Below are positions 1 to 64,000 of a DNA stretch of 64,000 bases, in pieces. The first letter of the stretch is position 1; each line of letters opens with the position of its first letter. This DNA comes from Methanolobus sp. (GTDB lineage Archaea > Halobacteriota > Methanosarcinia > Methanosarcinales > Methanosarcinaceae): the NCBI RefSeq assembly GCF_016278365.1, contig NZ_JADQBZ010000011.1:1-64000 (forward strand), in the 5' to 3' direction. The position numbers were made by a program, and so were the translations under genes. Under the pieces are notes generated by a model. That model saw only the letters and a program-made list of their open reading frames with translations, made no database searches and had not been told where the DNA came from.

Positions 1-440
1 AGATAGAATTTCTTGTTTTTGTATATGAGATCGGTCTGGCCATTTATTCTGTCGACGGTCTGACCTTTCCTGTACTTTATTCCGGTTTTGATCCTGCCGT
101 CCAATGTAAGGATTGAAGCCATATCATTGTTTATGGACAGTATCCTCTGATCGTAAACAACAGCTCCACGTGATTGGAATTGATGGGGTACTTTTTTGTC
201 AACTTTGTAGCTTTCAGCTACTTTTGCAAGTGCCCTGACAGCTAACTGAGAGGATAACGAGAATTTTTCTCTGATCTCATAGTAGAGATGTTTCTGCAAT
301 TGGTATTTACTGAATATTTGCTTGTGGTATGCGAAATCTGAAATGTAATTGCATGCTTCATTGAAGGATTCCATTGTTCTCAGTAACTGGTCATGTTGTT
401 CCTGAGTGGTTACTAATTTACTTTTTATTGTTAGGAGCAT
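1..440 (-). mobile_element. tnpB: IS200/IS605-family TnpB (OrfB) N-terminal part, truncated by the window edge
   Basis: Minus-strand reading from ATG at 440 gives MLLTIKSKLVTTQEQHDQLLRTMESFNEACNYISDFAYHKQIFSKYQLQKHLYYEIREKFSLSSQLAVRALAKVAESYKVDKKVPHQFQSRGAVVYDQRILSINNDMASILTLDGRIKTGIKYRKGQTVDRINGQTDL, a TnpB-like N-terminus. Confidence 0.8.
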
Positions 441-583
441 GCTATCACATAAAATATATGGATACATATGACTTTAAAGTACAGTAAGTAGACTGAAAGT
501 ATTCTGGTTCAGATCTAAAAGAAAGGCTAGATCGTTGTAGTTAACGGAATTCCTCCTGCAACTGAAGTTACAGGCATCCTTCC

Positions 584-1276
584 TTAATTCATCGTGAATT
601 GATGTTGAAGGATGGTGTAGATATCTTCCCATGGATTACCGGCCATCAGAAACACCTTTATGCTTTTGGCAGAATTAAGATATAGGCCGTCAAAGGAGCC
701 CTTGTTGCTATAACGGTTAGGGGAGAGTTCCATGCAGGACTCAAACTGATGAAGTCCTTTTAGTAGTTTCTGTTCTTCACTGCTGCAATTATTCCCCAAG
801 ACACTTAAGATCAATCCTCCCATGTGGGTGCTGTCAATACTTTCCATAGCAGAGATCGTTTTCTCAAACTTTAGCAAGCTTTCCCGGTGATCCGGATCAA
901 CCTCACTGAGCAGACATTTATATTTCATTTCAACAAAAGAAAGATACTCATTGTTTGTCCACCGCTCAAACTGGTACAGCAGATCTTCCTGGATATCGGT
1001 CAGCAGGGCATCAATGCATCTGTTACTGATATCGTAATTCTCCGCCCGTTTTCTGAGTCGCGGATTTAGTCCAGCCATCAAGGATTCGAGCCTGGTTTTA
1101 AAATCCATATGGTTAATTTCCTGTTGTAAACATTCCCGGTAAAAAGAGTTAGGTTCCCGAAGAATGAGAGGACTAAAACTGTGCCTCATTCCGGTTAGCT
1201 TTAAAACGACATTTGTAAAACCTTTCTTACAGCTTTCCGCCTTGCCTTTTGCAATCCAATGCTTCACTGAAATCAA
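584..1276 (-). CDS. Hypothetical protein, 230 aa
   Basis: Complete ORF; no recognised family. Confidence 0.55.
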   Translation of the reverse strand: MISVKHWIAKGKAESCKKGFTNVVLKLTGMRHSFSPLILREPNSFYRECLQQEINHMDFKTRLESLMAGLNPRLRKRAENYDISNRCIDALLTDIQEDLLYQFERWTNNEYLSFVEMKYKCLLSEVDPDHRESLLKFEKTISAMESIDSTHMGGLILSVLGNNCSSEEQKLLKGLHQFESCMELSPNRYSNKGSFDGLYLNSAKSIKVFLMAGNPWEDIYTILQHQFTMN

Positions 1277-1360
1277 CCTTGTCCCTTATCTCTATCCTTA
1301 TAGATATTTTTTAACTTCAAGGATATGAATGTACTGTTAATCTCAGGTATCGCAGGAGTT

Positions 1361-2347
1361 CTATTTACCGAAGAGCCACATAAAAATAATACGGGGAATA
1401 TCCAGTACCCTTACTCGCATTGCAGCATGAAGTGACATAAAAGGGTGTCTCATTCCATACAATTGCATTGGCATTGACCTGATATCCAGAACCATAATGG
1501 AAGCCCCTATAAGTATGAGCAGACATCCCTGGACCGTTTTCATAATAATTGGCTCATGCAGGAAGAGAGAACCAAAGATTATACCGCTGACCGGCTCAAG
1601 TAAAGCCAGCACGCTTACGGTCTGAGCCGGTATCTTTGCAGCGCTGTTAAGATAGAGAAGGGATGCAAACGCCGTTGTCACAATACCGAATATGATCAGA
1701 GAAAGAAGATTCACTTCAAGGATCTCTCCCGGCACCTTGCTGCCAAATGGCAGCAATATCAGCAAGCTGATAAGCGCTGACCAGAATAGCTGTGATGTAC
1801 CGGAATAATCCGTTTTAAGATAGCTGACTGTCATTATGGTTCCACTGTAGGAAAGACCAGATATAAACCCGAATAGCAATCCCATCAGAAGATGATTGCC
1901 ACTTCCAAAAAATCCATCCACTGGCATCACTACCAGCATAATGCCTATAAGTGACAGGAAAAGTGACATCAATCCGCGTCTGGTGATCTTCTCCCGCAGG
2001 AAAACAGGGGACAGGAGTGTCACATAGACAGGAGCGGTATAGAGCAGAAGAACAGCAGTGGAAAGCCCGACATAACCAATCGATCTGAAATATGAGTACG
2101 CTGTGATTACATTGAACACACCTATAAGAAACATATACCGCTTCTTTTTATCCAGCCGGAAAACATCATACCTTTTCGTTACGAGCAGATACACCAACAG
2201 TAATGAGAAACCGAACAGGAGTCTGTAAAAGATAATGGAACTTACTTCCATCCCCTGAATATGTTTCAGGAAGACGCCGCTTGAACCGAATATAGTACAC
2301 GCGATGATCAGTTCAATGTAAGAATGGCGGCCGTTTTTAAGTTCCAT
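1361..2347 (-). CDS. EamA/DMT-family transporter
   Basis: About ten hydrophobic segments and EamA-like repeats; start probably MELKNGRHSYIEL at 2347 rather than 2470, because the extension is A+T-rich and non-conserved in character. Confidence 0.85.
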   Translation of the reverse strand: MELKNGRHSYIELIIACTIFGSSGVFLKHIQGMEVSSIIFYRLLFGFSLLLVYLLVTKRYDVFRLDKKKRYMFLIGVFNVITAYSYFRSIGYVGLSTAVLLLYTAPVYVTLLSPVFLREKITRRGLMSLFLSLIGIMLVVMPVDGFFGSGNHLLMGLLFGFISGLSYSGTIMTVSYLKTDYSGTSQLFWSALISLLILLPFGSKVPGEILEVNLLSLIIFGIVTTAFASLLYLNSAAKIPAQTVSVLALLEPVSGIIFGSLFLHEPIIMKTVQGCLLILIGASIMVLDIRSMPMQLYGMRHPFMSLHAAMRVRVLDIPRIIFMWLFGK

Positions 2348-2649
2348 ATCGATGGGCGATGTAATACAATATACATTTAAATAAGTACTGTATGATAAAA
2401 TATATAGATACAGATATTGATGCCGATAAACCTGCCAGATAATTCCAGGAAATAATCGCTGCAAAATCAAACATTATTAAATATAATTTTAAGTTTATAA
2501 TAAAATTAAGGAAATATATGTATTTTCCAGTGGAAATAAGGGGGTGTAAATACTATTTTCGATACTCCAGCAAATCTGAATAGAATGTTCTTATATATTA
2601 CAGAGACTAATAATAAGATATATTATCTAGATAATATCGGAGTTAAATT

Positions 2650-3165
2650 ATGTATGTTTCTCAAAACGGAGGTGCTCCATTTAAGAACCAAAGAATGGCT
2701 GTATTTGCAGACGTACAGAACATGTTCTATTCTGCCAGGAATAACTATTACGACAGCAGGCTGGACTATGAAAAACTACTGGCTGCCGTACTCAAGGGCA
2801 GGCCGCTTGTAAGGGCAATAGCTTACCTTGTCGAGACCGAAGAGGTGGATCAGTCCGGATTCAAGTATTTGCTAAAAAGCATAGGCTGGGAAGTCAGGAC
2901 AAAGCAATTGAAGATACGCCCTGACGGCTCTACTAAAGGTGATTGGGATATGGGAATTGCAATCGATGCAATATCCATTTCCCATAAAATAGATACTGTG
3001 GCACTCGTAAGTGGAGATGGTGACTTTACGGCCCTTGTGAACCATCTGAAAGCTTCCGGTGTGCGTGTTGAAGTGTACTCCTTCGAAAGGAACACGGCTT
3101 CAGAGCTTATCAACTCTGCAACAGAATATTATCCAATCGATGAGAGTTTCCTGCGCAGGAAATAA
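2650..3165 (+). CDS. NYN/PIN-like domain protein (LabA/DUF88 family)
   Basis: Motifs MAVFADVQNMFYSAR and ALVSGDGDFTALVNHLKASGVRVEVYSF. Confidence 0.88.
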   Translation: MYVSQNGGAPFKNQRMAVFADVQNMFYSARNNYYDSRLDYEKLLAAVLKGRPLVRAIAYLVETEEVDQSGFKYLLKSIGWEVRTKQLKIRPDGSTKGDWDMGIAIDAISISHKIDTVALVSGDGDFTALVNHLKASGVRVEVYSFERNTASELINSATEYYPIDESFLRRK

Positions 3166-3217
3166 GCCAATTCCCACTGGAATGGCTCATCTCATTTCTT
3201 GTTGAAGGACCTTTTGC

Positions 3218-5866
3218 TTAAGAGAGATATCCTTTTTTATAGAGATATTTCTCAAACTCTATCAGGAAGAACACTGTGCTGGACACAAGTACTATCATCA
3301 ACCAGTCGCCTGCCAGAATAGGTGCCGTGGAAAATATGATGTTAATGGCAGGCTGGTATGTGATCAACATCTGCAGTAACAGCACAATTACAATACCCAG
3401 CAGCATGGTCTTATTTGACAACAGGTCCCTGAACACATACTCATGCAGGGACTTGGAGTTAAAGAGATAGAATATCTGGAAGAACACTATGGTGTTCAGT
3501 GCAACAGTACGTGCTGCATCCAGGCTCCCGCCATTCTCCAGCTTCATGAAAAAGGTCAGGTATGCACCTGCAACGATAAGCAGAGATACAAATATGACCC
3601 TTCTCTTGATCAGTGGGATGAGTATAGGCTCACGAGAGGGCCTTGGAGGCCTTTTCAGTATACCCCTTTCCTTTGGCTCCATGGTTATGGGAACACCAAG
3701 GCCTATTGCTGTGACTGTGTTGAGCCATAATATCTGCAGTGGCACCAGGGGCAAAGTGAGTCCCAGAAGTACCGCTAGCACTATTGAGAGACCTTGCCCG
3801 CCGTTTGTGGGTAGTGTCCATAGCAGTATTTTCTGTATTTTGTTATAGACATCCCTGCCTTCCTCGACAGCCGACACTATAGAGGAGAAATTGTCATCGG
3901 CCAATACCATATCGGAAGCTTCTTTTGCAACCTCAGTGCCTGTGAGCCCCATAGCGATACCAATGTCGGCTGTTTTGAGAGCCGGGGCATCATTGATACC
4001 ATCGCCGGTGACTGCGACCACCTCTCCCATCTCCTTGAGAATCTTAACTATCCTTAATTTATCCCCTGGAGAAGTCCGTGCAAACACAGAGACTGAACTT
4101 AAGCGTTGGCCCAGATGCTCATCGGACATTTCCTCTATATCTTTTCCAGAAAGAGCACCCTCCGTTTCGATGCCTATCTTAGTGGCGATTGCATAGGCTG
4201 TGCTCAGGTGATCCCCTGTGATCATTATAACTCTGATACCTGCCAGTTTACAGTTCCCTATAGCCTCCGTTACTCCGTCCCTTGGAGGATCCATCATGCC
4301 CTGCAGACCAACAAATACAAGTTCCCTGATATCCCCAACTTCTATTCTTTCCACATCTGCAGGAACATCACGGTATGCCATGCCCAGCACCCTCAGTGCA
4401 TCCGAGGCCATCTTTTCGGATGCCTGAACGACACCTTGTGTATCTACAGGACCTGTGCGCTCTCCGTCAAACTGAGAAACACACAGACTGAGAATTTTTT
4501 CAGGGGAACCTTTCACGTAAATTACCTTTGAACCGTCATCTTTCTTATGCAATGTAGCCATGAATCTCTCTTCCGGCTCAAACGGCACAATATCTTCCCG
4601 CGGAAGATAGAATTTCCCGGCTTTCAGGCCGGATATGAGCAGCGCACCTTCGGTGGGATCGCCATCGATATTATCCACACCCCGAAAAGAGGCGTCATTA
4701 CACAGAGCACCCGCTTTGAGCGTTTCCATGAGAGCTTTATCAGTTTCCGGGTCAGTTCTGGAACCGTTCAGCAGGAACTCACCTTCAGGTATGTATCCAG
4801 TGCCTGTAACCTCATACAGTTTACCTGCCGAATACACCTGGGTCACAGTCATCTGATTCCTTGTGAGAGTACCAGTCTTATCGGTACAGATGACAGTGGC
4901 GCTGCCAAGTGTCTCGACCGCTGGAACTGTCCGGATGATAGTATTCTTTGCAGCCATCCGGTTTACGCCTATAGCCATGGATATAGTAATGACCGCAGGC
5001 AAACCTTCAGGAATTGCCGCAACGGCAAGGCTTACAGAAGCCATGAATAACGTCTCGATATTTTCAATACCTCTCAACAAGCCTATTGCAAAAGTGAGCG
5101 CCGCTATGGACACGATCACGACAGATAGGACCACACTCATGCGCGATATTTTTCGCAGTAGTGGAGTGGATATCTCCTTGCTCTCCCTGATGAACTCCGA
5201 TATCTTACCTATCTGGGTCGTATTGCCTGTGGCTACCACGATACCCCGGCCCTGGCCCTGGTTGATCAGGGTGCCTGCAAAGGAAATATTTTTCTGATCC
5301 CCAAAGGAGGCACATCCAGTATCAATAGCATCAGTGCTTTTTTCCACCGGAACAGATTCTCCGGTCAATATGGACTCATCTGCCCTCAGGTTCTTGACAT
5401 AAAAGAGGCGCATATCAGCAGGCACTCTGTCCCCTGCTTCCAGCAATACCACGTCTCCGACTACAAGTTCCCGGCTTGGAAGCACAGTGCTCATACCACC
5501 TCTAAGGACCCTTGCTTCAGGGATTAGTAACTTTGAAAGGGCCTCAAGAGCATTCTGAGCTTTGCCTTCCTGTACAAAGCCAATTATTGCATTTGCCAGG
5601 ACAACAAGCAGGATGACAATAGCGTCAATATAAAGTTCCAGAAAAAAAGTGATGACAGCAGCTATGATGAGCAGATATATCAGGGGGCTTGCAAACTGTT
5701 TGGAGAAACGATAAACAGGACCATGCTCCTGTTTCGATGATACTTCATTATATCCATCCCGTGCAAGTCTGATCTCAGCCTCTTCCTGACTTAAGCCTTC
5801 AGGATGACTGTTGAACACCGTAAAAGCATCTTCCGAAGGGATACTGCACCACTGCTCTTCTGCCAT
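3218..5866 (-). CDS. P-type cation-transporting ATPase (Ca2+-ATPase-like, P2 type)
   Basis: DKTGTLTRNQM, TGES, GDGINDAPALK motifs; start likely MAEEQWCSIPSEDAF at 5866, since the ORF-track start at 6121 runs over a GltS-like remnant on the other strand. Confidence 0.93.
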   Translation of the reverse strand: MAEEQWCSIPSEDAFTVFNSHPEGLSQEEAEIRLARDGYNEVSSKQEHGPVYRFSKQFASPLIYLLIIAAVITFFLELYIDAIVILLVVLANAIIGFVQEGKAQNALEALSKLLIPEARVLRGGMSTVLPSRELVVGDVVLLEAGDRVPADMRLFYVKNLRADESILTGESVPVEKSTDAIDTGCASFGDQKNISFAGTLINQGQGRGIVVATGNTTQIGKISEFIRESKEISTPLLRKISRMSVVLSVVIVSIAALTFAIGLLRGIENIETLFMASVSLAVAAIPEGLPAVITISMAIGVNRMAAKNTIIRTVPAVETLGSATVICTDKTGTLTRNQMTVTQVYSAGKLYEVTGTGYIPEGEFLLNGSRTDPETDKALMETLKAGALCNDASFRGVDNIDGDPTEGALLISGLKAGKFYLPREDIVPFEPEERFMATLHKKDDGSKVIYVKGSPEKILSLCVSQFDGERTGPVDTQGVVQASEKMASDALRVLGMAYRDVPADVERIEVGDIRELVFVGLQGMMDPPRDGVTEAIGNCKLAGIRVIMITGDHLSTAYAIATKIGIETEGALSGKDIEEMSDEHLGQRLSSVSVFARTSPGDKLRIVKILKEMGEVVAVTGDGINDAPALKTADIGIAMGLTGTEVAKEASDMVLADDNFSSIVSAVEEGRDVYNKIQKILLWTLPTNGGQGLSIVLAVLLGLTLPLVPLQILWLNTVTAIGLGVPITMEPKERGILKRPPRPSREPILIPLIKRRVIFVSLLIVAGAYLTFFMKLENGGSLDAARTVALNTIVFFQIFYLFNSKSLHEYVFRDLLSNKTMLLGIVIVLLLQMLITYQPAINIIFSTAPILAGDWLMIVLVSSTVFFLIEFEKYLYKKGYLS

Positions 5867-5910
5867 ATAACAAAGAGATGGCCCCAAAGATAAATAACTT
5901 GCTGTTGTGA

Positions 5911-5936
5911 CCCTCTGACTTTTCCATATCAGAGGG
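5911..5936. promoter_or_regulatory. Perfect 8-bp inverted repeat CCCTCTGA-N10-TCAGAGGG next to a TATA-like box (5941-5953) upstream of the P-type ATPase
   Basis: Direct reading of the palindrome; minus-strand CTTTTATATTTTT lies immediately upstream. Confidence 0.5.
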
Positions 5937-5964
5937 CGGTAAAAATATAAAAGGGCATGAGTGT

Positions 5965-6258
5965 TTAAGTCGCACATGCAAGTTTGAGAGGAGCATAGGT
6001 AATTTCGGACAGTCCATGGGAATGACTGCCAGTGGTCTCCTGCCAATGAGAATAGCAGATCTGGAAAACAAATCCTCTGCCGTTGAAGGATTTGGCTATA
6101 AGCAACTCTTATTTGAGCCAATTGTCGGCGGCGGAGTATTTACAGCAGCTTCTGTACCCCTTATATTCTACCTTGGCCCGGTCCCTGTGCTTATTCTGGC
6201 AGCTATCCTGACACTGTTTTGGGGGGTAATGGGAGTATTCTATTTTGGGTGGAAATGA
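5965..6258 (+). pseudogene. C-terminal fragment resembling a sodium/glutamate symporter (GltS family)
   Basis: FERSIGNFGQSMGMTASGLLPMRIADLENKSSAVEGFGYKQLLFEPIVGGGVFTAASVPLIFYLGPVPVL resembles the GltS C-terminus; no room for the remaining transmembrane segments upstream. Confidence 0.5.
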
Positions 6259-6460
6259 AAAACGGAAATTATTGCGTGCCTTATTGAAAGTATCTTTGAA
6301 ATCCGGTAATGGAACGTGCTCTCTTTGATAAACAAAATCCAAGAAGAGCGTTCTCAACAGATGATAAGAATAATATTGATAGAATACCGGAAAGTAGAAC
6401 TGTTAGTGACAGAAATAGAAAACGAATACTAAGCTACAAAAAATAGATTGAGGATGAAAC

Positions 6461-7201
6461 ATGAAACAGCGCTACAATTATGCGATCCTGGGGATAATCC
6501 TGCTGGTTCTGTCAATTATATTCTACTATATCCATTATATGATATTTCAGGATTTGCACCATCTCCTCATATTCCTTATAGGAGACATAGCATTTGTTCC
6601 CATTGAAGTACTGATGGTATCACTGGTTATCCATCACCTGCTGACCGAAATGGAAAAGAAGAAAAAGATGGAAAAAATGAATATGGTCATCGGGACCTTT
6701 TTCAGCGAGGTGGGAACAAAATTACTCACAGTCATATCCGATGCAGATCCCAAGCTTGATACCATCAGAAAGGAGTTCATCGTGGATAACAACTGGAATG
6801 AGGCCGAGTTCAGATCTGTTGTTAAGTCTATGAAAAATTACGACTACATGATCGATATCGAAAAGATAGATCTGCAGGAGCTGGCCGGATTCATGGTGAG
6901 TAAAAGAGATTTTCTCCTTCGCCTTCTGGAAAACCCGAACCTGCTTGAGCATGAAACATTCACAGAACTTCTAAGAGCAGTTTTCCACATGACCGAAGAG
7001 TTCACTTGCAGAAATGAACTCTCATGTCTTCCGAATACAGATATGAGGCACCTTGAGGGTGATATAAAGCGAGTGTATGTGAAGATAACACTTGAATGGT
7101 TATATTACATGCGATATCTAAAGAACAACTATCCATATTTGTTCTCCCTTGCAATGAGGACAAACCCCTTCGATACAAACGCCTCACCGATAGTATCTTA
7201 G
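6461..7201 (+). CDS. Hypothetical membrane-anchored protein, 246 aa (two N-terminal TM segments)
   Basis: Complete ORF; hydrophobic N-terminus followed by a charged cytoplasmic region. Confidence 0.75.
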   Translation: MKQRYNYAILGIILLVLSIIFYYIHYMIFQDLHHLLIFLIGDIAFVPIEVLMVSLVIHHLLTEMEKKKKMEKMNMVIGTFFSEVGTKLLTVISDADPKLDTIRKEFIVDNNWNEAEFRSVVKSMKNYDYMIDIEKIDLQELAGFMVSKRDFLLRLLENPNLLEHETFTELLRAVFHMTEEFTCRNELSCLPNTDMRHLEGDIKRVYVKITLEWLYYMRYLKNNYPYLFSLAMRTNPFDTNASPIVS

Positions 7202-7331
7202 TTATGTGGATTTCTCTTTTTTTATTTTTGTTGTTTTAAAAACACTTATCTACTCGGACAGTATTTACTAAAATAGTTTAATAAGTACATGCACCTCCTA
7301 CCTCAACCAGAAATCAAAAGAGAATCGCTTT

Positions 7332-7730
7332 TTACATTTTATCCTGATCTTTACCGAACCCCTCTTCTGCTAAAGGTGGATGGAGATCACACTGCTGATG
7401 CAAATCACATAAGATATGAGCAGTTCCGAACACTCTTTCAAGGGGGACTACGAATCCCAGACCGTACCCGGGTTTGTCTAGACCTACATCCTTACTGATG
7501 AATTCAATTATGCTGTCAGCATTTGCAGATTCCGTTAAAGTGAGAACAATCTCTTTTTCCGGTTCTATCAGCATACCAAGAAGACTTTTGTTCTCATGCA
7601 CACCCGTGCCACGTCCAAAGATAATTGTTCCTCCTCTGGCTCCTGCTTTACGGGATGCTTTTACAACCTTGTCACCCCACCCTTTTTTTACTATTGTCAC
7701 TATCAGGACCAGATCATTTTCATTAGACAT
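7332..7730 (-). CDS. P-II family nitrogen-regulator-like protein
   Basis: LVLIVTIVKKGWGDKVVKASRKAGARGGTIIFGRGTG resembles PII-like proteins; overlaps the start of the downstream-numbered DUF1538 gene. Confidence 0.8.
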   Translation of the reverse strand: MSNENDLVLIVTIVKKGWGDKVVKASRKAGARGGTIIFGRGTGVHENKSLLGMLIEPEKEIVLTLTESANADSIIEFISKDVGLDKPGYGLGFVVPLERVFGTAHILCDLHQQCDLHPPLAEEGFGKDQDKM

Positions 7731-8448
7731 TATCCTTACCTCCTATATATCGTATATATACGCCTAAAAGCATTACAAAGATGATGGGTGCAAGCGCTAT
7801 TAGTGCTATCATGCCGAAACCATCAATTATGGGATCTCTGCCCTCCTGGGCTGATGCCACACCAACGGCCATCGACATGAGGAAAGTGACGGCCATTGGA
7901 CCTGTAGCCACTCCTCCAGCGTCAAAAGCAATTGCTATGAAATCCTTATCCGAAAGCCACATCAGCGCTATAGCAAGAAGATAGCCAGGTACAATAATGT
8001 AAAGGAAAGGAATTCCATAAACCAGTTTGGCCATTCCTATGGAAACAAAAACCGCTACACTTATTGACAGTGTGTAAAGCATCAGTTTTGACCTTATGTA
8101 ACCACTGGATGATTTCTCTATCTGATAGCATAGTACCCTTACAGCCGGCTCTGCAAAGGTGGCAAGGAAGCCAAGGAAGAAGCCAACAGGTATCATGAGC
8201 CATTGATGCTCCATTTTCCCGAAAAAGCTGCCTATCTCTGTTCCTACCGGAAAGAAACCATTGTAAACACCATAAAGGAACAATATCATTCCAAGAGCTG
8301 TCATCGATATGCCCAAAAAGAGCTTTGCAAGCTGGGAAGAGGGAAACTTAAGGTAGAGTAACTGGAATATTATGAAAAATACAATCAGGGGCAGCAAAGC
8401 CTGCAGAACCTCAACAGATATAGATAGCAAGCTTTGGCTATGACTCAA
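7723..8448 (-). CDS. DUF1538-type membrane protein
   Basis: Multi-TM; AFDAGGVATGPMAVTFLMSMAVGVASAQEGRDPIIDGFG. Confidence 0.8.
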   Translation of the reverse strand: MSHSQSLLSISVEVLQALLPLIVFFIIFQLLYLKFPSSQLAKLFLGISMTALGMILFLYGVYNGFFPVGTEIGSFFGKMEHQWLMIPVGFFLGFLATFAEPAVRVLCYQIEKSSSGYIRSKLMLYTLSISVAVFVSIGMAKLVYGIPFLYIIVPGYLLAIALMWLSDKDFIAIAFDAGGVATGPMAVTFLMSMAVGVASAQEGRDPIIDGFGMIALIALAPIIFVMLLGVYIRYIGGKDNV

Positions 8449-9134
8449 GCGAGCACCCCCATCAGCATTACGCTTAGTATTGGACCGATTGAAGCAAGGC
8501 CTATCAGGCCGAAGCCTTCAGACAGCTCGGATTTTTCTCCCAGCACTGACACTACACCTATACCCAGTGCCAGGATCACAGGCACGGTCATAGGACCTGT
8601 GGTCACACCTCCGGCATCAAAAGCTATTGCAAGATATTCGGGTTTCGTGAAAAAGGATAGCATAATAACTATCAGATAACCCGCTGTCATCAAGTACTTT
8701 ATCGGGACGCCATAGACTATCCTGAGCATGGAAACTGATACAAAGAAACCTACCCCCAGAGCAATGGACAGAATCAATACATTACGGGAAATACCATTCT
8801 CGGAAACCGAATCTATCATTGTGCTCAGCACCCTTACATCAGGTTCTGCAAGTGTCGCCATGAAAGAGAGTAGAAAGGCGACCCCTACAATGAAGATCAA
8901 AGAATTGTGCTTTGGAAGTTCGGAGCCGATGGATTCTCCGATAGGCAACATTCCCAGCTTGACACCCATGAGGAAAAAGACCATGCCTGCTATAACCATT
9001 ATAGCTCCTGTAAAGAAGGAGAGGAACATAGCGGAATTGAGGCCAATGACCAGCATGATCAGGAGCACAGCTGCTGTCAAGGGCAATACAGCCTGGACTA
9101 CTTCCCTGAATGTTTCTTTGAAATCCTGTATCAT
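8445..9134 (-). CDS. DUF1538-type membrane protein (paralogue)
   Basis: AFDAGGVTTGPMTVPVILALGIGVVSVLGEKSELSEGFGLIGLASIGPI; homologous to the neighbouring ORF. Confidence 0.8.
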   Translation of the reverse strand: MIQDFKETFREVVQAVLPLTAAVLLIMLVIGLNSAMFLSFFTGAIMVIAGMVFFLMGVKLGMLPIGESIGSELPKHNSLIFIVGVAFLLSFMATLAEPDVRVLSTMIDSVSENGISRNVLILSIALGVGFFVSVSMLRIVYGVPIKYLMTAGYLIVIMLSFFTKPEYLAIAFDAGGVTTGPMTVPVILALGIGVVSVLGEKSELSEGFGLIGLASIGPILSVMLMGVLA

Positions 9135-9249
9135 GTAGAATATCCCCCCGTGGAACAGGGCAGCGGCAGAGCGAAGCCTAAAAGGTAAATAGGAACAATA
9201 CTACATGAGTATTGCTATTAGATAATTAGCAGGTACTAGTGTATTGCTT

Positions 9250-9882
9250 TCATTCCTGCTTTTTTTCCTGTTTGCCCTTTCCTGCATTCTTCTTCCTGAC
9301 AGGGGTTGGCATGATATGTTTGTGAACAAAGACAGCAACAACAATTAGGGCCATAGCTAGCCAGATGATCTGCATCAATCCATATTGAAGATCTGTACCG
9401 ATAAGCCATGCATGGAAGAAAACGAGCACGAATCCCAGGTAATTCAATGCGTGGATGTCCTTCCATTTTTTAGGTATCCTTTTTCTGTAGACACCTGCCA
9501 GAACTGCGATTATGAAAAGATAGAGAGCCAGTCTTCCTGCAAGCATCAGGAACTCCATGACTGGATAGAAGACAGGTAAAAACACACTTAAGCCGAACTG
9601 ATAGGCAATAAATATCGGATGGGCCAGTATCAGAATAACTCCTATCCTTGCAAAATGATGATGGATATTCATAAATGGTCTGCCAAAGACCTTTTTCATC
9701 TGGATCATGTATTCAGATGACAGTATTGCAAGGAAGATGAAGAAATACCCCAGAAGGCCTGCTGCCCTTACTGTCATCCTGATCGCTGTATCTCTTTCCT
9801 GGAACAAGAAAAAAAGTATTATTCCTGCCACTACCACCAAAAAGGAAACTATGAGCTCCCGTTCATACTTCATATGTATCAT
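9250..9882 (-). CDS. Ferric-reductase-like / cytochrome b-like transmembrane protein
   Basis: Several TM segments with histidines (MNIHHHFARIGVILILAHP, FFHAWLIGTDLQYG); start probably MIHMKYERELIV near 9882. Confidence 0.65.
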   Translation of the reverse strand: MIHMKYERELIVSFLVVVAGIILFFLFQERDTAIRMTVRAAGLLGYFFIFLAILSSEYMIQMKKVFGRPFMNIHHHFARIGVILILAHPIFIAYQFGLSVFLPVFYPVMEFLMLAGRLALYLFIIAVLAGVYRKRIPKKWKDIHALNYLGFVLVFFHAWLIGTDLQYGLMQIIWLAMALIVVAVFVHKHIMPTPVRKKNAGKGKQEKKQE

Positions 9883-10093
9883 TTTTACATTTAAGTAATA
9901 TGAACTTAACCGGTTCAGTAGTTTCACGACACTTCTCACGCTTATGATACATTCACCTGATGGACAAAGTGAAAAAATATAAGGGTATACGTTGTGTTTT
10001 TTCGGGTTGTAGGAGACGACATCACACCAGGTCTTAAGAAGGGCTGCTACTTCTTCTAGAAAAAGAAGAAGGAGAAACACCTTACAGCCTCAA

Positions 10094-10285
10094 TTAAGCG
10101 TAAAGCCATACTTTCTTAGTCCAATATCCGCATTCTTTGCAGTGCTGAACGCCTCTTTCCGCAGCAAATAATCGCATGCCACATCTGGGACAGTTTATCA
10201 AAACTTCCACTTGTTCGCACCTCCACTCCTGTTGATCGAGTTGGCTTTTAATGAATAGCTGCATCACACTCCCTACAAGATGCAA
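10094..10285 (-). CDS. Small zinc-ribbon protein
   Basis: CPRCGMRLFAAERGVQHCKECGYW four-cysteine motif. Confidence 0.5.
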   Translation of the reverse strand: MHLVGSVMQLFIKSQLDQQEWRCEQVEVLINCPRCGMRLFAAERGVQHCKECGYWTKKVWLYA

Positions 10286-10623
10286 CTTTAACAGGCAGTC
10301 TGTAAAAGACTACCAGTACTGTTCTTTTGTACCAACCCCGTGTCTTCTATGGTCCCCTCTGATATAAATAAAACCGATATAAACAACATATAGAGTTGAA
10401 AAATATATAGACGATTCCTATCGACAATATTGCACTATAATTAGATAACACATATCCTGAATATCTGTAATTCTCTTGGAAAAACAGGATGAAAAACTAA
10501 AAATGATTTTGGATTTCCGGTGCCTCTTTACCTTACTATATGCGATCGGTAACTCGGAAAAACCACTGTTAGAGTCATTAAAGTAGCCCAATGACAGGGA
10601 AATGCCGAAAGCAAAATCGCTTA

Positions 10624-10833
10624 TTATAGCTGCAGCCAGATTGCTTTGATAGCATCTATCTCTATATGAGTATAACCTTCCTTATTTATATCCCACTTCA
10701 GACTAAGGACTCCATCATTACATTCCGCAACTATGCCCCGGTAGTTGTCCTCTCCCAGGATATCGATCTCAACTTCCTTCTGCATGTAATACTTTTCAAT
10801 AAAAGATTGCTTCACTTCTATCCCCTCCCTCAC
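10624..10833 (-). CDS. Small Sm-like / MM0924-like protein
   Basis: QKEVEIDILGEDNYRGIVAECNDGVLSLKWDINKEGYTHIEIDAIKAIW looks like an Sm-type beta barrel. Confidence 0.55.
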   Translation of the reverse strand: MREGIEVKQSFIEKYYMQKEVEIDILGEDNYRGIVAECNDGVLSLKWDINKEGYTHIEIDAIKAIWLQL

Positions 10834-11046
10834 TAAGAACGAATCCTGGCATAAATTATACCATAAAAGCGTTCCTTCTTAAAAAGGGGATTTTATTTTA
10901 CTTATACTTTATCAGGTGCATGCGTGGGCCACATCATATACCTGACAATGAAACCGGGAATGATAAATTGGAACCGAATAAACTATCAGTTAACAAAAAG
11001 AATAAAGAAACAAAAAGATATTTTGATTCAAAGTAAAAAAAGGAAG

Positions 11047-11118
11047 TACATCAGCCGGGATTCGAACCCGGGTTCTAGCGTTGGCAACGCCAGGTGATGA
11101 CCGCTACACTACTGATGT
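11047..11118 (-). tRNA. tRNA-Gly(GCC)
   Basis: Minus-strand acatcagtagtgtagcggtcatcacctggcgttgccaacgctagaacccgggttcgaatcccggctgatgta; acceptor ACATCAG/CTGATGT, anticodon loop TTGCCAA. Confidence 0.92.
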
Positions 11119-11140
11119 TCAGTGACTACTTACTTATAGG

Positions 11141-11214
11141 TGCCCAGACCCGGATTTGAACCGGGGACAACTGCCTCTTCAGGGCAGCGCTCTCCCGAAC
11201 TGAGCTACCTGGGC
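11141..11214 (-). tRNA. tRNA-Phe(GAA)
   Basis: Acceptor GCCCAGG/TCTGGGC, anticodon loop CTGAAGA, T-arm GGTTCAAATCC. Confidence 0.93.
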
Positions 11215-11282
11215 TTGAGTGTTCTTGCACCTAATAGATGTTTTTGCATTTATATTTTTCGAATCCTGCTAGAGAATTCTGG

Positions 11283-11356
<74 letters not shown>

Positions 11357-11733
11357 ATGCTGTTTTTGTTTTGCCGTACAAGCATTCCTTATGATTTCGG
11401 TTGATGCATTGCATATTACCGCAAGCATCAGGCGCCTAACAGCATCCCTCATAATGCATTATTGTTGATAAAGGTTTTGGGTTGATATGCCTGATATTAA
11501 CCTATACATTAATGGTGCACTATGCTAAAGACGATATAAACAGATATATTTGCAAATTTAACCCTTAAATGGACTTAAAACTGTTTTCATGCATAATATG
11601 GGCTTTAAAGTACAAACAAAGATTAATAACTCACCTGTTGGATGTGATTCCCAGAGGTTCGAATTGTTTGATTTCCCGATAGATGACATAATTCAACCGA
11701 AATGGCATACACCAGAGAAGTACGGCGGGCGGC

Positions 11734-12180
11734 TCATCCGCCATAGAATGTATAAGGAGTTGCTGTGGCACCCGGCACACTCCTTGAAGAACCGTCAGGA
11801 TATATCATTGTCAGCATGTCCACTTTTGCTCCAAGTGCACGTGAATCGTGTAGATAATACTCAGAGTTCTGACGGGAGATATTGCTGACGTGAACAACTG
11901 CATGATTCCTGCCGATCTCCCGAACCTCTATATTCTCAAAATCGAAAAGGACATTCTCGATCGTTGGCTGGAGAGTATAACTGCCAAGAAGGAATACATA
12001 AACCCTCGAGAACATGTCAAGTTCATAAAAAAAGGTTACTTGTGCATCAGCGCCTTCAAACCTTATGTCCATCTGCGTGAGATGTATATACTGTCCTTCG
12101 TCATTAAGGGCATATCCGGTCACGGATAAAGAAAGAATTGCAACTATCAATATAAGTAAGAACAACAGCGCTTGTTTCAT
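11734..12180 (-). CDS. Hypothetical secreted protein, 148 aa
   Basis: Signal peptide MKQALLFLLILIVAILSLSVTGYA; no family recognised. Confidence 0.7.
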   Translation of the reverse strand: MKQALLFLLILIVAILSLSVTGYALNDEGQYIHLTQMDIRFEGADAQVTFFYELDMFSRVYVFLLGSYTLQPTIENVLFDFENIEVREIGRNHAVVHVSNISRQNSEYYLHDSRALGAKVDMLTMIYPDGSSRSVPGATATPYTFYGG

Positions 12181-12356
12181 AATCTACCTGACATATCTTT
12201 TTCAATAAGCAGATTCTTATACGGAGTCAGCATTAATAAATGTTGGTTTTAGTTTGAGGTACTTTGATATAATGTGATTTACAAATTACTTAAAAACCGT
12301 CAAGTATATATTTTGTACGTACTTCAGTGAACAAACTAGAAACTTGTGAGTAAACT

Positions 12357-14258
12357 ATGGAGAATGAAATAACTATTTCTGGCGATGAGAGAGGGCTCTA
12401 TGGTGATACTTTTGATACTACAGACTCCATTGATGTCCCCAAGCTCCTGATCGACCAGATCATAGGGCAGGAACACGCAGTAGAGGTTGTTAAAAAAGCA
12501 GCCAGCCAGAGAAGACATGTAATGATGATCGGAAGCCCTGGTACTGGTAAGTCCCTGCTGGCCAAGGCCATGGCAGAGCTTTTGCCAAAAGAGGAGCTTC
12601 AGGATATACTTGCATATCCGAACCCTGAGGACAATAATAACCCCAAGATAAGACTAGTTCCCGCCGGAAAAGGCAGGGAAATTGTCATGGCCCACAAAAT
12701 GGAAGCGCAGAAGAAAGTGCAGTCCAGGAACATGTTAATGATGATACTGGTCTTTGGTATCGTCATATACTCATTCTATGTCGGCCAGTTACTATGGGGC
12801 ATCATTGCTGCCATACTGATATTGTTGCTTACGCGTCAACTCCTCCCAAAAGACGATATGATGATACCAAAAATGATAGTATCAAATTATCAAAAAGAGC
12901 ATGCTTCTTTCATGGATGCGACAGGAACCCACGCAGGCGCTCTGCTTGGCGATGTCAGGCATGATCCTTTCCAGTCGGGAGGTCTTGAGACCCCAGCCCA
13001 TGACAGGGTAGAGAGCGGAGATATCCACAAAGCCCATAAGGGTGTGCTCTTCATTGATGAGATCAACACTCTGAGCATTGAATCCCAGCAGAGCCTGCTG
13101 ACAGCACTTCAGGAAAAAGAGTACCCCATTACCGGTCAGTCAGAGAGGAGTTCAGGAGCACTCGTTAAGACAGAACCGGTTCCCTGTGACTTCATTATGG
13201 TCGCAGCAGGTAACCTGGATGCTATGGAAAAGATGCATCCTGCTCTGCGTTCCCGTATTAAAGGCTACGGCTACGAATTGTTCATGCGCGAATCCATGGA
13301 GGATAATCCGGAAAACCGCAAGAACCTTGTGAGATTCGTTGCACAGGAAGTCATGAGAGACGGCCATATACCACCCTTTGATAAAAGCGCGGTTGACGAA
13401 GTGATACGCGAAGCCCAGAGGAGGGCAGGAAGAAAAGGTCACCTCACACTTAAGTTGCGTGATCTCGGAGGACTTGTAAGGGTTGCCGGGGATATTGCAC
13501 ACTCCGAAAATGTGGCCATTGTTACTTCAAAGCATGTGCTTGCAGCTAAGAAGATGGCTAGGTCCATAGAGCAGCAGCTTGCAGACAGTTACCTTGAGCG
13601 CAAGAAGGACTATCAGCTCTTCAAGAAGAAAGGAGGAGCTATCGGACGGGTTAACGGGCTTGCTGTCCTTGGAGGCGATTCAGGTATAGTATTACCCATA
13701 ATAGCTGAAGTGACGCCTTCCCAGTCCAGTTCCGAAGGTCGTGTCATTGCAACGGGGATGCTCAAGGACATTGCAAAGGAAGCAGTCCAGAACGTATCCG
13801 CGGTCATCAAGAACATCACCGGGAAAAGCATCATCAACCATGACATCCACATACAATTTATAGGGACCTATGAAGGTGTAGAAGGTGACAGTGCTTCAAT
13901 ATCAATAGCAACTGCCGTCATATCTGCAATTGAAGGTATACCTATCGATCAGTCTGTTGCGATGACTGGCTCGCTTTCCGTGCGCGGGGATGTCTTGCCG
14001 ATAGGTGGCGTGACCTATAAGATCGAAGCAGCTGCACAGGCAGGAATAAAGAAGGTTATTATCCCCAAAGCCAATGAAGATGATGTGCTGATAGAGGAAG
14101 CATATAGGGATAAGATACAGATAGTGGCTGTAACGAACATTATAGAAGTAATTGAGCACAGCCTGGTAGGACCTGAGAAGAACCGTATCATGGAAAAGCT
14201 TCAGAACATAACTAACTTTAGATTGAATCTGGATATGCCAGATGTGGTCCCTGCATGA
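12357..14258 (+). CDS. lonB: Archaeal membrane ATP-dependent Lon protease, LonB
   Basis: GSPGTGKS Walker A, two TM segments inserted in the AAA module, Walker B FIDEIN, protease segment EGDSASISIATAVISAIEGIP. Confidence 0.95.
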   Translation: MENEITISGDERGLYGDTFDTTDSIDVPKLLIDQIIGQEHAVEVVKKAASQRRHVMMIGSPGTGKSLLAKAMAELLPKEELQDILAYPNPEDNNNPKIRLVPAGKGREIVMAHKMEAQKKVQSRNMLMMILVFGIVIYSFYVGQLLWGIIAAILILLLTRQLLPKDDMMIPKMIVSNYQKEHASFMDATGTHAGALLGDVRHDPFQSGGLETPAHDRVESGDIHKAHKGVLFIDEINTLSIESQQSLLTALQEKEYPITGQSERSSGALVKTEPVPCDFIMVAAGNLDAMEKMHPALRSRIKGYGYELFMRESMEDNPENRKNLVRFVAQEVMRDGHIPPFDKSAVDEVIREAQRRAGRKGHLTLKLRDLGGLVRVAGDIAHSENVAIVTSKHVLAAKKMARSIEQQLADSYLERKKDYQLFKKKGGAIGRVNGLAVLGGDSGIVLPIIAEVTPSQSSSEGRVIATGMLKDIAKEAVQNVSAVIKNITGKSIINHDIHIQFIGTYEGVEGDSASISIATAVISAIEGIPIDQSVAMTGSLSVRGDVLPIGGVTYKIEAAAQAGIKKVIIPKANEDDVLIEEAYRDKIQIVAVTNIIEVIEHSLVGPEKNRIMEKLQNITNFRLNLDMPDVVPA

Positions 14259-14267
14259 ACAGGGACC
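14246..14267 (+). terminator. Hairpin GGTCCCTG-catgaa-CAGGGACC at the lonB stop codon
   Basis: Perfect 8-bp stem containing TGA in the loop region, followed by ttactatttt. Confidence 0.45.
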
Positions 14268-14288
14268 TTACTATTTTGGGAGTATACA

Positions 14289-15620
14289 ATGTACAGAGTC
14301 GACTTTTTCGATGCAAAGATCATTGAGGGGACAACAACGTCGATAGTCCTCGATAACGGTGCCATAAAAGAAGTATCCGAGAATTATACAAAGGGAGCCG
14401 GTGTGCGTGCCCTGAGTGGAGGTTCATGGGGATATACTTCAGTAGACGGGGACTTTGACCTTAGCAAAGCGATTGGTGCGGCTTCAGAGCTCGCTGTCGG
14501 AATGGATGAGAGGTCACACCAGGAAAAGGTAGAGATGTTCGATATCTCAAAGCCTGTTGCCAGGAATATGCCAAAGGTAAGTCTTGACCCGAGAGACGTT
14601 TCCCTCGAAGAGAAGGTCGGGCTTCTGAAGGAAATTGGTGCAAGGGCAAAAATTGAGGGCATCTCCAGCACTAGTGCTGTATACAGTGAATCATCTTACA
14701 AAGTACTATACACTGATTCCACAGGAATCGAGGGAGAATATGAACTTATCAGAACCGGCTTTGCCATCAGTGCTGTCGCATCCAGAGAGGGCATGTACCA
14801 GGCAGGGAGAGAGAGCAGGTTCGGTGTTACCGGATATGAGATTTTTGAAAAGCATGATGCTTTCGCACTTGCAGAGGCAGCAGCAAACACAGCACTGCAG
14901 CTGCTTGATGCAAAGCCTGCAAAAGGAGGAAATCTACCCGTCATACTGGACCCGGAGCTTGCAGGCGTATTCGCGCATGAGGCTGTTGGTCATGCTTCCG
15001 AAGCCGATCTTGTGCTTGAGGGTAGCTCCATACTTGAGAACAGGCTGGGACAGCAGATAGCTTCCCCCCTGATCAATATTATAGACGATCCTACATTGCA
15101 TGAGTATGGTTTTTTCCCATTTGACGATGAGGGAACACAGTCCGGGAAGACCGTCCTCATCAAGGATGGAGTATTCAATTCCTACCTGCACTCCAGGGAG
15201 ACAGCTGCAAAGCTTGGAGGAGAGCCCGGTCACTGCAGGGCTCAGGGCCACGCAAAACCCATTGTCAGGATGAGTAATACCTACATAGACAATGGCAAAT
15301 CCAACTTTGATGAAATGCTTGAAGAGATCAAGAACGGAGTATATCTCATAGGTTCCAGGGGCGGACAGGTTAACACTGGCGAAGGTGTGTTCCAGTTTAA
15401 CGCTGAAAAGGGTTACATTATTGAGAACGGACAACTTACAACCCTGATAAGGGATGTTTCACTCTCAGGAAAAACCCTTGAGATACTGAATAATGTAAGG
15501 ATGGTCGGTAATGACCTTACCCTCACCTCCGGCAGGTGTGGTAAGGGCGGACAGCTGGTGCCTGTGACAGACGGCTCACCTCACCTCATGGTCTCCGAGG
15601 CCCTGGTGGGTGGTGCCTGA
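14289..15620 (+). CDS. tldD: TldD-family metalloprotease-like protein
   Basis: VFAHEAVGHASEADL (HExxxH motif), GSRGGQVNTGEGVFQF. Confidence 0.92.
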   Translation: MYRVDFFDAKIIEGTTTSIVLDNGAIKEVSENYTKGAGVRALSGGSWGYTSVDGDFDLSKAIGAASELAVGMDERSHQEKVEMFDISKPVARNMPKVSLDPRDVSLEEKVGLLKEIGARAKIEGISSTSAVYSESSYKVLYTDSTGIEGEYELIRTGFAISAVASREGMYQAGRESRFGVTGYEIFEKHDAFALAEAAANTALQLLDAKPAKGGNLPVILDPELAGVFAHEAVGHASEADLVLEGSSILENRLGQQIASPLINIIDDPTLHEYGFFPFDDEGTQSGKTVLIKDGVFNSYLHSRETAAKLGGEPGHCRAQGHAKPIVRMSNTYIDNGKSNFDEMLEEIKNGVYLIGSRGGQVNTGEGVFQFNAEKGYIIENGQLTTLIRDVSLSGKTLEILNNVRMVGNDLTLTSGRCGKGGQLVPVTDGSPHLMVSEALVGGA

Positions 15621-16933
15621 TGATGTATGAGCTTGCAGGCAAAGGGCTCAAAGCTGCACTTGATGCAGGAGCCGATGAAGCTGAGATACTGCTTATTGAA
15701 GATCATAAGACTTCCGTGGATATTCGCAAGGGCGAAATCGAAGGCGCAAAGGAGAATATCTCCCAGGGACTGGGCATCCGTGCCATTGTCAACGGTGCTG
15801 TTGGTTTTGCAAGCACTAACATCATGAGCCACATAGAGGATGCGGCCAGGAGCGCTGTCAGGTCAGCCAGGGTTCGCGATAGAGACCCTGACTGGATATC
15901 ATTGCCTTATGCAAGTGAATATCCCAAAGTGTCCGGCACAATGGACCCAAACATTGAGCAAATGGAACTCGATGCATGCATCCTACAGGCAGTAAAGATG
16001 ATCGAGGGTGCAGGGGCTGTTTCCGGAATCATTGTGACCTCAGGCAGCTTCTCCCGCAGTTTTGGAAAACATCTGATCATGAACACCAACGGCATCGAAG
16101 TGGAGGAAAAATCCACAGGTATCTCTGGCTTTGCAGATGTCATCACAACAGAAGGAGATGTATCTACAGCCTATGATTTTGCAATATCCCGGAAGAACGA
16201 TCTCGATTTTACTGCGATTGGCAGGAATGCAGCAGAACTTGCCCGCAGGTCACAACAGGGAATATCCATCGAGCCCCACAAGACAGATGTGATCATGCAC
16301 CCGTTCGCATTTGCGGACCTACTGGGAAGTGCATTCATACCTTCCATAGATGCTGACAATGTCCAGAAAGAACGCTCCAACCTCAAGGGAAAGATAGGAG
16401 AACAGATAGCCACTGAAAAGTTATCCATCACCGATGATGGACTACTCGAAGGAGGTATCGAGACTGGCAGGTCCGATGATGAGGGAGTTCCCTCGCAAAG
16501 GACAAAAGTAGTCGAAAATGGCATTTTCAGATCCTACCTGTATGATACGTATACAGCAGGCAAGGACAATGTCAAAAGTACTGGAAATGCTTCAAGGGGT
16601 TCATATTTCTCAACACCTTCTGTTGGTCCCAGGAATTTTATCATTGATCATCCGGCCCTCGATGTAATAGCCGACACTGATAAAGGCATCTACGTAAATA
16701 CGGTAATTGGCGCCCACACTGCCAATTCAATATCAGGAGACTTTTCCGTGGAGGCAAGGAACGCCTTTACTATAAAGGACGGGCAGATCGACAGACCGGT
16801 GAAATCCCTGATGATATCCGGAAATATATTCGAGATGCTCACAAAAGTCAATGGAGCTGGTACGGATATACGCAAGGTGGGAGGAATCGTCACTCCTTCG
16901 ATAAGAATTCCCGGAATGAGCGTTGTGGGATGA
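15620..16933 (+). CDS. pmbA: TldE/PmbA-family protein
   Basis: Second half of the TldD/PmbA pair; ATG at 15620 shares a base with the previous stop codon. Confidence 0.9.
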   Translation: MMYELAGKGLKAALDAGADEAEILLIEDHKTSVDIRKGEIEGAKENISQGLGIRAIVNGAVGFASTNIMSHIEDAARSAVRSARVRDRDPDWISLPYASEYPKVSGTMDPNIEQMELDACILQAVKMIEGAGAVSGIIVTSGSFSRSFGKHLIMNTNGIEVEEKSTGISGFADVITTEGDVSTAYDFAISRKNDLDFTAIGRNAAELARRSQQGISIEPHKTDVIMHPFAFADLLGSAFIPSIDADNVQKERSNLKGKIGEQIATEKLSITDDGLLEGGIETGRSDDEGVPSQRTKVVENGIFRSYLYDTYTAGKDNVKSTGNASRGSYFSTPSVGPRNFIIDHPALDVIADTDKGIYVNTVIGAHTANSISGDFSVEARNAFTIKDGQIDRPVKSLMISGNIFEMLTKVNGAGTDIRKVGGIVTPSIRIPGMSVVG

Positions 16934-16945
16934 TGATTAAGTCAA

Positions 16946-17160
16946 TTACCCACGGCCTAAACCGTGGGCTTTCGCTTCCAAGTTCCAGTTACCTGAGCAG
17001 AACGCAATGAGCTGATTGATAACAGCCCTTAAAGCAAGGTGCTTTGCAGTATTCCAATCTGCATTTTCAGTATGCCGCATTTTTACAGGAATAATTCCCG
17101 AGTTATCTGATTTTTTTTAATGTGCACTCGCATACAGTTACAATATTGCCGGCGTAATCT
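16946..17160 (-). pseudogene. Decayed C-terminal fragment of TnpB (IS200/IS605) with a terminal hairpin
   Basis: Minus frame IIPVKMRHTENADWNTAKHLALRAVINQLIAFCSGNWNLEAKAHGLGRG*; ADWNTAK is the TnpB RuvC-III-like region; frameshift at an 8-T run (near 17111-17118); hairpin CCCACGG-cctaaa-CCGTGGG at 16949-16968. Confidence 0.75.
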
Positions 17161-17348
17161 TAGAAATCAATACATATTTTTCGGAAATCATCATACTATC
17201 CTTCACAGTCCGACTACTGGCAGCTGGACAAAGCAATAGATTTATATAGAGATGTATTCAACTGTTCTATAATTTTATGAATTGGACTAATGTGATTCTA
17301 TTATTTGTAGCCATTCCCTGCAAATAAGAACAAGGACCGTGCAACCAT

Positions 17349-19391
17349 ATGACCACCTTACGCAGAAAAACCATTGCAATGCTTGGTGCCACACTTACCG
17401 GGTTGGTCATTTTACTCTTCCTGGGTTCCCAGGTGATCCTGATCAATAGTTTCGATCATCTTGAGAAAGAAGAGCTGAAGGAAGATATGCAGAATGCAAG
17501 GAACTCCTTGTACTGGGATATGGAGGACCTCGAGAGGAAAACGGCAGACTGGTCCGTATGGGATGAGACTTACTACTTCGTTCGTGATAATAACAGCAAC
17601 TACATCAACACTTATCTTGTAGATGAGACATTTATCAACCAGAGAATAAGCTTTGTATTATTCTATAACGAGTCAGGTACACTGGTATATTCAAAAGGCG
17701 TGGACCTATCGAATATGACACAGGCGTCACCACCACTAATCCTTATCGATCACCTTGAAGATAGCAGATATTTACTGGAACATGATACTAGATACAGTAG
17801 AAAAACAGGAATACTATATCTGGCAGATGTGCCGGTCATTCTCACTTCCCAGCCTATAATCTTAAGCAATGAGGAAACACCCATCGGTGGAGTTATCCTG
17901 ATGGGACGGTTCCTGGACCAGGCAGAACAGGATTTGCTTTCTGACAAGACAAACCTTTCACTTGAAGTGCTATTCGCACAGGAAACGGGGGAGTTAAGAG
18001 AGAATACAGGAATCAAGCTTAGTTCAGGAGAGGAAATATATTTAAGTCTGCTGAACAGAAGCATGATCACCGGGAGCATCTTACTAAATGATATATATGG
18101 ACAGCCTGCTCTCACGCTGGATGTAAGCAGCCCTCGCACCATACACCTTCAGGGCAAAGCCACCGTGATATACTTTTTAATGATTCTGCTGTTTGTAGCA
18201 GGCGTTTTCGGATCTGTCACACTGTACCTGCTTGATAATTCATTCTTTTCACGCCTGAACGATCTGAGCACGGACATAAAGAATATAGGAGAAAGCCGGG
18301 ACCTTTCCAGACGTATCTATGAAAAAGGAAATGACGAGATCTCCAATCTCAGCAACTCCATTAACCTGTTGCTTGAATCACTTGAAGAGTCCAGGCAGCT
18401 TGTCCTGAAAAAAGATGCAACCATAAAAGCAATAATCCAGGCCATGCCGGATATGGTATTCCAGATCAGGAGAGATGGAACAATATGCAGTTATAAACTC
18501 TCCACCGGAGAGTGTCTTTACGAATCCCCTGACGGACTCCCGGATATAAGTATTGAGGATGTATTGCCGAAAGATATCGCTATAAAAGAGATCAATATCA
18601 TCGAAGAAGTGATAAGGACAGGAAAAATGCAGACCATGCAGTACCAGGTACCTGTAAAAGGAGAGAGTAGGGATTTTGAGGCGCGCATAGTTGTGAGCGG
18701 AGAGGACGAAGTTATGTCCGTGGTAAAAGACATCACAGATATAAAAAAGGCAGAAGAAGCGTACAAAAAAGATATACTCCTAAGAGAGATACACCACAGG
18801 GTAAAGAACAATCTACAGGTCATCTCAAGTCTCCTTAGCCTCCAGTCCGGAAAGTTCAGGGATAAGGAAGTCATTGAAGCATTCAAAGAAAGCCAGCATC
18901 GCGCAAGATCTATGGCTATGGCCCATGAAAAGCTATGCAGGTCACAAGATATAGAGAAAGTCCACATGGGGGATTACATAATGAGCCTTGCAGAATATCT
19001 TGTCAGTTCTTATGGCTTTTCCCGGGATGAAGTCCAAATCAATTTAAATATTAAAAACGTAATATTTGGAATAGACACCTCTATTCCCCTTGGCCTGATA
19101 ATCAATGAAATAGTATCAAATTCCCTGAAACACGCTTTCCATAAAGGTCCCGGAAAAATATCCATAGAGATATACCCGGAGGGAGATGATTTCATCATGA
19201 ATATCAGCGATGATGGAACGGGGTTTCCTGAAAATGTAGATTTCAGGAACACGGATTCGCTTGGCATGCAACTGGTGAACTCACTTGTGGAGCAGATAGA
19301 TGGAAAGATCGAGCTCGATAGGAGTAAAGGCACAGAATTCAGAATAACTTTCAAGGAACTCTCCTATGTAAGAAGGGACTGTCGATGGTGA
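17349..19391 (+). CDS. Sensor histidine kinase with CHASE4-like extracellular domain, HAMP, PAS, HisKA_2 and HATPase
   Basis: Two TM segments flanking a sensor region; LLREIHHRVKNNLQVISSLLSLQS (HisKA_2). Confidence 0.9.
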   Translation: MTTLRRKTIAMLGATLTGLVILLFLGSQVILINSFDHLEKEELKEDMQNARNSLYWDMEDLERKTADWSVWDETYYFVRDNNSNYINTYLVDETFINQRISFVLFYNESGTLVYSKGVDLSNMTQASPPLILIDHLEDSRYLLEHDTRYSRKTGILYLADVPVILTSQPIILSNEETPIGGVILMGRFLDQAEQDLLSDKTNLSLEVLFAQETGELRENTGIKLSSGEEIYLSLLNRSMITGSILLNDIYGQPALTLDVSSPRTIHLQGKATVIYFLMILLFVAGVFGSVTLYLLDNSFFSRLNDLSTDIKNIGESRDLSRRIYEKGNDEISNLSNSINLLLESLEESRQLVLKKDATIKAIIQAMPDMVFQIRRDGTICSYKLSTGECLYESPDGLPDISIEDVLPKDIAIKEINIIEEVIRTGKMQTMQYQVPVKGESRDFEARIVVSGEDEVMSVVKDITDIKKAEEAYKKDILLREIHHRVKNNLQVISSLLSLQSGKFRDKEVIEAFKESQHRARSMAMAHEKLCRSQDIEKVHMGDYIMSLAEYLVSSYGFSRDEVQINLNIKNVIFGIDTSIPLGLIINEIVSNSLKHAFHKGPGKISIEIYPEGDDFIMNISDDGTGFPENVDFRNTDSLGMQLVNSLVEQIDGKIELDRSKGTEFRITFKELSYVRRDCRW

Positions 19392-20215
19392 ATGAAAAAA
19401 TACTGGTAGTCGAGGACGAGAAGATAGTTGCCCTGGACATTAAGCATAGCCTGGAAAGTTTCGGTTATATAGTACCCTGCATGGCATCGACCGGAGAAGA
19501 TGCAATAAAGATGGCCAGAAAACACAACCCGGATCTTGTGTTGATGGACATTGTGCTCAGAGGGGACATTGACGGCATTGAAGCTGCTTCGGTCATACAC
19601 ACCAATCATAAGATCCCAGTGGTCTACCTTACTGCATACTCCGATGAAAGGACGCTACAGAGAGCAAAGATGACAGAGCCCTTCGGGCATATACTGAAGC
19701 CTTTTGACAACAGACAACTTCGAACTAACATAGAGATCGCCTTGCATAAAAAAGAACAGGAGAAGGAAAAACATTTCCAGAACGACAGTTGGATAACATC
19801 GTTGCTTGATAATGTAGGAGATGCCATCATTTCCACGGATGCTTCCGGAAGGGTCAAACACATAAACCTGCTGGCGCAGGCATTGACAGGGTACAGACAT
19901 GAAGAGGCATTCGGGGAAACAATAGATCGCATTTTCAGGGTAATATGCGAGACTACAGGCAAAACGGTATTAAATCCCACTGAGAAAGTCCTCAAAGAAG
20001 GAACCTTTTACGGTCTTTGTGAAGGTGCCGTGCTTGTTTCCAGAGAGAACAACCATATACCTATCGATGTTATCGGCTCACCTATAAAGAACAGCAACAA
20101 TGAAACAATTGGAGCCATCATTGTCTTTTGTGATATAACAGAAAGAAGGAATCTGGAGAAATCTTTTTTAAACTACATGCTGAACAGTGAGCTCAGCCAG
20201 AAGATCAATCACTGA
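19385..20215 (+). CDS. Response regulator receiver domain plus PAS domain
   Basis: ILVVEDEKIVALDIKHSL, PDLVLMDIVLRGDIDGIEAA, KPFDNRQL; C-terminal PAS; overlaps kinase gene by 7 bp. Confidence 0.9.
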   Translation: MVNEKILVVEDEKIVALDIKHSLESFGYIVPCMASTGEDAIKMARKHNPDLVLMDIVLRGDIDGIEAASVIHTNHKIPVVYLTAYSDERTLQRAKMTEPFGHILKPFDNRQLRTNIEIALHKKEQEKEKHFQNDSWITSLLDNVGDAIISTDASGRVKHINLLAQALTGYRHEEAFGETIDRIFRVICETTGKTVLNPTEKVLKEGTFYGLCEGAVLVSRENNHIPIDVIGSPIKNSNNETIGAIIVFCDITERRNLEKSFLNYMLNSELSQKINH

Positions 20216-21413
20216 TTATCCCGGGCTCTTTCACCCTCGCAAGTACCAGGAAAACGGACATAAGGATAAGTGCACCGCACAGATAGAAAGGTGTCCTGAA
20301 TGAGACATAACCTGCAAGCAATCCTCCCATTATTGGGCCCAGCGCCATACCTCCGGCCTGCGCAGCAGTTATAATACTGACCTTTGAACTTACTGCATTA
20401 CCACCTGTTAGTTCTACTGCAAGTGCCATGACAGGAGTCTCGACCGCAGCCATGGAAATGCCCTGCAGGGCACGCAGGATGATAAGTTCTGTGATACTGC
20501 CTGCATAACCAAGCCCTATGACTATGGGAACGTTAAGCAACAGGCCGTATGCAACCATATTTTTCCTCCCGATCCTGTCCGAGATCACACCCATAGGTGT
20601 CTGGAAAAGCACCCTTACCAGCACATAGGCAGAGACCGCCATACTGAGCGATAGTTCGCTTGCATTGAGCAATATCCTGTATTCCGGAAGGAAGGCAAAG
20701 ATTATCATAATCCCAACCATCATCATGAACATTGCAACAGCAAGCACAATGAATTGTGGGTCTTTAGCATATGAGGCACTAATTGATGTTCTTTCCTTTA
20801 TGTTATCACTCTTTTCTTTCACAAAGAAAAATACGAGCGAGGTGCTCATAATGCCCAGAAGGGCACATACATAGAAAGCTGCCTCATATCCATAGTAATT
20901 TACAACAGCACCTCCGACGATAGGACCACTGCCAAAACCCAGCCCCCTCAGTGATGAATAGATCCCGATGGCTTTCCCCCGTGTTCTGCTTGTGGAAAAA
21001 TGTGTCACCATCGCCACAATAGCAGGGACTGCCACACCTACGGTTATTCCCTGGACAAAACGGAAAAGGACCACATATTCGAATTGCCTGGTATTTGCAT
21101 ATATAAAAGAAAGAATAGTGAAACCCGCCATTCCTGCGAGGATGAAGGGTTTTCTGCGATCCATCCTGTCAGACAGTTTGCCCATAATAGGCTGAGAGAT
21201 TGTATTGGAAATGCCAAATGCTGTTGCTACAATGCCTGCCTTCACTACTATCGGAGTGGATGTAAAAAATGAGCTTTGCAGGCCAACTATGTAAAGCGGG
21301 ATCAGGAAGGCAAGCATTCCCGTACCTATGTCCTTGAATAATTTGGAAAGGGAAAGAATGTAAAGTTGTGGATCAAGACCCTCTGCAGATGGAGAGTTCA
21401 TTTTTCCAGTCAT
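20205..21413 (-). CDS. MFS transporter
   Basis: 12-TM pattern; GKLSDRMDRRKPFI and GVISDRIGRKNMV MFS signatures. Confidence 0.9.
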   Translation of the reverse strand: MTGKMNSPSAEGLDPQLYILSLSKLFKDIGTGMLAFLIPLYIVGLQSSFFTSTPIVVKAGIVATAFGISNTISQPIMGKLSDRMDRRKPFILAGMAGFTILSFIYANTRQFEYVVLFRFVQGITVGVAVPAIVAMVTHFSTSRTRGKAIGIYSSLRGLGFGSGPIVGGAVVNYYGYEAAFYVCALLGIMSTSLVFFFVKEKSDNIKERTSISASYAKDPQFIVLAVAMFMMMVGIMIIFAFLPEYRILLNASELSLSMAVSAYVLVRVLFQTPMGVISDRIGRKNMVAYGLLLNVPIVIGLGYAGSITELIILRALQGISMAAVETPVMALAVELTGGNAVSSKVSIITAAQAGGMALGPIMGGLLAGYVSFRTPFYLCGALILMSVFLVLARVKEPGIISD

Positions 21414-21452
21414 CTTCAGAGAGTTTCCATTCTAAATATCCTGTAGTTAACC

Positions 21453-22304
21453 TTACTCTGAAGCAGGCTGCGTGGTTTCCCTGACCGTTCTTACCAACTT
21501 TACTATCCTGTCCCTGTAACGGATGGCAATGGCATAACTTATTATTGCAAGCACTAATCCCCCGAAAAAGTCTGTTATCCAGTGTATACCCAGATAAAAT
21601 ATAGTGAACTGTATGGAAATCGTAAGAAGTACGACCACTACCTTATACTTTTTCAGATCGGTCCTGAAAACAACGAGCAACATTGCAATAATGGAAAGCG
21701 CTGCATGAAGGCTCGGGAAGCAGTTATCGAAATAAGGATCAACGCTCCTCAGACCTTCCAGTATTAAGGGACTTAGCTGGTAGAGTAAGGGAACTACGTT
21801 GGGAAGCGTATAACCCGTGATCTTCACAGGAGCCAGCACCTGGAAAGGGAAAGCAGCAAGATATGCCACCGTGATTGCAATGGAATATTCCTGAAGTGCG
21901 GATATCCTGCCGGCACATATGAGAGCTATAAAAGTGAATATGAGCAGGAATGAAAAACCGAACAGGTAGATGAAAGCACTGAAATATGTCAGTGAAGGAC
22001 TTGCTATTGTCTGGAATGCGCTGACAGTGTTCCCTTCCAGCAGGAATATAATGTCTGCGATCCGGGATGTAGGAGTTATGTTCAGAGCAGCCGTGATAGT
22101 TTCCTGGGACTTGGCAAGTATATAAACAATAGTTACCACCAAAACATAAGGGAGTACTTCAGAAGTTAATCCTATATGGTTCCCGTAAGCATATAACCTG
22201 CCTTTGTGCAGCCTGTATTCTTTTGGCACTAGCGTGTAATAAGCTATGATACTCAACAGGACTACGACAGGAGCCATTACAGTCATCAGGGCAATAGCTG
22301 TCAT
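21453..22304 (-). CDS. PAP2-superfamily membrane phosphatase
   Basis: FPSLHAALSI and GIHWITDFFGGLVL motifs. Confidence 0.85.
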   Translation of the reverse strand: MTAIALMTVMAPVVVLLSIIAYYTLVPKEYRLHKGRLYAYGNHIGLTSEVLPYVLVVTIVYILAKSQETITAALNITPTSRIADIIFLLEGNTVSAFQTIASPSLTYFSAFIYLFGFSFLLIFTFIALICAGRISALQEYSIAITVAYLAAFPFQVLAPVKITGYTLPNVVPLLYQLSPLILEGLRSVDPYFDNCFPSLHAALSIIAMLLVVFRTDLKKYKVVVVLLTISIQFTIFYLGIHWITDFFGGLVLAIISYAIAIRYRDRIVKLVRTVRETTQPASE

Positions 22305-22370
22305 TATATCTACTCCTTATGGGTGTCCTCTAAATATAATATTTACTAGTACCATACTAAAATAGTTGTT

Positions 22371-22387
22371 GTGCCTGAGGCAGGCAC
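22371..22387 (-). terminator. Hairpin GTGCCTG-agg-CAGGCAC
   Basis: Perfect 7-bp stem downstream of the minus-strand cupredoxin-like gene. Confidence 0.4.
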
Positions 22388-22403
22388 TAAGTGAGGAAGA
22401 ACA

Positions 22404-22757
22404 TTATTCCACAATGACCATCCCACTCCCGGTCCAGGGATGTGAGAGCAGGTAATAGTTGTAGGTTCCACGGGCATTGAAAGTGAAACTATATGTATCT
22501 CCCCTCCTCAGGGCAGGCGATTGGAATGAGCTACCACTTATAACTAATGCTGCAGTGTCATTGCTTATCCACCTTACAGTATCACCCTCTTTTATTGTGA
22601 CTGCATCAGGATCGAAAGAGAAATTATCAATGTAAACTACTGTTACACCAGACTCAATATCGCTTACGGAAGTATTCCGGTCATTTACATTTTCCAGGCA
22701 GCCTGCGAGAATCAAAAAACCCGATAGCAGGATAAATGTGATCAATTTTGTATTCAT
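22404..22757 (-). CDS. Cupredoxin-like lipoprotein
   Basis: Lipobox FLILAGC; VVYIDNFSFDPDAVTIKEGDTVRWISND...YSFTFNARGTYNYYLLSHP...MVIVE. Confidence 0.8.
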   Translation of the reverse strand: MNTKLITFILLSGFLILAGCLENVNDRNTSVSDIESGVTVVYIDNFSFDPDAVTIKEGDTVRWISNDTAALVISGSSFQSPALRRGDTYSFTFNARGTYNYYLLSHPWTGSGMVIVE

Positions 22758-22768
22758 TTGACACCTAC

Positions 22769-24478
22769 TTATGAAGTACTTGGATTAATTCCCCTTTCCC
22801 TCTGCAGACGATACATTTCTTCAAGCCTGTCAATGGTCTCAACATCCTCAAGCGATTTATCATCCCTTACGTTCACAAGCCGGGGGAACCTGAGAGCATA
22901 GCCGGACTCATAATTGGTGCTCCTCTGTATTTCTTCGAATGCAACCTCAAAGATAACCTGGGGTTTAAGCTCTATTTTTGTACCGGATTGCACGACTATC
23001 AGGTCCGTAAAAGTTGCTGTCAGTTCAGAAAGCTGCTCGTCGGAAAAACCTGTAGCCACTTTTCCGACAGGCAGGAAACGCCCTGTCTTGGGATCGTGAC
23101 ATGCAAGGGCATACGAACCCATGAAATTGGTACGTCTGCCATAGCCCCATTCGGCACCTATCACAACCAGATCGAGTGTTTCCATGACAGGTTTCTTTTT
23201 GAGCCAGTTCTTCCCGCGTTTTCCAGGTGAATAAGGAGACTGGGGATTCTTGATCATGATGCCCTCATGACCTGCCCTGAGAGCTTCAGTATAAATTCCG
23301 TTGATTTCCTCGGCATCACTGGTAATTACCTGCCTGTCCACTTGAATGGAGTCGCCATTTTCCACACAGCTTTCAAGCAGTGATCTTCTTTTTACCAGGG
23401 GGACGTCTATGAGTCCCTCTCCGTTTAGATACATTATGTCAAAAATATTAATTGACAGTGGGACTTCCTTTGCGGTCGAATCGACATCGTATTTTCGCCT
23501 CAGACGTCTCAGGAGATCCTGAAATGCCCTCGGGCGGCCATTCTCATCCATTGCGACAGCTTCTCCGTCAAGTATGGCCGAGTCCGCATGAACATATTTG
23601 CCAATAGAGGCAGCAATTTCAGGCAGGGAACTGCTTATATCCTCAAGCTTGCGGGAATATAATGTCACCCTGTCGCCATCCTTGTGTATCTGCAACCTTG
23701 CACCGTCGAATTTCCACTCGATCGCTGCCTCACCTATGCCCGCAATTGCAGATTCGATAGTGGGAGCTATCTGTGCAAGCATCATCCTGATGGGGCGGTT
23801 CAATTGCAGACCAAGCCCTTCGACCGCCTCAGGCCCACCTTCCCTTGCCGTGCTTGCCACAAGTCCCATGTCGTTGGTCAGCATGAAGGCTCTCTCTACA
23901 GTAGCTACAGGAACAGTGAATGCTAATGCGATGGCGTCCCGTACTATTCCCTCACCGACACCTATCCTCAGATCTTCCACGGCGAGTCTGGCCATATAAC
24001 CGACCTCCTCCGGGGTCGCGCAGTTAAAAAGATATTGCAGGTTCTTTATCTTGGAGGTCTGGGAACCCTTGCCCGATGACCTTGATATAGCCTGGAAACG
24101 TTCAAACACTTCATGTACAGATATATCGGGTGCTTCCTCAAGGAATGATGAGAATGTAGCCTGGCCCTTTGACTTTTTGGCAAGTGCTTTTACAGCGGTC
24201 TCACCTATATCGCCCGTGTCCCGTATAAGGCCTTCAATGTCACTCACAGAGAGCCCGGATGACCTGGCAAGAGCGGCATAGAGGATACCTGCGCCCACGC
24301 CCACTTCCCGGGAGCTCCATGCAGGGAACACTTCACCCATGACAAAATGAGTGACAATGGGGAGTTCCTCAGGACTTACTCTTTTTAGCAGCTCTGCAAC
24401 CTGGGAGGTCATCTCCAAAGAGCCCGGAGTCGCCTCTATAATTTTGCAGGCCTGTGAAAATTCCCTGAAACTTGTCAT
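22769..24478 (-). CDS. lig: ATP-dependent DNA ligase
   Basis: [15 protein letters not shown] (KxDG), [14 protein letters not shown] motifs. Confidence 0.95.
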
Positions 24479-24524
24479 GTCTACCGTAAAATATGTTGTT
24501 GTCGTAAAATATAATCTATGAAAG

Positions 24525-25520
24525 CTAGTTCTTGTAGATGTTTATAATATCACTCAGGATAGCACTTGCTGTTTCTATTGAGCCAGCACCTTTTCCGGTA
24601 ATAGTGATGGGTCCTGCGAGATCGGTCTGTACCGAGAAAACATTCAGTGTGCCACCTACTGCAAGAGGATGGCTCAGTGGCACCAGTTTGGGTGCAACGT
24701 TGATCCTGCTGTCATTCACTTCACCTATCAGTTTGATGGCGAAACCGTCAGCATTTGCAAGTGAGAGCGCTTCAGGCGTTATCCTTGTGATACCTGTCAC
24801 TGTCACATCCCTATAAGAAGCATTCATGCCGAAAATGGAATTGGCGACTATCACAAGCTTGGATGCTGTGTCGATTCCCTCTACATCATAAGTAGGATCT
24901 TTTTCCGCTATCCCAAGCTCCTGAGCCTCTGCAAGCATCTGTTCATAAGGCGCCTGCTCTTCCATCATCCGGCTGAGTATATAATTGCAGGTTCCGTTAA
25001 AGATCCCTTCCATGCTGATCATCCTGTTACCTGCGAGGACATCACATGCAAGGTTAATAACAGGCATCGCGCCACCTACAGTAGCTTCGAACCTGCAATG
25101 GGAGCCGGATTTTTTCGCGGCTGCGATCACTTCACCGTATTTGAGTGCAAGAGGGCCTTTATTGGAGGTAACCACATCCATACATCTCTCAAAGGCCGCC
25201 ATCATGTTGATAAGACCTACTCCTCCAGTATCGATGTCTGTGGGAGTTGTCTCTATTACCAGCTCATGGTCCAGGGTCCTGATTATCTCAGTGCCTGACA
25301 TGATCTCGCTCCCAACAGTACCTGTTTCCTTCTTTCTGGAGAGTGCAGATTCAAGGTCCACACCTTGATGATCGACCAGTGCGGTCTTTGAGTCTGCTAT
25401 GGCAACTATTCTCATATCTATGCCGATGCTTTGCAAATAGTCATTCTTGTCAAGAAGAACCTGTGCCACACCCCGGCCCACTGCTCCGAACCCGATAATT
25501 GATGCGCGTATCGTTTTCAT
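24525..25520 (-). CDS. hom: Homoserine dehydrogenase
   Basis: [46 protein letters not shown]. Confidence 0.93.
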
Positions 25521-25530
25521 TAAATCATCC

Positions 25531-26031
25531 TCAGTTAATACCTATCGGTTCTATGACCAACAGGTCTTTCTCTTTAGCAATAGATTTAAGCAGTTCTATC
25601 GCGGCACTCATATGCTGTTTACTTACAGCATCGATTTTTAGGGAAGCGGACGAGGGCCTGTTAACCCGGGGCATTGACAGGTTAAGGTCGACAATTTCAG
25701 CATATCCCGTGTTGTCGACCTTATCAATGGTATCTTTTATGTCAGTGTGGACTATATGGCCAATAAGTATCACAGCGCCATGTTCAAGATATCTCTTCTC
25801 ATCTACGCTCACCACACTGATCCCACTTTCTTCAAGAAGGGATATGATATTATCGAGATGATCGGGCTTGATCTCAAATACCAGATGCACCGGGATCTTG
25901 CCGCGGGGTGTTTTCTTTTCATGGTGATGTACAACGGATATCAGATTGCCCTTAAATTCAGAAACAGGCTTCAGTGCAAGGACTAACTGCCCCGGGATGT
26001 CTTTCAGTTCAAGGTCCATAGAAACTCGCAT
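25531..26031 (-). CDS. ACT-domain protein paired with homoserine dehydrogenase
   Basis: MDLELKDIPGQLVLALKPVSEFKGNLISVVHHHEKKTPRGKIPVHLVFEI. Confidence 0.85.
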   Translation of the reverse strand: MRVSMDLELKDIPGQLVLALKPVSEFKGNLISVVHHHEKKTPRGKIPVHLVFEIKPDHLDNIISLLEESGISVVSVDEKRYLEHGAVILIGHIVHTDIKDTIDKVDNTGYAEIVDLNLSMPRVNRPSSASLKIDAVSKQHMSAAIELLKSIAKEKDLLVIEPIGIN

Positions 26032-26096
26032 TTATACCTCGTAAGAGTCGATAAAATACTCTAAATGATTTCTGTATCCATAGGCATCAAATACAG

Positions 26097-26927
26097 TTAT
26101 ATATTTTGGTTTGGCCCTTCATCCATGATCACTTTAGGTTCGCCTTCACCGGTAACTGCAAGTATTATAACATTACCGCGACCCTTTTTGAACTTCTTCA
26201 CTATGCCACGATTCTCAAGATCAGATATCATAAGGCTGACCTTGGCCTCCGAGTGCTTCAGGGAGCCCCTCAGTTCTTTCTGGGAAATACGGCCACCATG
26301 TCTTGAGATAATGCCAACCGTTTCCCGGAGATCATCCGGTAATTCAGCATACTTATCACTTGCACCAAAGGATACTCCATTAAATGAAGTATCCATAGTT
26401 CCCGTATCAACATCGCCTTTGCGATCCTTTGATAGTAAATACGCCCCGGCTGCCAATACCACTGTCACCATCACCAACAGGGCAATTACCCTGGACGAGA
26501 GTGGTCCACTATCCTGTTCGGAATTGCTTTCAGCAAGGTCGGCAAGTTCGTCGAGTTCATTAAACTCTGTCTCAATCAGATCAGACTCATAGTAAGTAGG
26601 GAGAAAAATGATATCTATTACATAATCCCCTGAACCGATTATCGTGATCTCTTCCTGAGCATCATAAACAAGTGTGCTATTACGATAATAACTAGCAGAT
26701 ATAACGTAGTTTCCCGGCGCCAGGTTGAATGAATACAGTCCATACCTTGCAAGCATGGACTGGGGAGGAGTGGAATTAACCTCTACGATGACATTCTCAA
26801 GAGGTTCGAATGTGCCCCATTCATAAATAACGCCATGTACAGTCGCCATATCAGATGCATGGGCAAAAGGGATACTACTAATAAAAAGTAATAAAAACAA
26901 AGTGGAAAGAACGTTTTTGATTATCAC
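26097..26927 (-). CDS. Membrane-anchored winged-helix regulator with extracytoplasmic carboxypeptidase-regulatory-like domain
   Basis: Signal peptide, beta domain (VHGVIYEWGTFEPLENVIVEV), single TM, C-terminal wHTH (ISRHGGRISQKELRGSLKHSEAKVSLMISDLENRGIVKKFKKGRGNVI). Confidence 0.82.
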   Translation of the reverse strand: MIIKNVLSTLFLLLFISSIPFAHASDMATVHGVIYEWGTFEPLENVIVEVNSTPPQSMLARYGLYSFNLAPGNYVISASYYRNSTLVYDAQEEITIIGSGDYVIDIIFLPTYYESDLIETEFNELDELADLAESNSEQDSGPLSSRVIALLVMVTVVLAAGAYLLSKDRKGDVDTGTMDTSFNGVSFGASDKYAELPDDLRETVGIISRHGGRISQKELRGSLKHSEAKVSLMISDLENRGIVKKFKKGRGNVIILAVTGEGEPKVIMDEGPNQNI

Positions 26928-27186
26928 AGATTATATAATTACATAGTACTTGGATTTAATGCTTTCTAATAGACAATCTGAAGAGAGATGAAGTATTATC
27001 AAGCAAATAGAGCCATTATAATCCTTGTAACAGTAAGAATTCCCTGTAAAGGATGGCCTGAAGTAAAGTAAGCATATATGTTCCCCAGAGAATACGGAAA
27101 TTGCATTAAGGCCCGGATCAGGACCAAGGCCCGGGCACAAAACACAATCTAATAATAAAAAGAGGAAATGAGAAAGAGGTAGAGTC

Positions 27187-28515
27187 ATGAAAACATCACT
27201 TAAGTTTTTTGCATATTTTGCAATGGTACTTATGGTGGCAAGCATCCTTTCAACAGGAGCCCTTGCTGCATCTGATAACGCACAGAAGTCAGGCATCCAG
27301 GTCAAGGACAGGGATCGCGACATGGTCAACGCCAATGAGAGTGCCCTGCGCGAGCAGGCAGAAGGCCTGAATAAAACAACTCTTGTGAACAGGGCCAAAG
27401 AGAATAAGAACGTAAAAGCCGGTTATCTTGATGCCAGGGATAACTTCGTGAAGCTTAAGGCCACTGACAGGAACCTTGCTTCCGAAGAAGCCATTGAAGC
27501 TACAAAAGAATACCTGAACAACACTATTGACTACATGATCGACTCCCTTGACAGTGAAGAACATATCACAAAACTGGAACTGGAGAAAGAAAATGTCGCT
27601 GCAGCATCTACCAGGAAGGAACTTGCTGAAAGTGCAAAGGACATAAGAGATATCTGGAAGGATGCACGCAAGGACAGGGTAACCTCATCTGTAACATCTA
27701 TCGATAACAAGTTCACTGCAACTATAAAGGCTTCTGAGACTATAGCCCTCCGCTTTGGGAATGAGATCGCACGTCTGGAAGAGGAAGGCGAAGATGTGAC
27801 TGAGCTTGAAGAGATGCTTAATGAATACAATGCACTCATAGCTGAAGCAAAAGGACACCAGGAACAGGCTAGAAATGCATATACACGCGGTGAGGAATAT
27901 AGTCAAATCGCCCAAAACATGAGTGAAGCAGGACAGAGCCTAAGAGAAGCAAACGCAGTCCTGAAAAATATGCTCCAGCAACTCAAGCAACACCGTGAGG
28001 GACTTGTAGTACTCAACGGAAATGAAACTCTCACAGCCGAAGGAAATGGGACGGCAGTACTCTCCGGGAACCTCAAGATGACATTCAGCACAAATGATGC
28101 AAAGCTCATTGTTAAGGATCTGGCAGGAGATGCCATCATTAACACCAGCGATGCATCTTACGGGTCATCTAACATCAACGCTGGTAACAGCGAGAGCAAT
28201 AACAGGGCATTTGTCTTTGACAATCTCACTGGAACAATTACAATTGAAGGCAGCCGCCTTACAGTGATGCTCCGCGCAGAAGATATCTCACTCTCTGTTG
28301 AAGGGGAAGGAACAGCAGTTCTCTCGGGCGAGGGCTCCTATGAACTCAACGGTGTCAGTAAAGAGTGGGCAAAGCAAGATGATGAAGAGAATGAATCTGA
28401 TGAGAGCTCCGAAGAGTCAGGCGAAAATGAAGATGATGACGACTCAGGAAACGAATTTGGAAATAATACTTCAGAAGGGAATTCTTCCGTTTCCGATAAC
28501 CTGACCGTTATCTGA
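27187..28515 (+). CDS. Hypothetical secreted protein with helical N-terminal part, beta-rich C-terminal part and acidic tail
   Basis: Signal peptide; repeated GTAVLSG motifs; DDEENESDESSEESGENEDDDDSG tail. Confidence 0.75.
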   Translation: MKTSLKFFAYFAMVLMVASILSTGALAASDNAQKSGIQVKDRDRDMVNANESALREQAEGLNKTTLVNRAKENKNVKAGYLDARDNFVKLKATDRNLASEEAIEATKEYLNNTIDYMIDSLDSEEHITKLELEKENVAAASTRKELAESAKDIRDIWKDARKDRVTSSVTSIDNKFTATIKASETIALRFGNEIARLEEEGEDVTELEEMLNEYNALIAEAKGHQEQARNAYTRGEEYSQIAQNMSEAGQSLREANAVLKNMLQQLKQHREGLVVLNGNETLTAEGNGTAVLSGNLKMTFSTNDAKLIVKDLAGDAIINTSDASYGSSNINAGNSESNNRAFVFDNLTGTITIEGSRLTVMLRAEDISLSVEGEGTAVLSGEGSYELNGVSKEWAKQDDEENESDESSEESGENEDDDDSGNEFGNNTSEGNSSVSDNLTVI

Positions 28516-28540
28516 TGGCAAAAAGGGGGATGAAAAATTA

Positions 28541-28807
28541 ATGCTAAAAAATAAGCATATTCTAATAATGGGTATTGTAGTGCTCGGCCTGATCGTATCA
28601 GGCTGCGCCGACAATGAAACACAGGGAGATGACATCATAGCTGAAAATACAAGTGATGCGGATTTATCCGAAGTAGACGCATTGTTAAGCGAAGAGAGCA
28701 TCGGTGTCACTGACCCAGAGATCGTGCAGCTTGAAGCTGAGATGGCAGAGCTTGAAGCACTTATAGGCGAGATGGATGCGGAGAATATCGTAGTAGAGGA
28801 AATATGA
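28541..28807 (+). CDS. Small acidic lipoprotein
   Basis: Lipobox LIVSGCADNE; acidic coiled body. Confidence 0.7.
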   Translation: MLKNKHILIMGIVVLGLIVSGCADNETQGDDIIAENTSDADLSEVDALLSEESIGVTDPEIVQLEAEMAELEALIGEMDAENIVVEEI

Positions 28808-28831
28808 GCACAACCTGCTCATATCTTTTTT
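28802..28831 (+). terminator. Intrinsic-terminator-like hairpin ATATGAGCA-caacc-TGCTCATAT followed by CTTTTTT
   Basis: Perfect 9-bp stem incorporating the TGA stop of the lipoprotein gene, then a T run. Confidence 0.65.
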
Positions 28832-28974
28832 CATAAGCACTGCTGCACATAATTAGTACATGTTTTAGAAATATAGTTACTTGTAGAACTTGTCATTGGG
28901 AACCTTTATATAGATGAGCAAACAATTATATATCGATTATGAGAACATATGAGAACATCTCTACGAGGTAAAAA

Positions 28975-29832
28975 ATGGGGAATATGCTTAAGACAACGTT
29001 ACTGCTGGCCACACTGACAGGTCTTCTGGTCATCGTAGGCCAGATGGTTGGCGGGACTTCTGGAATGATAATTGCCTTCATATTTGCCGTTATCATGAAC
29101 TTTGGTACTTACTGGTACAGCGATAAGATAGTCCTGAAAATGTACCGCGCACAGGAAGTGACAGCTGCAGACTATCCGGACTTATACGGAATTGTGCAGA
29201 AACTTGTACTTCGTGCAAACCTTCCCATGCCCAAAGTGTATATAGTTCACACATCGATGCCCAATGCATTTGCAACCGGAAGGGATCCACAGCATGCTGC
29301 AGTTGCTGCAACTACAGGCATACTTGACTTGCTGAATGCAGAAGAGCTTGAGGGTGTCCTTGCACACGAACTTGCACACGTCAGGAATCGTGACACTCTG
29401 ATCAGCGCCATTGCAGCAACAATAGCTGGTGTTATCACAATGCTAGCCACATGGGCCCAGTGGGCAGCCATTTTCGGCGGCATCGGAGGAAGGGATAGTG
29501 AAGGAAGCGGAAATATCATAGGGTTTATCGCGCTCGCAATAGTAGCACCCATTGCTGCAACAATAATCCAGCTAGCCATCTCAAGGTCCAGGGAATTTGC
29601 TGCCGACGCAGAGGGTGCACGCATATCGCAGAAACCATGGGCTCTTGCAAATGCACTGGAGAAACTTGAATACGGGTCTACCCACTACAGAGAAAGAAAA
29701 GGGGACGTACAGGCATCCCAAAGCACTGCACACATGTTCATAGTGAACCCCTTGAAGGGAAGCACCCTCATGAACCTGTTCAGGACACACCCGGTCACCG
29801 AAGAGCGCATTAAGCGCCTTCGTGCGATGTAA
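28975..29832 (+). CDS. htpX: HtpX-type zinc metalloprotease (M48)
   Basis: [16 protein letters not shown] (HExxH), [13 protein letters not shown]. Confidence 0.93.
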
Positions 29833-29840
29833 ATATCCAA

Positions 29841-30287
29841 TCAGAAACTGAAGAGGCTCACCTGACCGGGCTCGATCAGGTGAATTACCTCTACTTCATT
29901 TTCTTCCAGTTTTATGGAAAGATAATGTCTGTGACATCCTTTTGGGCTTTTTTCTGCGCACATGAGCACTACCCTTCCACCTTCTTTATGAACATTAATT
30001 ATGTAGGCTAAAAGTTTTGCAAAACTGTTCCTGAACTCATCGGTCCCCATGTATTCTATATATGTGGAGTCACGCATTCCTCCAACTCCTTCACAGTGCG
30101 TATAGATAATATCATTCAGGGGAAGAGACCTTTCCAGCGATTCCCTATTATAATCATCAAATGTTGACTGAGGATACCTCCGGATATCGACAAGGTTGGT
30201 TATCCTGTTCTGAGCAAGCATCTGCACAAAATCATCAAAGGACCTGTTGCCATATCCTATGCTGTAACATTGAGTTTTTCGCACCAT
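29841..30287 (-). CDS. DUF488 family protein
   Basis: YSIGYGNRSFDDFVQML...DIRRYPQS...LMCAEKSPKGCHRHYLS. Confidence 0.88.
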   Translation of the reverse strand: MVRKTQCYSIGYGNRSFDDFVQMLAQNRITNLVDIRRYPQSTFDDYNRESLERSLPLNDIIYTHCEGVGGMRDSTYIEYMGTDEFRNSFAKLLAYIINVHKEGGRVVLMCAEKSPKGCHRHYLSIKLEENEVEVIHLIEPGQVSLFSF

Positions 30288-30410
30288 CGTAAGATAATAG
30301 TATTTAATCTAATTGAATACATCGAAAGGAGGGCACCACGGTGACACCAGGCAACATCCATGACAAATATTATTGGCATTAAAGGCATACAATATATTCT
30401 TTTTCATCAT

Positions 30411-33400
30411 TTACATATCATGTTTCTGATCCATAATAGAAAATGTAAATGTGCTTCCTTTCCCCTCCTCACTTTCCACCTGGATCTTGCCACCATGCAT
30501 CTCAATAAATCGCCTGACAAGCGCAAGTCCCAGACCTGTACCCCCATATCTTCTTTTGTTTGATGCGTCGACCTGCATGAAAGGATCGAATATCTCTTCA
30601 GACCTATGTGCAGGAATCCCTATGCCAGTATCTGAAACTGATATTTCGATGATGTTATTGGACCTTATGGCGATGACTTTGACCTTGCCATTATCCGGAG
30701 TGAACTTGATAGCATTGCTCAACAGATTGTATATGATCTGCTTGAATTTTAGTTTGTCAGCAAATATATACGGGTCCTGGATATCATCCATTATATCAAC
30801 ATCGATACCTTTCCTTACTGACAGCGGATACAGTGATCTTTGAACCTCGGCAAGCAACTCCGAAACAGAGATGTCCTCACAATCGAGTTCCATTTTACCT
30901 GCTTCGATTTTTGATAGGTCCAGGACATCGTTGATAACTTCAAGTAGGTGTTTGCCGCTTCTCAGAATATGGTCAACATATTCGATTTGCTTATCATTCA
31001 GTTCACCAACACTCTGCATACTCAGAATATCTGAAAAACCAATCACAGCTGTAAGAGGTGTGCGTAGTTCATGGCTCATGTTCGCCAGAAACTCGGACTT
31101 GATGCGGCTGTTCTCTTCAGCCATCATTTTGGCTTCGACCAGGGAATACTCAGCCTTCTTCTTTTCAGTAATATCACTTGCAAAAACAAGATAGCGAGTC
31201 TCTGAAAGCTTGATAGCGTCAATCCTCATCCAGATTACAGCTCCGTCTTTACGCACAATGGATTGATCATCTGAAGCATATCCATTGCTTTCGAGGCCCA
31301 GGAACTTTTGATAATTTTTCATCTGGAACTCAGTGGATAGTATATCGCTAAAAAGAATTCCGATCAATTCACTTTCCGAATAACCTGTAAGTACGCTGGC
31401 AGCTTTGTTGACCTCAAGAAAATGACCCTTTTCATCAAGTATGAAGATACCGGATGGTGCACTTTCAATATAGTTTCTGAACTTCCGTTCACTTTCACGC
31501 AGCGCGTCTTCTGACTCTTTGCGACCGGTGATGTCATGATAGTTCAGAAGAACTCCTCTTATAGCAGGATCGTGCAGGAGATTAGTGGCAGTGAATTCCA
31601 TCCATTTGTAACTTCCATCCTTACAGCGATACCGGGATTCCGCAGATACTGTAGAGCCAGGGTCATCGAGTAGACTTGCAAAGACCTCCCGTATATGAGA
31701 AAGATCATCCGGATGGATGTTCTCCCATGTAGAGCTCCCAACAACATCTTCTGGTTTCCAGCCGAACCATCTCTCAATATTGGGGCTTTTGAACCTGTTA
31801 ATACCATCCTTGTCAATGATTGCGATAACATCGGCGATATTTGAAATCATGGCACTAAGTTTGGCTTCGCTTTCCCGTACTGCTGCCTCTGATTGTTTCT
31901 GTTCGGTAATGTCCCTGAACTCTACGGCACGAACCTGTTTTCCCTTGTATGGAATATTTCTTGCTTCCAGCCTGATCGGATACTCTGTGCTGTCCTTGCG
32001 AAGACCTACAGCTTCATAAGGTTCCTCGAAACCAGAGAGTATGTTACTCATCACTTTCTCGCGGGAAACTTCAGCTATCAGAAGCAATCCATCCATCCCG
32101 ACGAGTTCTTCAAGAGTGTAACCCGATAGTTCGGAAAGGCCCTGGTTGCAATCCAGTATAAGTCCCTTATAATGGATGGCGATACCCCCAAATGATGCAT
32201 TGTGGAGTGCCTTGAATCGCTCTTCACTTTCTTTAAGTGCCTTTTCCGAATTCTTGCGATGGACAGCTTCACCGATACCGTCAGCCACAACCCGAAGAAG
32301 CTTGATATCGTCCTCATGCCATTGCCGGACACTAACACAATCATCGAACCCGACGAAACCCCAAAAGTCCGGCCCCGAGAATATTGGCAGAATCAAGACC
32401 GAAAGTATGCCTTGTTCTGCAAGGATGGTCCTGTCCGGTTCATCAAGTTCCTCTACTACATGTGCATAGTGCTGTCCTGACTGCAATGTTGCAAGGAGTG
32501 TAGTAGATCCCTCACTGTATGGTAGATGCTTGAGAACAGGATTATCTATTTGTTCAGTGACGCCATCACCAACAATCTCGTATATCTGGGACATGCAAAG
32601 GCCAAGCTTGGAATCCTCCTCATTCTGGAATATATAAGACCTACTATCATCTGCAGTACGATGGAGTCGTCCCAGTACCCCCGGCAATATTACATCCAGG
32701 TCTTCCGGCTCAAGCAGGAAGCGCATACATTCTACGGTTGCGAGCTCATAATTAAGTCTTCTTTTAAGATCATCTTCAGCTTTCCTTCGTTTATCCTCGA
32801 TCTCGAACTTATAGAATGCAAATCCCAGATCATCTGCCACTTCATTGAAAAGATGTTGTTCTTCTTCAAGATAAGCATATTCAGGTGAAACAGAAACTGT
32901 CAGAACGCCATATAAACTATTATTGTATTGCAGAGAACAGCACATAACAGCACTTTCGGGACATTCATGCGCTAAAAGACAACCTGAACAAGTCTCAGCA
33001 GGTTTGCTTATGATTGTGATCTGTCTGGTTCCAAGAACAGTTCTCATACATGCAGGGAATATACCCTGGTCCAGTTGTTTGCTGAATGCCTGGAAACTAT
33101 CACCATAACCCGAAGAGGTTGTTGATATTACAGCCCCTTTCGCATCAAGTGCCGCAATCCATGCATTATAATATCCCAGGGTCTCGGTCAGATTCTGGCA
33201 AGCTTTTAATATAAGTTGTTCGGGATCATTTTCCTTAGTAATGAGCTGGTTCACATTTCTAATTCCCAGAAGCACTTCTTTCAGATGGCATTCACGTTTC
33301 TCAGCCAGCTTGTGTTTTGTGATATCCTGGAATGAACCGATGATCATTTTGACCTTACCATTCTCAATAACAGGTTTTCCTATTGTCCTGACCCATTTAG

Positions 33401-34307
33401 TGTTACCTTTTGCAGTTAGCATTTCCAGTTCAAGGTCATAAGGAATTGCATTTATGATAGCCTCATTTGTAGCATCGGTGATTTTCTGCTTCGATACCTC
33501 TGTGTAAAAACTGAGACCTCTCTCCACGTTAGTTGGATCAAGAGGGTCCATATCGTGGATACGGGCAACTTCAGCAGTCCAGGTACCCTCCAAAGTTTGT
33601 GCATCATATTTCCACCCCCCAACTTTGGCCATTTCCCCTGTACGTTTAAGCAGATCCAGTAGATACTGATTTGTTTCTTCTGCAAGCTTACGTTCAGTAA
33701 TGTCTCTTGCAATGCTCAGGATAACTTGTTTCCCCTTATAGGTCACCAGACTTGATTTTATCTCCACATAGATAATCCTTCCATCTTTAGCAACATGCGT
33801 CGTTTCAAATATCGGATTCTGGTCTGTCTTCATTCGACCAACCAGACTTTTTACCTCTTCCGGGCTTAATGTGCCATCAATGTCTTCGGGTCCCATAGAA
33901 AGCAGTTCATCTCTGGAATAACCCAGAGCATCGGTGACAGCATCATTTACATCTATGATGCGACTATCAAAGTCAATAACCCATACCGTGTCAATCATCC
34001 CATTGACCACTGTCCTGTATTTCTCCTCACTTTCACGAAGTTCTTCCTTTACTTCGAAAAGAGCGTTCTGCGACTTTCTGAGTGATTCGGTCCGCGGTTT
34101 CAGGTATAGATACAATAGCGACCCGGTGATGAGTACAAAAGTCCACCCTTTATAGGTCTGAAGTTTGGAGTAGAGGGCCATATCGAAGGCGAACAATCCC
34201 AGAAAAGTGTCAGACAATATGATCCAAGCACTAGCCAGAAGAAGATACAAAACAGTAACTCTTTGAATCATCGTTATATTTTTTTCGGCTCTGGCTTGCC
34301 CGTCCAT
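30411..34307 (-). CDS. Large multi-PAS/GAF sensor histidine kinase, 1298 aa
   Basis: Two N-terminal TM segments, repeated PAS/PAC modules, cysteine-rich GAF, FLANMSHELRTPLTAVIGFSDIL and HATPase (GTGLGLALVRRFIEMHGG). Confidence 0.92.
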   Translation of the reverse strand: MDGQARAEKNITMIQRVTVLYLLLASAWIILSDTFLGLFAFDMALYSKLQTYKGWTFVLITGSLLYLYLKPRTESLRKSQNALFEVKEELRESEEKYRTVVNGMIDTVWVIDFDSRIIDVNDAVTDALGYSRDELLSMGPEDIDGTLSPEEVKSLVGRMKTDQNPIFETTHVAKDGRIIYVEIKSSLVTYKGKQVILSIARDITERKLAEETNQYLLDLLKRTGEMAKVGGWKYDAQTLEGTWTAEVARIHDMDPLDPTNVERGLSFYTEVSKQKITDATNEAIINAIPYDLELEMLTAKGNTKWVRTIGKPVIENGKVKMIIGSFQDITKHKLAEKRECHLKEVLLGIRNVNQLITKENDPEQLILKACQNLTETLGYYNAWIAALDAKGAVISTTSSGYGDSFQAFSKQLDQGIFPACMRTVLGTRQITIISKPAETCSGCLLAHECPESAVMCCSLQYNNSLYGVLTVSVSPEYAYLEEEQHLFNEVADDLGFAFYKFEIEDKRRKAEDDLKRRLNYELATVECMRFLLEPEDLDVILPGVLGRLHRTADDSRSYIFQNEEDSKLGLCMSQIYEIVGDGVTEQIDNPVLKHLPYSEGSTTLLATLQSGQHYAHVVEELDEPDRTILAEQGILSVLILPIFSGPDFWGFVGFDDCVSVRQWHEDDIKLLRVVADGIGEAVHRKNSEKALKESEERFKALHNASFGGIAIHYKGLILDCNQGLSELSGYTLEELVGMDGLLLIAEVSREKVMSNILSGFEEPYEAVGLRKDSTEYPIRLEARNIPYKGKQVRAVEFRDITEQKQSEAAVRESEAKLSAMISNIADVIAIIDKDGINRFKSPNIERWFGWKPEDVVGSSTWENIHPDDLSHIREVFASLLDDPGSTVSAESRYRCKDGSYKWMEFTATNLLHDPAIRGVLLNYHDITGRKESEDALRESERKFRNYIESAPSGIFILDEKGHFLEVNKAASVLTGYSESELIGILFSDILSTEFQMKNYQKFLGLESNGYASDDQSIVRKDGAVIWMRIDAIKLSETRYLVFASDITEKKKAEYSLVEAKMMAEENSRIKSEFLANMSHELRTPLTAVIGFSDILSMQSVGELNDKQIEYVDHILRSGKHLLEVINDVLDLSKIEAGKMELDCEDISVSELLAEVQRSLYPLSVRKGIDVDIMDDIQDPYIFADKLKFKQIIYNLLSNAIKFTPDNGKVKVIAIRSNNIIEISVSDTGIGIPAHRSEEIFDPFMQVDASNKRRYGGTGLGLALVRRFIEMHGGKIQVESEEGKGSTFTFSIMDQKHDM

Positions 34308-34519
34308 TTTACTACCTCGTCTATATCCACTATAAGTTTATATTCAGATGAACATATAATCAAATTATAGTATATTAGTATGCATATATATTGATTGGGA
34401 TATATAAGTCGCCACCATACGAAAACCTTACTATCATTAATTACTCTGCTATAATAACTATTTTTGCTAGCTGAGGTTCTAATGCATAATCTTTAAAGGT
34501 ACTTATTTTATAGGATTAG

Positions 34520-34624
34520 GTGCAATCCAGTGCAAATATACGTATGTGCACACCATCGCTATATGCCAGAATGCAACAATGATATAAGCATTGATGCTTG
34601 TGAAAATGCACTCCAATGCAAATA
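34520..34624 (+). repeat. Imperfect direct repeat upstream of aroA: GTGCAATCCAGTGCAAATA (34520-34538) and ATGCACTCCAATGCAAATA (34606-34624)
   Basis: 16 of 19 positions identical, 86-bp period. Confidence 0.55.
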
Positions 34625-34654
34625 GTGATGTCGTTTTAGGAAAAAGAGGATAAA

Positions 34655-35953
34655 ATGAAAGTATCTGCCGGCATCTCTAAGATTAATGGTGAAGTATTTG
34701 CACCGTCTTCAAAAAGCTATACTCATAGAGCCATTGCTATCGCGTCACTCTCAGAAGAGTGCGTTATTCATAGGCCACTCCTGTCGGCCGATACACTGGC
34801 AACTGTAAGGGCCTGTGAGGCCTTTGGTGCGCGTGTTGACATGCAGGGGGATAGACTTGCAGTCCACGGATTCAGGGGAAAGCCAAATTTACCTGATAAT
34901 GTTATCGATGTTGCGAATTCCGGTACTACTTTGAGATTCATGACAGCCATTTCAGCTGTAGTAAAAGGCACGACGGTACTGACAGGTGACAGCTCCATCA
35001 GGACGCGCCCCAACAAACCCCTCCTTGAAGTACTGAATGACCTGGAAGTAGAGGCATTTTCCACCCGTGACAACGGATGTGCGCCAATTGTGGTAAAAGG
35101 TGGACTTAATGGTGGCACTGCTATGATAGATGGGTCCATCAGCTCCCAGTTCATATCTGCTTTGCTCATAGCCTGTCCTCTCACAGCCAACGATACGGTA
35201 ATCTCCATAAAAGGCAATCTTAAGTCCAGACCATACGTGGATGTCACAATCGAACTTCTAAGACAGGCGGGTGTGAAAATAATCGTAAAAGAGAATGGTA
35301 ATATTACTTTCATCATCCCTGCAGGCCAGAAGTATAATCTCAAAGAGTATACGGTTCCAGGCGATTTCTCATCAGCTTCCTATCTGCTCGCGGCAGCGGC
35401 CATCACAAGGTCCTCTGTCGTGGTCAAGAACCTCTTCCCCTCAAAACAGGGCGACGTTGAGATCATCGATGTGCTTAGGCGCATGGGAGCTGACATATCA
35501 TGGAACATGGAAGAAGGCATCGTGAGCGTGGCAGGGAACAGGAAACTCAAAGGCACCACATTCGATGTCGGAGCCACCCCTGACCTGGTGCCCACTATTG
35601 CAGTGCTGGCAGCATGCGCAGAGGGTGTCACTGTGATAGGAAATGCCGAGCATGTCCGCTACAAGGAGACAGACAGGCTACATGCGATGGCAGTGGAGCT
35701 CACAAAAATGGGAATCAATATCAAAGAAGAAAAGGACAGCCTCACAATAACCGGAGGGGAACTGCACGGTGCCGAGGTACACGGCTGGCATGATCACAGG
35801 ATAGTGATGTCACTTACAATTGCCGGCATGGTGGCAGGGAACACTACGGTCGATACGGTCGAGTCTATTGATATATCCTACCCGGAGTTCTTTGAAGATA
35901 TGAGATCCATCGGAGCAGACCTGAAAGTATCCGGAGGTCCGAAAGATAATTAG
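34655..35953 (+). CDS. aroA: 3-phosphoshikimate 1-carboxyvinyltransferase (EPSP synthase)
   Basis: SSKSYTHRAIAIASL, NSGTTLRFMTA, YKETDRLHAMAVEL, HDHRIVMSLTIA. Confidence 0.95.
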   Translation: MKVSAGISKINGEVFAPSSKSYTHRAIAIASLSEECVIHRPLLSADTLATVRACEAFGARVDMQGDRLAVHGFRGKPNLPDNVIDVANSGTTLRFMTAISAVVKGTTVLTGDSSIRTRPNKPLLEVLNDLEVEAFSTRDNGCAPIVVKGGLNGGTAMIDGSISSQFISALLIACPLTANDTVISIKGNLKSRPYVDVTIELLRQAGVKIIVKENGNITFIIPAGQKYNLKEYTVPGDFSSASYLLAAAAITRSSVVVKNLFPSKQGDVEIIDVLRRMGADISWNMEEGIVSVAGNRKLKGTTFDVGATPDLVPTIAVLAACAEGVTVIGNAEHVRYKETDRLHAMAVELTKMGINIKEEKDSLTITGGELHGAEVHGWHDHRIVMSLTIAGMVAGNTTVDTVESIDISYPEFFEDMRSIGADLKVSGGPKDN

Positions 35954-35985
35954 AAAAATAAAAAGTGAAGGGAATTACCCTCCAT

Positions 35986-38037
35986 TCACTTCCCGGAATA
36001 CGAGAACTCTGAAGCTCTGCGGGAGCTGATGGCCTTCTTTCTCATGTAATCAGGAACCACATCCTTTTCGACCACTGCCCGTGATGTGCCTATACCCACC
36101 ACAATGACCTTGGTCTCAACAGGCTCTTCTCCTTCCCTGATGGAAAGTTCTTTCCTTGTGACTTCTATTTCCACCTCGCGGGGAGAATATCCAGCTGCCT
36201 GCATATAGTCCATTACAAGTTTCTTTGCTGTGATGATTGCGTATTCAATGGCTTCCAGATGTTCGGGGAATATGTACCTGCCATCAGGGGCGAACACAAA
36301 GTATTTCAGAACCTCCTTTGCATTCTTCAGTTCTTCCAGAGTTACATCCTCACCGGTTATAGGGGCAAAATCCCTCTTAACAAGTATTTCCACACGCTTG
36401 ATGCCTTTACCTACAAGGGCACCTACTGCATTACCAACACTGGAATATTCGGGAACCACTATCTGAGCATCTATGAGCTTTTCCATCTCTTCCTTAAAGG
36501 CACCTACAGGACCGCCCAGCAGTACGACAGGAGTTTCTATTTTAAAGCGAGTGAAGTTCTCACCGGAGAGAATCCGGTCAACAACAGATTCGGGGATGCC
36601 TTCCACCAGATACGAGATAAGGTCGTGAGCCATATTCTTTGCTACCTTCCGCCTCACCTCGGAGCAGAACTCCTCTTTCGTCATTTTTACAAACTTTGAA
36701 AGCCTCTCAGCGCCTATGATCGATGCTTCTGCATCCCATAGCCGGAATTCACCAAGCACATGCAATGCGTCGGTAGGTGTGAATGCGATTGCCTGAACAA
36801 GACGTTTCTGGATAAGGCTGTCCAGTGATCTGACCCCGGGCTGCTTCTTAAGCCGGAGGAAGAGTTCATGATATGATATCGGCACGCTCTGTATGGCATC
36901 ATATACTTCTTCCTCGAACCTGTTCAGTTCCAGTGGTTTTGTAGCTGTCCTCACAAAGAACTTAGTAGGCTGTACGTTCTCGCAGAACAGCTTTCTGGAA
37001 GGTGCCTTGCACTCCTGGAGTTTGGTCATAAAGCCCGGATACTCGACTGCGGCACGGCAGAGCGGGATAACTCTCCGGGGTCCTATGAACATCCGCTCAT
37101 CATGAACCCATACATGGCTGTCACCACCTGTTGCAGAGGTTTCCATTTTTATGGCTTTCACCATGGTCTTCCAGCCCCCGACAACAGCTCCCTGGTCGCT
37201 GAGCTCTGGGATACCGTTTCTGATAAGTGCGACATCGGTGCTTGTACCTCCTACATCCACCATTGCACATGTGTCATATCCTGTGAGGTACGCTGCGCCT
37301 ACAAGACTGGCAGCAGGTCCTGAAAAAATAGATTCAATGGGTCTCTCAAGTGCCTCTTCCATACCAACGACCGAGCCGTCACATTTGAGCATGAGAAGGT
37401 TAGCATCAATGCCCCTTGAACTGATATCCTGCATAATGGACTGGATGAACTTATGCGTAATGGGGAGTAGCTGAGCGTTCAGGTAAGCAGTTATGGAACG
37501 GTCATATGCTCCCACTTCCTGTGAAAGTTCGTGCCCGCATACTACCGGCAACCCTGTAAGATCCCTGATGATCTTCTTCACCCTGAGCTCATGATCCGAA
37601 TTCCTGTTGCTGAAAAAAGAAGATACTGCAAACGCTGCAACATAATCTTTTATTTCCATTGCGAACCTTTTAACCCCTTCCTCATCCAGTGGCGTAGCTT
37701 CCTCTCCATTACTGGTATGTCCTCCGTTAAGCTGCACGTAGTACTTTGCGGGAAAACCTTCCTTCGGGATCACATAATCCCCTACCAGTATCACACCCAC
37801 AGGGAAGCCGGTATCCTCAAGTATGGTATTTGTGGACAGGGTCGTTGAAACAGAGACCAGCTTAACATTTTTCACATAATCAGGCGTCAGTTCATCAATC
37901 ACTTTTTTAATACCGTTTATAGGATCAGGATATGTAGTAAGTACCTTGGCAGATTCCACTATTATCCCATCCGAGTCACGAACTATAACAGCGTCCGTAA
38001 ACGTTCCACCTGCATCGATTCCCAGACTGTATTGCAT
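35986..38037 (-). CDS. Hydantoinase/oxoprolinase family protein
   Basis: MQYSLGIDAGGTFTDAVIV, STTLSTNTILE, DVGGTSTDVALI; start placed at MQYSLG (38037). Confidence 0.9.
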   Translation of the reverse strand: MQYSLGIDAGGTFTDAVIVRDSDGIIVESAKVLTTYPDPINGIKKVIDELTPDYVKNVKLVSVSTTLSTNTILEDTGFPVGVILVGDYVIPKEGFPAKYYVQLNGGHTSNGEEATPLDEEGVKRFAMEIKDYVAAFAVSSFFSNRNSDHELRVKKIIRDLTGLPVVCGHELSQEVGAYDRSITAYLNAQLLPITHKFIQSIMQDISSRGIDANLLMLKCDGSVVGMEEALERPIESIFSGPAASLVGAAYLTGYDTCAMVDVGGTSTDVALIRNGIPELSDQGAVVGGWKTMVKAIKMETSATGGDSHVWVHDERMFIGPRRVIPLCRAAVEYPGFMTKLQECKAPSRKLFCENVQPTKFFVRTATKPLELNRFEEEVYDAIQSVPISYHELFLRLKKQPGVRSLDSLIQKRLVQAIAFTPTDALHVLGEFRLWDAEASIIGAERLSKFVKMTKEEFCSEVRRKVAKNMAHDLISYLVEGIPESVVDRILSGENFTRFKIETPVVLLGGPVGAFKEEMEKLIDAQIVVPEYSSVGNAVGALVGKGIKRVEILVKRDFAPITGEDVTLEELKNAKEVLKYFVFAPDGRYIFPEHLEAIEYAIITAKKLVMDYMQAAGYSPREVEIEVTRKELSIREGEEPVETKVIVVGIGTSRAVVEKDVVPDYMRKKAISSRRASEFSYSGK

Positions 38038-38155
38038 GTTACGCACTCCTTGAAAAATAGGCATAGTAGGTTACATTCAGAAAGTATATCAAAAACAAGG
38101 GTTTTGCAATATTTAAGCATTACCAATAACAATGAATAAGAAAGAAGGTATCAGA

Positions 38156-38230
38156 AATCTGTGTTCATGAGTTGTTTACTTCAGACGCGGATTAACGCAG
38201 ATTCACACCGATGAAATCTATATTCATGGA
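38156..38230. repeat. Candidate dispersed intergenic repeat (GACGCGGATTAACGCAGATTCACACCGATG)
   Basis: Reads like the interspersed 'CGCGGATTAACACAGATT' type sequence seen in many prokaryotic genomes; partial dyad with AATCTGTGTTCAT at 38157. Confidence 0.4.
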
Positions 38231-38264
38231 TAGTGTTATCCGAAGACTGCCAGAAAATGAGTAC

Positions 38265-38299
38265 AAAAAAGAAAAGAGGAGCAGGCAAAAAGCCTACTC
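38265..38299 (-). terminator. mcr operon terminator
   Basis: Minus strand GAGTAGGC-ttttt-GCCTGCTC followed by a T-rich tract just after the mcrA stop codon. Confidence 0.65.
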
Positions 38300-38314
38300 T
38301 TGTTCTACTGTTGT

Positions 38315-40033
<1,719 letters not shown>

Positions 40034-40047
40034 TATCATCACCTCAT

Positions 40048-40797
40048 TTATTCAGGCTTGAAGCCGTAGATGGTTCTCTGGTCGAATACTCTGTGGACCC
40101 ATTCAATGACTTCCTTGTCATCTCTGAATGCGACATTGTCAACACGGTAAATGGTTGTCCTCTTTGCGGCTTCTTCCTCTGACATTGGCTTTCCGAGGTT
40201 GACCTTCTTATCGATTGGCCTTCCTACCTGGTCCTTGTGCATTATGACGATGTTGCCTTCTTTCCTGCACCTGTCGAGCATGTCGAACATCAAGCCATCT
40301 TCCGGAAGTCTCAGTGAGTGACCGTGGACTGTTGCGCCCCTCAGGCTTGCAAGTGCCGGGTCGGTCATCTCTGTCTCTATCTGGAACTTTGCAAGCTGTT
40401 CCATGTCTCTCTCACGAGCCTCAACGACCTGACGGCCGGAGAGTGTTCCTGGGTCGACACCTCTGAAGTTGATAGCTGCTGCGTATGATCTGAAGTATGG
40501 GGTTGCAGGTGCGTTGTACATTGAGTCAACGAACTGTACGTACCTTACTCTGTCACCGGCCTTTGCGCCTGGTGTTGCTTCTACGAGCTGCCTCACGGAG
40601 CAGTCTGGCTCACCCATTTCTGCAAGTGGTGGGTGGGTGCTTGGGTAGTCACTGCCTGGTGCACGGTGTCCCAGTATAAGAGTCAGGTCATCGTCGGAGA
40701 TGTCTCTGAGCTTCTCCACATTACCGGACATGTGCTTCCTTCTGTTTTCTGCAACGGATGTTGCTCCTGGATAAAACTGTGGTTTATATACCATAAT
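40048..40797 (-). CDS. mcrG: Methyl-coenzyme M reductase gamma subunit
   Basis: [42 protein letters not shown]. Confidence 0.97.
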
Positions 40798-40806
40798 CAT
40801 TCACTC

Positions 40807-41409
40807 CTAATTCTCTAATGATCTCATTGTGATCTTTACAGCTTTCACGAGTTCGTTCAGCTTTTCCCTTGAACATGATTCTCCTCGTGTTACTCCTGTC
40901 ACAATTTCCATAACCCTTCCTTTTGTCAGAATATCGTTATCTTTAGGTTTCACAAGTCTTGTCTTCACTCCTGCCTCTGCAAAATCCTCGAAATCCACGA
41001 GGGTCTGACAGACAACTACTGCAGGAACGCTTGCTTCTTCCAGAATTGCCTTTACTTTCCGTATCACATGGTCCCTTATGTTACCTGTGTGGATCACAGC
41101 GACCTTGTGCCTGTTTATCTGTGCGACCTCTTCCGGGCTTATCCCGAAAGAACCGGAACCCAGATTCGTGTCCGGAACCCCTGAACCTGTGTTCAGGACC
41201 ATTACACTTACCTGTATCTCTTCACGGCGCATACCATATGTGAGTTCACATACGGGCTTTGTGATATGTCTTCTCCCGGGACTCATTGCAACAGCAATTA
41301 CATCGGCCCTCCCGGTTTCAGAGATGGTTCCCCGCTGTGCGAGCCCTCCTCCTCTGCCAAGGCCCATGCCATGCCTGCAGTCAACAACCTGTGTTTCCCG
41401 GTCGAACAT
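40807..41409 (-). CDS. mcrC: Methyl-coenzyme M reductase operon protein C
   Basis: Position between mcrD and mcrG; VVDCRHGMGLGRGGGLAQRGTISETGR. Confidence 0.95.
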   Translation of the reverse strand: MFDRETQVVDCRHGMGLGRGGGLAQRGTISETGRADVIAVAMSPGRRHITKPVCELTYGMRREEIQVSVMVLNTGSGVPDTNLGSGSFGISPEEVAQINRHKVAVIHTGNIRDHVIRKVKAILEEASVPAVVVCQTLVDFEDFAEAGVKTRLVKPKDNDILTKGRVMEIVTGVTRGESCSREKLNELVKAVKITMRSLEN

Positions 41410-41413
41410 AGTA

Positions 41414-41905
41414 TCACTCGCTTTTCTTATTCAGGATACATATGGGTTTATTTCTCAGTTTGCCCTTTGGATCGGCCATTCCAATCAACATCGGGTCCGC
41501 ATCCGAGCCGCGTTTTGCGTAATCGGTAACGGTCTGTTTGGTTGGTATGAAAAGACCTTCCCTGAACTCATACGAGAACGGGAGCAATCTGTCACAGATC
41601 TCCCTGATGTCTTCTTTTACATCGGCATCGGTAACTTCCAAGCGAATGCCACCTACGCTCACTTCAAGGTCTACCTCCTGGCCGGCGACCATTATCACCT
41701 TGTTTGCAGGGTGATCGACGGTTTCACCGGTAGCAGGACCATAAGGTACTGTTTGCGGAACCCTGGGTCCGTGAACGAAGAACCTGACAACGCCTTCCAA
41801 CAAGGCTATCTCATTGAGCAAAGTCTCAGCTCTGGATGGACTTAATAGCCTGCTGGGAAATATCTCAAGTTGCAGGTAATCTGCATTTGTAGAAGCATCG
41901 GACAT
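41414..41905 (-). CDS. mcrD: Methyl-coenzyme M reductase operon protein D
   Basis: LEIFPSRLLSPSRAETLLNEIALLEGVVRFFVHGPRVPQ. Confidence 0.95.
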   Translation of the reverse strand: MSDASTNADYLQLEIFPSRLLSPSRAETLLNEIALLEGVVRFFVHGPRVPQTVPYGPATGETVDHPANKVIMVAGQEVDLEVSVGGIRLEVTDADVKEDIREICDRLLPFSYEFREGLFIPTKQTVTDYAKRGSDADPMLIGMADPKGKLRNKPICILNKKSE

Positions 41906-41944
41906 ATTTGTTTAACCTTCGGTATTCTAACTGGGTTTTGTGCC

Positions 41945-43249
41945 TTAGAGAGCTCCTGCTACTGCCTTGATAGGCTCCTTGAACTCTGGTATTGATCCAA
42001 ACACGTTGCCCACAAGTGCTGATGTCTTCTCGACTGTGAACATCTGTGTACCTGCATCGAGTGAAACTGCTGCACAGACACATGGAATTGCGAAACCTCT
42101 GGAGTGCCTGGTCACAACGTGGTTACCGTTGAAGATACCTGGTCCGCCGCCACCGTAAATGGAGTGACTGAAGAAGGAGAAACCGACCGCTGTACCCTGG
42201 GATCTGCCCATGTCACAGCCTGGAAGACCTGTTTCCTTCTCGAGAATGTCGTTGAAGTACAGAAGAGTTGATGAAACATTCTGAGCTGCTCTTCCTGCAC
42301 CACAGTTTACCATGGTAGCTGCAAGCTGGCCTGCTGCTGCACATGCATTCCACATAGAGACGTCATTCGCCTTGTAGAAGTTGTATCCGGATGGTGCTGT
42401 CTTGTCAACAGATATGATACCTGCTTCAAGAGCCTTGTCAACTACGGACTGGACTACAGTACCGATAGTACCGGCCTTACCATTCTCCTTTACGAGGTCG
42501 TAAACGATGTTGTTTGCGTTAAGACCCTGGAATGCAAGACCAAGTAACTGGTGCCTCTCGAAAGGACCTACAGCGTTACCCATCTCGTACATACCGACCT
42601 GCTCAAATATTGATGAGAGTGCTGCTGCATTCATTGCCTTCTTGCCGGCAATTGCTGCGACGTGGTTTGTAGTGATGTTCCTGAGTGAGAAACCAAGACC
42701 TTCGTTGTTCTGTGGGATACTGAGGATCGATGCAATGTTTCCACCCATCATGTCCATGGTCTGCGGGTAGCTTCCCCATACAGCGGACTTGACGATTGGT
42801 GCGTCGAACATATCAGTCTTGTACATGTCGATGATTGCCTGAACGACTGCTGCACCGGTAACAGTACTTGCAGATACATAGTCAGCGCCTACAAGTGCCC
42901 TTACGCTTGGTACCTGTACAATAAGCTGCTTTCCACCTGCGAGCATCTTTACGTTAGTGTCATCGCCTTCTTTTGCCCTGATGAAGCCTGCGACTGCATC
43001 CTGGATTGCGCCTGCGTTGGCAACAATATCGTAGTTGAGTTCTCTTCCAAGGATCTTGCGTCCGAGGCCGCCCATCTTTCCGCTCTCGAGAGCTTTCTCG
43101 ATACCGGCAAGGTTGACTGCAACGGTTCTCTTGGTATCCTTAATGATATTTTGAATTGCTGCGTTTCTTGTTGGCGCAATATCCATAAGATCGACACCGC
43201 TTTCCAGCAATTTACCTCTATCGTCGTAGATGTCTATTTTATCAGACAC
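41945..43249 (-). CDS. mcrB: Methyl-coenzyme M reductase beta subunit
   Basis: MSDKIDIYDDRGKLLESGVDLMDIAPTRNAAIQ; SFFSHSIYGGGGPGIFNGNHVVTRHSRGFAIPC. Confidence 0.98.
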   Translation of the reverse strand: MSDKIDIYDDRGKLLESGVDLMDIAPTRNAAIQNIIKDTKRTVAVNLAGIEKALESGKMGGLGRKILGRELNYDIVANAGAIQDAVAGFIRAKEGDDTNVKMLAGGKQLIVQVPSVRALVGADYVSASTVTGAAVVQAIIDMYKTDMFDAPIVKSAVWGSYPQTMDMMGGNIASILSIPQNNEGLGFSLRNITTNHVAAIAGKKAMNAAALSSIFEQVGMYEMGNAVGPFERHQLLGLAFQGLNANNIVYDLVKENGKAGTIGTVVQSVVDKALEAGIISVDKTAPSGYNFYKANDVSMWNACAAAGQLAATMVNCGAGRAAQNVSSTLLYFNDILEKETGLPGCDMGRSQGTAVGFSFFSHSIYGGGGPGIFNGNHVVTRHSRGFAIPCVCAAVSLDAGTQMFTVEKTSALVGNVFGSIPEFKEPIKAVAGAL

Positions 43250-43607
43250 GTGTATTTTCCTCCTATGTTCTTATTCAGAAATCACCCAACCGGAAATGTA
43301 CAGTTCGAGTCACTGACGAACAATTACTCTGTACCACATATACTTCCTGTACGAAAAATTTCCATCGGGAATTCTCGGAACTATTAAGTAATGATGGTGT
43401 TTAAACCTTTTGCATCATACCGCTCCCAATCCCGCAATCATCAGACAGAGGTATAAAATATTTTTGAGATTGATTTCTTTTTCATCCTTAAAATGACCCA
43501 TTTTCCATTCAATATTTATTTAACCGGACTTTAGATGAAGGTTCAAAAAGATAGATAATAATGTATCGCAAAACTTTAAGTAGTACAAATAGTGTCTAAA
43601 AAACACT

Positions 43608-44843
43608 ATGGAAATCATCGCAGATGTGGGAGGTAATCCCGGAACTGATTGCAAGGGATTTTGCACATATTGTTATTTCAAAAAAGTGAAGGAAGTACAG
43701 CCCTTTGGATGCAAGTATTGTTTTCCGTTCCTGAAAGGTTGCGACTATTGCACCAGAGGGGTACGGGAATCATACTCAGGATTCAAACCTGCGCAGTACG
43801 TGTTCCAGGAAACATACCAGAAGATGCGTTTCAATCAGGAGAACATCGAGAAGATAACTATCAGCGGGGGAGGAGACGTAAGCTGCTATCCCGAACTGAT
43901 GCCCCTGGTAGCCAATCTCTCACAATTTGGACTGCCCATCCACCTGGGATACACCAGTGGCAAAGGGTTTAGTGAAGGGAACGAAGCTGAGTTCTTCATA
44001 AATTACGGAGTTACCGAGGTTTCATTTACCGTTTTTGCAACAGACCCCGAAATACGTGGGAAATATATGCACGACATGCACCCGGAAGCATCATTGCAGG
44101 TCCTCAGGGACTTCTGCAGCAGCTGTGATGTTTATGCAGCCATTGTGGTCATACCCGGAATAAACGACGGAGAAGTGCTTGAGAAGACGCTTGGCGATCT
44201 TGAGACCATGGGAGCAAAAGGGGCCATACTAATGCGCTTTGCCAACAGGCTCGATGAAGGCCTCATACTCAATAACGCTCCTGTAATGGAGGGGATAGAG
44301 AGTCACAGCATAGAAGAGTTCACCAGTATTGTACGACAGGCTGCCCAGAAACATAATCTGCGGATCACAGGCACCCCGCTTGAAGACCCCCTTATAGGTT
44401 CACCCTTTGCCCTGCGAAATGATGAAAATGCACTTGCACAGCTCCCAAGAATCACAAAAGAGGCCACACTGCTTACAAGCAGGGCCGCGGTAGAAAGGCT
44501 TGCTGAGATTTTCAGAAAACTGGGCAGCATCGTAAATGTAGTTGCAGTAGGTAAGGACATAGGCTGCCTTATTACCATAGAAGATCTGGAAGCGCTTGAC
44601 CTTAATGGTATCAAAGAGACAGTGATAATTCCCGGAAGGGCTTTCGTACATGACCCGGAAGCAAAGAAAATGCTTTCAAGGGACGGTACCGACAGGTTCG
44701 TGCGCAGGGGACCGGATATGTTGAGCTATGATGGCGAAATGTCGATCGGGATGACAAAAAAAGAAGTCCTGGAGTTTGAGATTAAGCAATTCACAGAGCT
44801 CATACAGGAAATAAACGCTATCGGACTTCCGCTTAAGAAATGA
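43608..44843 (+). CDS. mmp10: Methanogenesis marker 10 radical SAM protein (MCR arginine methyltransferase Mmp10)
   Basis: [51 protein letters not shown]; 411 aa; divergent to mcrB. Confidence 0.93.
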
Positions 44844-44846
44844 TGC

Positions 44847-47800
44847 CTACATGAACTCAGAGAGACCCACTTGCCTGGACTTATCATTCTCGAACAGGGA
44901 CTTCATGTCCAGTCCCAGAAGGTCTATCCTCTGTTTCGTATAACTTGAGACATTGTACTTTTCCGCAACCCTTTTGGAAACTTCAAGGTACTTCTTGACC
45001 GCACCTTCGTGGACCGTAAGTATCACGTTCCCCCCACACTTGGGACAGGTTCCGGTCAGTGGTGGGCGCCTGAACTTAGCAGCGCACTTCACACATCTTG
45101 TACCCTGCCTTGAAAAAGCCCTGAGGTTACCGAACATATCAGGCAGGAAGTGGGACATGAGCACCCTTTCAGCAACATCTGCCGCGTCAACTGCGCGTAT
45201 CTTGTCGGCCAGGGCGAGTTGCGCGTCCATTTTATCCACCATACTTCCAAGTGTCTTATAGGCGCAATGCAGAGGCCCTGCAGCAATATCGGCAGTATCA
45301 TGAGTGAACATGAAATTATCATACTGCAGAGGCGTATTGAGTCTGCGGCTCACAAGGTCTATGATCTTCTCGAAATCCTTGGGGTTGGGGTACAGAAGGG
45401 TCGCCTCGTAGAATTCAAGCGGGTAGTGGTCACATACGTCAATATTGTGAGCTTCCTTATCAACTTCGCTCGGATCTATCCTGGTGGTCAGCACAAGAGG
45501 AGCATCCATCTTCCCGCCTCTCTTGTCCGGAAGATAGTCGCGCGAGAAGTTCAGCAACCCATCCATAAGCAACATGACACAGTCCTCATCACCGTCACAG
45601 TTGCGCCTCTTTGCCGCATGGAAGAACGGATGGGCATAACCTACCGAAGCTTTTGTGAAACCTACCAGCCTGCCAAGCACACCCGCGGATGTGTGGGGAG
45701 CAAGACCCATAACAAGCACACCAACCAGGTCCTCGATAACCTCAGCATTGTAGAAAGGCTCCTCTTTATAGTATTTCACAAGCAGATCATCGATATATTT
45801 GGTCGTGCGCATCAGGTACTCCGCACAGTCATAGGAAACGACGATATCCTGCACCTTCAGGCATACAACCTGGTCTTCGCTCTCAATATCTTTTCCATAA
45901 ATATCCTCAGTATATCCGAGCTCATGCAGCATGTCAACAGTGATGCCCAGTTCATCAGCCCGGATATGTGTCAGGGGGATATCCGACATATCGTACCTTA
46001 CGGTCCCGTCTTTGAAAGTGAATATATCATGCTTTGCTCTCAGTATGCCCTTTTCCAGAGGTTCGGGCGTCATGTCCTTTGACATCATCCGCTTAACACC
46101 TTTGAGCTGCTCGATATTGCTTTCACGTTCTCCAAGCCTATCGAATGCACCCTGGTAAATACTCTTGAAATCAATGGCTTGCATCTTCACACAAGTTGTC
46201 TTTGTGCCGCATTTCGGACATTCTGCCTTCTGCACGGATATGCCACACCTTGGGCAGGACAGCTTCGGAACAGTGAAATCTCCGCAACCGCAACGATATT
46301 CATAACTAGGGGCACCGCATGAGGGACATACCCTGTTGCCTATCTCAACACGGATAAGTCCCACCTTCTCGTTCATGGACGCCTTATAACTGGCAGCAGT
46401 CTCCAGTTTCCTGGTATTGCCACCGGTATCACCTATAGGGAACAATACATGAGGAGCAGGAGTCATCTTCCTTTTGTTGGACTTCTCAGGCCTTCCCATT
46501 CTTGCTCCTATCCTCATAAGAGCACGTGCGCGCACTTTGAGGCCACTCACCTTGTTGATCGCATCGAGCGTGTCTCCGGTGGGAAGAGAGTCCCATTGCT
46601 TCCTTAGACCCTCATCAAGACCAAGGCACCTGATGAAAGGTTTTGGGGCTTCTATACTTATCTTTTCGTCCCTTATCCTATGAGGCACCAGCAACTTTTC
46701 AAGAATCATCTTGATACCGTCCTCAATGGATAGTTCGAAAGGCAGTTCGAGGCAATTATCCTCCCCAATGAACGATCCGTGGGAGGATACAAAAGAAGAC
46801 AGTGTGACAAACTCCTCCAAAGTTACATCATGCCATAGATAGGTGAACTTGGGATGCAGCGGAACATCATAAATACTACATAGTTCAAGTGCTAGCTCCT
46901 GAGAAGGGTCTTTCAGGTCAGGCATATCGGGCCCCCTGCCATCCGTGAGTTTCTCATATTCCTGTATCCACCATTCAAAACAATAGGAAGCAGGAATTAA
47001 AGGATGATTATTCTCCAGGAAATCGCCATAATTTATGAGGATCTCGCCGATATCTATAATACATTCCACTTCAGGATGCAGTTCATAAGCTATCTTTTCA
47101 TCATCTATCCTGAGAACATCCCCCGATTTTAATCTTACAGTGGGTCCCTCCAGAGAATCAACCGGAGCCATACCTGCCGCTTTTCCGGGGCGTTCAACCT
47201 TGAGCTGCGTGCCTGCGACAACAAAACTATCCAGTATGACCATGCTTGCAGGGCTTATTCCTGCTGCTGCGAACGATGTGTTCCTCGACCTGCCGTATCG
47301 TAACCTGAAACCTCCAGGCCGCATGGGATGCGAGAATACCGGCCTGCCTGCTATCAGGTCGGTTAGATATTTCTCTTTGGGCTTGACACCTTTTGAATCA
47401 TCTTTACTTTCATCACTCTTTATACCGGATATCAGTTTGTTGAGCCAGTCCCAGCCATCCAGTTCAAGTTTGTTGACATGCTTTAGCACCTTAGGAGCCT
47501 TCAGTGCCAGTCCTTCTGCAAGTACAAGGGCCATGCCCCCACGTACCCTGTTGGTCTCGATCCTTTCCAGATTACGGTGACCTTCCACCTCTTCGGCTTC
47601 AGTGGGTTCCCCGTCAATACATATAGGACAGTTCTCAACGATGAGCCTGATCTCATCTTCCGAGGGAGTGTACTGCAATGTAGCCACGCGCCTGTACAGG
47701 AGGATCTCCTCAATATACCTTTCAACTTCTTCCTTGCGCGGTTTGTACCTGTCAATTCCCACAGCACGCCTTACATAGTCCCCCACAAGCACGGACAATG

Positions 47801-48269
47801 CCTGGGCTGTGCCTCCTGCGCTGCGTATCGGGCCAGCATAAAAGATACTGATGTACTCCGAACCATCATCATTCTTGCCTATATCCACACGATCGATACC
47901 TTCAATTGGAGCGGCAACAACACCCTCTGTAAGCATTGCAACAGAAACACGAATAGCAGCCTCTATTGCTGCAGCCCTGGATGGGAATTCACCTACAATA
48001 CCTTCCGCGACTGCTTTACCGATTGCAAGAGCACCTTCCTCACGGGACATGGTCTCCTCAAATATGCGTATCTGCTCAGCTACGCCTTTAACACCTATGA
48101 GGTTCTCGACCCTGTCAGCCATATCTTTTGCAAGAGGGATTTCCACCCAGGGTTTTGGATCCTTACCTTTTGAGCGTGCCCTGTTAGCAATTTCGATCTC
48201 ATGCTTTAGATTTGATTCCAGACCTTCAAAATAAGCTTTCATGGAGTCGCTTACAACTATCTCACCCAT
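44847..48269 (-). CDS. polC: DNA polymerase D large subunit (DP2)
   Basis: Full-length 1140 aa archaeal PolD DP2; [25 protein letters not shown]-type region, zinc clusters [16 protein letters not shown] and [22 protein letters not shown]. Confidence 0.96.
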
Positions 48270-48474
48270 TCACAACCTCTGCTGACAATTTGTTTTATCT
48301 CCGTACTATGTACTTGAGGATAAAAAGTATTGTCCTGCAGAAAGAACCGTTTATTGCCGCTTACATAGAAAAGCATCAGCTAATAGCATATAAACAGAGG
48401 AATGAAAGATGGTCCCAACTGCCTGCCAATATAAAGAATAGGACGTTTTGAAAAATATTAGGTCATGGCCCAGA

Positions 48475-48687
48475 CTAGCGAACATCAAGCTCACTTGCAA
48501 GATCTTTATACACGCGACCTTTGTCCGTTGTAACGAACAGGTTACCCTTTTGCTCGATCAGCTGTTTGTCTTCAAGTCGTTCCAGATATTTGTTCGCTAT
48601 CGTTGAATTAAGGTTGGCCCCATATACGATTTGCGTTTTCTTGGCGCCATTCATAGCAATCTTCAAGATCGCAAGCGTAATGTCCAA
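48475..48687 (-). CDS. Small winged-helix DNA-binding protein
   Basis: ILKIAMNGAKKTQIVYGANLNSTIANKYLERLEDKQLIEQKGNLFVTTDKGRVY. Confidence 0.8.
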   Translation of the reverse strand: MDITLAILKIAMNGAKKTQIVYGANLNSTIANKYLERLEDKQLIEQKGNLFVTTDKGRVYKDLASELDVR

Positions 48688-48950
48688 TCTACTTCTTCTG
48701 ATAAGAATGCCCCCCAGCTTCTTTTATACAGTAATGTCCCGGTTGAGTACTCCACGGGTTGATAAAAGAATATTGAGATGCAAATATTTAACCTAATCGT
48801 TTTGGAATATTCTTTGCAAATACCATTCAGAACAAAAAACTGTTTCGCATAAAAGAAACATCCATACCTATCCGGGTATATCCAGCAGCAGGGAAGGAAC
48901 AGATAGATTTATAATTAATACCGATGTAGAATTGTCGTAAATCTCATATT

Positions 48951-49036
48951 GCGGGAGTAACCAAGCGGCCAAAGGTGGGAGACTCAAGATCTTCTCGCGA
49001 AGGCGTTCGGGGGTTCGAATCCCTTCTCCCGCACCA
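48951..49036 (+). tRNA. tRNA-Leu(CAA), CCA encoded
   Basis: gcgggagtaaccaagcggccaaaggtgggagactcaagatcttctcgcgaaggcgttcgggggttcgaatcccttctcccgcacca; acceptor GCGGGAG/CTCCCGC, anticodon loop CTCAAGA, long variable arm. Confidence 0.9.
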
Positions 49037-49051
49037 TACAGGTGATCTTTT

Positions 49052-49891
49052 TTGACAGAAGATATTTCTTACGGCATTATTGTGAATTCCGTTGTTGAGA
49101 TACTAAAGAAGGCCCAGACCGGACTGCCGCAGGATGTAATTGATGCGCTCCGAAAAGCACAGGCACAAGAATCCTCGTCAATTGCAAGGGAGCAGCTTGA
49201 AGCTATTCTGAGGAATATCGATATTGCAGGCAGGAAAAAAATTCCGTTGTGTCAGGACACAGGTATCCTGATTTTTTTTGTAGAGATCGGCAGAGCAGTA
49301 AAGCTTGATTTTGACATAGAGGCTGCTATTATTGAGGGAGCAAGGGTTGCCACTGAGTGCATCCCCCTGCGTCCGAATGCAGTAGACCCCCTCACGCGCC
49401 ATAACACCGGAACAAATACAGGCGAAGGAATACCGGATATAAAATACGAATTCGTAGAAGGCGACCAGATAAGAATCACAGCAGCTCCGAAAGGTGCAGG
49501 TTCCGAGAACATGAGCGCACTTAAGATGTTCAATCCAACAGAAGCAGACCGCATCCGCGAATTCGTACTTGAGACGGTGCTTAAGGCAGGTGGCAAGCCC
49601 TGCCCGCCAATTATCGTGGGAATTGGCATTGGAGGCTCTTTTGATAAAGCAGCAAGGCTTTCCAAGCTTGCATTACTGGAAGATACGAATAAGATGGATG
49701 GGTTTGAAGTAAGCATACTGAAGGATATAAATTCCCTTGGTATAGGCCCCATGGGACTGGGGGGAGATACCACAGCTCTTGCAGTGCATGTGAAAAAGGC
49801 TTGCTGCCACACAGCATCCCTTCCTGTAGCTGTAAATATACAATGCTGGGCCAACAGGCATGCATCTGTGACACTGGGAGGCGTCAAATGA
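49052..49891 (+). CDS. Fumarate hydratase alpha subunit (class I, two-subunit type)
   Basis: [52 protein letters not shown] start. Confidence 0.93.
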
Positions 49892-50466
49892 CGGAATTCC
49901 ACCTTAGCACCCCTCTCAGTAAATCAGACCTCGACCAGCTTTCAACAGGTGACATTGTTTACCTCACAGGCACGGTCCTGACAGCCCGTGATGAAGCTCA
50001 TGCCCGCATACTTGAATTTACAGAAAGAGGAGAAGAGCTTCCGTTTGACCTTGAGGGAGCCGCCATCTATCATTGTGGCCCCCTTATGGAACAAAAAGAT
50101 AATAAATGGGAGGTCGTTGCAGCTGGCCCGACAACAAGCGCACGCATGTCAAAAATGACGCCCCGCCTTCTTGAAAGATACAATGTAACCGCACTTATAG
50201 GGAAAGGGGGCATGAACAATGTTGCCGGCCCGCTTAAAGGAAAATGCGTCTACCTTGCATTCACCGGAGGATGCGCCGCCCTTGCTGCAGAGAATATTCA
50301 AAAAGTAGAGACCGTATATTGGTCGGACCTGGGAATGCCCGAGGCTGTGTGGGTGCTGAAGGTAAAGAACTTTGGACCGCTCATTGTAGGCATAGATGCG
50401 AAGGGCAATGATCTTTTTGCAAAAATAGATGAAAAAGCCAGGAACATATTTTCCAGACTTATATAA
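49888..50466 (+). CDS. Fumarate hydratase beta subunit
   Basis: [58 protein letters not shown]; start at 49888 overlaps the alpha stop. Confidence 0.93.
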
Positions 50467-51463
50467 GGAAAGTGAATATCACCCAAGCGATCATGGTCAT
50501 GATAACTGAATGTTTCAGTCCCTGAGTAACAGCTCCTTCGCCCATCTGCCCCGCAACAAGCCCGCTCATAAAACCCTGGATAACTGCTGCATGCATCATT
50601 ATTCTCGCATACTGGGCCGGATCGAATGCACCAATGAAACCGGAACCGGCTCCAGAGGCCTGGGCTGCTTTGCCTGCTTCTGCCATGGTTGGAACGAATG
50701 TTGAGGTAAGCATAGCAATAACGAAAATGAAAACAAAGAAAGACATGTAGCTGATTACTACATATACCATCATATTTCCGCGCCTTTCGCGCTCAAGCAA
50801 CTTTACTTCCCGGGCATCACGAGCAGCTGCTTCCAGCACAGAGGACACACGCCCTCCTGCTCTGCTTGCCTGGTTGATTAGCGAGACAGACCTTACTATG
50901 ACAGGGGTAGGCACCCTTATTGAAAAGTTAATAAGCGTCTGCTCAAAAGATATTCCCCATGACATAGACTTATCCATCTGCTGAACCTCTTTTGTGAGTG
51001 CACCATACTCACCTTTTGCGACTGTGCTTACAGCTTTTGAAAGAGTGAGACCTGCTCTGCTCAATTCTGATAGATCCCTGAGGAAAGTTGGCAGATATTC
51101 CTCAACTTTGTCTATATTCGTAAACCTTTTATGAAATGCAATAGCTGGAGGAGTAATAATCACTAAGACTGTAAAAATCAGGACATCATCTATTAGTGGA
51201 GTACCCCATGTTATTCTCATACCCAGCGCAAAGACAAGCAAGGCCAGTGGTAAACTGATAGCGAGCGTGTATTCAGGATGTGCATAAAATGTCTCACCCG
51301 GATTTTTGAAAAAATCTTTTATAGCTACATTCTTTTTTGCATTTTCCATCCGGGAGTTGATCAGGCTGTCTTCAAGTCTGTAAAGTTCCTCATCACTCAG
51401 AGACATGCCGGAGGGCAGATCTTTCGTAATCATACCTTTTCTGATTAAATCCTTAATAGTCAT
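50459..51463 (-). CDS. Type II/IV secretion system F family membrane protein (TadC-like)
   Basis: [45 protein letters not shown]2SSF-like segment plus TM helices. Confidence 0.85.
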
Positions 51464-51464
51464 A

Positions 51465-52388
51465 TTATGTCTCCGGGGTCAAACTGCTTATTAAAATCAC
51501 ATACATGATACTTCCTATAGGAATCAGCGCATAGATAATAAGATAAAGGAATATCATCTGCGCACTTCCCATGATAGACATGATAGACATCACAACTATC
51601 AGGAAAAGGGGACCTGCCACAAAAGCAGTTACATAAGTTTCACCCAGGAGTCCCAGGGTTTCCAGAAACTCTTTCTGGTTCTGCCTGTTTTCCTGGAGAT
51701 ACTGATCCGCTTTTACCTGGAAATATGTCTCAACCTGGCCACCGGAAGTTACAACGGTTATTGCCCCTTGCAGAAAGTCCTGCAGCATTAACGAAGGAGT
51801 AGTTGCGGAGAGATTTTTCATAGCCGTGACAAGATCACTACCAAGAATCTCAAGATCGCGCACAAGATATCTGAACTCTACAGACACCTGTCCATATATG
51901 CTATTATTAGCAAGAGATCTGAAAAGATCGACAGGAAGAACACCTGCACCTGACATTGCGGACATGTAGTTCACAGCATATGGCAACAGAGTATCAATGT
52001 TGCGCTTTCGGTCACCAGCCATTATTACAGGGTATAGCAGAAATGTCTTGTAAACTGCAAGAAAAACTAAGCCCACTATAAATATACTGGCAAACAGAGC
52101 AACTACAATAGACTTATATACCAGATAAGGAGCTGTCCAGGCTGGTAGCATTAACCTTGTAGCCCTTATCTCAGGAACTCCTAAGATCATAACGATTACA
52201 CTAAAACCGATAAGGGCAACAACAGAGCAGATAATAGAACTTAACAGCGCACCTGAAAGATATGTATCATAGGCCAGATCCATTCTATTCTTCATCAGAC
52301 TGTATCGAAGACCAAAATAATCCGTCCTTTTTTTTGCATAGTACTTACCAAATATATTGAATGCAAAAGTGAAATATAGGTTAGACAT
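51465..52388 (-). CDS. Type II/IV secretion system F family membrane protein (TadB-like)
   Basis: LLPYAVNYMSAMSGAGVLPVDLFRSLANNSIYGQVSVEFRYLVRDLEILGSDLVTAMKNL. Confidence 0.85.
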   Translation of the reverse strand: MSNLYFTFAFNIFGKYYAKKRTDYFGLRYSLMKNRMDLAYDTYLSGALLSSIICSVVALIGFSVIVMILGVPEIRATRLMLPAWTAPYLVYKSIVVALFASIFIVGLVFLAVYKTFLLYPVIMAGDRKRNIDTLLPYAVNYMSAMSGAGVLPVDLFRSLANNSIYGQVSVEFRYLVRDLEILGSDLVTAMKNLSATTPSLMLQDFLQGAITVVTSGGQVETYFQVKADQYLQENRQNQKEFLETLGLLGETYVTAFVAGPLFLIVVMSIMSIMGSAQMIFLYLIIYALIPIGSIMYVILISSLTPET

Positions 52389-54453
52389 ACGTATCCTGCC
52401 TCACCATTTTCATTACTGTTTCCGGCTCACGGTTGTATGCAACCACTATCTTGGCAAAGTCCCTGAAATGAGATACTTTCTTCTCTTTGGTCCACTCAAG
52501 TATTTCCTGACGGCGTTTTAGCTCATCGCGTACCCTTTCCTCAGTCCACCCTCTGTTCTCCATCACACTCTCAATTACGTAGGACCTACCTGAATACTGG
52601 AACATATCTCTTGCCGCATCCCAGGAGAACACATCATTTGTCAGCAGTTCACCTGTTCTTGGATCAACACCCACTACCTCTGTAAGAGTCTTACATCTCC
52701 TGACACGCTTATCATTAACCTTGACCTGAACTTGAATAGCTATAATATCTAACGCCTGAATCATTATTCTAGGGACATTTATAGGAGGATTTTCCAACCT
52801 GTGGATTGCAGAAGCAACCGAATCTGCGTGCATCGTAGAGAAAGTAGTGTGACCCGTGGACATTGCCTGGAAGAGTGTCAGTGCCTCTACTCCACGCACT
52901 TCACCCACAATTATATATTCAGGCCTCTGCCTCAGGGATGCCCTGAGAAGTTCATACATTTCAATAGAACCCTTGTCTCCGCTCCCGAAAGATTGCCTTG
53001 TGACACCAGGGATCCAGTTAGGATGAGAAAGATTTAGTTCCCTTGTATCTTCTATGGATACAATTTTCATTTCCGGCTGGATGAAAAGCGATACAGCGTT
53101 CATTGCTGTAGTTTTCCCTGAAGCAGTACCACCTGCAAAAACAAGGCTCTTGTTGGAATCCACTGCCAGCCACAGATAAGCCAGCATGGCTGTAGAAAAT
53201 GTATGGTAATCTATCAGGTTTGCCGGGGTTATGGGATTATCCTTGAACCTTCTGATAGTGAATGTGCTGCCACGGGTTGTAATCTCGCGCCCAAGGGTTA
53301 GTTGAATACGGGAACCATCCGGCATTGTTGCATCCAGCAGTGGGTTTGCTATGGAAACATGCCTTCCGCATATCTGAGCAATCTTGATAGCGAAAGAATC
53401 GACTTCTTCGTCACCTGCGAATTCTACACTGGTAGGAATGGAATTATAAACTTTATGGTAAACATAGATAGGAGTATTAGGGCCATCGCATGATATGTCC
53501 TCAAGATCCGGGTCTCTCATAAAGGGATCAATTTCACCGTAACCTACGAAGTTACGGACAATATAGTACATTATCTTTTCACGTTTCTTTGGAGATATGT
53601 CTATCTGGTACTCCTGAAGATATGCCATTACTTTATCCCGCAAAAAGAATTCGGCATTCTTCCGGGACACTTCCGTTAAATTAATATCAAGGGTCTCGAT
53701 GAATTTCGTTTTAATGGCATCCAGCAGCTCCTGTTCCTTCTGGGAAAGTTTTGGTTCCAGAGCCTGATATTGGAATTCATGTGATTCCGGGTTATATGCT
53801 ATTCTTATGTACGCATAAGGTGCATTTACACCATACAGTTCCACTTCCTTAAATGGGCTTTCTGGGGAAATCGTGAAATCGACTATGGGCCCGTGTGCGA
53901 TCATGTCATATGGGTCAGTATTGATTTTCTTCCTTGCGAAAAGTTTGTTCACACGATCTTTAAGGCTTTCCTGAACTTCATCCTCTTCTAAAAGATCCTC
54001 TTCGATAACAGGCATTTCAAATATTTCTTTTAGGATTAGACTCCAATGAGTTTCTCTTTCTTCGGAAATATCTTCTATATAGCATACATCTTCAAAGGAC
54101 ACATTGATCTTGCCCTTCAACTCTTCAATGCTTACATTTTCATCAGTGGGCAGTATAAGGTTTGCAAGCTCATCCACAAAAGAGTCTTCATTAATACGAG
54201 GAAGGAAGTCATTTGTATTATCATCAGCCAGATCTTCACATATTTTATGGCCTTCCATTCTATCCTTGTAGTGGGCTCCATTAGTGTCAGATCTTAAAGC
54301 TGATAATCTGGAACTTATAGATGTTTTTGTAGATCGCGGTGTACGCTCCTCAGTATCCGGAACGGATTGCAAGCTCCCGGCATCCGGCTCATTGTCAAGA
54401 AATGCCAGAGCAGTCTCTTTATCACTTTTATTTTTATCTGAGTGATGATCCAT
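52381..54453 (-). CDS. Type II/IV secretion ATPase (TadA/GspE/VirB11-like)
   Basis: Walker A AGGTASGKTTAMNAV, RQRPEYIIVGEVRGVEALTLFQAMSTGHTTFSTMHADS. Confidence 0.93.
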   Translation of the reverse strand: MDHHSDKNKSDKETALAFLDNEPDAGSLQSVPDTEERTPRSTKTSISSRLSALRSDTNGAHYKDRMEGHKICEDLADDNTNDFLPRINEDSFVDELANLILPTDENVSIEELKGKINVSFEDVCYIEDISEERETHWSLILKEIFEMPVIEEDLLEEDEVQESLKDRVNKLFARKKINTDPYDMIAHGPIVDFTISPESPFKEVELYGVNAPYAYIRIAYNPESHEFQYQALEPKLSQKEQELLDAIKTKFIETLDINLTEVSRKNAEFFLRDKVMAYLQEYQIDISPKKREKIMYYIVRNFVGYGEIDPFMRDPDLEDISCDGPNTPIYVYHKVYNSIPTSVEFAGDEEVDSFAIKIAQICGRHVSIANPLLDATMPDGSRIQLTLGREITTRGSTFTIRRFKDNPITPANLIDYHTFSTAMLAYLWLAVDSNKSLVFAGGTASGKTTAMNAVSLFIQPEMKIVSIEDTRELNLSHPNWIPGVTRQSFGSGDKGSIEMYELLRASLRQRPEYIIVGEVRGVEALTLFQAMSTGHTTFSTMHADSVASAIHRLENPPINVPRIMIQALDIIAIQVQVKVNDKRVRRCKTLTEVVGVDPRTGELLTNDVFSWDAARDMFQYSGRSYVIESVMENRGWTEERVRDELKRRQEILEWTKEKKVSHFRDFAKIVVAYNREPETVMKMVRQDTYV

Positions 54454-54476
54454 TTTTACCAGCTCCTGTAAATAGA

Positions 54477-55274
54477 TCATTCGCTCTTGTTTTTAGAGAA
54501 AGAGAGTTTCTTGCCCTTCTTTGCCCCTTTCTTATCTTCTACGAAAGTTTCAACAGCAGGGATCTTTATTCCTGCTACATATGCAGAAAGACGATTAAAC
54601 CCAACCGAAACCGGGGAGCCGGGATATTTGACCACAACAGGAGATTTAAAAGACATGGAATTCTTTACATTGACATCTTCCGGCAGGTTCTCAAGCACTT
54701 TAATACCAAGGGTATTCTCTATCCTGTCGGCATTGAGTTCATTGGAGGTCACTCCTGTACGGTTCAAGAACAAACCAAGGAATTGTTTGTTCATGGATGC
54801 AGCGATGGCCTTTATTTTCATTGCACCTGCAAGAGAGGCAATATCAGGATTCACTACCTGTATCACTTCATCAGCCAGAGAAATTGCAGAGATGGAGTTT
54901 TTTGTGATACCTGTGGAAGAATCTATAATAATAAATTCATAACTCTCCCTGAGGCTTTCAATGATCTCAGACAAATTATCAGTGTTCGTGTTTAGAAAAC
55001 TCTGCAAGGAAATGCTTCCGGGCATTACTTTCAGGTTGTTCGGGCCGTCATAGATCGCCTCTTTGATATCGGCATTACCTGCGAGGACGTCATGCAGAGT
55101 GGCTTTTGTGGTTTCGATACCCAACATCAATCCTATAGTGGGCATCCCTATATCTGCATCAATGAGAAGTGTATTCTTAGCAAAACCTGCAATTGCAGCT
55201 CCAATGTTTATCGAAACAGTGGTTGAACCGGTACCACCTTTTCCGGAAATAGTTGTATATATCTTTGCAGTCAT
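54477..55274 (-). CDS. MinD/ParA-family ATPase (CpaE-like)
   Basis: ISGKGGTGSTTVSINIGAAIAGFAKNTLLIDADIGMPTIGLMLG. Confidence 0.9.
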   Translation of the reverse strand: MTAKIYTTISGKGGTGSTTVSINIGAAIAGFAKNTLLIDADIGMPTIGLMLGIETTKATLHDVLAGNADIKEAIYDGPNNLKVMPGSISLQSFLNTNTDNLSEIIESLRESYEFIIIDSSTGITKNSISAISLADEVIQVVNPDIASLAGAMKIKAIAASMNKQFLGLFLNRTGVTSNELNADRIENTLGIKVLENLPEDVNVKNSMSFKSPVVVKYPGSPVSVGFNRLSAYVAGIKIPAVETFVEDKKGAKKGKKLSFSKNKSE

Positions 55275-55453
55275 CGAGCACCCCTTATAAAGACAATTTA
55301 GTTATATCCTATATCCTGGCCTGATCAGCCACGTATTATAATTAAAATATATTTATTAAAATACTGCATTATAAATATAAAAAGATATCTATAACATGAA
55401 TAAATCACTTCCCAAACCAAGCACTAAATAGTATAATATCAACAGGAAAGATT

Positions 55454-55975
55454 ATGAAAGAAAAGAATGAGAAGAACGTAAAACTATTCATTTACCATGC
55501 AAGCCAATGTGACCCCAAAAAATGTACAGGGAAAAAAATGGCGCGCTTTGAGCTTGCCCGCCTTTTCGATAAGGTTAACATGATACCTCGTGAGTCCATT
55601 CTTCTGGATCCAATGGCAGAGAGAGCACTCTCACCGGAAGACACCGACAGGAAAGGCATCACTGTCCTTGATTGTTCTTGGGAGCATGTTGAAGAGGTAT
55701 TTCCACAGCTTGTCAGGCTCAAGCTTCAGCATCGTGCGCTGCCTTACCTGGTCGCAGGCAATCCGGTGAACTTTGGCAGGCCATTCAAACTCACATCAGC
55801 AGAGGCCTTCGCTGCCGCCCTCTACATACTGGGCCACAAAGAGCAGGCACATACGATAATGAATAAATTCAACTGGGGACATACTTTCCTGGAACTTAAC
55901 CACGAGCCTCTCGAAGAATATTCCACAGCAAAGGACAGTACAGAGATATTAAGGATACAAAGCGAATATATGTAA
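55454..55975 (+). CDS. tsr3: rRNA aminocarboxypropyltransferase Tsr3 (DUF367)
   Basis: [86 protein letters not shown]. Confidence 0.93.
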
Positions 55976-55993
55976 GGACACAGGGGCGCGCAC

Positions 55994-56115
55994 ATGCAGA
56001 TGCAGATGCAGATCGGAGTTATAGGTGCAGGTACTTGTCACCCGGCGACCTAAAAGCTGCAGAAGAAAATGAGACAGGAAATTGTAAAAAGGGAAGCTTT
56101 CCTATTTGTAGAGAT
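55994..56115 (+). pseudogene. Decayed N-terminal fragment of a TIGR00725/LOG-like Rossmann protein
   Basis: M-Q-M-Q-M-Q-IGVIGAGTCHPAT* in frame 1, KAAEENE in the -1 frame, EIVKREAFLFVEI back in frame 1; compare the typical IGVIGAGxC...AAEEVGREIAKRGAxLVCGG pattern. Confidence 0.5.
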
Positions 56116-56154
56116 ATTATTATATAACATAGAGTATTTTGAAAGAGAAGTGAC

Positions 56155-57156
56155 ATGGAACAAAAATATCTGTTTGACACCAATGTTCTTCTAAAGAACC
56201 CTGCGTTATTGAGAGATTACTATTCTAATGTTGTAATATCACCGACAGTTCTTAACGAATTAGACTATCGAAAAAGATTTGCAGAGCATCAAGAAAACGC
56301 CCAGCTTTCAATCAAGCACATTAACGAGCATCGCATCCTAGTTCTTGACATTGTCAAAGGCTCAAATAAGTCCAATAATGACATGAAAATCATCAGTGAA
56401 GTAAAAGAGTCATCTTTTGCAAGTAAATTAATCATAGTATCAGATGATGAGGGTTTGCAAGTGCTTGCCAGATCCTCCGGCATACTGTGCATTAATCTTG
56501 CGTCATTTCAAAAAGAAATGATGCATTCAATGGATGTTCCAACTGAGGACGATAAACACTTGTTCACTCTAGTGAAGAAAGAACAATTCAAAACTGCTGA
56601 AGTGTTCCTTCAAACGCACCAAATTAATCCCAATTTCATCGGAGAGGATAATCTAACCCCCCTCATACATTTCATTAGAATGAGGAACTTCGATAAAATG
56701 AGCTTCTGGACATCCATACCGGGCTGCGATCTTAATAGATATGATTCTGGAAAGTTCCCTATGACACCATACATGCATGCTGCTCAGAGGGGGTGGCTGA
56801 AAGGAATGCAATATATCCTAGAGAAAGGAGCTAACCCACATCTTTTATCGCGTGGAAAGAATAAAGGGAATAGTGCATTGCTCATCGCAGTATGGGATGG
56901 GAGATTCGAAATCGTTAAATACTTGATAGAGAAAAATAGTCTCCAAATAAGCATTAATCAAGCCGATGGAAACGGATTTACACCTTTGATGAAAGCTGCA
57001 ATAAAAGGGCATAACGAAATTGCAGCATACATCCTAAAGCAACAGGGCATAGATATACTTATACGTGATAGAGATGGAAAAACTGCAGAAGAACACGCGC
57101 AAGAGAAACAGCATTCAGAAATCTTAAAAATGATTAAGGGTTATTTAGGTAAATGA
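56155..57156 (+). CDS. PIN-domain protein fused to ankyrin repeats
   Basis: FDTNVLLKNP, SPTVLNELDYRK, NNDMKII, IVSDDEGLQVLA PIN motifs; ankyrin repeats MTPYMHAAQRGWLKGMQYILEKGANP, NSALLIAVWDGRFEIVKYLIEK, FTPLMKAAIKGHNEIAAYIL. Confidence 0.9.
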   Translation: MEQKYLFDTNVLLKNPALLRDYYSNVVISPTVLNELDYRKRFAEHQENAQLSIKHINEHRILVLDIVKGSNKSNNDMKIISEVKESSFASKLIIVSDDEGLQVLARSSGILCINLASFQKEMMHSMDVPTEDDKHLFTLVKKEQFKTAEVFLQTHQINPNFIGEDNLTPLIHFIRMRNFDKMSFWTSIPGCDLNRYDSGKFPMTPYMHAAQRGWLKGMQYILEKGANPHLLSRGKNKGNSALLIAVWDGRFEIVKYLIEKNSLQISINQADGNGFTPLMKAAIKGHNEIAAYILKQQGIDILIRDRDGKTAEEHAQEKQHSEILKMIKGYLGK

Positions 57157-58217
57157 GACTCGGGATAGACTCAGTCATGGATCAGGTTGAGCGAATATGT
57201 ATTTCTGTTAACACACAATGCAATTACGCATGCGAATATTGTTACTTCTTCGATAGTGAAAATCGTGTTTCATCGAAAAACCCTCTTAATGCAAAAGAAA
57301 TCGAACTGATAATTGAACGTGCTTTTAAATATCATAAGAAATATAATTTTTCTAAAACAATAAAGGTTAATTTCGTAGGAAGTGGAGAACCTCTACTTAA
57401 TTGGGAAGAGTTATCTGAAGCTGTATCAGGGTTCTGGGACCGACACTTTGGACAAGACCGTATTAGATTCTATATTGTGACAAATGGTTCTCTAATTACT
57501 CCCGCAATTGCTCAGGAAATGAAAAGACTTATGATAGTTCCTAGCGTTTCACTTGACGGGCCTAAGGAACTGCACGATACTCACCGCCTTTTCCCTAATG
57601 GAGAAGGAACCTTTGATAAAACTATGAACGGAATCACAATCCTGCAAGATGAAGGATTAAATGTAACAATCAATACTACTCTTACAAGAAATCTGCTGGA
57701 GAATATTGATATGTATATTGATTTTATAATTCAGCAGAGGTTCTCAAAAGTAATCTTTGATCGATTGGTTGATGCTCCAAAAGGAATCGATAAAATATCA
57801 GATGAAGAAAACTATACATTTCTATCTACAACTGCAGAACTCTTAAAGCACAATCTGGAACATCTTGAAATCGGAAACCTTGAGGCATATCAAAGAAGTA
57901 TTTCAGGAATACCTGACCAAGTGTGCACGATGTTTGGTAGCAGTTGTGGTGCAGGCACACATTTTTTGATATATGCAAACAGAGAAGTTTATCCATGTGG
58001 CAGAATGCTGGGGAAAACTCAATGGCTGCTTGGGAACTATAAAGAGGAAATTGATGAACTCCAAAAACGCATGTACAAAAAAATACCTTACAAGAATGAC
58101 TGTCTATCCTGCAACGTTTCAAAAGAATGCATTAGAGATTGTATACTAGAATACAACTGTGATAATTATGACTGCCTGAGTCGTCAAAAATTCCTTTGTA
58201 GCTTTCAAAATAGATAA
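57153..58217 (+). CDS. Radical SAM protein with SPASM-like C-terminal cysteine region
   Basis: CNYACEYCYFF (CxxxCxxC), GSGEPLLNW, C-terminal cysteines CGAGTHFLIYANREVYPCGRM and CLSCNVSKECIRDC. Confidence 0.92.
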   Translation: MRLGIDSVMDQVERICISVNTQCNYACEYCYFFDSENRVSSKNPLNAKEIELIIERAFKYHKKYNFSKTIKVNFVGSGEPLLNWEELSEAVSGFWDRHFGQDRIRFYIVTNGSLITPAIAQEMKRLMIVPSVSLDGPKELHDTHRLFPNGEGTFDKTMNGITILQDEGLNVTINTTLTRNLLENIDMYIDFIIQQRFSKVIFDRLVDAPKGIDKISDEENYTFLSTTAELLKHNLEHLEIGNLEAYQRSISGIPDQVCTMFGSSCGAGTHFLIYANREVYPCGRMLGKTQWLLGNYKEEIDELQKRMYKKIPYKNDCLSCNVSKECIRDCILEYNCDNYDCLSRQKFLCSFQNR

Positions 58218-58232
58218 AATAATGGAGTCAGC

Positions 58233-59432
58233 ATGATTATAGCAATTTATGGAATTTCAGGTTGTGGAAAAACATCCCTATGTAGAGAGATTGAAAAATC
58301 TTCGACACGTTTTAAAATAGTTGATGGTTCATCTTTAATGGATGAACTAATCCCTGGAGGCATCTATGGGTTCAAAAGAATGAACAATGAGGAGAAATAC
58401 AGATACAGAGAATTTGTTATTCGAGAAATTGAATCAAGACACCGCAATGCCCAATACCATACCATTGTTACAGGTCACTACGCTTTTATTAAAAATGATG
58501 GAAATTACGAAATAGCATGGACTAAAGCTGATAGTGAAGTATACGATTACATCTTATGTATTCGGTCAACCCCTGAAAAAATATTAAATCAATGCCTCAA
58601 CGATGTTCAAAGAAAACGCCCTAAATTCTCTGCTTTAAAGTTGCAAGAGTGGCAAGACCTTGAGTACAAAGAGCTTGAAAATGAATGTAAAACCAATGAC
58701 ATTGCTTTTTCACTGTTAAAAGCACCTGATATCCATAATAGACTTGTAGAATTTTACAAGGCACTATCTCAATACTATATCACTGAATTCTGTAAAAGAC
58801 TTATGCATGACTCAAATAAATCATATTCAATATTTGATTGTGATGGAACCCTTTTTTCAGGCGATTGCCTTGATTTTTTAACACTCAATGATGTCATCGA
58901 CAAAGAAAAAGTTCGTTCAATTTTTGAGAAAAGAAGAAATTATTGCTTTGAATCCTTTTTTGAAATAGCACAATACTATTCAAAGATTCCCTCCGTAAAA
59001 ATGCAGGAATTTGTTAATAGAGTTGCCAACTCGATTGTTTTGGATGATACAATCCTGTCGACTCTACAAGAACATGGTCGTAACAGGAATATTATTTGGA
59101 TAACTTCCGGTTTTCCTGATATATGGGAGATTGTAGCCGATAGATACAATCTGAATGTGAAAGTGCTTGGTGGCAATAATCTTTCAAAGAGTGACACTAT
59201 TGTCAGTAATGAGGAAAAAGCATGTCTTGTCAGAACATTCGTGAATCTGGGGGCAGATGTAATTGCTTTCGGTGACTCAATGGTAGATGCAGACATGCTT
59301 AAAAGTGCACAACATGCTGTAGTGGTTATTGGAAAAAAGAGGCGTGAAGACTTATTGAATTATCTTTCAGACCATAAGAGCTTGTCAGTTATGGATATAC
59401 GTCAAATTAAAACAAATGAGGGTAGTCAATGA
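58233..59432 (+). CDS. P-loop kinase-like domain fused to HAD-family phosphatase
   Basis: GISGCGKTS Walker A at the N-terminus; FDCDGTLFSGD, ITSGFP and GDSMVDADML HAD motifs in the C-terminal half. Confidence 0.88.
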   Translation: MIIAIYGISGCGKTSLCREIEKSSTRFKIVDGSSLMDELIPGGIYGFKRMNNEEKYRYREFVIREIESRHRNAQYHTIVTGHYAFIKNDGNYEIAWTKADSEVYDYILCIRSTPEKILNQCLNDVQRKRPKFSALKLQEWQDLEYKELENECKTNDIAFSLLKAPDIHNRLVEFYKALSQYYITEFCKRLMHDSNKSYSIFDCDGTLFSGDCLDFLTLNDVIDKEKVRSIFEKRRNYCFESFFEIAQYYSKIPSVKMQEFVNRVANSIVLDDTILSTLQEHGRNRNIIWITSGFPDIWEIVADRYNLNVKVLGGNNLSKSDTIVSNEEKACLVRTFVNLGADVIAFGDSMVDADMLKSAQHAVVVIGKKRREDLLNYLSDHKSLSVMDIRQIKTNEGSQ

Positions 59433-60049
59433 TTACTAGTCTAGAAAAAAGCAGTAAAGCTGTGCAGATATTATCAACACAATCCCGACGTGCTGATATT
59501 AATCCTGTTAATTTAAAAGAAATACACCGTACACTAGGCCAGTTACTCAGTTATGAGTATGTAAATTCATTGGATTTACATCCGATCGAGATATGTCACG
59601 TCCAAGGATTGAAAAAAGGTATGGATATTGCTCCACATGAGTTTACTTTAATTCTAACAATGATGCGTTCAGGGCTTTATGTTGCAGACGGATTCAGGGA
59701 AATTCTTGGCTCTCATTCACGACTTGAATTCATTGATGAAAAGACGAGCATAACTCAAATTCTTTCTAAATATAGTCTTAAGAGTATAAATGTAGTTATT
59801 GTTGATTCAGTCATTAACACAGGAAATTCAATTAAGAAAGTAATTGATTCTTTGCCCGGCTTTAAAAGCCTTACTATTGTTTGCCAAGTAATGCACTCAG
59901 AGTTTGCGCAGTCTGAATTTATTGATAGAGAAAACATTCATTTCATTACCTGCAGAATTTCTCAAAATTTTTATGTTGGGAGTGGTAAAACAGATACGGG
60001 CAATAGACTTTTTGGTTTTGTTCCTAGATTCAATGAGGATTTGTCATGA
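59429..60049 (+). CDS. Phosphoribosyltransferase, UPRTase-like
   Basis: LTMMRSGLYVADGFREIL; VVIVDSVINTGNSIKKVID PRPP-loop-like motif; 4-bp overlap with the preceding stop. Confidence 0.82.
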   Translation: MITSLEKSSKAVQILSTQSRRADINPVNLKEIHRTLGQLLSYEYVNSLDLHPIEICHVQGLKKGMDIAPHEFTLILTMMRSGLYVADGFREILGSHSRLEFIDEKTSITQILSKYSLKSINVVIVDSVINTGNSIKKVIDSLPGFKSLTIVCQVMHSEFAQSEFIDRENIHFITCRISQNFYVGSGKTDTGNRLFGFVPRFNEDLS

Positions 60050-60170
60050 AGTACTGACAATGAAATCTACATGTAAGTATTCATGGCAAGCAAGAATTTG
60101 AGTCAACATCTGCCCTCAATGCATATGTTGCAACTGCTTTTTACAGATAGAGTGAACTTAAACTCCTCTT

Positions 60171-60944
60171 TCACAACTCTATGACTATCCCCAGTGGACA
60201 GTGATCCGATCCCGGGACCTCAGGCATGATGAACGAGTCACGGATGTTTTCCATTGCATTTTCACTTGCATAAAAATAGTCTATTCTCCAGCCCACGTTG
60301 CGGGCCCTTGCTCCTGACCTCACGCTCCACCAGGTATATTGCCCGGGCTCCGGGTGCATGGATCTGAATGTATCAACGTATCCTTGTGAGAGGAACTTGT
60401 CTATCCATGCTCTCTCCTCCAGGAGGAAACCAGAGATAGTCTCATTCTCTTTCGGACGCGCCAGATCTATCTCCTTGTGAGCAGTATTCACATCGCCGCA
60501 GATAACAAGCTTCTTTCCCTGCCCTTTCAGTTCCCGGGCATACTCCAGAAAAGCATCATAGAACTCCATTTTATAATCCAGCCTATCCTGGGATGCTTTT
60601 CCATTCGGGAAATAGATGTTGAACAATATAAAACCCCCATAGTCTGCTATAAGGGTACGTCCTTCTCTGTCGAACTTCGGGATACCAAAACCGCATTTAA
60701 TGCTCAAAGGCTCTTTTTTGGTATAGATTGCCACACCACTGTAACCTTTTTTCTCAGCCGATGAAAAATAACTGTAATAACCTTTCATTTCAGTAAGTTC
60801 AGGACCCAGCTGTTCTTTTTGCGCCTTTGTCTCCTGGATACACAGGATATCAGGCTGCTCTTTTTGAAGCCATTCCGAAAAGCCCTTTTTCTGCACAGAC
60901 CTTATACCATTCACATTCCATGAGATTATCTTCATTTTTTCCAT
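60171..60944 (-). CDS. xth: Exodeoxyribonuclease III / AP endonuclease
   Basis: [55 protein letters not shown]. Confidence 0.95.
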
Positions 60945-60968
60945 AGTGACCCAACTCTGAGTGAACTA

Positions 60969-60988
60969 CCACCGGTTAAAACCGGGGG
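60969..60988. repeat. Hairpin CC-a-CCGGTT-aa-AACCGG-g-GG, candidate IS200/IS605 end remnant
   Basis: Sits in ctaccaccggttaaaaccgggggtattcttgtttc, resembling subterminal hairpins of IS605-type elements. Confidence 0.4.
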
Positions 60989-61263
60989 TATTCTTGTTTC
61001 ACGCTGATAAACTTACTATAGTATAATCATCCATGGCTCAACTAATTAAAGCATCTGGTTAAAGCATATATATTTTCGGCATAATCTGCATTATCTATAT
61101 AGGTGAACATCATATATTTGCTGTGCAGAGTACACCCTGCCTGATGCGGTATTTAATGTACAATTTAAGATAAGCATTTAATTATCACCGGTGTGTATCA
61201 AAAGAGCCTGCTAAAAAGCCCTGTTGGGTCATCTGGAAGTCACCGGAAAGAGGATATAAACAA

Positions 61264-63528
61264 ATGGCTGCAACTGAAACTCAGGAGAGGTTGGGACGTG
61301 GTCTGGGTTTTTTCTCGACTTTTGCTATCGGTACCGGTACTATGATCGGGGCGGGAATATTCATCCTCCCGGGCATCGCTATGGCAAATGCAGGCCCTGG
61401 AGCGATACTTTCTTTCCTTCTGGGAGGCATCATCACAATAGCCACGGCCATCAGTATGGCAGAACTGGCGACGGGAATGCCTTCTGCTGGCGGAAGCTAT
61501 TATTATATTAGCCGTACGATGGGAGCGGTCCTTGGTGCGGTGATTGGTCTTGGTTCCTGGTTGGCGCTCATATTCAAAGGTTCTTTTGCACTTGTGGGCC
61601 TGGCTGAGTACTTCCAGATATTCTATGACTTTCCTCTGTTTCTGATAGCAGCCACCGCAGGACTAATCCTGCTTGTGATCAATTATCGCGGTGCAAAGAG
61701 TAGCGGAACGTTGCAGAACATCATTGTGGCGCTCCTGATTGTGATCCTGCTGGCATTCATATCAGAAGTGTTTATATTCATAGAGCCACGCAGTTTCACA
61801 CCTGCTGTACCGTATGGTCCGATGTCCATCCTGACAACGACCGGAATGATTTTCATATCATACCTTGGACTCGCAGAACTCTCAGCTGTTTCCGAGGAGG
61901 TAAAGAACCCTTCCAGGAATTTGCCTCTTGCCTTTATTGCTTCAGCTGTGACTGTGACAATATTCTACGTCGGTATAATGGCAGTAGTCGTGGGAATCAT
62001 CGGCCCTGGCATGACTACTCCCACAGTCACTCCGCTTGCAGATATAGCGGGCCTGCTGGCAGGAGACACCGGCAGGATGATCATAGTATTCGGTGCACTG
62101 ATCGCCACGCTTTCCACAGCTAATGGAGCCATATTGTCGTCTTCAAGGTTTCCTTTTGCCATGAGCAGGGATGCACTCATGCCAAAATGGTTCATAATTA
62201 TCCATAGGAGATTCGAAACGCCATCTAATGCTATCCTGGTGACCGGCATAGTTATGATCATTCTCATGTTCCTCTTTGACATTGAGGAACTGGCAAGACT
62301 GGGAGGTGCTTTCAATGTACTTATCTTTGTCCTGCTGAACCTTGCCGTGATAATCCTCAGGAAGCGGACGTTACCGGGCTATGAACCGACATTCAGGGAC
62401 CCGCTGTTTCCATTCACCCAGATAGTAGGAATCGGAGGAAGCCTGATACTGCTACCTCTGCTTGGAGTCCTGCCCTTATTCTTTGCACTTATTATGGTGT
62501 TTGCAGGAGTAGGATGGTTCAGATATTATGGAAGAGGTAAAGCCACACCAAAATACAATCTTTTCGACCTGCTGGAGAACACTGTCGAACAAAAAAACAT
62601 AACATCGGAATCAATAGTCAAAATATTGGTCCCGATATCAAATCCCGGACATGAGCGTGATCTTCTCAGACTGGCAGATTACCTGGGCAGTGATATGATC
62701 GGTCTTCATGTGATCAAGGTGCCGGCACAGACAAGCTTGCTGGTTGCCCGGGAAGCATATCATGATAAGCAGATAGAGATGGATTCCCGCTTTAAGAAAG
62801 AATTCGACAGATATCCTGCTACCCTTGGCCGTAAAAGAGACTATATCGTGGCCTTTGACCACGACATAGCAAACTCAATAATAGAGCAGGCAGAGCTTGA
62901 GAACATAGATACTATAATTATGGGATGGCACGAATCGAGCATGTTCCAGTACTCACTCGGAGAAGTGGCAAGCGAAGTGCTTTCGTCATCCAAAAAGAAA
63001 ATAGTACTGTTAAAAGGATACCTGCCGGATAAAATAAACAGGATACTTGTGGCATACAACGGTAAAGCAAACTCAGTATATGGTCTTAACCTGGCCAGGG
63101 AACTGGCTGCCAATACAGGGGCTGGAATAGTGATAATAACGGTCATCAGTCCCGACGAGGAAGAGGAAAGAAAAGAAGAGATAAAGACAAGGATAGCTGA
63201 ACTGTCGGCCGGGGATAACACCATATCCGTTGAGTGCAGGATACTGGAAAAATACTCCATCGAAGATGCAATTCTGGAAGCGACCAATGATAGCGATGTA
63301 ACCATTATTGGTGATTCCAGCCAGAGGTTCAAACTATCTATTCTCGGGACCCTGTCACAGAGGATTGCAAGGCATTCCAAGAAACCTGTCCTAATAGTGA
63401 AAAGATCCAGACCGATATCCAAAGAAAGCCTGAATTATCTGCTAAGGAAATCATTACGTAAATGCAGGAACAAGCTGGAAAGGCAAAAGGAATCACCGGA
63501 TTCTCCATCTCGGACCAGTAGGGCCTGA
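61264..63528 (+). CDS. APC-superfamily amino acid permease with C-terminal universal-stress-protein domains
   Basis: FAIGTGTMIGAGIFILPGIAMANAGPGA; C-terminal USP-like segments SQRIARHSKKPVLIVKRS. Confidence 0.92.
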   Translation: MAATETQERLGRGLGFFSTFAIGTGTMIGAGIFILPGIAMANAGPGAILSFLLGGIITIATAISMAELATGMPSAGGSYYYISRTMGAVLGAVIGLGSWLALIFKGSFALVGLAEYFQIFYDFPLFLIAATAGLILLVINYRGAKSSGTLQNIIVALLIVILLAFISEVFIFIEPRSFTPAVPYGPMSILTTTGMIFISYLGLAELSAVSEEVKNPSRNLPLAFIASAVTVTIFYVGIMAVVVGIIGPGMTTPTVTPLADIAGLLAGDTGRMIIVFGALIATLSTANGAILSSSRFPFAMSRDALMPKWFIIIHRRFETPSNAILVTGIVMIILMFLFDIEELARLGGAFNVLIFVLLNLAVIILRKRTLPGYEPTFRDPLFPFTQIVGIGGSLILLPLLGVLPLFFALIMVFAGVGWFRYYGRGKATPKYNLFDLLENTVEQKNITSESIVKILVPISNPGHERDLLRLADYLGSDMIGLHVIKVPAQTSLLVAREAYHDKQIEMDSRFKKEFDRYPATLGRKRDYIVAFDHDIANSIIEQAELENIDTIIMGWHESSMFQYSLGEVASEVLSSSKKKIVLLKGYLPDKINRILVAYNGKANSVYGLNLARELAANTGAGIVIITVISPDEEEERKEEIKTRIAELSAGDNTISVECRILEKYSIEDAILEATNDSDVTIIGDSSQRFKLSILGTLSQRIARHSKKPVLIVKRSRPISKESLNYLLRKSLRKCRNKLERQKESPDSPSRTSRA

Positions 63529-63707
63529 TTACCTGTGCTTTTTTGGCACTATCTGTGCCTCTGCGCTTCCCAGCCAGCTGTGTACTCCCTTTGTAGAAAT
63601 CTCAATGAGTTAACTAAGAAAAAGCTTTAAATAATAATATGTATTAATTAGGATTACTTGTTATATGGTATTTGCTATAAAAGAGCACAACCGTAAGAAG
63701 AACATAG

Positions 63708-64000
63708 AAGGAAGGATCACAGACGGATACAGAAGGCATCAAATACACAAATCAGCGGATAGAGATACTGGAATTCCTGAGGGAGTTCGACGGACATCCT
63801 ACTGTAGATGATGTGTACGAAGGAGTCAGGAAGAAGCTGACCAGGATCAGTAAAGCTACTGTATATAACAATCTGAGGTTCCTGGCCGAAAAGGGCCTTA
63901 TCAAAGAGGTGAACATCAAGGGAGTTTCCAGATTTGAGGCAAATCTTGTACCGCATCACCACATTATTTGCATTGGATGTGGGAGGATATCTGATTACGA
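63708..64000 (+). CDS. Fur-family transcriptional regulator, partial (window edge); no canonical start seen
   Basis: In-frame reading TEGIKYTNQRIEILEFLREFDGHPTVDDVYEGVRKKLTRISKATVYNNLRFLAEKGLIKEVNIKGVSRFEANLVPHHHIICIGCGRISDY. Confidence 0.8.

Follow-up and report, generated by a model that had tools for sequence, protein, structure and literature searches.

RNase L joins an ankyrin sensor to an RNase and is gated by 2-5A, and PapB and the anaerobic sulfatase maturases (anSME) install modifications in peptides and proteins. Bacterial viperins produce ddhCTP, ddhUTP and ddhGTP, which block RNA synthesis (PMC10732462). The locus analysed here, within a 64,000-nucleotide stretch of DNA from Methanolobus sp. 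(contig NZ_JADQBZ010000011.1; hereafter the window), brings together genes for a PIN-ankyrin protein, a radical SAM/SPASM enzyme, a kinase-HAD fusion and a UPRTase-family phosphoribosyltransferase (PRTase), and is a mobile four-gene module that is apparently undescribed so far. A literature search found no described system combining these parts, and PADLOC-DB 2.0.0 gave ankyrin, radical SAM and weak kinase and PRTase matches only, with the gene set of no described system present. The initial annotation had not recognised the combination as a pathway, and we likewise found no match to a known pathway with these four components. The features of the locus are listed below.

55454-55975, plus strand: tsr3, a flank outside the module (profile match)
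55994-56113 (about), plus strand: decayed 5' remnant of a TIGR00725 gene, of the LOG/SLOG type (comparison with congeners)
56117-56127, plus strand: TATA-like stretch TTATTATATAA, a possible archaeal promoter at the junction (read from the sequence)
56155-57156, plus strand: PIN-ankyrin gene (ORF and domain matches)
57153-58217, plus strand: radical SAM/SPASM gene (ORF and family matches)
58101-58142, plus strand: SPASM motif CLSCNVSKECIRDC (CX2CX5CX3C), common to all three carriers
58233-59432, plus strand: kinase-HAD fusion gene (ORF and domain matches)
59429-60049, plus strand: UPRTase-family PRTase gene (ORF and domain match)
60171-60944, minus strand: xth-type nuclease gene, a flank outside the module (profile match)

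Much of the initial annotation was borne out. The four plus-strand ORFs, with their 4-bp overlaps and 15-bp gap, were re-derived at the same positions, both flanks were identified as tsr3 and xth, and the domain calls of all four proteins hold in Pfam- and NCBIfam-type family searches. The proposal of a single transcriptional unit agrees with the overlapping genes and with their order, which is repeated in all three carriers described below. The cassette is A+T-rich as claimed, with a GC content of 34-38% in its genes vs 44.5% window-wide, and a comparison of codon usage gave a GC3 of 26-38% vs about 50% in tsr3 and xth. The TATA-like stretch is not kept at the other two cassette loci. Scans for sigma-70 promoters and terminators stayed at chance level, archaeal promoters lying outside what such scans cover; an Rfam search of the locus found no RNA family, and the insertion-site check found no repeats of at least 10 bp at the cassette ends.

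The PIN domain of the first protein (residues 5-114; PIN_4, 1.8e-10) is followed on its C-terminal side by ankyrin repeats (residues ~189-326; Ank_2, 1.4e-22), and the AlphaFold model of the protein has a mean pLDDT of 89.5. The RNase L sensor appears among the ankyrin fold matches, which are generic. With its acidic PIN motifs kept in three of three carriers, the protein is predicted to be an RNase effector. At the other end of the cassette, the fourth gene is assigned by its UPRTase domain (PF14681, 1.4e-22, 80.6 bits vs a cut-off of 27) to the UPRTase-family phosphoribosyltransferases. Its PRPP-binding loop VDSVINTGNS is intact and its base motif is altered, from GDAGDR in Upp to TDTGNR; scores against the upp equivalog models are under cut-off (39 vs 208 bits for TIGR01091, 41 vs 114 for NF001097).

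The second protein matches the Radical_SAM domain (1.9e-17) and, over its full length, the SPASM families PapB and anSME, at scores far under the curated cut-offs (128 vs 340 bits and 114 vs 349 bits, respectively). It has the CxxxCxxC motif and the SPASM cysteines of radical SAM/SPASM maturases, and 5wgg and 4k36 are its relatives of solved structure; judged from its sequence, it is a PapB/anSME-like SPASM enzyme with a canonical SPASM domain. Viperin identity was considered and rejected: the best matches are SPASM maturases, NF038283 is outside the 25 best NCBIfam matches, and the PADLOC pVip model scores 63 bits vs 253-270 for the pVip of relatives.

The third protein consists of a P-loop kinase (residues ~1-165; AAA_17, 1.3e-12) and a HAD-IB phosphatase (residues ~199-370; HAD, 5.5e-9). 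Searched with this fusion, 100 related genomes yielded the orthologue in a congener (G005) and nine kinases that match the kinase domain only. Eight of these nine adjoin a viperin-like radical SAM gene; at the ninth locus (L010) the stretch examined holds no viperin-like gene but has a gene for a Csa3-like regulator of the kind seen at other loci. Two of the relatives' operons, when run against family models, yielded VakA (85 and 134 bits) plus viperin. The PADLOC VakA model matches the cassette kinase weakly (E 0.047), while profile alignment of the kinase with VakA by hhalign gave a probability of 97.8% (E 9e-13) over 159 columns, motifs past the P-loop included. These alignments identify the kinase half as a homologue of VakA, the viperin-associated kinase. 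In fold comparison the HAD half is like SerB phosphoserine phosphatase and cytosolic 5'-nucleotidase III. It is modelled by AlphaFold at a pLDDT of ~75-90; the kinase half is poorly modelled, at low pLDDT, so that we make no fold claims from that half.

The full set of four genes in identical order is found, among ~400 relatives sampled, only in the window, in the congener G005 and in Methanogenium sp. MK-MG (G432), which belongs to another class. Of 394 genomes from the phylum, 3 have the PRTase, and of 199 from Methanogenium's order only Methanogenium itself does; matches of >500 bits to the radical SAM protein come from these three carriers alone, the next best reaching ~92 bits; and a sample of 295 genomes, with Methanogenium outside it, contained 2 with the PIN-ankyrin protein, each of them a carrier. 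In Methanogenium the cassette is split between contig C58, with the PIN-ankyrin and radical SAM genes and the beginning of the kinase (MIIAVYGISGCGKTSLC), and contig C144, with the remainder; the gap of ~36 residues falls within the kinase domain. No gene of the set was met alone, all four being together wherever any was found, which makes the set exclusive as far as the sampled genomes go, though the co-occurrence statistics are small because there are only three carriers. Other phyla were covered by one narrow peptide-pattern scan of contigs, whose sole return was Methanogenium, and the claim of rarity is accordingly limited to the phylum. Phage and plasmid collections held no match to the kinase-HAD or the PRTase, and among the plasmid matches listed for the radical SAM protein there were only generic maturases of <28% identity; viral contigs contained no PRTase, kinase-HAD or PIN-ankyrin match and only weak partial radical SAM matches. 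No defence-island context was seen around the cassette.

The identical four-gene order in G005 and Methanogenium, protein identities of 56-70% and dN values far under dS make the cassette more than a chance arrangement. Across the carriers the cassette genes have a dN of 0.21-0.35 and a dS that is >1.4 or saturated, pointing to purifying selection, and the catalytic motifs are present in all three carriers (PIN acidic residues, CxxxCxxC plus SPASM Cys, Walker A, HAD DxDGT/GDSxxD and the PRPP loop). The window proteins share 58-70% identity with those of Methanogenium and 56-65% with those of G005, Methanogenium being closer for all four, whereas tsr3 is closer to the congener (76% identity to G005, 55% to Methanogenium). 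This opposition argues for horizontal transfer and, along with the A+T richness, is in line with the acquisition suggested at first reading. On these comparisons the cassette is a discrete, horizontally moving module.

Comparison of the tsr3-xth locus with relatives found the cassette in the window and in G005, and elsewhere, in the other readable congeners, a gene of ~150 codons that scores 142.5 bits with TIGR00725 (cut-off 106.9) and 149.6 bits with Pfam SLOG cluster 4. TIGR00725 is kept by 25 of 25 other congeners and is absent from both carriers of the genus, where the cassette occupies its place; G005 has no TIGR00725 match genome-wide. The remnant in the window, which together with the replacement was overlooked in the first reading, runs into a stop after 19 codons (TAA, 56051-56053) and is separated from the first cassette gene by 41 nt. 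The window and G005 cassettes are oppositely oriented relative to tsr3 and xth and have diverged more than their flanks, which is most simply read as two independent acquisitions, a single one followed by inversion being the alternative. A general insertion hotspot between tsr3 and xth is unsupported, as the readable congener intervals hold TIGR00725 and no other sizeable cargo gene.

Methanogenium has lost TIGR00725 as well, by a clean deletion of ~500 nt that removed everything past codon 36, while the gene is still present in its congener G371 and in four further species or strains of Methanogenium. The site lies upstream of dtdA and is unlinked to the cassette, and the idea that this cassette, too, sits at its own LOG locus was rejected. 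TIGR00725 has thus been lost from three of three carriers, twice by replacement and once by deletion. The third loss alone is unremarkable, since a TIGR00725 match is missing from 8 of the 28 genomes in Methanogenium's family, and one of these eight has the cassette; the three losses together are suggestive, though not proof, of an incompatibility with the cassette. Enzymes of the LOG type cleave nucleoside 5'-monophosphates by hydrolysis, releasing the base and ribose phosphate (PMC8234997). The TIGR00725 protein retains the catalytic Arg and the Glu of GGxxGTxxE and is likely, on this evidence, a nucleoside-monophosphate phosphoribohydrolase. The LOG-type reaction would then be the functional reverse of that of the cassette PRTase, a link to this cassette that we infer.

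We prefer the reading that the cassette is a horizontally transferred viperin-operon-like module, in which a SPASM enzyme replaces viperin beside a VakA-type kinase, and to which a UPRTase-type PRTase and a HAD fused to the kinase have been added. Its chemistry and its part in defence are what we infer, and we hold the whole tentatively, as possible rather than probable; it is preferred because it accounts for most of the facts. The PRTase would couple a uracil-like base and PRPP to a nucleoside monophosphate; the kinase half would phosphorylate this to the di- or triphosphate level, and phosphate could be taken off again by the HAD half as an off-switch or for editing. The radical SAM enzyme may alter the nucleotide or its carrier protein, while the PIN-ankyrin protein would act as an RNase effector whose ankyrin repeats sense the product or a partner. 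We propose that the resident TIGR00725 LOG-like protein would reverse the PRTase step, and that the carriers have lost it for this reason. The earlier suggestion that the enzymes fit the making or control of a modified nucleotide gains from the homology of the kinase to viperin-associated nucleotide kinases. Co-travel, mobility and the loss of TIGR00725 in carriers also suggest a nucleotide-based role in defence or conflict. The stress, defence or toxin-like function floated in the initial annotation stays conjectural. A more specific form, archaeal nucleotide-signal immunity, is quite unlikely as stated: in it the PIN-ankyrin RNase is gated by a modified pyrimidine nucleotide, the product of the PRTase, kinase/HAD and SPASM enzyme, and the LOG-type host phosphoribohydrolase is removed as a destroyer of the signal or its precursor. 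The logic of such a system would parallel that of 2-5A/RNase L or of viperin.

The main rival to a nucleotide module is protein modification, whereby the SPASM enzyme acts on a peptide or a cassette protein and the kinase, HAD and PRTase add or remove phosphate or nucleotide. In its favour, the radical SAM protein finds its best full-length matches in the maturases PapB and anSME, with 5wgg and 4k36 as structures, and the SPASM relatives are mostly peptide or protein modifiers, which counts against the viperin-like reading. Yet no conserved small ORF that could be a RiPP precursor was found in or beside the three cassettes, only the 41 nt between remnant and first gene being available in the window, and the four-gene unit has no transporter or peptidase gene and no sulfatase substrate gene; we consider this rival doubtful. 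Salvage or house-cleaning of a damaged or foreign pyrimidine, the HAD stripping phosphate and the PRTase and kinase recycling the base, would take over the job of TIGR00725, at whose place the cassette stands in two genomes and which the third carrier has lost. A rare, mobile and A+T-rich distribution fits this poorly, the PIN-ankyrin nuclease would be superfluous, and most of the eight TIGR00725-less genomes of Methanogenium's family do without the cassette, so that salvage appears unlikely.

PIN domains are frequent among toxin RNases, and the PIN-ankyrin gene comes first in an operon with overlapping reading frames, as might a toxin that the other three genes regulate or neutralise. The unit has no small antitoxin gene, however, and its three enzymes have intact active sites under purifying selection, which makes a toxin-antitoxin-like unit improbable. 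The polynucleotide kinase-phosphatase raised by the initial annotation, by which the PIN domain would cut RNA and the kinase-HAD protein heal the ends, has in its favour the PIN domain, the kinase-HAD order and a weak match of a phage polynucleotide kinase to the P-loop region (E 0.008). Comparison did not support this idea: the kinase groups with VakA, the HAD is SerB/5'-nucleotidase-III-like, PNKP family models give nothing over noise, no ligase gene accompanies the cassette, and the PRTase and radical SAM enzyme are left without a role. We regard it as very improbable.

Of the known systems, the viperin-like module that we prefer comes nearest to the pVip operons, which are present in the same archaeal family and also have a radical SAM gene beside a P-loop kinase of the VakA family. 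In the cassette, by contrast, the radical SAM enzyme is of the SPASM type, the kinase is fused to a HAD, and the UPRTase and PIN-ankyrin genes are extra. As its radical SAM protein fails the viperin-family test, the cassette is not a pVip member; it is, going by family assignments, a variant on the theme of radical SAM plus nucleotide kinase outside pVip. If this is true, viperin-like chemistry would extend past viperins, another radical SAM class being joined to the VakA family in a unit that also charges its own base and has an RNase as effector. The recurrent LOG-type loss would then predict, in directly testable form, a substrate that a phosphoribohydrolase can cleave, which few orphan cassettes allow, and would hint at what the TIGR00725 family, widespread and uncharacterised, may do. 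The cassette enzyme resembles PapB and anSME over its full length and in its SPASM cluster motifs, but scores under their cut-offs and lies without a nearby peptide substrate gene. Its PRTase shares with Upp the family, the PRPP loop and a C-terminal base motif, and differs in scoring under the equivalog cut-offs, in having TDTGNR for GDAGDR and in being confined to the cassette in the sampled genomes. The kinase-HAD order within one chain recalls T4-type polynucleotide kinase-phosphatase, although both halves come from other families. As in RNase L, ankyrin repeats are carried on a (predicted) ribonuclease, here next to nucleotide-handling enzymes; the nuclease, however, is a PIN domain rather than RNase L-type, the ankyrin likeness is generic, and a nucleotide ligand is hypothetical.

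The TIGR00725 gene of Methanogenium sp. MK-MG has undergone a clean deletion of ~500 nt, and its remnant, which is unlinked to the cassette in this genome, lies as follows:

L088:2829-2952 (contig C71 of G432), TIGR00725 remnant upstream of dtdA, ~36 codons left

In two further members of Methanogenium's family (G474 and G489; loci L113, L114 and L115), TIGR00725 is cut off by contig ends near codons 43-47 and 62; these possibly reflect an inserted element, or merely assembly gaps.

In the window, positions 61264-63528 encode an amino-acid permease-like protein whose C-terminal part, as judged from translation alone, seems to contain UspA-like domains.

The viperin operons of related methanogens (loci L003-L011) consist of viperin and VakA, several having an extra viperin-like radical SAM gene downstream, and a Csa3/CARF-like regulator gene adjoins most of these loci, for example:

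L005:2025-2783, second viperin-like radical SAM gene (NF038283, 155 bits)
L010:510-1265, Csa3/CARF-like regulator gene (PADLOC Csa3, 298 bits)
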